Shown here piece after piece: positions 1 through 28,223 of a stretch of 28,223 nucleotides of DNA. The translations under genes were made by a program, and so were the position numbers. The notes beneath the pieces are model-generated. The model searched no databases, was not told where the DNA came from, and saw only the letters and a list, made by a program, of their open reading frames with translations. The stretch's first letter is position 1, and each line of letters opens with the position of its first letter. The stretch comes from a virus. The stretch lies in the IMG/VR virus record IMGVR_UViG_3300009790_000049, positions 1-28,223 of that record; one strand, given 5' to 3'.

Positions 1-531
1 AGACTCCTGTTCAACTGACTTGTTGATCTCGTCTGCTACTTGCTCAAGTTTCTTAACAACGTCTTCGTCTTTGGGATCAACTTTGATACCAGCTTTAGCC
101 GTTGATTTTTGTTTGGGTGGCTCGACAGTTGTGTTAGTGCCATCATCATCTGTCTCAGGGTCACATTCCAAATTCAACATGGATTGCAGAAGATACCTAC
201 GCATATAGGTTATGCCCGAACCAATGGCTTGGCTGCCTTTCTTGGTATCATCAAAGCAAGTCACCTTGCTTTCCAACATTTCACCAGACTCTAAATGATG
301 AAGTCTGCACACTAAGATGTTTTCTAACTTCCCATCGAAGACAAGTAACTCTGTGTGATAAGAGATATGGACTCCATTGTCTTCTAATGGCTTCTTACAG
401 GCATTAAAAACATCCATCAAAGTTGAATACTTACTTTTAAACATGGGATTAATGCCGGACTTCTGTAGCTTATCGAAGCCTTCACCCCTGGCTTTCTCTA
501 TAGCTTTAAAGATCTCATTCGTTGGTTTCAT
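1..531 (-). CDS. ERF-family single-strand DNA annealing protein (3' end outside window)
   Basis: The reverse strand is open from an ATG at 531 to the first base of the window, giving 177 codons with no stop, so the C-terminus lies beyond the edge. The protein shows the ERF layout. An early segment contains 'FKSKYSTLMDVFNACKKPL' and then 'GVHISYHTELL'. A loop with 'CRLHHLESGEMLESKV' follows, then the signature 'GSQAIGSGITYMRRYLLQSM' ending in an acidic 'DPETDDDG'. A Lys/Glu-rich tail follows, as is usual before a variable C-terminus. ERF proteins bind ssDNA and anneal complementary strands during phage recombination. The start overlaps the end of the upstream exonuclease-like gene by 17 nt, implying translational coupling. 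An annealing protein next to a nuclease matches the two-component phage recombination modules (compare lambda Bet/Exo). Family assignment is by motif recall. Confidence 0.85.
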   Translation of the reverse strand, partial: MKPTNEIFKAIEKARGEGFDKLQKSGINPMFKSKYSTLMDVFNACKKPLEDNGVHISYHTELLVFDGKLENILVCRLHHLESGEMLESKVTCFDDTKKGSQAIGSGITYMRRYLLQSMLNLECDPETDDDGTNTTVEPPKQKSTAKAGIKVDPKDEDVVKKLEQVADEINKSVEQES

Positions 532-1471
532 GGTACATTCTCCATAGGTTTTTGGCTTCGTCGATTATTGTTGGGGGGTCTAACCAATCGCTGGTATCTA
601 GTAATTCACTAGCGATCAGTTCTTTCTTTGTGGATGCGTTCTTTAAGGAAAACTCAATAGCTTTGTTTGAGCTCACGGTCTGATCAACCACGCATTGCAG
701 ATACTCATCGGTTAATTCATCACAGTTCTCTGGTGTGAATAGCCTGTAATCCAATTTATTTGCATAGAGTAGGAAAGGGGGTTTGTTGCCATTTAAGGCC
801 CAGAACCCAGCTACTTGTGATACATTTCTCTGATCCCATATGTTATAACTGAGATTGGCGGGCAGAGAATGGGTAGCAAAGCCTGACTTGGTTGTGTTGC
901 TTACTTTAGACCATTTAGTCTTTAAATCCCCTCTACGGCCATAATCTGGCAAGGTCATATACTTTAATCTGTTCCCAGGTAACTTGTCGAATAGCTTGAT
1001 TTCACCAATAATCTGGTTATCGGTTGCCATAGCTTCACGAAGACCGATCACGGAATTCTTAATAACTTCCGGCAATTCAGTAATAAATTGGTCTTTCTTG
1101 GCGGCATCAACACCGTTATCCCAAGATCGAGGGGTGTAGTTGGTAGCGAGTACTAAAACCTTATCAATAGCTTTATTTACATCTTCTTCTTTAATAAGTA
1201 TGTCATCACAGGCTTGTTGGGTTAGTCTGCCCGATAGCATGGCGGCATTGTCAGAGCCGTTGTAATCGAAATGCAGACGGTTAATTACATCCTGTGCATC
1301 TTTCTTCTGTCCGTCAGTAGCTTCTGGTGAGTCTATAATATCTTCGGCTAACTTTATGGCTGGTCTACGGTGGCATTTCTCAAAGAATAACTGTGCCTTG
1401 GTCTTGCCTTTACTATTACTGTGGTGGAAATAGTGATGCCTAGATGCCCACTCTGGTACATTGTCTTCCAT
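515..1471 (-). CDS. PD-(D/E)XK exonuclease-like recombination protein
   Basis: This is a 318-aa protein. The start ATG at 1471 is preceded by a Shine-Dalgarno-like GGGAAG. The central part resembles phage RecB/lambda-exo-type nucleases: 'IIGEIKL' near residues 154-160, then 'DYGRRGDLKTKW' near 176-187 (candidate catalytic D182 and K184), then 'QVAGFWAL' near 219-226, which fits the Q-x-x-x-aromatic helix of that fold. The N-terminal half is helical and charged and resembles nothing I recognise. The gene sits directly upstream of the ERF-type annealing gene and overlaps it. The likely role is therefore the 5'-3' exonuclease that produces the single strands the annealing protein uses. The acidic residue spacing is not textbook, so the nuclease call is an inference from motif and context. 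Confidence 0.6.
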   Translation of the reverse strand: MEDNVPEWASRHHYFHHSNSKGKTKAQLFFEKCHRRPAIKLAEDIIDSPEATDGQKKDAQDVINRLHFDYNGSDNAAMLSGRLTQQACDDILIKEEDVNKAIDKVLVLATNYTPRSWDNGVDAAKKDQFITELPEVIKNSVIGLREAMATDNQIIGEIKLFDKLPGNRLKYMTLPDYGRRGDLKTKWSKVSNTTKSGFATHSLPANLSYNIWDQRNVSQVAGFWALNGNKPPFLLYANKLDYRLFTPENCDELTDEYLQCVVDQTVSSNKAIEFSLKNASTKKELIASELLDTSDWLDPPTIIDEAKNLWRMYHETNE

Positions 1472-1684
1472 AGTTTTCTTCCCTATTTCTGTTTTTGAAA
1501 TAAGGATAAATAATAGACGTTTTAAAGCAATAAAAATAAACGTGAAAAAGCAACAGTAAAAAAGCTACTTATAAAGTTACTTGTGGAAAATATACGTTTT
1601 GGGGAAATATGATAATATTAATCACCTTAATATTATACCGATACAGTACCAACGGTAGTAAAGTTACTTTAGAAAAAGATAAAG
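1472..1684. other. AT-rich intergenic spacer in the leftward operon
   Basis: This 213-nt stretch has no convincing ORF. It is very AT-rich and holds a perfect 10-bp inverted repeat at 1612-1636 (listed separately) and two copies of TAAAGTTACTT (near 1571 and 1660). It probably carries a leader or secondary promoter for the exonuclease/annealing genes, but I see no strong -35/-10 pair. Confidence 0.4.
1612..1636. repeat. Perfect AT-rich inverted repeat
   Basis: ATAATATTAA at 1612-1621 and TTAATATTAT at 1627-1636 are exact reverse complements separated by TCACC. The element lies about 50 nt downstream of the stop of the leftward winged-helix gene. It could be a weak terminator or processing hairpin, or a protein-binding palindrome. 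There is no GC core, so a strong intrinsic terminator is unlikely. Confidence 0.6.
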
Positions 1685-2134
1685 TTAGTTAGAAATTTTA
1701 TGTTGATCATTGAACGTATACATAGTCTGAACAAGTTTGGCTATCTTCTCATAACCTTCACGTTCACGCTGCATCCTGTTAAGCATATATTTTAAATACA
1801 TTTCTCTGCTTTTTTCTGTCATTCTGTATCGATTTGTATGCTCGATCTTTTCTAATGTTCCAAAATCCAAGCTATCTTTAATCATGTCTCTAACGGCTAC
1901 TTCTGAGATCCCAAGGTCATAAACCATTTCCTTAACAATCCAGCCACCATCGTTACTTGTAACTCTGTAATGCATACATCGTCTTGTATATCTCATTCTA
2001 TTTAAAGTGGCATTATAGTAATTATATATTTTGTGATCGGGGTGAGATGTGGGAACTTTCTTAGGTGAAAGAGCAATATATTCTGCTTCAGAGTATAACG
2101 CTATAAGTTCATCTTGAATTTTAGTTAGTGGCAT
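1685..2134 (-). CDS. Winged-helix DNA-binding protein
   Basis: The chosen start at 2134 (MPLTKIQDEL...) gives 149 aa. The same frame extends to 2188, but that would add 18 residues lying entirely inside the upstream repressor gene. From 2134 the overlap is only 14 nt, which fits coupled translation. Residues about 60-115 read as a winged helix: 'GGWIVKEMVYDLGISEVAVRDM' gives a helix-turn-helix with a 'LGIS' turn, and 'LDFGTLEKI..TNRYRMTEKS' would form the wing. A basic, Met-rich helix follows, suggesting dimerisation. It resembles MarR-type or phage replication/regulator winged helices, but I cannot name a family. Its place between the repressor and the recombination genes suggests regulation of the early operon. 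Confidence 0.6.
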   Translation of the reverse strand: MPLTKIQDELIALYSEAEYIALSPKKVPTSHPDHKIYNYYNATLNRMRYTRRCMHYRVTSNDGGWIVKEMVYDLGISEVAVRDMIKDSLDFGTLEKIEHTNRYRMTEKSREMYLKYMLNRMQREREGYEKIAKLVQTMYTFNDQHKISN

Positions 2135-2804
2135 TTTGCCACCCAAGAGATAAAGGGTTGAAATACTTGGCAACAATAGGTGCTGCAAATACTAGATCAA
2201 CATTTGTTCGACTTTGACCAGCTACAAATGCACTTCCTACAGTATATAAGCCTTCTGGTTCTGGAAAGATAAATCCCATTGCATAAGGGGAATCCCAATT
2301 TGTCTCTGGATCTTTTCTCAATCTATCAAATTGATTATTTGTTACCTTATAAATACACAGTTGCTTATAGCATGATGGATCAATGGATTGCAGTTGCATA
2401 TGCTTTTCGTCAAAGCAGTACAAAGAAACGTCTGATAACTTTGTATTCATAACACCTACCATTGAGGAAGGCATTTGGTGAGGTGGATATAACTGCTTTG
2501 TTTTCTCTGTTTGGTCATACAAACGTAGAGAGGACATATCATATATCTCCCCAATAATTCTTACAGGAGTCAGATCCACAACAAGTTCTTCAAATTCGCA
2601 TTGCAGTATTTCAGTATATTCTCGAAGATCTCTAAGTGTAAGGGAATGCTTACCACTTAATTGTCTGGCTAACGTGCTAGGGGTTATTCCCTTTCTTTCG
2701 GCAACGTGTTTCTTTTTGAAACCACGCCGTTCAATGGCTCGTTTTAATAGTTCGCCGGACATATGATCCTCTCGTAATCCTAGAGCTAGAGTAGATTGCA
2801 TCAT
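2121..2804 (-). CDS. CI-like phage repressor (XRE-type HTH plus C-terminal domain)
   Basis: This is a 227-aa protein with an AAGGA Shine-Dalgarno 7 nt upstream of the ATG at 2804 (a second ATG follows immediately). Residues 15-67 form an XRE/lambda-repressor-like HTH, with 'HVAERKGITPSTLARQLSG' as the recognition part. The C-terminal half has beta-rich stretches ending in 'NVDLVFAAPIV', reminiscent of S24/LexA-like dimerisation domains. I see no clear Ser/Lys catalytic dyad and no Ala-Gly or Cys-Gly cleavage site, so RecA-triggered self-cleavage is doubtful. It is divergently transcribed from a Cro-like gene across a shared promoter/operator region. It is also the first gene of the operon that carries the recombination genes, so it probably represses itself and those genes. 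Confidence 0.75.
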   Translation of the reverse strand: MMQSTLALGLREDHMSGELLKRAIERRGFKKKHVAERKGITPSTLARQLSGKHSLTLRDLREYTEILQCEFEELVVDLTPVRIIGEIYDMSSLRLYDQTEKTKQLYPPHQMPSSMVGVMNTKLSDVSLYCFDEKHMQLQSIDPSCYKQLCIYKVTNNQFDRLRKDPETNWDSPYAMGFIFPEPEGLYTVGSAFVAGQSRTNVDLVFAAPIVAKYFNPLSLGWQNATN

Positions 2805-2816
2805 TTTTATATCCTT

Positions 2817-2833
2817 TTGACGTTTTTCGATAG
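2817..2833 (+). promoter_or_regulatory. Operator-like site 1 (repressor leader)
   Basis: TTGACGTTTTTCGATAG matches the motif TTGACGTTA..CG.TA shared by four sites in the window. It lies in the leader of the leftward transcript, between its start and the repressor Shine-Dalgarno. Protein binding is inferred. Confidence 0.45.
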
Positions 2834-2847
2834 GCTTTTTTTAATAG

Positions 2848-2875
2848 GTTATATTGACGTAGCGAATAACGTCAA
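2848..2875 (-). promoter_or_regulatory. Leftward early promoter
   Basis: On the reverse strand TTGACG (2875-2870) is followed after 16 nt by TATAAC (2853-2848), a good sigma-70 match that would start transcription near 2841, about 37 nt upstream of the repressor ATG. It overlaps the rightward promoter completely. Confidence 0.6.
2854..2875. promoter_or_regulatory. Operator-like inverted repeat (site 2) between the divergent promoters
   Basis: TTGACGT (2854-2860) and ACGTCAA (2869-2875) are perfect inverted arms around an 8-nt spacer. Read on the reverse strand the site is TTGACGTTATTCGCTA, matching the shared motif. Bound protein would cover both -35 elements, so this is the best candidate for the main CI/Cro-type operator. 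Confidence 0.6.
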
Positions 2876-2883
2876 GTTATAAT
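2854..2883 (+). promoter_or_regulatory. Rightward early promoter
   Basis: TTGACG (2854-2859) is followed after 18 nt by a perfect TATAAT (2878-2883), placing the start near 2890, about 34 nt upstream of the Cro-like gene. The -35 hexamer is the left arm of an inverted repeat whose right arm is the -35 of the leftward promoter. Confidence 0.65.
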
Positions 2884-2923
2884 TATCCACATGGAATTTA
2901 GAGATAGCTGAAAAGGACTAAAA

Positions 2924-2940
2924 TTGACGTTAAACGCCTA
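2924..2940 (+). promoter_or_regulatory. Operator-like site 3 overlapping the Cro-like start codon
   Basis: TTGACGTTAAACGCCTA matches the shared motif, and its TTG is also the start codon of the Cro-like gene. The coincidence with coding sequence lowers confidence that it is a bound site. Confidence 0.4.
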
Positions 2941-3154
2941 TAGATTGATGAAGGGATGGAGCTACGGCCAGTTAGCTCAAAGGCTTGGAACAAAGCACGC
3001 CCAGATGGCTCGTCGATGGTGCTTAGAGATGAATCATCCCGATTATCTAGTACCGAGCAACAGAGGATCTACCAAATATATGTCTAGGATATTAGAACTA
3101 ACCAAAGGTGAAGTGCAGCCAAATGACTTCTTTATACAACGTGAGAATGCTTAA
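2924..3154 (+). CDS. Cro-like HTH regulator (TTG start)
   Basis: This 76-aa protein begins at a TTG with AAGGA (2913-2917) 6 nt upstream. No ATG gives a complete HTH, so the TTG start is preferred. Residues about 10-40 ('MKGWSYGQLAQRLGTKHAQM') form a helix-turn-helix. The small size, single domain and divergent position opposite the CI-like repressor match phage Cro proteins, which counter-repress the lysogenic promoter. The C-terminus ('GEVQPNDFFIQ') resembles the end of YdaS/Cro-type antirepressors. It is probably the first gene of the rightward early transcript. Confidence 0.65.
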   Translation: MTLNAYRLMKGWSYGQLAQRLGTKHAQMARRWCLEMNHPDYLVPSNRGSTKYMSRILELTKGEVQPNDFFIQRENA

Positions 3155-3242
3155 AATGAGGGCGTCAAATAATTGTTAAACTTTTTTAAAATAAGTTCAC
3201 TTTTTCAACGCCTTTATCCACAAACTTATATCGGATAGTGTG
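3155..3242. other. Short AT-rich spacer between Cro-like and nuclease genes
   Basis: No gene is present in these 88 nt. A GGCGT...ACGCC pair about 50 nt apart flanks a T/A-rich stretch. TTGACGCC on the reverse strand (3168-3161) is a partial copy of the operator motif. Neither is strong enough to call a function. Confidence 0.3.
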
Positions 3243-3722
3243 ATGTTGAGAGTTTATGCCAGCGAAACAGATCTACAGAAACAAGTGATCAAGTATCTGG
3301 ATCTGGTTTTACCGAAGCAAAGTCTCGTCCATCATTCCCCAAATGAGGGCAATCATAAGATCCAATATTTCCACAAACAGAAGTTAATGGGTGTAGTGAA
3401 GGGATTTCCAGATCTGATGATACTGCTACCAAAGACAAAGCCATTGTTTATCGAGCTCAAACAACCAGGGAATTACCCTACAGAGCAACAGAGAAACATA
3501 GGAAGCCTGTTAATAGATCTTGGGAATGAATATGCCGTCTGTAGGTCTTTACAAGAGGTACAGGCATTTCTGGTAGGTGTAAAGCCAGGGATTGAACTGA
3601 CGGATAATGGCTATGCCAGAGCCATGATCCAAGCCGAACAGACATATGAAAGGGAAATCAATGACGAAAAAGACCTTAAAAAAAGAGCCAAAGAACTCGT
3701 CAAACGAAAAGTTGCTTCTTGA
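3243..3722 (+). CDS. VRR-NUC domain nuclease
   Basis: This is a 159-aa protein; a GTG at 3240 directly before the ATG is an alternative start. The whole of it is a VRR-NUC (PD-(D/E)XK superfamily) domain. An N-terminal helix carries 'ETDLQKQVIKYLDLVLPKQ', then 'HHSPNEGNH', then the active-site strand pair 'GVVKGFPDLMILL' and 'PLFIELKQPGNYPTEQQ' (catalytic D in FPDL, E and K in IELK), then 'QRNIGSLLIDLGNEYAVCRS'. The closing helices are Lys/Glu-rich. Stand-alone phage VRR-NUC proteins are structure-selective DNA nucleases thought to act in recombination, replication or Holliday-junction processing. This one is in the rightward early operon, and its last 62 nt overlap the next small ORF. Confidence 0.85.
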   Translation: MLRVYASETDLQKQVIKYLDLVLPKQSLVHHSPNEGNHKIQYFHKQKLMGVVKGFPDLMILLPKTKPLFIELKQPGNYPTEQQRNIGSLLIDLGNEYAVCRSLQEVQAFLVGVKPGIELTDNGYARAMIQAEQTYEREINDEKDLKKRAKELVKRKVAS

Positions 3723-3852
3723 GGAGCAACCGTTGGATTACCTCAAAACCAACAACAAGAACGATGATGAACTGTTCAAGCAATCCTTTTGGCATGAGGA
3801 ATTGTTTGTTCCTTGGTGGAGACAATGGCTAAGAAAGATATTTGGAGTATGA
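3661..3852 (+). CDS. Small hypothetical protein
   Basis: The ATG at 3661 has a purine-rich AGGGAAA just upstream and gives 63 aa, beginning 'MTKKTLKKEPKNSS' and ending 'FVPWWRQWLRKIFGV'. The N-terminus is basic and polar. The C-terminus is aromatic and amphipathic, as in small membrane-associated peptides. It overlaps the end of the VRR-NUC gene and the start of the methyltransferase, so it bridges them in a coupled cluster. I recognise no family. An in-frame ATG at 3646 would add five residues. Confidence 0.45.
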   Translation: MTKKTLKKEPKNSSNEKLLLEEQPLDYLKTNNKNDDELFKQSFWHEELFVPWWRQWLRKIFGV

Positions 3853-4396
3853 GATATACACGCATTTAGATTTATTCTCAGGTATTGGTGGCTTTGCATT
3901 AGCCGCCAGAAACACAGGAAAGATCAAAACTGTTTCTTTCTGCGAGTTCGATCCGTACTGCCATACGATACTGAACAAGCATTGGCCGGGAGTACCGATT
4001 ATCAATGACATTCGACAACTGGACACAGCTAGATTTATTCGAGAACACGGAAGACCGTGGCTCATTACAGGAGGCTTCCCCTGTCAACCGTGGTCCGTTG
4101 CCGGAAAGCGAGAAGGACATAAGGATAAGCAAAACCGTGACCTCTGGCCGGAAATGTTTCGAGTCATTTCAGATCTCGCACCAAAATTCATCCTTGGAGA
4201 GAATGTGCCTGGATTTATTAACCTTCCCATGGGAATCGAACGCACGAACTCTGACTTGGAAAAGGAATACGAAGTCGCAACATTTAATATTCCAGCTTGT
4301 GCCATCTCGCTTTCCCACGAAAGAAAAAGAGTCTGGATCATCGCCAAGCGAAAACCTATGGGCAACACCGAACACTCTGGATCATCTACCCCCTAG
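3842..4396 (+). CDS. C5-cytosine DNA methyltransferase, N-terminal part (motifs I-VIII)
   Basis: This is a 184-aa product from a TTG start; upstream in the frame there is a stop at 3830 and no ATG before motif I. Visible motifs: I 'LDLFSGIGGF' (9-18), II 'CEFDPY' (34-39), III 'NDI' (55-57), IV 'GGFPCQPWS' (77-85) with catalytic Cys81, V-like 'RDLWPEMFRVI' (99-109), VI 'ENV' with Glu120, and VIII 'ERKRVWIIA' (160-168). The frame stops at 4396, where the variable/target-recognition region would begin, and then carries many stops. Motif X reappears in the same frame at about 5456. A complete Dcm-type enzyme is usually over 300 aa, so this piece alone should lack target recognition. It may be half of a split enzyme or a decaying gene. 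From 4005 it is overlapped by another long ORF in the +1 frame. Confidence 0.8.
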   Translation: MEYEIYTHLDLFSGIGGFALAARNTGKIKTVSFCEFDPYCHTILNKHWPGVPIINDIRQLDTARFIREHGRPWLITGGFPCQPWSVAGKREGHKDKQNRDLWPEMFRVISDLAPKFILGENVPGFINLPMGIERTNSDLEKEYEVATFNIPACAISLSHERKRVWIIAKRKPMGNTEHSGSSTP

Positions 4397-5405
4397 ATCA
4401 GAAGAATCCACAAGGAGAATGCAAACTGTTCATCGTAAAGGTCGGACACGCCCTCCTAATTTGCGTGAGCAAGTAGACCCAGCCACGATGAATATGTATC
4501 CAACACCCACTACCAAGGGTTTCGGTCATGCTAGTGAGGGTCAGACATTGATCTTTAGGCGTTTGGTTGAAGAGGGCAAGATGACGGAAGAAGAAGCACA
4601 ACAGATGATGAATGGCACTACATTACGGCCACCACGGATGAAAGAATGGATGTGGCCCACACCGAATTCAAGGGATTGGAAAGACTCTATGAATACCGTA
4701 CCTCCGTCAGTTGGTAAGACAAGAGGGTATACATTAGGAATGAAAGTGGCTGAAGAAAGAAACAAACTGTGGCCCACACCCAGAGCCACACAACCCAAGA
4801 AGAAGGGTGCTATAGAGATTAATGATAAAGGCAGACGTATTTCAAAGAATGGGCGTGATTACGGCTTGAACTTGGAAGAGAGTGTAGAGTTCTGGCCCAC
4901 ACCGACAACACAGGACAATCACCATGACAATATGGAATTGAACGAGAAGGGCAGACGTATATCGAAAGACGGAAAGAACGATCACAGTTTAAATTTAGCA
5001 GATAGGGTACAACTATGGCCAACACCAACAGTACAGGACAGCAACAAGGCAACAAAGAAGTGGAGAGAGGATCATCAGAACAATCTGACGGCGGCAGTAT
5101 TCAACCCAAACAAACTATGGCCAACACCAACTCACGACGACGGCAAAAACGTAAAGTTAAATCCGAACAGGAGACAGGGTCTTTATCAGGTAGTTCAGTA
5201 TTGGCCGACACCAACAACGAGGGATTGGAAAGGGGGTTATCCTGGGGGAAGAATACGGAATGGGAAAGTGAGCAAGGACACTCTGGACGTAACAGTACAG
5301 TTCACGGACAACAAGGAGAAGAAGAAGGTGCAGTTGAATCCCGAATGGGTTTCCGTTTTTTTGATGGGTTATCCACGCCATTGGATGAAGGGGAACTTGG
5401 AATAG
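4005..5405 (+). CDS. 466-aa WPTPT-repeat protein in the +1 frame of the methyltransferase
   Basis: This ORF starts inside the methyltransferase coding region and stays open for 1401 nt. Residues 45-110 contain 'TVTSGRKCFESFQ', 'NARTLTWKRNTKS' and 'LIFQLVPSRFPTKEKESGS'. I recognise these from a family of phage proteins of unknown function found at methyltransferase loci. From residue 119 eight copies of a (W/Y)(P/A)TPT-like motif occur (residues 119, 165, 217, 256, 297, 338, 372, 400), some followed by RDWK. Copies five and six sit in near-identical 41-residue units containing 'KGRRISK(N/D)G' and 'LNL'. The C-terminus has 'LNPEWVSVFLMGYPRHW'. The absence of any stop across a region where the methyltransferase frame has many argues that this frame is translated. 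The upstream GGGAG is 12 nt from the ATG, so initiation may depend on coupling. Function unknown; it may supply specificity to the split enzyme. Confidence 0.6.
   Translation: MTFDNWTQLDLFENTEDRGSLQEASPVNRGPLPESEKDIRISKTVTSGRKCFESFQISHQNSSLERMCLDLLTFPWESNARTLTWKRNTKSQHLIFQLVPSRFPTKEKESGSSPSENLWATPNTLDHLPPRSEESTRRMQTVHRKGRTRPPNLREQVDPATMNMYPTPTTKGFGHASEGQTLIFRRLVEEGKMTEEEAQQMMNGTTLRPPRMKEWMWPTPNSRDWKDSMNTVPPSVGKTRGYTLGMKVAEERNKLWPTPRATQPKKKGAIEINDKGRRISKNGRDYGLNLEESVEFWPTPTTQDNHHDNMELNEKGRRISKDGKNDHSLNLADRVQLWPTPTVQDSNKATKKWREDHQNNLTAAVFNPNKLWPTPTHDDGKNVKLNPNRRQGLYQVVQYWPTPTTRDWKGGYPGGRIRNGKVSKDTLDVTVQFTDNKEKKKVQLNPEWVSVFLMGYPRHWMKGNLE
4359..5225 (+). repeat. Eight-copy dual-frame coding repeat (TGGCCNACACC)
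   Basis: Copies of a TGGCCNACACCNAC-like unit begin at 4359, 4497, 4653, 4770, 4893, 5016, 5118 and 5202. All spacings (138, 156, 117, 123, 123, 102, 84 nt) are multiples of three. In one frame the unit reads (W/Y)(P/A)TPT. In the methyltransferase frame the same bases read MGNTE, VSNTH, VAHTE, VAHTQ, LAHTD, MANTN, MANTN and LADTN. The two 123-nt intervals around 4770-5016 are near-duplicates. Confidence 0.8.
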
Positions 5406-5533
5406 AGAGGGTAGGATCAGACATACCAGAGAGGGCAAAGAAACTCAAAGCGATTGGCAATGCCGTTGTTCCGGCTATACCAGAAGTCATACTGAGAGCC
5501 ATGCTTCGAGATGAGGAAAATGAAAAAAGTTAA
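5015..5533 (+). CDS. C5-cytosine methyltransferase C-terminal part (motifs IX-X)
   Basis: This 172-aa ORF is in the same frame as the N-terminal methyltransferase piece. It starts ATG GCC AAC ACC, with an AGGGT upstream. Residues 1-105 are low-complexity and Gln/Ser/Gly-rich, with 'MANTNS' twice (1-6, 35-40) and 'LADTNN' (63-68); such repeats sit in the variable region of phage C5 methyltransferases. 'MGFRFFDGLSTPLD' (111-124) resembles the usual 'VGRVADGLSxRLD' segment. 'RAKKLKAIGNAVVPAIPEVI' (140-159) is the classic motif IX/X end that packs on the cofactor site. Alone it cannot catalyse. It could complement the N-terminal subunit in trans, as in known two-subunit C5 enzymes, or be a remnant kept open by the overlapping frame. 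However, the part after 5405 is outside that overlap and is still well conserved. Confidence 0.6.
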   Translation: MANTNSTGQQQGNKEVERGSSEQSDGGSIQPKQTMANTNSRRRQKRKVKSEQETGSLSGSSVLADTNNEGLERGLSWGKNTEWESEQGHSGRNSTVHGQQGEEEGAVESRMGFRFFDGLSTPLDEGELGIERVGSDIPERAKKLKAIGNAVVPAIPEVILRAMLRDEENEKS

Positions 5534-5755
5534 GCAATGAATATCCATGAGAAGCAACTGAGTGACAAAGGGAATATTAGGTGTTGACAGTAATTTCGGA
5601 TGATCGTTACAATCCACGAAGTGGCAACAGTACTAGCTTGTACAGTACTAGCATATACAGTACTAGCTTGAACAGTACTAGCTTTCCACCTAATAACTTT
5701 GATATCAACTTAGATAAGCATTCGGTACAACGTAGTACAGTACTAGCTAGTACCC
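5534..5755. other. Intergenic region carrying a 15-bp repeat array
   Basis: No convincing gene is present. A 16-codon ATG ORF (5537-5587) has no support. The right half holds the ACAGTACTAGC repeats described separately. An ORF reading through the repeats is Ser/Thr/Tyr repetitive and looks like an artefact of the array. Confidence 0.5.
5627..5753 (+). repeat. ACAGTACTAGC repeat array (iteron/operator-like)
   Basis: The 11-mer ACAGTACTAGC occurs at 5627, 5642, 5657 and 5672 with an exact 15-bp period, and a fifth time at 5737. The fifth copy extends into the perfect 14-bp palindrome GTACTAGCTAGTAC (5740-5753), which ends 2 nt before the ATG at 5756. Exact period and identity in non-coding DNA argue for protein binding. 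A 15-bp period is not an integral number of helical turns, so adjacent sites would face different sides of the DNA. Confidence 0.85.
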
Positions 5756-6160
5756 ATGCAACGTGACAGTAAATTTAAAAGCATGGTGTTTCTCGATGAT
5801 TTATTCATGGAAGCTGCAGAAACTGAGAGAAAGCTGCCACCAGCTATTAAAAAGCAGAAAATGGCTTCGTGGCCGGAATATGTCAGATCATGGCAGAGTT
5901 ATGGCTGGAACGATGCAGAAACCAGCTTACCCAAGGCCACTCCCCAACAAATCACAAGGTTTGAACAGGCTATGGATCTTCTTAACGATTATGGTGTTAA
6001 AATCGAAGACAGGAGATTAATCTGGGCAACAGCTCATTCTGCTGCATTTAGGGATAGAGGGCCATCCTGGGCTAAAGTGGGCCGTAAATTACGGATAGAT
6101 CCAAGGACAGTTAAGAAGAGGTATTTCGATGCTCTTATAAGGCTTTATTATAGGTTGTGA
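5756..6160 (+). CDS. Helix-turn-helix protein, DUF6362-like
   Basis: This is a 134-aa protein from ATG 5756; an in-frame ATG at 5780 is an alternative. There is no Shine-Dalgarno because the upstream 14 nt are the palindrome of the repeat array. The sequence follows a familiar phage pattern: 'MEAAETERKLPPAIKKQ', then 'SWPEYVRSWQSYGW', a proline-containing linker, 'FEQAMDLLNDYGV', 'RLIWATAHSAAF' and a C-terminal HTH 'SWAKVGRKLRIDPRTVKKRY'. This matches my memory of DUF6362 proteins, thought to bind DNA. It lies just upstream of the packaging genes, a usual place for a late-gene activator or terminase-associated protein. With its own start embedded in repeats, autoregulation is a natural inference. 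An operator-like site covers its stop codon. Confidence 0.65.
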   Translation: MQRDSKFKSMVFLDDLFMEAAETERKLPPAIKKQKMASWPEYVRSWQSYGWNDAETSLPKATPQQITRFEQAMDLLNDYGVKIEDRRLIWATAHSAAFRDRGPSWAKVGRKLRIDPRTVKKRYFDALIRLYYRL

Positions 6161-6174
6161 CGTTAAGCGATAGG
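6157..6174 (+). promoter_or_regulatory. Operator-like site 4, far from the switch region
   Basis: GTGACGTTAAGCGATAGG matches the motif of the switch-region sites (14 of 18 identical to site 1 at 2817). It overlaps the stop codon of the HTH gene and heads the spacer before the terminase genes. It could let the early repressor act on the late region. Confidence 0.4.
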
Positions 6175-6364
6175 GAAATTGAGGGTTGGTGGAATTAATT
6201 GGTATGAATGACACGAAAAGCGACATATATTTTGTATAATCGACGAATTATGTTTTTTTCATAGATAATATCCTTAATATACTTTTTTGAGCTGGGTTCA
6301 TTCTCGCAAAGGACGTTTCCCGGCTCACCAATTTTCCCATTAAATAAGCCAAAGGTGATCGAAA
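6161..6364. other. Non-coding spacer before the packaging genes, with promoter-like and hairpin elements
   Basis: This 204-nt spacer holds a TATAAT (6235-6240) without a convincing -35. A hairpin pairs GAGCTGGG (6289-6296) with CCCGGCTC (6319-6326, one G-U pair) around a 22-nt loop, followed by ACCAATTTT. The hairpin could end early transcription or be a packaging or processing signal. I found no ORF here. Confidence 0.4.
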
Positions 6365-6406
6365 ATGCCAATGACTAAGAAAAAGAAGAAAAAAGGCTAT
6401 AAATGA
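6365..6406 (+). CDS. 13-residue Lys-rich mini-ORF coupled to the terminase gene
   Basis: The ATG at 6365 has a strong AAAGGTG Shine-Dalgarno 7 nt upstream and encodes MPMTKKKKKKGYK. Its stop overlaps the start of the small terminase gene as ATGA (6403-6406), and the terminase has only a weak ribosome site of its own. The mini-ORF therefore probably loads ribosomes for the terminase gene. Whether the peptide has a function is unknown. I recall similarly short basic 'KKKGYG' proteins in other phages. Confidence 0.5.
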   Translation: MPMTKKKKKKGYK

Positions 6407-6798
6407 TGTCTAAAGTAACTGTTAAGCAGATGGAAGAGATTTGCAACAGATTGATGGATGGAGAGTCTCTAACGCAGATATGTGACCATACAGAGGACTT
6501 GCCGTCTAAGAGGACTATTTATCGTCATGTGCAATCTGATGAGAAAGCATGGGAAATGTACTCAAAAGCCAGAGCAATCCAAGGAGAGGACTTAGAAGAC
6601 CAGATAATGGACATTGTGAATGAACCATTGCCTAGTGATCCTAAGTTTGCAATGGCTACTGTGCAGAACAAGAGACTTAAAGTAGATGCTTTGGATAAGA
6701 GGAAGAGACAGTTGCAACCTCTTGGAGGGATAAGGAATAAGCCAGAGGATCTGTCACCAACTGTGAGTGGAACTATCAAGTTGAGTTGGAATGAATAA
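6403..6798 (+). CDS. terS: Terminase small subunit
   Basis: This 131-aa protein starts at tandem ATGs (6403, 6406). Its layout matches Sf6-type small terminases. An N-terminal HTH contains 'MEEICNRLMDGESLTQICDHTEDLPSKRTIYRHVQSD'. A helical oligomerisation segment follows ('AWEMYSKARAIQGEDLEDQIMDIV'), then the usual 'VQNKRLKVDALDKRKRQLQPL'. Small terminases form rings that recognise the packaging site and regulate the large subunit. The large terminase gene is downstream, after a 250-340-nt spacer that may hold the packaging site or a promoter. The ATGA overlap with the mini-ORF indicates coupled translation. Confidence 0.85.
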   Translation: MMSKVTVKQMEEICNRLMDGESLTQICDHTEDLPSKRTIYRHVQSDEKAWEMYSKARAIQGEDLEDQIMDIVNEPLPSDPKFAMATVQNKRLKVDALDKRKRQLQPLGGIRNKPEDLSPTVSGTIKLSWNE

Positions 6799-7052
6799 CG
6801 TGTGCTTCAATGTACATTGACACCGTTCGTGTGCGAGAGCCATATCAGTTCATTTTCTGAACTTATTGATTGTTTTGTAAGAAATTCTGTAAGAATAAGA
6901 CGTAAGTCATTGTTTTTATTGACATTGGTTGTAGGTTATTTACCTACGAGAACTGTTTTCTAGGGATCGAAGACCCCCCTTACACCCCAAAATCTGGTCG
7001 CACTCTGCTATAGCATAAATAACAAACCAAGAGTGTCTCACACTCTAACAGT
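6799..7052. other. Non-coding region between small and large terminase genes
   Basis: No gene is seen. Structure present: hairpin GTTCA-TTTTC-TGAAC (near 6848-6862); a promoter-like TTGACA (6919-6924) with TACCTA 16 nt on (6941-6946); hairpin GTAGG-TTATTTA-CCTAC over that -10; and AGAGTGT-CTC-ACACTCT (7030-7046). A second TTGACA at 6817 lacks a good -10. This is a sensible site for a late promoter or for packaging-site recognition. Confidence 0.45.
6919..6946 (+). promoter_or_regulatory. Candidate promoter for the packaging/head operon
   Basis: A consensus TTGACA is followed after 16 nt by TACCTA. The -10 match is moderate and lies within a small inverted repeat (GTAGG/CCTAC). No other good promoter is visible before the large terminase gene. 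Confidence 0.4.
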
Positions 7053-7265
7053 ATGTCTGACAGCTATACAAAGAAGCAAGAGAATGCAAAGCTCCACCGG
7101 GAGTTCACTCTTCGTCTGTTCAGACAGGAATACGAGAAACATGGACATAGTAATCCCTTACGCGCCACGCCCTCTACAGAAAGAGCTCCACGCAAGGCTC
7201 AAGACAAAGAGATGGGCAGTAGTGGTATGTCATCGACGTTTCGGCAAGACGGTAATGGCGATTAA
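7053..7265 (+). CDS. Possible small ORF overlapping the large terminase start
   Basis: This 70-aa ORF begins 'MSDSYTKKQENAKLHREF'. Its first 30 residues look like real protein (charged, helical, ending 'RQEYEKHG'), whereas the part overlapping the terminase frame after 7141 looks like shadow sequence. There is no Shine-Dalgarno; a 17-nt hairpin (7030-7046) sits 6 nt upstream. It could be a small real gene, a leader, or a former N-terminus of the terminase separated by a frameshift. Confidence 0.25.
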   Translation: MSDSYTKKQENAKLHREFTLRLFRQEYEKHGHSNPLRATPSTERAPRKAQDKEMGSSGMSSTFRQDGNGD

Positions 7266-8421
7266 TCATTTACTGAGGGATGCTATTCTCAACACAAAAG
7301 AGAATCCGAGGTACGCCTATATAGCGCCCACCTACCGACAGGCAAAGATGATAACCTGGGATTATTTAAAAACATTTGCGGGTGGAATTCCCAAAGTAAG
7401 GTTTCACGAGACAGAACTGAGGTGTGATCTTCCCAATGGTGCGAGGATACAGCTTCTCGGAGCAGAAAACGTCCATGCCATCCGTGGAATTTATTTAGAT
7501 GGAGTCTGTGCCGATGAGTTTAGTGATATGCCGGAGAGTTTGTTTCCAGAAGTATTAAGACCAGCTTTATCGGATCGCAAGGGATGGGCCATGATTGTGG
7601 GTACACCCAGGGGAATGAATGCTTTCTACGATATGTATGAAGCGGCACAGGCGGATAAGCATTGGATAACGGCGATCTATAAGGCATCAGAGACAGGATT
7701 GCTTGATGAAGAGGAGCTGGAGTCGGCTAAAGCAGCTATGTCCGATGATCAGTATAACCAGGAGTTTGAATGTTCATGGACGGCAAACGTGGCTGGAGCT
7801 ATCTATGGAAAGGAAATAGAGACTATTATGACGAAGGGCCAGATCTCCGATGTACCCTATGACGAGAGTGCAAGGGTGGATACTTGGTGGGATCTGGGCA
7901 TTAATGACAGTACCTGTATAATTTTTACCCAAACTATTGGCCGTGCTGTTCATGTGATTGATTGCTATGAGAACAGGGGTGAGGGATTGCCGCACTACTG
8001 TAGGGTCTTGGATCAGAAGGGATATCTATACGGTACACACAATGCACCGCATGACATTGAAGTAAGGGAATTAGGTACAGGAAAATCAAGAAGAGAGATT
8101 GCGTATGATCTGGGGCTGAACTTCAGAGTTGTACCAAAGCTGCCATTGGAAGATGGTATTCATGCGGGGAAGTTATTTTTCTCACGGCTCTGGTTTGACC
8201 GTGCGAACTGTAAGCAACTGCTTGATGCCCTCAGACATTATCACAGGGCCTATAATGAGAAGAATAGAGTATTTAGAACAACGCCTGTCCATTCATGGGC
8301 GTCGCACTTTGCGGATGCATACCGATATCTGGCCGTGGGATTCCGTGAGAGTAGGGATTACTCAAGACCGCCCCAGGCAATGGCCGAAGACAAATATAAT
8401 CCATTGGGAGCTTATGTATAA
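7141..8421 (+). CDS. terL: Terminase large subunit
   Basis: This is a 426-aa protein starting MDIVIPYAPRPLQKELH. An upstream extension of the frame to 7033 is not protein-like, so the ATG at 7141 is preferred; CAGGAA lies upstream. The ATPase domain shows the phage-type Walker A 'CHRRFGKT' (30-37), Walker B with the catalytic pair in 'GVCADEF' (Asp125-Glu126) and the coupling motif 'VGTPRG' (153-158). The RNase-H-like nuclease domain has Asp251 in 'WWDLGIND', 'PHDIE' (Asp304) and 'HFADAYRY' (Asp392). The enzyme pumps DNA into the procapsid through the portal and cuts concatemers. The length is somewhat short but all motifs are present. Its ATG-TAA end overlaps the next gene by one base. Confidence 0.95.
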   Translation: MDIVIPYAPRPLQKELHARLKTKRWAVVVCHRRFGKTVMAINHLLRDAILNTKENPRYAYIAPTYRQAKMITWDYLKTFAGGIPKVRFHETELRCDLPNGARIQLLGAENVHAIRGIYLDGVCADEFSDMPESLFPEVLRPALSDRKGWAMIVGTPRGMNAFYDMYEAAQADKHWITAIYKASETGLLDEEELESAKAAMSDDQYNQEFECSWTANVAGAIYGKEIETIMTKGQISDVPYDESARVDTWWDLGINDSTCIIFTQTIGRAVHVIDCYENRGEGLPHYCRVLDQKGYLYGTHNAPHDIEVRELGTGKSRREIAYDLGLNFRVVPKLPLEDGIHAGKLFFSRLWFDRANCKQLLDALRHYHRAYNEKNRVFRTTPVHSWASHFADAYRYLAVGFRESRDYSRPPQAMAEDKYNPLGAYV

Positions 8422-8642
8422 TGGGAAAGAACCAACCAGCAATGCCACCTGTTCCTCCCCCTCCTCCTCCACAGCCTGTAAAGGCAATCAAGCCGGAGAA
8501 GACGGTGAAGATGCAGACAAGAAATAAAATGGCCGATCCGAATAAGGTTGGCCCAAAGCAGACGATACTAACAGGGCCACAGGGTCTTGGCCGTGAGACT
8601 AAGGTATCGAATGCGGGCAAAGGCTTATTGAGTGGCGATTAG
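8421..8642 (+). CDS. Pro-rich small protein with LTGP motif (head-region paralogue 1)
   Basis: This 73-aa protein has an N-terminus 'MGKNQPAMPPVPPPPPPQP', then a Lys-rich section, then 'TILTGPQGLGRET' and a Gly-Lys-rich end. It is probably disordered. It starts on the last base of the terminase stop codon. The downstream gene at 9048 begins 'MGKQQP', is also Pro-rich and contains 'TLLTGPAGDMGKT', so the two look like paralogues flanking the GNAT gene. Small proteins with this pattern are common just upstream of podovirus portals, but I know no established function. A minor virion or assembly role is a guess from position. Confidence 0.7.
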   Translation: MGKNQPAMPPVPPPPPPQPVKAIKPEKTVKMQTRNKMADPNKVGPKQTILTGPQGLGRETKVSNAGKGLLSGD

Positions 8643-9048
8643 ATGTGTTAATGATGATCCGCAGAGGTTTATCGACTGGCTTATGGAACGATTACGTCTG
8701 ACGAAGATCACAGGCCAAGCAGAAGCACAAGCCTATGGATTTTTAGAAGATAACAGAATTATAGGGTCATTCGTTTTTTCGGAATACACAGGACACGATG
8801 TGCATATGTACTGTGCATCCGATAACCCAAGGATATTTCAAAGACGGTATATGAAGGCGATGTTTGATTATTGCTTCAATGATCTGAAAGTCCGAAGAGT
8901 ATCGGCAATGTGCAATGAAAGTAATTTACGGTCCCGCAAACTGATAAGTGGGGTTGGATTTAAACAGGAAGGCAGACTCAGACGGTACTTCGGTTTTGAA
9001 GATGCTCTGGTCTATGGATTATTAAGAGAGGAAATGAGGTTTCTATAA
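8632..9048 (+). CDS. GNAT-family N-acetyltransferase
   Basis: This 138-aa protein uses a GTG start at 8632, overlapping the upstream gene by 11 nt. It has the GNAT layout: an initial helix pair, 'GFLEDNRIIGSFVFSEYTGHDVHMYC' (beta2-beta4), 'RRYMKAMFDYCFNDLKVRRVSAMCNESNLRSRKLISGVGF' (acetyl-CoA region and the conserved Asn-x-x-Ser-x-x-Leu helix) and 'KQEGRLRRYFGFEDALVYGL'. Similar GNAT proteins are regularly found between terminase and portal in T7-like marine phages. The substrate is unknown; acetylation of host or virion proteins is possible. Confidence 0.85.
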   Translation: MAIRCVNDDPQRFIDWLMERLRLTKITGQAEAQAYGFLEDNRIIGSFVFSEYTGHDVHMYCASDNPRIFQRRYMKAMFDYCFNDLKVRRVSAMCNESNLRSRKLISGVGFKQEGRLRRYFGFEDALVYGLLREEMRFL

Positions 9049-9329
9049 TGGGAAAACAACAACCGCAACCACAGACACAACCAGATCCAGCACCTGTAAC
9101 TCCACCACCAGCACCAAGAGTTGATCCTGTAGCACCAAAGGAAACGGCATCGGTTAATCCGAAATCGGCTGTGGGTGCATCGGCGGGCGGTGGCTATGCG
9201 GGAACAGGAAAAGGCAAGGCTCGGACATTACTGACAGGGCCAGCTGGAGATATGGGGAAAACACCCATTCGTAAACCAATGCTCACAGGCACATTGGGTA
9301 GTGCCTATAAAACAACATTAGGTGGATAA
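9048..9329 (+). CDS. Pro/Gly-rich small protein with LTGP motifs (head-region paralogue 2)
   Basis: This 93-aa protein starts on the last base of the GNAT stop codon. It is rich in Gln and Pro at the N-terminus ('MGKQQPQPQTQPDPAP'), then Gly-Ala-rich, and carries 'TLLTGPAGDMGKT' and 'PMLTGTLGSAYKTTLGG'. The closing 'KTTLGG' type of end is common in small proteins preceding podovirus portals. It shares its opening and the LTGP element with the gene at 8421 and directly abuts the portal gene. Likely an intrinsically disordered structural or assembly factor; function unknown. Confidence 0.7.
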   Translation: MGKQQPQPQTQPDPAPVTPPPAPRVDPVAPKETASVNPKSAVGASAGGGYAGTGKGKARTLLTGPAGDMGKTPIRKPMLTGTLGSAYKTTLGG

Positions 9330-10937
9330 ATGGCCGAATCTGATGAATTAGCCGAGGTTCTTGCGGAACAACTCGCTTTGCTGGAGAACCAGCGAACATC
9401 ATGGGAACAGCATTGGCAAGAAATAGCTGACTATGTAGTGCCACGCAAAGCCGATATAACCAGAACACGCACACCTGGAGACAAAAGAACAAGTCTGATA
9501 TTCGATGGCACAGCTATTCATGCCGCGGAATTACTATCGGCAAGTCTTCACGGAATGCTTACCAATATGTCAACGCAATGGTTTTCTCTCCAATATAGAG
9601 ATGAAGCGATTAATGGGGATGATACGGCAAGGGAATGGCTGCAATCCGTTGAGGAAGTTATGTATAAGGCATTTGCCAGATCAAACTTCCAAGAACAGGT
9701 ACATGAGCTCTATCACGATCTCATTACCTTCGGCACGGCGGTTATGTTTATTGAGAATGATGATGAGAAGGATATTAATTTCTCTACACGGCACATAGGG
9801 GAATGTTATCTCTCTGAGAATGATAAAGGGCGGGTTGATACTGTCTTCCGTCAGTTTAAAATGCCGGGCAAGGCGATCCGTGACAGGTTCGGAATTGATA
9901 GATTATCGAAGAAATTACAGGATCAGATTAATGAAAACCCTGTGGAACTGCGGGAATTGGTTCATGCGGTATATCCCAGGGGAACATATGATATCACGAA
10001 GGCCACAAGTGAGAACAAACCCTTTGCATCTGTTTACTTTGAGCCGGAAGAAAAGATTGTGTTGTCCGAAAGTGGGTTTGACGAACTGCCTTACTGCTGC
10101 CCACGCTGGTTAAAGTCCTCTTATGAAATTGGGTATGGTAGGTCCCCCTCATTTACCAGCCTTCCAGATATTAAAATGTTGAATAAGATGTGCGAAGTTA
10201 CCATTCGGGCAGCACAAAAACAGGTAGATCCGCCCTTACTTGTACCAGATGACGGCTTTATGCTGCCGATTAAGACCGTTCCAAGCGGCTTAAACTTCTA
10301 CAGATCGGGTACAAGAGACAGAATAGAGCCCTTAAACATCGGTGCAAACAATCCTCTGGGTCTTAGTATGGAAGAGCAGAGAAGACAGGCTATCCGATCC
10401 GCATTCTATGTGGATCAGTTGATACTAAGCCAAGGGCCACAGATGACGGCCACAGAAGTTGTACAGAGAACAGAAGAGAAAATGAGACTCCTTGGCCCTG
10501 TTTTGGGCAGATTACAGGCGGAAATGCTCCAGCCATTGATTATCAGAGCTTATAATCTTCTCCAAAGAAAGAATATGTTTCCACCCGCACCAGAGTTTAT
10601 GCAGAATATGGATATCGAGATTGAATATGTCTCTCCATTGGCTAAAGCTCAGAGACAGGTGGATGTTACCAGCATGACACAAATGCTTGAGCTTCTTGGC
10701 CCTGTGGGTCAGATCGAGCCAACAGTATTTGATTATATTGATTTTGACGGTGTTACGAAGCATTTGATCAAGGTTCTGGGTATTCCGGCAACCGCAGTAT
10801 CAAGTGATCAGGAGATAATGGAGAAAAGAGAGGAACGTGCGGCACAACAGCAACAGATGATGGAGCAGCAACAAATGGCGGAACAAGCCGAAGCCGTTGG
10901 CAAAGCAGCACCAATGGTAGCGGCAGTTAATAAATGA
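9330..10937 (+). CDS. Portal protein (head-tail connector)
   Basis: This is a 535-aa T7 gp8-type portal. It opens with 'LLENQRTSWEQHWQEIADYVVPRK' and then 'FDGTAIHAAELLSASLHGMLTNMSTQWFSLQ', the family's N-terminal signature. Next come 'YHDLITFGTAVMFIEND', 'SYEIGYGRSP' and a long helical stem containing 'QMTATEVVQRTEEKMRLLGPVLGRLQAEMLQPLI' (split here as a pattern: ATEV...R.EE...LLGP...RL..E). The tail is Gln/Met-rich ('QQQQMMEQQQMAEQAE'). Twelve copies form the vertex ring for DNA entry, with the terminase outside and the tail tube added later. The size matches the family. Its stop overlaps the start of the methyltransferase gene as ATGA. Confidence 0.95.
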   Translation: MAESDELAEVLAEQLALLENQRTSWEQHWQEIADYVVPRKADITRTRTPGDKRTSLIFDGTAIHAAELLSASLHGMLTNMSTQWFSLQYRDEAINGDDTAREWLQSVEEVMYKAFARSNFQEQVHELYHDLITFGTAVMFIENDDEKDINFSTRHIGECYLSENDKGRVDTVFRQFKMPGKAIRDRFGIDRLSKKLQDQINENPVELRELVHAVYPRGTYDITKATSENKPFASVYFEPEEKIVLSESGFDELPYCCPRWLKSSYEIGYGRSPSFTSLPDIKMLNKMCEVTIRAAQKQVDPPLLVPDDGFMLPIKTVPSGLNFYRSGTRDRIEPLNIGANNPLGLSMEEQRRQAIRSAFYVDQLILSQGPQMTATEVVQRTEEKMRLLGPVLGRLQAEMLQPLIIRAYNLLQRKNMFPPAPEFMQNMDIEIEYVSPLAKAQRQVDVTSMTQMLELLGPVGQIEPTVFDYIDFDGVTKHLIKVLGIPATAVSSDQEIMEKREERAAQQQQMMEQQQMAEQAEAVGKAAPMVAAVNK

Positions 10938-11470
10938 TCCCATTTCCTAACAAGAAATATAATATCATTTATGCTGATCCAGCTTGGCATTATCAGACTT
11001 GGGGTGAAGGTGGAAATCGAAACGTAACCTCTAAATATAAAACAATGGCAATGAAAGATATTTATGATTTGCCTATTAATGAGATAGCAGAAGATGATTG
11101 CATTTTATTCTTATGGGTAACTTATCCAAAATTGATTGAGTGTATCAAAACAATAGAAGCATGGGGTTTTAACTATAAGACTTGCGGTTTTAGTTGGATC
11201 AAAAGAAATAAAAAATCTGACAGTTTGTTTATGGGTTTGGGTTATTGGACAAGAGCCAACAATGAACTTTGCCTATTAGCTACAAAAGGAAAGCCGAAAA
11301 GAGTTTCAAAAAAGGTACATCAAGTAGTCTATGAGCCTGTTAGAGAACACTCAAGAAAACCCGATTGTGTGAGAGATAAGATTGTTGAGTTGTGTGGTGA
11401 TCTACCACGAATTGAGTTGTTTGCTAGAGAGAAAACTAATGGTTGGGATGCTTGGGGTAACGAAGTATGA
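10934..11470 (+). CDS. MT-A70-family adenine N6-methyltransferase
   Basis: This 178-aa protein has the MT-A70 core: 'YNIIYADPAWHY' with a DPAW catalytic motif (15-18, a DPPW variant), 'DCILFLWVTYPKL' (beta5 region), 'GFNYKTCGFSWIKRNK', 'GYWTRANNELCLLATKG' and 'HSRKPDCVRDKIVELCGDLPRIELFARE' with the closing 'GWDAWGNEV'. It transfers a methyl group from SAM to adenine N6, probably on phage DNA for protection from restriction. It lies between portal and scaffold, where T7-like phages normally have no such gene, and has 4-nt overlaps on both sides. It also looks more AT-rich in codon choice than its neighbours, suggesting acquisition as a cargo gene. Confidence 0.9.
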   Translation: MIPFPNKKYNIIYADPAWHYQTWGEGGNRNVTSKYKTMAMKDIYDLPINEIAEDDCILFLWVTYPKLIECIKTIEAWGFNYKTCGFSWIKRNKKSDSLFMGLGYWTRANNELCLLATKGKPKRVSKKVHQVVYEPVREHSRKPDCVRDKIVELCGDLPRIELFAREKTNGWDAWGNEV

Positions 11471-11691
11471 CAATAGAGGATTTAAAAGCAGCCTACAAAA
11501 TGGCAATGGAAACTAAAGACGGTAAAACCATTTTAGAGGATCTTGAACTGAGATTCCATATGCACGCACCAACTTTTGTTCCAGACTCAAACGAAGCGGC
11601 ATACAGAGAGGGCCAACGATCTGTGGTGCTGTTTATTCAAAATATGTTGGCAGATCATAAAGATAGAGAGGACACGGTAATCGATGAATGA
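11467..11691 (+). CDS. Small Bbp19-like phage protein
   Basis: This 74-aa protein overlaps the MT-A70 stop by 4 nt (ATGA) and the scaffold start by 8 nt. The pattern 'YKMAMETKDGKTILEDLELRFHMHAPTFVPD' followed by 'AAYREGQRSVVLFIQNML' matches the small Bbp19-type domain (helix, conserved His/Phe stretch, 'EGxRxVxxxI'), which usually sits between portal and scaffold or capsid genes. The molecular role is not established. Position suggests a head assembly factor. Confidence 0.65.
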   Translation: MTIEDLKAAYKMAMETKDGKTILEDLELRFHMHAPTFVPDSNEAAYREGQRSVVLFIQNMLADHKDREDTVIDE

Positions 11692-12511
11692 AGAAGTACA
11701 ACAGGTAGCGGGGTCGGAAACGGCAGCTCCGTCTGAAGCAACTTTTGATTGGAAAAATGAAATACCAGAAGAAGTCAGAGGGAATAAGGTTTTCGACAAC
11801 CACAAGGACTTGGGATCACTATTGAAATCCCATGCTCATCAACAAACAATGATTGGTGCGGAAAAGATTCCACTTCCCGGCACGAATGCCACAGAAGAGC
11901 AATGGAATGAGGTCTATACACGGTTAGGAAAGCCGCCAGAAGCTGATGGATATCAGTTAGATGTTCAGATGCCCGAAGGACAAGCCGCCGATGACGGACT
12001 CTTAAAATGGTTTAAAGACACATCTCACAAGGCTGGATTAAACAATACACAGGCACAGGCAATGCTGAATGAGTACCAGAAGATTGCCCAGACCCAAGGT
12101 ACTGTTGATACAGGCAAGATGGAGCAGATTAAAAACGAAGGCATTGAAACTCTGCAAAAGGAATACGGTGCAGCTTTCGAAGACAAGATAAAGATTGGCA
12201 ATGCCACGATTGGTCAGTTCGAAGCGGCAGATTTAACACAGTTACAGTTAGCTGATGGCCGTCAGTTAGGAGATCACCCCGCATTTGTAAAAGCATTTGT
12301 TGGTATTGGTGATTTTATTAAAGGCAAGATTGGTGAGGATAGTCTGGTTGGCGTTAAGACATCCAATGCCATGACGCCGGACGTAGCACGGCAGAAGCTG
12401 GCAGAAGTCAAAAGGCAAGGTGGCCCATTCTGGAATAACAAAGATCCAGAGCATCAATGGGCAGTACAGGAAGCCTTGCGATTACAGGAATTTATTACAC
12501 CAAGCGAATAA
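11684..12511 (+). CDS. Scaffolding (capsid assembly) protein
   Basis: This 275-aa acidic, helical protein has the usual podovirus scaffold features: a disordered N-terminus, 'FDWKNEIPEEVRGNKVFDNHKDLGSLLKSH', 'GAEKIPLPGTNATEEQWNEVYTRLGKPPEADGYQ' (the common LGxPxxxxxY motif), a central coiled region, and a positively charged C-terminal helix after 'KRQGGPFWNN'. Scaffolds direct capsid protein into procapsids and leave before DNA packaging. It is located immediately before the capsid gene, as in T7 (gp9-gp10). Confidence 0.9.
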   Translation: MNEEVQQVAGSETAAPSEATFDWKNEIPEEVRGNKVFDNHKDLGSLLKSHAHQQTMIGAEKIPLPGTNATEEQWNEVYTRLGKPPEADGYQLDVQMPEGQAADDGLLKWFKDTSHKAGLNNTQAQAMLNEYQKIAQTQGTVDTGKMEQIKNEGIETLQKEYGAAFEDKIKIGNATIGQFEAADLTQLQLADGRQLGDHPAFVKAFVGIGDFIKGKIGEDSLVGVKTSNAMTPDVARQKLAEVKRQGGPFWNNKDPEHQWAVQEALRLQEFITPSE

Positions 12512-12668
12512 TCGACAAGCATTTGCCCGATTACTCATAAGTGTATTAATAATCAGGACAACCTTTTACGGCCCTGGGGGTGCAGACCCAATACTTTTTT
12601 CGTCTAATACTACATTAGGTAGCGATACTAAACCCTTAATTTTAAACTAAAAAACGGAGGTACTTATT
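12512..12668 (+). promoter_or_regulatory. Capsid gene leader with small hairpins and strong ribosome site
   Basis: This 157-nt gap carries no gene. Features: a short hairpin GGGT-GCAG-ACCC (12578-12589) followed by a T6 run (12595-12600), like a weak attenuator; CTAAT-ACTAC-ATTAG (12604-12618); and a canonical GGAGG (12656-12660) 8 nt before the capsid ATG. The strong ribosome site fits a very abundant protein. A phage-RNA-polymerase promoter was considered but not convincing. Confidence 0.5.
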
Positions 12669-13780
12669 ATGAGTACACAAGTAACTACAGCTTTCGTTCA
12701 GCAGTTTAGTAACAATATAACCATGTTGGCTCAACAAAGTGGTTCTCGTCTAAGAGGTGCAGTTTCAGAAGAAAGTGTAACAGGCGAGAAGGCATTTTTT
12801 GACCAAGTGGCTTCAGTTGCGGCTGTAAAACGGACATCGAGACACGGTGATACACCCCTCGTAGAAACCCCCCATTCCCGTAAAGTTCTAGCGGCTTAAT
12901 ATCGCAAGATATTTCGAAAAATTCTGTGAATTCAGAGAAAGTCTTACTGAGATAACTCTGAGCCAAGCCTAGCAATAGGAAGGTGCAACGACTATTCCGA
13001 AAGGAAGTAGGGTCAAGTGACCCGAAGCACAGAACATCCCACAGGGATGATGATATAGTCTGACCTATATGGCAACATATAGCAGCCGAAAGGCGGTCTT
13101 GTCCTAACGAAACAAGGCGAACATAAGTGAGAATGGTAACTATGGACACCTACGAATGGGCAGATCTTATCGATGATTCAGATAAGGTGGCTATGTTGGC
13201 TGATCCTACAAACGTCTACAGCAGAACGGCTGCTAATGCGATTGCTCGAAAAATGGATGATGCAATCATTGCGGCTGCCACAGGCACAGCGAAAACTGGA
13301 AAGTCTGGTTCTTCGTCCACATCTATGCTTTCAGCACATACTATTGCACATGGCTCAGCGGATTTGACCATTGCTAAATTGTTAAGTGCGAAAAAGCAAC
13401 TTGATTTGCAAGACGTCGATCCTAGCATCCCACGTTACATTGCTGTTGGTCCTAACCAGATCGAAGCTCTATTGGGTACAACCCAAGTAACAAGCAGCGA
13501 CTATAACACCGTAAAAGCTCTGGCCTCCGGCCAAGTTGATTCCTTCTTAGGTTTCAAATTTATTGTGTCTAATCGATTGGCGGTAGCTTCCAACATCAGA
13601 ACGTGTTTTGCATGGGCTGAAGACGGAATCAAGCTGGCTATGGGTAAGGATGTCATGGCGAGGATAGACCCCAGAGCTGATAAATCATATTCAACACAAG
13701 TGTACTACTGTGCAACATTTGGTAGTACGAGAATGGAAGAAGAAAAAGTCGTTTCCGTTCTTTGTGATGAATCAGCATAG
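12669..13780 (+). CDS. Major capsid protein, interrupted by a group I intron (join 12669..12881, 13130..13780)
   Basis: The joined exons encode 287 aa. Exon 1 (71 codons) opens 'MSTQVTTAFVQQFSNNI' and ends '...VETPHSR'. Exon 2 continues 'RMVTMDTYEWADLIDDSDKV', so the spliced product reads TPHSR-RMVTMDTYEWADLIDD, which matches the continuous sequence of this marine podovirus capsid family. Other family features are 'GSRLRGAV', 'AAVKRTSRHGDTPLVETPHSR', 'MDDAIIAAATGTA' and 'SVLCDESA' at the end. Without splicing, translation stops after 76 aa at 12899, so the phage depends on intron removal for capsid production. The second exon also shows a GTG-started ORF at 13127, but that is a by-product of the splice junction. 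The protein forms the HK97-fold shell. A strong Shine-Dalgarno precedes it. Confidence 0.92.
12882..13129 (+). ncRNA. Self-splicing group I intron (IA-like), 248 nt, no ORF
   Basis: The splice sites come from pairing. Exon 1 ends CCGU, which pairs with the intron's GCGG (12891-12894; P1, with the U-G pair at the cut). The intron's UUCU (12886-12889) pairs with AGAA at the start of exon 2 (P10). The intron ends in G (13129). Other elements: P2 AAUAUC-GCAA-GAUAUU (12898-12913); P7 GACUA (12990-12994) with UAGUC (13056-13060); P7.1 UUCC-GAAA-GGAA (12995-13006); P7.2 GGGUC-AAGU-GACCC (13010-13023); P8 CAUCCC-ACA-GGGAUG (13035-13049); P9 CUAUAUG-GCAA-CAUAUAG (13065-13082); P9.1 GCC-GAAA-GGC (13085-13094); P9.2 CUUGU...ACAAG (13098-13116). 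P3-P6 were not fully drawn. The P7.1/P7.2 stems and 'GAUAUAGUCUG' core resemble the T4 td-type IA introns. No homing endonuclease is present. Confidence 0.93.
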
Positions 13781-13791
13781 GAGATTGAACA

Positions 13792-14256
13792 ATGGGTACA
13801 GTATATAGCGTTCAGAAAACTAAGTGGGATCAGAATGATCCGGCTGATATGATTAAGCCAAATGAGATTGGTGGGCGAATTCGTGTTGCCTATGCTCTCT
13901 ATGAAGCATCATCACTAGCAGCCGATGAAGTGATCGAAATGTTCAATTTGCCAAATGGTGCAAGAATTCTCAAAGGAGAACTCGTGCATGATGCAATGGG
14001 ATCATCAACAACTTTAAGTGTTGGTCATGCAGCTTACAACAATGCCGATGGTACGGTTGTGGCTCTTGATGTTGATGAGTTCAAAGCGGCGGCAGCTTCA
14101 ACAAGTATCACTACTGTAAATATCGCGGCAACATCAGCTCTAGGTAAAAATACCGTTGTGGATGCAGATGCAACCGGGATGCCAGTAACAGTAGTTCTTG
14201 CGGGGGCGGCTGGTACAGGCACAGTTGAATTGACGATGTACTACGTCATCGATTAA
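13792..14256 (+). CDS. Putative head decoration / minor structural protein
   Basis: This 154-aa protein is 11 nt after the capsid stop, with GGAGA as ribosome site. It begins 'MGTVYSVQKTKWDQNDPAD', then 'GGRIRVAYALYEASSLAADEVIEMFNLPNGARIL' and ends in a beta-rich, Ala/Thr/Val-rich domain finishing 'GTVELTMYYVID'. No cysteine or catalytic pattern is visible. Its position directly behind the capsid gene, before the strong terminator, implies co-production with capsid at high level, so a decoration or head-stabilising protein is the best guess. Proteins of this style are common after marine podovirus capsids; I cannot name the family. Confidence 0.6.
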   Translation: MGTVYSVQKTKWDQNDPADMIKPNEIGGRIRVAYALYEASSLAADEVIEMFNLPNGARILKGELVHDAMGSSTTLSVGHAAYNNADGTVVALDVDEFKAAAASTSITTVNIAATSALGKNTVVDADATGMPVTVVLAGAAGTGTVELTMYYVID

Positions 14257-14271
14257 TTTCTTCCCAAACTG

Positions 14272-14299
14272 AGGGGCGGGAAACCGCCCTTCTTTTTTT
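14272..14299 (+). terminator. Intrinsic terminator after the capsid module
   Basis: GGGCGG (14274-14279), loop GAAA, CCGCCC (14284-14289), then TTC and seven T (14293-14299). A strong stem with a GNRA loop and T-tract, at the position of the T7 late terminator (behind the capsid gene, before tail tubular A). Confidence 0.92.
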
Positions 14300-14310
14300 A
14301 AGGACTTACA

Positions 14311-14901
14311 ATGCCATCATCAGTTGATCTATGCAATTCAGCTCTTAACATGATTGGTGCATCCAACATTACTGCTTTTACCGAGGACAGTAAGGCTGCC
14401 CGATTGTGTAATCAGAGATATGATTTTATTCGAGACAAGGTGTTTCGATCCCATAGCTGGAACTGCCTGTTGACGAGGGTAGCTCTTTCTCCAGATTCAA
14501 CAGCACCAACATTCGAATTTGCATATGCCTTCACACTTCCCACAGATCCCTATTGTCTAAGACCGTTGAACCTTGATGCTTCCAATATTGTATACAATGT
14601 TGAAGGACGAAAGATACTGACGGATGAAAGCAGTATTAATCTTGTTTATGTTGCCAGAGTGCTTGACGTAAATCTTTATGATAGTGCGTTGATGGAAACA
14701 ATATCTATGGCACTTGCCGCGGATTTTGCCTACCCCTTAACCAACTCAGTTGCCCTGGGGAATGCCATGCAGCAGAAATTTGAAAAGATGGTGAGTGAAG
14801 CCAGATTCCTTGATGCTATTGAGGGAGCAACGGCTGATAACTCTACAACAACAGATCGAATGACGTTGGAAGCAAACGAATTTATTAATGCGAGAATTTA
14901 A
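14311..14901 (+). CDS. Tail tubular protein A (T7 gp11-like adaptor)
   Basis: This 196-aa protein starts 11 nt after the terminator T-tract, with AAGGA before the ATG. It opens 'SSVDLCNSALNMIGASNITAFTEDSKAARLCNQRYDFIRDKVFRSHSWNC' (in family terms, LCNxAL..IG...I.....S..A..C...Y...RD..L..H.W), the standard gp11 signature. 'AYAFTLPTDPYCLRPL' and 'INLVYVARV' follow, and a helical C-terminus 'METISMALAADFAYPL'. It forms the ring linking the portal to the nozzle. The gene overlaps the nozzle start by one base. Confidence 0.92.
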   Translation: MPSSVDLCNSALNMIGASNITAFTEDSKAARLCNQRYDFIRDKVFRSHSWNCLLTRVALSPDSTAPTFEFAYAFTLPTDPYCLRPLNLDASNIVYNVEGRKILTDESSINLVYVARVLDVNLYDSALMETISMALAADFAYPLTNSVALGNAMQQKFEKMVSEARFLDAIEGATADNSTTTDRMTLEANEFINARI

Positions 14902-17489
14902 TGGTCAAGGCATCACCAGCTCTTACAAATTTTACGGCGGGAGAATTAAGTCCTAGATTAGATGGCCGTACAGATATTGCGAAGTATGGGAACGGATGCA
15001 AGACCTTACAAAACTTTTTAGTCCATGCTCATGGCGGTGCTACGAGAAGACCAGGGACTCAATATATAGCCGAGGTTAAAAGCAGTTCAGCAAAATGCCG
15101 TTTGATACCTTTTGAATTCAACGTAGAGCAGACATATATATTAGAATTTGGAAATAACTATTTTCGTATTTACAGGGATGGCGGTCAGATTGTGGATAGT
15201 GGCTCTGCGGTTGAGGTAACTACAACCTATACCACGGCGCAGTTGCCGGATATCAAATTTACGCAATCTGCGGATGTTATGTATGTTGTTCACCCTTCGC
15301 ATCCTGTTCGTAAAATATCAAGGACAGGGCATACGGCTTGGACAATAGCGGATGTGGACTTCCGTCGAGGGCCAATGCTCGATGCGAATACAACAACAAC
15401 CACGTTGAGTTCAAACGCAAAAACAGGGTCAGCAACTATAACTGCATCAGCTAGTTTGTTTGTGGCAACAGATGTTGGTAGGCTGATTAAGTTCTATGAC
15501 GGTTTTGCCAAGATTACTGCTTATTCAAGTGCAACATCAGTAACGGCAGCCGTACAGGAAAACGAAGATCTAAGAACGGAATTAATGCCGAGCTATACGG
15601 CAACTACGATTAAATTCTCAGAGGGTGATCCGAGCTCAACAGGGTTGGAGCATAATGATAGGATTACAGATACGGCGGCTAATTTTATTCTTGAAGGATT
15701 TAAGGTTGGTCAGACGGTAACGATTAGCGGTGCTAGTAATGGCGGCAATAATCAATCGGCATTGGTTATTGTTCAAGTAACATCGGACACTATTCTCTTT
15801 GCACCTAGTAATGATTTAGTTGATGAGAATGCCGGGCAATCTGTAACGATTACAGGAAATCTCGGTGCAACAGATGATTGGTCTTTGGGCGCGTTCTCTG
15901 GAACTACAGGCTATCCAGCTTGTGTTACTTTCTTTGAGCAACGGCTTGTGTTGGCAAATACATCGACACAGCCACAGACTATATTCTTTTCAGTAAGTGG
16001 TGATTTTGAGGACTATAATGCGGGAACTCTGGATTCCTCTGCTTTAATTTATACGATAGGTTCTAACCAGGTTAATGTTATACGTTACTTAACCTCCTCA
16101 AGAGCTTTGCTAGTAGGTACATCTGGTGGTGAATTCGTTGTTCGAGCATCATCAGATGAACCGATCTCACCAACAAACACCCAGATCTTACGCCAAGCAA
16201 GTTACGGATCAGCGAATATCCAGCCTGTAGCGGTGGCAAATGTTGTGTTATTTGTACAAAGGGCAAAACGAAAACTAAGGGAATTGGTCTATAGTTTTGG
16301 GTCAGACAGCTATTACGCACCAGATCTGACAATATTGAGTGAACATATTACTGAAGGTCTAATAACGGAAATGGCTCTACAGCAAGAGCCGGACAATATC
16401 GTTTGGTGTGTTCTCGAAGATGGCAAACTTATTGGGATGACCTATAGACGAGAAGAAGAGGTAGTTGCGTGGCATTCGCACCAGATCGGTGGGGTATCGG
16501 GTGCAGCAACAATAACGGTCACGGATTATGCAAATCTCCCGGTTGGTTCAACAATAACAGTTACCAAATCAGACGGCACGGAGATAACATTTACAAGTGA
16601 AACCTCTGGTAGTTCGGCTGCATCGAGTTCATTGGGGTGGAGAAATAACACAGACAACAATACAAGTGCAGATAATATCTACACAATGCTGAATAACCAT
16701 GCGGATCTAACTGTTGCAAATCCCGCAGCGAATGTTGTTACGGTTACAGAAACCACACCGTCAGCTACAGGATTTCTGACATTGGCAAGTTCTGACTCTA
16801 CACGGTTGGCCGTCACCAGCCAGACTCATGCCTTGGTTGAAAGTATTGCTACTATTCCTTCATCTTCTTCTGAGGATGAGGTTTATGTCATTGTTCAAAG
16901 AACGATTAACGGTGCAACCAAAAGATTTGTTGAAAGATTAAAGCCTATTGATTTCGGAACAGACGTTGAAGATGCTTTCTTTATAGATAGTGGTCTAACG
17001 TATTCTGGCTCTGCCGCTTCAACTATTTCTGGGTTAAATCATCTTGAAGGTCAGACAGTTCGGATAATTGGTAATGGTGCGGCACATACGGACAAACAGG
17101 TAGCAAGTGGGTCGATAACTTTGGATAGGGCCGTAACAAAAGCACATATAGGTCTTGCTTATCCTAGTGTTTTACAAACAATGAGATTAGATGCCGGGAG
17201 TGTACAGGGAACATCACAAGCCAAGATCAAAAGAGTAAATGACGTAACACTAAGGTTATATAGAAGTCTGGGTGTGAAAGTAGGTAGTTCAAGTTCACAA
17301 ACAGATTTAATCCCATTCAGAACATCGGCTAGTCCTATGGATCAAGCAGTTTCCATGTACACAGGAGATAAGGAAGTTGAGTTCGATGGCGGTTATGAAA
17401 CAGACGGATATGTGGTTGTAAAGCAAGATCAAGCCTTGCCATTAACAGTTCTGGCTATTTATCCCCATATGACCACGTTTGATGAATAA
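14901..17489 (+). CDS. Tail tubular protein B / nozzle (T7 gp12-like) with an inserted domain
   Basis: This 862-aa protein opens 'ALTNFTAGELSPRLDGRTD' and 'YGNGCKTLQNFLVHAHGG' followed by 'RRPGTQYI', the hallmark of podovirus nozzle proteins. Mid-protein motifs include 'GYPACVTFFEQRLVLANT' and 'ERLKPIDF'. Between 'VVAWHSHQIGG' (about residue 530) and 'VESIATIPSSSSEDEVYVI' (about 646) lies a segment of about 110 residues rich in Thr/Ser/Val ('ATITVTDYANLPVGSTITV' and later 'NVVTVTETTPSATGF'). I infer that this is an extra Ig-like or adhesin-type domain, because the two flanks are adjacent in other nozzles I recall. Six copies form the tail tip that contacts the cell. Confidence 0.92.
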   Translation: MVKASPALTNFTAGELSPRLDGRTDIAKYGNGCKTLQNFLVHAHGGATRRPGTQYIAEVKSSSAKCRLIPFEFNVEQTYILEFGNNYFRIYRDGGQIVDSGSAVEVTTTYTTAQLPDIKFTQSADVMYVVHPSHPVRKISRTGHTAWTIADVDFRRGPMLDANTTTTTLSSNAKTGSATITASASLFVATDVGRLIKFYDGFAKITAYSSATSVTAAVQENEDLRTELMPSYTATTIKFSEGDPSSTGLEHNDRITDTAANFILEGFKVGQTVTISGASNGGNNQSALVIVQVTSDTILFAPSNDLVDENAGQSVTITGNLGATDDWSLGAFSGTTGYPACVTFFEQRLVLANTSTQPQTIFFSVSGDFEDYNAGTLDSSALIYTIGSNQVNVIRYLTSSRALLVGTSGGEFVVRASSDEPISPTNTQILRQASYGSANIQPVAVANVVLFVQRAKRKLRELVYSFGSDSYYAPDLTILSEHITEGLITEMALQQEPDNIVWCVLEDGKLIGMTYRREEEVVAWHSHQIGGVSGAATITVTDYANLPVGSTITVTKSDGTEITFTSETSGSSAASSSLGWRNNTDNNTSADNIYTMLNNHADLTVANPAANVVTVTETTPSATGFLTLASSDSTRLAVTSQTHALVESIATIPSSSSEDEVYVIVQRTINGATKRFVERLKPIDFGTDVEDAFFIDSGLTYSGSAASTISGLNHLEGQTVRIIGNGAAHTDKQVASGSITLDRAVTKAHIGLAYPSVLQTMRLDAGSVQGTSQAKIKRVNDVTLRLYRSLGVKVGSSSSQTDLIPFRTSASPMDQAVSMYTGDKEVEFDGGYETDGYVVVKQDQALPLTVLAIYPHMTTFDE

Positions 17490-17944
17490 TGTATATAGTA
17501 CCATTTCACGAAGATCACCTGGGAGAAGCCTTGTATCAGGGAGCATCGTTTCTTCCTCTACAGGATCAAACCAGATTTCTACAGCTTACGGCCAATTCAG
17601 ACGGAGCATCGATTGGTTTCACGGCTTATGCGAATAATGAGATATTGGGAATGGGTGGATTTATAGAAATCTATCCTCACTTGGTAGAAGCATGGGTAAT
17701 TATTATTAATAAGAATACCAAGATGAATGTAAAAATTGGGCGTAATATTCTTAAATTATACAAGAATATTATTGATACGCATCCCAAATGGCAGCGAATA
17801 CAGGCAGCCGTAAGGAAAGATTTCGACAAGGGAACTCGTTTAATTGAGTTTCTTGGGTTTGAAAAGGAAGGGTTAATGCGAAAGTTTGGCCCAGACAAGA
17901 GTGATTATTACAGATATGCGATGGTGAGAAATGGACCCAATTAA
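17489..17944 (+). CDS. GNAT-like protein in the T7 gp13 position
   Basis: This 151-aa protein overlaps the nozzle stop by one base and the next gene by 14 nt. The fold reads as GNAT: 'GFTAYANNEILGMGGFIEIYPHLVEAWVII' (beta strands), 'GRNILKLYKNIIDTHPKWQRIQAAVRKDF' and 'GTRLIEFLGFEKEGLMRKFGPDKSDYYRYAMVRN', the last being the typical GNAT end. The acetyl-CoA loop is weak, so activity is uncertain. In T7, gp13 lies at this point and is needed for normal internal core assembly, which may be the role here. It is distinct from the GNAT gene at 8632. Confidence 0.75.
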   Translation: MYIVPFHEDHLGEALYQGASFLPLQDQTRFLQLTANSDGASIGFTAYANNEILGMGGFIEIYPHLVEAWVIIINKNTKMNVKIGRNILKLYKNIIDTHPKWQRIQAAVRKDFDKGTRLIEFLGFEKEGLMRKFGPDKSDYYRYAMVRNGPN

Positions 17945-18437
17945 GATAGCATTGAGTGTAGCATCAACGGCTGCCAGCGCCGCTAGTGCTGTGGCCCAAG
18001 GGAATGCACAGGCAAGGGCATTTGAATGGAATGCTCAAGTCAATGATAGAAACGCCCAAGCTGCCGATGCCGCCGGGGAACAGTTATATCACACAGAAAA
18101 AGTAAAGATTGAAAAGTTCAGAGATGAATTTGAAAAACTCAATGCTTCTACTTCCCAGGGGTTTAGGTATAACGGCTGGATGGCTGATGGTGATACTCCT
18201 CTTTTAGTAGCTTTGGCAAACGCATCGGAAGCTGACGAGGAGATCCAGACAATGGATTACAATGCCAGAGTTGGACAGGCAGAGCTTGAAGAAGAAGGGG
18301 TTCAGCAACGAATGGAAGCTGATCTCAAGAGAATGTATGCGGATAACGCAAGAAAGGCTGGAATGTTTAAAGCTGGTCAAACCTTGTTAAAGGGCGGTTC
18401 TGATATGTACATGATTAGTAATTACGCAATGGCTTAA
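17931..18437 (+). CDS. Internal virion protein (T7 gp14-like)
   Basis: This 168-aa protein starts with a short hydrophobic, Ala/Ser-rich helix ('IALSVASTAASAASAVAQGNAQA'-type, residues 5-27), followed by a long Ala/Glu/Gln-rich coiled-coil region: 'FEWNAQVNDRNAQAADAAGEQLYHTEKVKIEKFRDEF' in outline. 'GWMADGDTPLLVALANASEADEE' and a helical tail follow. This is the pattern of gp14-type ejection proteins, which are the first to leave the virion and form the outer-membrane part of the DNA channel. Two nt separate it from the next internal protein gene. Confidence 0.8.
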   Translation: MDPIKIALSVASTAASAASAVAQGNAQARAFEWNAQVNDRNAQAADAAGEQLYHTEKVKIEKFRDEFEKLNASTSQGFRYNGWMADGDTPLLVALANASEADEEIQTMDYNARVGQAELEEEGVQQRMEADLKRMYADNARKAGMFKAGQTLLKGGSDMYMISNYAMA

Positions 18438-18439
18438 AG

Positions 18440-20143
18440 ATGAAAGTTCCTACATATACATCTCAATCACTCCAAACCGCAAAAACAGGTGCGGGATCTT
18501 TTAGTGTTCAAGCAAGTCCAGCGAATACGGCTATGGGATTTGCGGCACAAGGTGAGTTCTTATCCCAGCTACAAGGCACGAGCTTAAAGTTTCTGGAGAT
18601 AGAAACAAAGATGCAGCGGCAGACAGAGTTGTCTCAGGCGGAGAATGCTTTGGATTTTGAAATGCAGAATCTAACGATGGCAGCATTAAATAATACAAAC
18701 CCTACTTCTATGATGGATAATTGGAACAGGGGAACGGCAAAGCTCTATAGTAATATCTCCATGAAGATCGAAGATCCTGTTGTACGCAGAGCTTTCGTAT
18801 CAAAGGCAAAAGATACTATATTAAGGAAACGTCTTTCGGTAATGAAGACGGCCAGAGCCAGACGTATCGAGAATGCCAAGGCAGTAAGCGAAACAGAGAT
18901 CTATAATACCAAGAGGAAAATTGCTACAGGTTCACCCTCAGAAAGAGAAGCGGCAAAATTAAAACTGTTTGGCCGTGAAGCCACGGTAGATGATTTTGGT
19001 AATCCTGTTCCAAAAGTACCAAGCATTTATGAAAGGATGTTCAATAACGGCTTAATAAGTGCCACGGAAAAAGTCACACAGGAACTCGATGCCAGGGGAG
19101 ATATCGATAATATGGAGATTGCCCAGGACATGACGGCTGCCAGAGTATCGGGAAATCCAGCTCATGTTGAAAGGATAATAGGCAATCTGGACAATCCGGC
19201 TATGTACCCAGATCTGTTTGGCGAGGAACGTGATGGCTTAATGAGTAAAGCTATTGCTCTGAGAGACGCCTTACGGCAAGATAGAATTACAAAAGAAAAG
19301 CAAAAGATAGAGCTGGATAACAAAGTAAAAAAAGGGAAGCAAGACGAGACTTTTAGAGAATTTAATCTCCGTCTTGATAGAGGGGATGTACCCGCTAATC
19401 AAGAGTTAGATGCAAGTAATTTCCCTCCAACCTTGGAAGAAGTAGAACACAAGTATGAACTTGGTCAACTAGATCACACGCAGTACAAAACACTAAAAGA
19501 AAAGATTATTTCTGGTGATGTTCCAAAAAGTAACAGCATCGTTGTTAAGGACTTCATTACACAAATTAATAGTGCGCCAGATGATGCAACCTTGGATATC
19601 ATTAAGGAGGATATAATTAATACTGCTGATACTTTAACAACAGCATCACTTCAAAACTTAATTGATCAGATTGATCAGAAAAAAGGCAATACACCTAGAG
19701 CTATAGAAATTGATAAGGAAAGAAAAATACTAGCGAAAGCTGTTGGATTAAGTGGCGGTGATTTAGAGGAAAGAGCAGCTTTGAGGGCTGCTGGTATTGA
19801 TGCTATAACCACTTTTGAAGACTTGGTGGCTAAAAGTATAGACTCCGATCCACAGAAGATCCGTCAATATTTAGTTGATAATTACAATTCTAATATCTTA
19901 AATGACCCAGATTTTCCTCATCTTGCCTTAACTCCAAACCTAATGCGTGATGCGTATAAGTTATGGGATGAACAAAATAATAGAATTGATAATGAAGCCG
20001 TTGCAGAGTTTGAGAAAAAGATAAGAAATAATCCAGATATTTCACCAAACATGAAAGTTGAAGAAGAACGAACTTTGAAACATTATATCGAGTATCTGAA
20101 AACACAAAATGCTAATCCAAATACAAACGTACAGGGTAACTAA
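18440..20143 (+). CDS. Internal virion protein (T7 gp15-like position)
   Basis: This 567-aa, almost wholly helical, charged protein has no clear membrane segment. It opens 'MKVPTYTSQSLQTAKTGAGSFSVQASP' in outline. A repetitive helical body follows ('MQRQTELSQAENALDFEMQNLTMAAL', 'VRRAFVSKAKDTILRKRL', 'GRDGL'-like turns), ending Asn-rich. Position between a gp14-like and a gp16-like gene, and helical-repeat character, suggest the periplasmic tube component of the ejection machinery. No specific family motif is recognised. The stop overlaps the next ATG by one base. The last third looks more AT-rich than the first. Confidence 0.7.
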   Translation: MKVPTYTSQSLQTAKTGAGSFSVQASPANTAMGFAAQGEFLSQLQGTSLKFLEIETKMQRQTELSQAENALDFEMQNLTMAALNNTNPTSMMDNWNRGTAKLYSNISMKIEDPVVRRAFVSKAKDTILRKRLSVMKTARARRIENAKAVSETEIYNTKRKIATGSPSEREAAKLKLFGREATVDDFGNPVPKVPSIYERMFNNGLISATEKVTQELDARGDIDNMEIAQDMTAARVSGNPAHVERIIGNLDNPAMYPDLFGEERDGLMSKAIALRDALRQDRITKEKQKIELDNKVKKGKQDETFREFNLRLDRGDVPANQELDASNFPPTLEEVEHKYELGQLDHTQYKTLKEKIISGDVPKSNSIVVKDFITQINSAPDDATLDIIKEDIINTADTLTTASLQNLIDQIDQKKGNTPRAIEIDKERKILAKAVGLSGGDLEERAALRAAGIDAITTFEDLVAKSIDSDPQKIRQYLVDNYNSNILNDPDFPHLALTPNLMRDAYKLWDEQNNRIDNEAVAEFEKKIRNNPDISPNMKVEEERTLKHYIEYLKTQNANPNTNVQGN

Positions 20144-23100
20144 TGGTAGAGATTAGAGAATTCGACGAAGAAATAGACTATCTGCAACGTATTGGTGAAT
20201 TGCGTGGAGCTGGCAAGAACCGTGCTGATTATAAGCAGATGACAACGGAAAGATTGCAAAACGAAGGCTTTGATCCGGCAATGATGGATCTGGACTATGC
20301 TTTTGATCAGGGAAATGATGTGGGCAAAGATATCGTTCCCAAGATAAAAAAGATGGAAGACGGTACGGTCAAAGAAGAAACTCTCCTGGATATGAACTCT
20401 AAAGAGGGATTGGCGTGGGCGGCTGCGAGTAAAGAGTTCTATGATGCCATGTATAAAACAGGCAAAAAGGATTACCAAACATTTACCGTCAATGACATGA
20501 TCTACGGCCCAACGGAAAAGAGTGGCCCAAGTACACCAGAAGAATTCGCACAATGGGGGATCGAAAAGATCGGATGGCTCAACTACAATATTAGTGGTTT
20601 AGGCTATGATACCTACAGGCTAAACAAGTTTCACAAACATAATCCAGAAACGGCAATGGCTTTTAACTATCTCATGCAGCAATACGGCAAGTTGCCGATG
20701 TTTACATGGAATGGCACAAAGAGGTTTTTTAAAGGTGTTATGAGTGATCCAACAACGTATGCGGGTTTAGGAACATTGGGAGTTGGTCTTGCTGGGAGAA
20801 CATTTGGACAGGTTGCAAGTAAGGGAGCATTAACGAAAGCCTTGAATACGGCTATTCATCCCAATGCTGTAACTCTCTATGAAGGTGCTTTATTCGGTGC
20901 GGCAGACGATTATCTACGCCAGAATATTGAGATTAATGCAGAGAAGATGACGGAGTATGATTTCAAGCGAATGGGTATTGCATCTGGTACAGGAATGGCT
21001 GCAACAGGGGTGCTTGTAGGAGGTGCTAATCTCACTAAAAACTATGCACCGTATGCTGTCAAAGCCTTTAGAAATATGCTTGTTAATAAGGCGGAGAATG
21101 CCCAGAAACGTATCGAAGCCAGAGCAGCAGACACAGGTGTTACTCTTAGATCTGGGCCAGACTTTGAGGATATGGCCGATAAAGGATTGGTTGCCGCCGG
21201 GAAGATGGTTAAGGGCAATCGTCAGTTAGACAGGCTTGGAATGTACAGCAAGGCTCAAGAAGGTTTGGAAGCGATACCACAGGAAAAAGGAACAGGTAAA
21301 CAGTTCATTCAACAACTTTCAAAGAAGTTTAATGTCAAACCAAAGGAGTTATTTTGGCTTGGTCTGGATAAGCATAATAATGACAACAAGGTAACGAAAG
21401 CCGAGTTAATCCAAACAATCAAAGATAATCATGTTGATATTAAAGAACTTAGGTTTGACGAGATTTCTCCTCAGCCTACAAATGAAAGTGAAGGTGTGTT
21501 TTTTACCAATGAAAATCTCGAAGTAGATATGAACCCAAGAAATTGGGAAAACAACAGAGAATTTATGTTGGATAGACTTAGAGGGGAAAGCCAAGAAGAT
21601 CGAGATGATTTATTAAATTCTGTTGATGTTGACGAATTAATACACTCATTTGGGTATGAAGTTGTTAGGAACACATTTAACTTTAACGCAGCCAAAGAAG
21701 CTATTTATCGTGGTGAAAATGTGTATGTTAATGATATGGGTCGAAACATTGATATGACAGATGAAATTAATAAATACTTCGATGATGTAGGAAAAGCACA
21801 GTATATTGGAGGTGATGAACCCCAAAGAATGTTAGGAACACATTCATTAGGGTATGAAGTGCGTGGTAATGATACTGACGGTTACGAATTAACTGATCCG
21901 AATGGTATACGTCTTGACGGACAAATTGCTACATTAGACGAAGTAAATGTCCAAGCAACAGAACACGCAATGGACTATAACTATATAAACATTGATGATG
22001 TTGAAGCAAGAATGGAAGCCGAAGACATTGATGCAAGAGAAACAAGTGAAAGAGCTGGAAAGCCAAGATGGAAATCGAATAGTTTACCAGGGGGATCGAA
22101 TTACCGGGAGCTGGTTTTTACTATCGAAAACTTTAGAGGTGATCCAGACCTAGCTGAAGTTGATGCCAAGTTTAAGAAATTGATTGAGGAAGAAGACAAA
22201 ATAGATCAAGAATATTTTGTAGTTGACCGGGATAGATACGACTCCCACCGCATGATTGAAAGCGAAAAAGATCAATTTTTGGCTAGTAGGGGTTATTCTT
22301 CTCAGAAAGAGCTAGATGATAAATGGTTAGAAGTGCATGACAAAAGAAAGAATATGATTTCAAACAATAAAAAGGAATTGAAAGCCTACGTTGGAAATAA
22401 GTTTCCTGATCAACCTTTAGAACAACAATCAATGGAAAGACTTATGCGTGGCTTACAACATTCAGGTCAGTCGCATCACGGTCAAGTAGATCAGATAGGT
22501 CATGCAAGGATCGATGATAGGAAAGATCCCTCTGGTGCTAAGTTTATGTTTGCCCAAGAGAGTCAGACCGATTGGGGTCAAAAGGGCCGTGATAATATGA
22601 TAACTCCAGAAAACTTAGAAAGAGCCAATGAGCTTTTAGATATTGAAGACAAAATGGAATTTTTTCAAAGAGATGTCTTGCGAACTATGGGAAAGACACT
22701 TGAGGATAATCCACAGATATTTAATACTATCGATGAATATAAAAGGGATATTCTAACTTTTTTGCGTGGTATCGACATGAAAGAAGAACGGTTAAATAAT
22801 GTTACTAATTTATTAAACGATATTGATACTGAAGCATTTGCAAATGAGTTTGTTAAGATACTTACCGAAGAAGCCTTCCGAGGTCAGAGTGATGTGTTTA
22901 GACAAGGGTTCACCAAAAATATTGCCAGAGCTAATATGGACATTGACAATACCTTACCTGTTACCGATGTTGAGGCTCAAATGGAAATGAAAGACGAAAG
23001 TATTGAGAAAGTTAATCAGACTATTGGTAATTTAGCCTATCGATCACTCTATCGTCTAATAGGTGGAGATGCTAGTGAAACAGACGTTATACCTACTCCA

Positions 23101-23787
23101 CAATTTGCACAAAATAATATAAATTACGCCAATCTTCTGCCTATTGCAAAAATGCTAAAAGAAGTTGTACCTTCAGAGATCTCGCAGATGCAAAAGACAT
23201 TAGATTCCAAAAGAAATGAAGTATTTATTAAGGCGAGAGAGAAAGGTGATCCTGTTCCAAGAGCTCCACATATTGAAAATGACACGGCATTTATGGAGTT
23301 CACTTTCAAAAACCTTATTCGCAGAGCCGTGAATGAAGATCACGAATATATTATTTTAACAGGCCCAGAAGATCAGGTAGGTAGGTGGGGAGAGCATATG
23401 CGTGGCCCATTTGAAAGACGGTATGTTAAATATGGGGAAATAGCGGCTAAGAATGTCCTCAAGGCACTCGATAAAAAAGCCAAGCCAGAATTCGTTAGTC
23501 CTGAAGATATTGGGTTTATATCAAGGCCACCCCGAACATTGACGAGAGAGGAAGCCATTCAATTTGTAAATTCTCCTAGTGCTATTGAAGAAGCCAAGAG
23601 AGAAAGAGAATCAAACGCCCCTATTACCGCAGACACAAAGTTACTCAAGATACCGATTACGGATGAAATGAGAGAGAGTGTAAAACGTGGAATGCCCTTA
23701 TTTGAAATGGGTGGCCTTGCTATGGGTGGCTTGGCTGTTGCCGGATCACAGATGGCTCAAGGGGAAAATACAGAAACAAGATATTAA
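20143..23787 (+). CDS. Large internal virion / polyvalent protein
   Basis: This is a 1214-aa protein. Residues about 195-310 hold hydrophobic Gly/Ala-rich segments ('YAGLGTLGVGLAGRTF', 'GIASGTGMAATGVLVGGA') that could insert into a membrane. From about 648 the protein shows a pattern I know from phage polyvalent proteins: 'LPGGSNYRELVF' (648-659), 'GQSHHGQVDQIGHARIDDR', 'ESQTDWGQKGRD' (from 806, compare the common 'EIQSDWHQKGR'), 'AFMEFTFKNLIRRAVNEDHEYIILTGPEDQ', and the closing 'ITDEMRESVKRGMPLF' (from 1172). Such proteins are injected with DNA and may carry accessory enzymatic domains. No transglycosylase motif (as in T7 gp16) was seen. The region about 21400-23200 looks AT-richer than its flanks, suggesting a swapped-in domain. 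Confidence 0.7.
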   Translation: MVEIREFDEEIDYLQRIGELRGAGKNRADYKQMTTERLQNEGFDPAMMDLDYAFDQGNDVGKDIVPKIKKMEDGTVKEETLLDMNSKEGLAWAAASKEFYDAMYKTGKKDYQTFTVNDMIYGPTEKSGPSTPEEFAQWGIEKIGWLNYNISGLGYDTYRLNKFHKHNPETAMAFNYLMQQYGKLPMFTWNGTKRFFKGVMSDPTTYAGLGTLGVGLAGRTFGQVASKGALTKALNTAIHPNAVTLYEGALFGAADDYLRQNIEINAEKMTEYDFKRMGIASGTGMAATGVLVGGANLTKNYAPYAVKAFRNMLVNKAENAQKRIEARAADTGVTLRSGPDFEDMADKGLVAAGKMVKGNRQLDRLGMYSKAQEGLEAIPQEKGTGKQFIQQLSKKFNVKPKELFWLGLDKHNNDNKVTKAELIQTIKDNHVDIKELRFDEISPQPTNESEGVFFTNENLEVDMNPRNWENNREFMLDRLRGESQEDRDDLLNSVDVDELIHSFGYEVVRNTFNFNAAKEAIYRGENVYVNDMGRNIDMTDEINKYFDDVGKAQYIGGDEPQRMLGTHSLGYEVRGNDTDGYELTDPNGIRLDGQIATLDEVNVQATEHAMDYNYINIDDVEARMEAEDIDARETSERAGKPRWKSNSLPGGSNYRELVFTIENFRGDPDLAEVDAKFKKLIEEEDKIDQEYFVVDRDRYDSHRMIESEKDQFLASRGYSSQKELDDKWLEVHDKRKNMISNNKKELKAYVGNKFPDQPLEQQSMERLMRGLQHSGQSHHGQVDQIGHARIDDRKDPSGAKFMFAQESQTDWGQKGRDNMITPENLERANELLDIEDKMEFFQRDVLRTMGKTLEDNPQIFNTIDEYKRDILTFLRGIDMKEERLNNVTNLLNDIDTEAFANEFVKILTEEAFRGQSDVFRQGFTKNIARANMDIDNTLPVTDVEAQMEMKDESIEKVNQTIGNLAYRSLYRLIGGDASETDVIPTPQFAQNNINYANLLPIAKMLKEVVPSEISQMQKTLDSKRNEVFIKAREKGDPVPRAPHIENDTAFMEFTFKNLIRRAVNEDHEYIILTGPEDQVGRWGEHMRGPFERRYVKYGEIAAKNVLKALDKKAKPEFVSPEDIGFISRPPRTLTREEAIQFVNSPSAIEEAKRERESNAPITADTKLLKIPITDEMRESVKRGMPLFEMGGLAMGGLAVAGSQMAQGENTETRY

Positions 23788-23831
23788 TTTGTTTTCAATG
23801 TAGCGAAAATAGATTAGTATTACATACAATC

Positions 23832-23856
23832 GGCAGCCATTTGTGCTGCCTTTTTT
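23832..23856 (+). terminator. Intrinsic terminator between internal virion genes
   Basis: GGCAGC (23832-23837), 7-nt loop, GCTGCC (23845-23850), then six T (23851-23856). It separates the 1214-aa and 1000-aa genes in the only non-trivial gap (84 nt) of the tail module, so it probably lowers expression of the downstream genes. Confidence 0.88.
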
Positions 23857-23871
23857 ATTGGCAGAAATCAT

Positions 23872-26800
23872 ATGGCATTAACAGATACGGAAAACAAGGC
23901 GGGTACGTCTTTGTTAAGCGGTGGCGTGACAGAACCCTTAACATCGCAACCTGGTGATGAAGGTGTGCAACTTGCCTTTGGTGGCGGCATAGGTAGTAAG
24001 CTGGGCAGATTTGCAACGAAGTTTGGTGACTCCAACTTTGGTCAGTTCCTAGGGAATACTTTTTTCGGCAAGGATCTATTCTCAAGCCGTAAGGTTTTAC
24101 AGGAGCTTGAGAGTGGCAAGAGAGATCCAATCGACATCGAGGATATCTTTGTTCCCCCTTTTCTTCGTGGAACAGACACAGAGAAGAGAGCCAAGACCAA
24201 AGTATTCGGTGCAAAGGAAGTTCCACAATCTGAGCAAATGCTTGATATTGGAAAAACCAAAGAAGAACGAGATGCTAAAGCACAGGAATTTCTTGAGAAT
24301 AGAAAGATACAAGCCGTTCCAAAAAAGGGATTGCTAACAGATTTCAGAGTTACAGGATCACAAGGGGATGACAAATTACCGAATGAGCAGAGTATTCTCA
24401 ACTCTATTGAAGCTATATCGCAGACACACAGGGGAAAGATAGACGAAGCCAGCCGTGGGAAAATCACTCAAGCAGAAACCCAACAACTAGCGGATCTGGT
24501 TGGAGCATCACCCAAGGTTCTTATAAATAATATTCTTGGCCGTAAACGTGGGCAGACAATCCAATTCGAGGGATTGGGTATGGCTGAAACAATGTTGGCT
24601 GCAAGAGAGCTTCTAGTAAGTGAAATAAGAAAACTTGATGAATTATCGGAATTGGCAATGCAAGGCGGTGAAAGGGATGCTCTTGCCTTTCGTCAGCAGT
24701 TTGAATTGGTATCGCAGTTACAGTTACAGATCAAAGGATCACAGACAGAGATAGCCAGAGCATTAGGTCAGTTTAAGATTCCTGTTCGCCAAGATGGGCC
24801 ACCAAACGTAATGCACCATGATATTGCGGGTTTACTCGATCAATACGGCGGTCTGGAAGATATCAAGACAATGGTGACATTGTACAGAAATGCTCAAACC
24901 GATGCTCAGAAGGCGCAGTTAGCCAGGGGAAAGAAAGGCATAGTAGGAAAGTCCATAGATGCGTTTTACGAAGTATGGATCAATATGCTTCTCAGTTCTC
25001 CTGTAACGCACGTTAAGAATGTTGCTGGTGCTTTTCTCACAACCTTTGCCCATGTGCCGGAGACATTCGTTGCGGCTGGTGTTGGATCAGTAAGAAGAAA
25101 TGTATTAGGGCAAGAAGGTGGAGTGCAGTTCGGTGAAGCGAATGCCGAATTATTCGGAGCTTTAATGGCGTTTGGTGATGCGTGGAAAGCGGCATCAACA
25201 GCATGGTCAACAGGTGAAACACCGATATTAGGTTCTAAGATAGAATTCACACAAGGCAAGAAACATCAGAGGGCGTTTAGTGCCGAAGGCTTTGAGATTG
25301 GTACATTCGGAAATGCAGTAGACGGTATTGGTTCTCTAATGACGATGGGCCGTATTCCAACAGGTGCATTAGAGTTTGAAGATACATGGTTCAAGGTTGT
25401 AGGCCAGAGAATGAGCTTATACCAGCAAGGCTATAGAGAAGCCAAGACCAGAGGATTACAGGGAGAGAACTTTGGAGAGTTCGTAGCAAACTTTATCAAT
25501 AACCCTCCACCACAGGCTTTGATAGAAGCCGATGATCATGCACGATATATCACACTTCAAAACAAAGTTACAGGTGTGGGAAAGGATATACAGGGATTAA
25601 GGAAAGTGCCGGGAGCAAGGTTCTTCATTCCTTTCTTTAAAACACCTTACAATGCTTTTAAATATGCCTTTAAGGAAAGAACGCCTTTGGGTTTGTTTAC
25701 CTCAGATATAAGAGAAACAATAAGTACAGGGATGCGCCCAGATGCAACGCCACAACAGAAAGCGGCATCGGACACGGCATTAGCTCGATTGAGCATGGGG
25801 TCAATGACGGCGGGATTGATCGCCATGTATGCTGCACAAGGCAGAATAACAGGCAACGGATCAACTGATGGAGAATACAGGAGTTCACTAAGACGAACAG
25901 GATGGCAACCATATTCTATAAGGGTAGGGGATAAGTATTACTCTTATGCGGGTGCAGAACCTTTCTCTAGTATTATGGGTTTAGCTGCCGATATGTCAGA
26001 GGTAATGATGCACGGCAATTTGACTCAAGGTCAGGTTAATAAAATGGCCTTGGCTATTGGTGTGACTATAAGCAATCAGTTGACGGATAAGACGTTTATG
26101 AGTGGCTTTAATAATCTTGTGAATATGCTTCAAGATCCAGAACGATATGGCGGCATGACGGCTGAGACATTCCAAAGAAGTTTAGTACCAAGGGTATTTG
26201 CCCAAGCTAAGAAAACAGGCATAGGATTACCAGAGCTCGACATTTTTGGTGTACCACTTGGCGTTGAAGCTGATCCTTTAGTAAGAGATACGAATTCATT
26301 TCTAACGTCTATCATGGCTCAGTTGCCGGGGTTCTCATCAGATCTACCCCCAAGAAGGAACGTATGGGGTCAACCTATTCATCTTTCTGGTGCGTATGGG
26401 CCAGACGTTATTAGTCCTATCTACTCAAGTCATAGAGGCCCGAACTACTTAATGGGCAAGGAAAACGATGTAGAGCTTACCTATATCTTGGATGAAATGT
26501 TTGTGTCTGCACGGTATGGCCCAAGCAAGATGCCGGATGATATCAATGTGGAACTTCCTTTAAGTCTGGAAGAGAGGAACGAGTATCATGCGATGCTTGG
26601 TAAGGAAACCGTTAAAGAATTTAAGAAATGGTATCGCAATAAGACAAAGGTAAGGAAGTTTGAAAAACTGCGTGACTATTATCTCCAGACAGGATCGGAG
26701 AGAGCGCATGAGGAAATACGTTTAATGTTTGACGAGATATTTTCAGAAGCACGGTATGACGGTGAAAAGAAATTCCTAAAGAGAACATCTTTGGGCAGAG

Positions 26801-26874
26801 CCTATGACAGAAGGCTAAAGAAACTCGAAAGAACACAAAAGCAAGACGAAAGAAAATTTAAAAGGAAATTCTGA
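23872..26874 (+). CDS. Internal virion / DNA-ejection protein (1000 aa)
   Basis: The ATG at 23872 starts 15 nt after the terminator T-tract. The N-terminal third is charged and disordered-like. The centre contains 'FYEVWINMLLSSPVTHVKNVAGAFLTT' (about 364-390), a signature seen in phage ejection and polyvalent proteins ('...LLSxPxTHxxNxxGN...'). 'ALEFEDTWFKVVGQRMSLYQQGYREA', 'ARFFIPFFKTPYNAFKYAFKERTPLG' and a membrane-like 'MGSMTAGLIAMYAAQGRITG' (about 641-660) follow. The C-terminus is highly basic ('RRLKKLERTQKQDERKFKRKF'), suggesting DNA contact. It most likely corresponds to the T7 gp16-type inner-membrane component. No lytic transglycosylase motif is visible. Its stop overlaps the fibre start (ATGA). 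Confidence 0.75.
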   Translation: MALTDTENKAGTSLLSGGVTEPLTSQPGDEGVQLAFGGGIGSKLGRFATKFGDSNFGQFLGNTFFGKDLFSSRKVLQELESGKRDPIDIEDIFVPPFLRGTDTEKRAKTKVFGAKEVPQSEQMLDIGKTKEERDAKAQEFLENRKIQAVPKKGLLTDFRVTGSQGDDKLPNEQSILNSIEAISQTHRGKIDEASRGKITQAETQQLADLVGASPKVLINNILGRKRGQTIQFEGLGMAETMLAARELLVSEIRKLDELSELAMQGGERDALAFRQQFELVSQLQLQIKGSQTEIARALGQFKIPVRQDGPPNVMHHDIAGLLDQYGGLEDIKTMVTLYRNAQTDAQKAQLARGKKGIVGKSIDAFYEVWINMLLSSPVTHVKNVAGAFLTTFAHVPETFVAAGVGSVRRNVLGQEGGVQFGEANAELFGALMAFGDAWKAASTAWSTGETPILGSKIEFTQGKKHQRAFSAEGFEIGTFGNAVDGIGSLMTMGRIPTGALEFEDTWFKVVGQRMSLYQQGYREAKTRGLQGENFGEFVANFINNPPPQALIEADDHARYITLQNKVTGVGKDIQGLRKVPGARFFIPFFKTPYNAFKYAFKERTPLGLFTSDIRETISTGMRPDATPQQKAASDTALARLSMGSMTAGLIAMYAAQGRITGNGSTDGEYRSSLRRTGWQPYSIRVGDKYYSYAGAEPFSSIMGLAADMSEVMMHGNLTQGQVNKMALAIGVTISNQLTDKTFMSGFNNLVNMLQDPERYGGMTAETFQRSLVPRVFAQAKKTGIGLPELDIFGVPLGVEADPLVRDTNSFLTSIMAQLPGFSSDLPPRRNVWGQPIHLSGAYGPDVISPIYSSHRGPNYLMGKENDVELTYILDEMFVSARYGPSKMPDDINVELPLSLEERNEYHAMLGKETVKEFKKWYRNKTKVRKFEKLRDYYLQTGSERAHEEIRLMFDEIFSEARYDGEKKFLKRTSLGRAYDRRLKKLERTQKQDERKFKRKF

Positions 26875-28223
26875 TGACGGTATCAAGCAGCACCACCAAA
26901 GTTAGTTATACTACAGTAAACGCCACAACTCACAGCTTTGCCTACACTTTCAAAATTTTTGCCGATGCGGATTTACAGGTGGTGGTTAGGGATAGTTCAG
27001 GCACAGAGGTTACAAAGACATTAAATACAAACTATGTAGTAACAGGCGCAGCGAGTGAATCTGGTGGTAATGTCTTATTCAAATATAATACAGGCACAAA
27101 CTCTGATGCTCACTATGATGGTTCAACCGATCACCGTCCAGCCAATGGTTCAACGGTCATTATTAAAAGAAACTTAACTCTCACCCAAGGGAATGATTAT
27201 ATCGAGAACGATCCATTCAGTAGTGCGGATCACGAAAATGCTCTTGATAGACTTACCTTCATTGCCCAACAGCAACAGGAAGAAATAGATAGAACTATTA
27301 AGGCTTCTGTTGGTAATACGATATCTGGATCTGAGTTTACCTTATCGGCAACGGATAGGGCCAATAAGTTATTTTCATTTGATAGTTCTGGTAATTTGTC
27401 TGTTACCCAGGAGATCGGTACACTCAAAGGGAATTGGGCAACAAGTACCGATTATGTTGTTCGTGATCTGGTCAAAGATACCAGCACCAATAATATCTTT
27501 ATATGTGTTACAGCCCATACAAGTTCTGGATCACAACCTCTTACTACGAATTCGGATAGTGCCAAATGGTCATTGATAGTGGATGCGGCAAGTGCCACTA
27601 CGTCTGCAAGTACAGCTAGTACACAAGCCACAAACTCTGCTGCTTCTGCCGTTTTATCATCAAATCACAGAGCCGATGCCGGGAAGTATGCGATCACAGC
27701 AGAGGACAGTACCTTTACGCTGACTTCTACAAACGGAGGCACTTCTGGATTGTATTCAGCATTACATTACCAGGCAAAAGCTCAAGCCAATCAGACGGCG
27801 GCAGCTAGTTCCGCTAGTGCGGCGGCTACAAGCGCCACGGCAGCATCCAATGCTCAATCGGCGGCAGAAGCAGCCTTAGATACATTCGATGACAGATTTC
27901 TTGGTGCGAAGTCAACATCTGGTGGCGATCCGACACAGGACAACGACGGAAACAGTTTACAAGATGGTGCGATTTTCTTTGATACAACCAACGATATAAT
28001 GAAGGTGTATGATTTAACGAATACTACTTGGCGACAATTAACACCTACGTCTACAAACCAAGGTCATATTAATACTGTAAGTGGAATACAAGCAAACGTA
28101 ACTACCGTAGCTGGCATAAGTTCCAATGTAACTACTGTTGCTGGTATAAGTTCCAACGTAACAACGGTTGCGGGAATAAGTTCAAATGTTACATCCGTTG
28201 CTGGAAATAGTTCAAACATAAAC
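26874..28223 (+). CDS. Tail fibre protein, T7 gp17-like N-terminus (3' end outside window)
   Basis: It is open for 450 codons from the ATGA overlap at 26874 to the window end. Residues 1-140 form the virion-attachment domain of gp17-type fibres: 'SYTTVNATTHSFAYTFKIFADADLQVVV', 'YVVTGAASESGGNVLF', 'STVIIKRNLTLTQGNDY' and 'FSSADHENALDRLTFIAQQQQEEIDRTI' in outline. A Trp-containing carbohydrate-binding-like stretch ('GNWATSTDYVVRDLVKDTSTN') follows, then Ala/Ser-rich coiled segments, 'GDPTQDNDGNSLQDGAIFFDTTNDIMKVYD', and 10-residue repeats at the edge. The receptor-binding tip is beyond the window. It determines host recognition. Confidence 0.92.
   Translation, partial: MTVSSSTTKVSYTTVNATTHSFAYTFKIFADADLQVVVRDSSGTEVTKTLNTNYVVTGAASESGGNVLFKYNTGTNSDAHYDGSTDHRPANGSTVIIKRNLTLTQGNDYIENDPFSSADHENALDRLTFIAQQQQEEIDRTIKASVGNTISGSEFTLSATDRANKLFSFDSSGNLSVTQEIGTLKGNWATSTDYVVRDLVKDTSTNNIFICVTAHTSSGSQPLTTNSDSAKWSLIVDAASATTSASTASTQATNSAASAVLSSNHRADAGKYAITAEDSTFTLTSTNGGTSGLYSALHYQAKAQANQTAAASSASAAATSATAASNAQSAAEAALDTFDDRFLGAKSTSGGDPTQDNDGNSLQDGAIFFDTTNDIMKVYDLTNTTWRQLTPTSTNQGHINTVSGIQANVTTVAGISSNVTTVAGISSNVTTVAGISSNVTSVAGNSSNIN
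28065..28214 (+). repeat. 30-bp / 10-residue tandem repeats in the tail fibre
   Basis: Five consecutive 30-nt units encode HINTVSGIQA, NVTTVAGISS (three times) and NVTSVAGNSS; the array continues to the window edge. DNA copies differ mainly at third codon positions, so the protein repeat is under selection. Such Val/Ile-periodic repeats usually form a trimeric beta-helical fibre shaft. Confidence 0.85.

Follow-up and report, generated by a model that had tools for sequence, protein, structure and literature searches.

One of the closest described counterparts of the intron reported here lies in the major capsid gene of mycobacteriophage LittleE; it is most likely a group I intron according to its authors, and was shown to splice in 2013 by RT-PCR and N-terminal protein sequencing (PMC3706429). 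Another capsid-gene intron, that of Tuc2009, is on record as cited in the same paper (PMC3706429). The LittleE intron differs from the present one in its length (819 nt), in carrying a LAGLIDADG-like frame, in its capsid and phage, and in occupying one site. The introns I1–I3 of Staphylococcus phage Twort orf142 (AF132670) belong to the same group I class, with several in one virion-protein gene, and I3 is ~70% identical to the intron described below; however, the Twort host gene is the tail tube gene of a firmicute phage, and the sites are non-homologous. An order similar to that of Twort orf142 is seen in a Silviavirus record (KY779848; L195, 1–97 and 395–1226), where three group I introns follow a GenBank 'truncated capsid protein'.

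Phage C72C1 (OQ984150) carries an intron of the same class and of ~250 nt in a major capsid gene, scoring 205 bits with our model R1, but its capsid is of the SU10-type family (PF17236). This intron (L202, 3949–4213) is unannotated, and GenBank has two head-protein CDSs in its place. Automatic annotation will split such capsid genes in the same way, and marker-gene surveys of marine viruses would be distorted accordingly. HTVC010P and HTVC035P share the homologous capsid gene and gene order with the present locus, whereas in HTVC035P the capsid gene is uninterrupted and the whole record gives no group I intron match. Introns in capsid genes of HTVC010P-type phages or pelagiphages are unreported in the literature searched, which comprised few subscription journals and articles without their supplements. 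A capsid intron is thus not new in kind, and with LittleE, Tuc2009 as cited there, and C72C1 at hand, the rarity implied by an earlier sequence-only reading of this DNA proves overstated; the multi-site setting in HTVC010P-type marine phages looks new.

The interrupted capsid gene and its predicted ribozyme

The window, that is, the whole stretch of DNA analysed, is the 28 kb IMG/VR record IMGVR_UViG_3300009790_000049 (28,223 nt). Its gene order and capsid resemble those of HTVC010P-type pelagiphages, and its G+C content is 42%, versus 34% in the compared HTVC035P stretch. The capsid frame opens at 12669, stops at 12899 and resumes elsewhere from 13130. Joining the two exons yields an open 287-aa capsid protein, so that removal of the intron restores the host gene, and both exons are contiguous within one capsid family in two profiles, phrog_3437 and Pfam Phage_capsid_2 (Table 1). 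Moreover, the close intronless relative L001, whose capsid is 91% identical overall to that of the window, reads CATTCGCGT followed directly by AGAATGGTAACTATGG over the predicted junction, with no insert. The sequence-only reading had proposed a 248-nt intron at 12882–13129 within the major capsid gene; its coordinates, splice sites and joined protein are exact to the base when set against the L001 junction and the two capsid profiles, and the joined product is continuous with intronless relatives. From the sequence we infer splicing at 12881/13130.

Table 1. Features of the capsid locus in window coordinates; paired strands are separated by a slash.
Feature	Position	Strand	Evidence or remark
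Exon 1, major capsid gene, 71 codons	12669..12881	+	phrog_3437 profile 3-74; Pfam Phage_capsid_2 1-68
Group I intron of subgroup IA type (P7.1 and P7.2 present), 248 nt, no ORF	12882..13129	+	RF00028, covariation, exact empty site in L001
Exon 2, major capsid gene, 216 codons and stop	13130..13780	+	phrog_3437 profile 75-293; Pfam Phage_capsid_2 69-293
In-frame TAA, intron codon 6	12897..12899	+	Without splicing, a truncated product of 76 aa is expected
P1: 12878-12881 (CCGU) / 12891-12894 (GCGG)	12878..12894	+	U.G wobble at 5' splice site
P10 5' strand UUCU, pairing with 13130-13133 (AGAA)	12886..12889	+	Aligns 3' splice site
P2 hairpin: 12898-12903/12908-12913	12898..12913	+	100% paired in 12 relatives
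P3: 12922-12928 / 13028-13034	12922..13034	+	Fold and covariation; 100% paired
P4, enclosed by P3	12932-12937/12956-12961	+	Fold and covariation
P5, enclosed by P3	12942-12944/12950-12952	+	Fold and covariation
P6, enclosed by P3	12962-12964/12982-12984	+	Fold and covariation
P6a, enclosed by P3	12968-12971/12976-12979	+	Fold and covariation
P7 (guanosine-binding helix): 12990-12994 / 13056-13060	12990..13060	+	Pseudoknot with P3; 100% paired
P7.1	12995-12998/13003-13006	+	Between P7 strands; conserved in relatives
P7.2	13010-13014/13019-13023	+	Between P7 strands; conserved in relatives
P8 hairpin: 13035-13040/13044-13049	13035..13049	+	Helix model and covariation
P9	13065-13070/13077-13082	+	Helix model and covariation
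P9.1	13085-13087/13092-13094	+	Helix model and covariation
P9.2	13098-13102/13112-13116	+	Helix model and covariation

The proposed group I identity is borne out by the covariance-model search, in which RF00028 matches 12872–13082 with 97.6 bits (E 2.4e-24; Rfam cutoff 50 bits). The predicted fold of the intron strand has an energy of -75.5 kcal/mol (z -3.86), a stability that 0 of 200 shuffles reach. All helices from P1 through P10 can be written for the window intron, including P3, P4, P5, P6 and P6a, which the sequence-only reading had left unlisted; P1 and P10 are as it drew them. In keeping with the rules for group I ends and core, U12881 stands opposite G12891 in P1, the last intron base is G13129, and the core comprises P3–P8 with a covarying, pseudoknotted P7. 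Because P7.1 and P7.2 are present, the intron is assigned to subgroup IA, and only at that level.

Covariation was assessed in an alignment of 12 related introns, all from the same capsid gene. Standard pairs occupy 93.5% of structure cells versus 69.8% in shuffles, changes on both sides occur in 54 of 71 pairs, and the covariation score is 0.684 versus 0.221 in shuffles, a value that none of 500 reaches. Pairing falls to 33–44% when the partner strands are offset by one to three columns. P1 and P10 are <80% paired in this alignment, partly through misalignment of exon flanks between sites. When the sites are taken one at a time, every intron shows a P1 of three to seven pairs, whereas some introns have a weak P10, with a single pair in L177 at site 195. 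The P1 target and guide also covary across other sites, as CGCU/GGCG, CUCU/GGAG and GUCU/GGAC.

Ribosomes would be expected to halt at the stop at 12897–12899, ahead of the ribozyme core. Almost every capsid intron in this set has an in-frame stop soon after its 5' end, at codons 2 to 11 and, in L178, at codon 35; early stops of this kind have been read as letting the ribozyme fold without interference from ribosomes (review PMC3984707).

The intron had been described as free of any reading frame and of an endonuclease, and this description holds: no endonuclease frame is present in it, no HNH_3 or GIY-YIG homing-endonuclease gene was found in the window, and the window genes covered by a Pfam scan include no homing endonuclease. 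The intron therefore does not encode the endonuclease by which a mobile (homing) group I intron is defined. The search for a free-standing partner endonuclease gave no GIY-YIG, and VRR_NUC was rejected as a partner on its occurrence in intronless records too. HNH_3 was likewise rejected: it matches only in the carriers L037, L152 and L177, where the 72–80 aa proteins adjoin terminase genes and look like packaging-linked HNH proteins, and, with 17 of the 34 records being carriers, its confinement to them (three of three) falls short of significance. The small free-standing HNH proteins that neighbour terminase genes in three carriers are located at L213 1527–1748, L214 1092–1310 and L215 958–1200.

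Intron sites across HTVC010P-type capsid genes

Three scans yielded 170 distinct capsid loci, sampled as the best-matching ones and not at random. Among these fetched loci the gene is intact in 151 and interrupted in 11, the remainder being cut by contig ends; one locus (L053) starts inside a probable intron end. DNA-pattern scans added carriers, including L085, L177, L178, L179 and L181, and all interrupted loci that were scanned exceed the RF00028 cutoff. At least nine splice points exist, those found being at capsid nucleotides 127, 149, 158, 180, 194, 195, 213 (the window), 251 and 596, with two introns apiece in L037, L150 and L177. Eight of the nine lie within 125 nt of the 861-nt gene, a clustering met in 7 of 100,000 uniform draws, with the qualification that independence among the sites is incomplete and that sampling was non-random.

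The introns appear confined to this gene within the phage group. Specifically, across 50 whole records, many of them fragments (48 from IMG/VR, HTVC035P and C72C1), model R1 and RF00028 each give 13 matches; 12 are known capsid-gene positions in the 49 records of the phage group, and the thirteenth is the C72C1 capsid intron. Accordingly, no intron outside the capsid gene was found with either model in those 49 whole records, many of them fragments. Model R1 is not itself restricted to capsid introns, since it also picks up introns in non-capsid genes of phages such as Twort, with scores reaching 219 bits.

The predicted protein model of intronless L001, itself of low confidence (mean pLDDT 62; residues 45–74 <50), resembles capsids of the HK97 fold and encapsulins, its best match being 9eg4 (E 1.7e-10). 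The eight clustered sites correspond to residues 43–84, which include the low-confidence loop ahead of a long helix (100–121). In the HK97 fold, the E-loop is expected before the long helix, and the segment coding the eight sites is, on this model, probably that of the capsid E-loop.

Two further arrangements are seen among the carriers. At site 251 (L112, 2071–2317; L150, 2775–2999), the native capsid together with a five-pair P10 (CAAUG/CAUUG) needs an intron-final A in place of the usual G, making these introns possible omega-A variants. In L037, two introns of different class (2487–2734 and 2780–2981) lie 45 nt apart in one capsid gene, and its close relatives L029, L134 and L135 have no introns.

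Intron history and the weighing of explanations

The distribution of the introns is patchy. On the capsid tree at least ten intron-state changes are needed, three of them for site 213, and only 2% separates the closest carrier and non-carrier capsids, the two-intron L037 being 98% identical to intronless L135. In the intron tree, whose deep branches are weak, the introns of the window and L003 (site 213) join those of L037 and L136 (site 149) with support 96/86. The window and site-149 introns share the target CCGU and the guide GCGG, and their P10 strands differ, each fitting its own exon 2. The short introns at sites 158, 194 and 596 cluster together (100/100) and lack P7.1 and P7.2 by inspection; all three sites follow GGU, which can pair with GCC, a different pairing having been picked by the script for 194. 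L158, which shares site 213 with the window, falls elsewhere in the intron tree. A largely capsid-only intron clade in the first tree dissolved once relatives from other phages were added, and the introns therefore probably entered the gene several times. As read from these sequences, the pattern suggests that introns have moved about inside the gene and have also come into it from outside several times. The L158 intron (370–629) combines another intron lineage at the window's site with a P1 region resembling that of site-149 introns, and is possibly a chimera.

We hold with high confidence that the window carries a capsid-gene group I intron, most likely a selfish, splicing-neutral ribozyme subject to gain and loss. 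Guanosine-attack self-splicing is established for the group I family. In the transcript, P1 (CCGU with GCGG) would set the 5' splice site, guanosine bound by P7 would cut after U12881, and P10 (UUCU with AGAA) would position exon 2 for ligation at A13130, giving the 287-residue capsid protein, while ribosomes would leave the message at the in-frame stop, the sixth codon of the intron, ahead of the core. Spread between phages may depend on recombination or on a trans-acting endonuclease, with the intron persisting as a splicing-neutral selfish element.

The sequence-only reading had offered splicing as a late-stage check on capsid synthesis, the intron acting as a regulator through its splicing efficiency. 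Such a role would suit a virion structural gene whose unspliced message gives only a 76-aa fragment, but it is unsupported, because one would expect phages to keep a regulator, and to keep it at a constant position. The 151 intact genes among the 170 loci include capsids 91% identical to that of the window and, for L037, 98%; carriers and non-carriers can be as little as 2% apart; and carriers differ in insertion site, nine being known. Regulation is accordingly judged very improbable. The start codon at 13127 might instead point to a truly split gene, in which translation of exon 2 begins independently, at GTG 13127 or ATG 13132, and the intron is a dead relic, a reading made very improbable by the intact ribozyme core, by helices that are all intact and covarying, and by the continuous protein kept in close relatives; judging from the structure model, the fragment would also be missing two parts of an HK97-type capsid, the N-terminal helix and the probable E-loop. 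That the insertion arose in assembly or sequencing might be argued from the window being a single uncultured-virus record. However, the same intron is present in L085, another IMG/VR contig, which shares 99.5% identity with the window along 6.7 kb, and in divergent form (94% intron identity) in a third IMG/VR contig, L003; an assembly artefact is therefore unlikely, and we consider an artefact of either kind exceedingly so.

Within the preferred reading of a selfish intron, it is possible, albeit rather doubtful, that the E-loop segment is a hotspot in which ORF-less group I introns hop within the gene through matches of three to four bases, a pattern to be expected from reverse splicing or from nicking in trans. 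Reverse splicing in theory takes four to six complementary bases, and direct proof is lacking (review PMC3984707). Related introns with a common guide at different sites, such as the sister introns at 213 and 149, would be expected from spread of this kind, and other routes may also produce them. If the hotspot reading is true, these phages would provide a natural test system for a mobility route with only circumstantial support from rDNA. More generally, a widespread group of marine phages has nine intron points in a single short capsid gene, with two introns in some genomes. These are natural replicates for studying the movement of ORF-less group I introns and the reasons for their tolerance in the gene of a virion protein needed in bulk.

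Elsewhere in the window, a cytosine methyltransferase gene (3842–5533) seemingly extends over two or three frames, by frameshift or as overlapping genes; its Pfam match covers 3842–4396, and 4005–5405 and 5015–5533 look by eye like its continuation.
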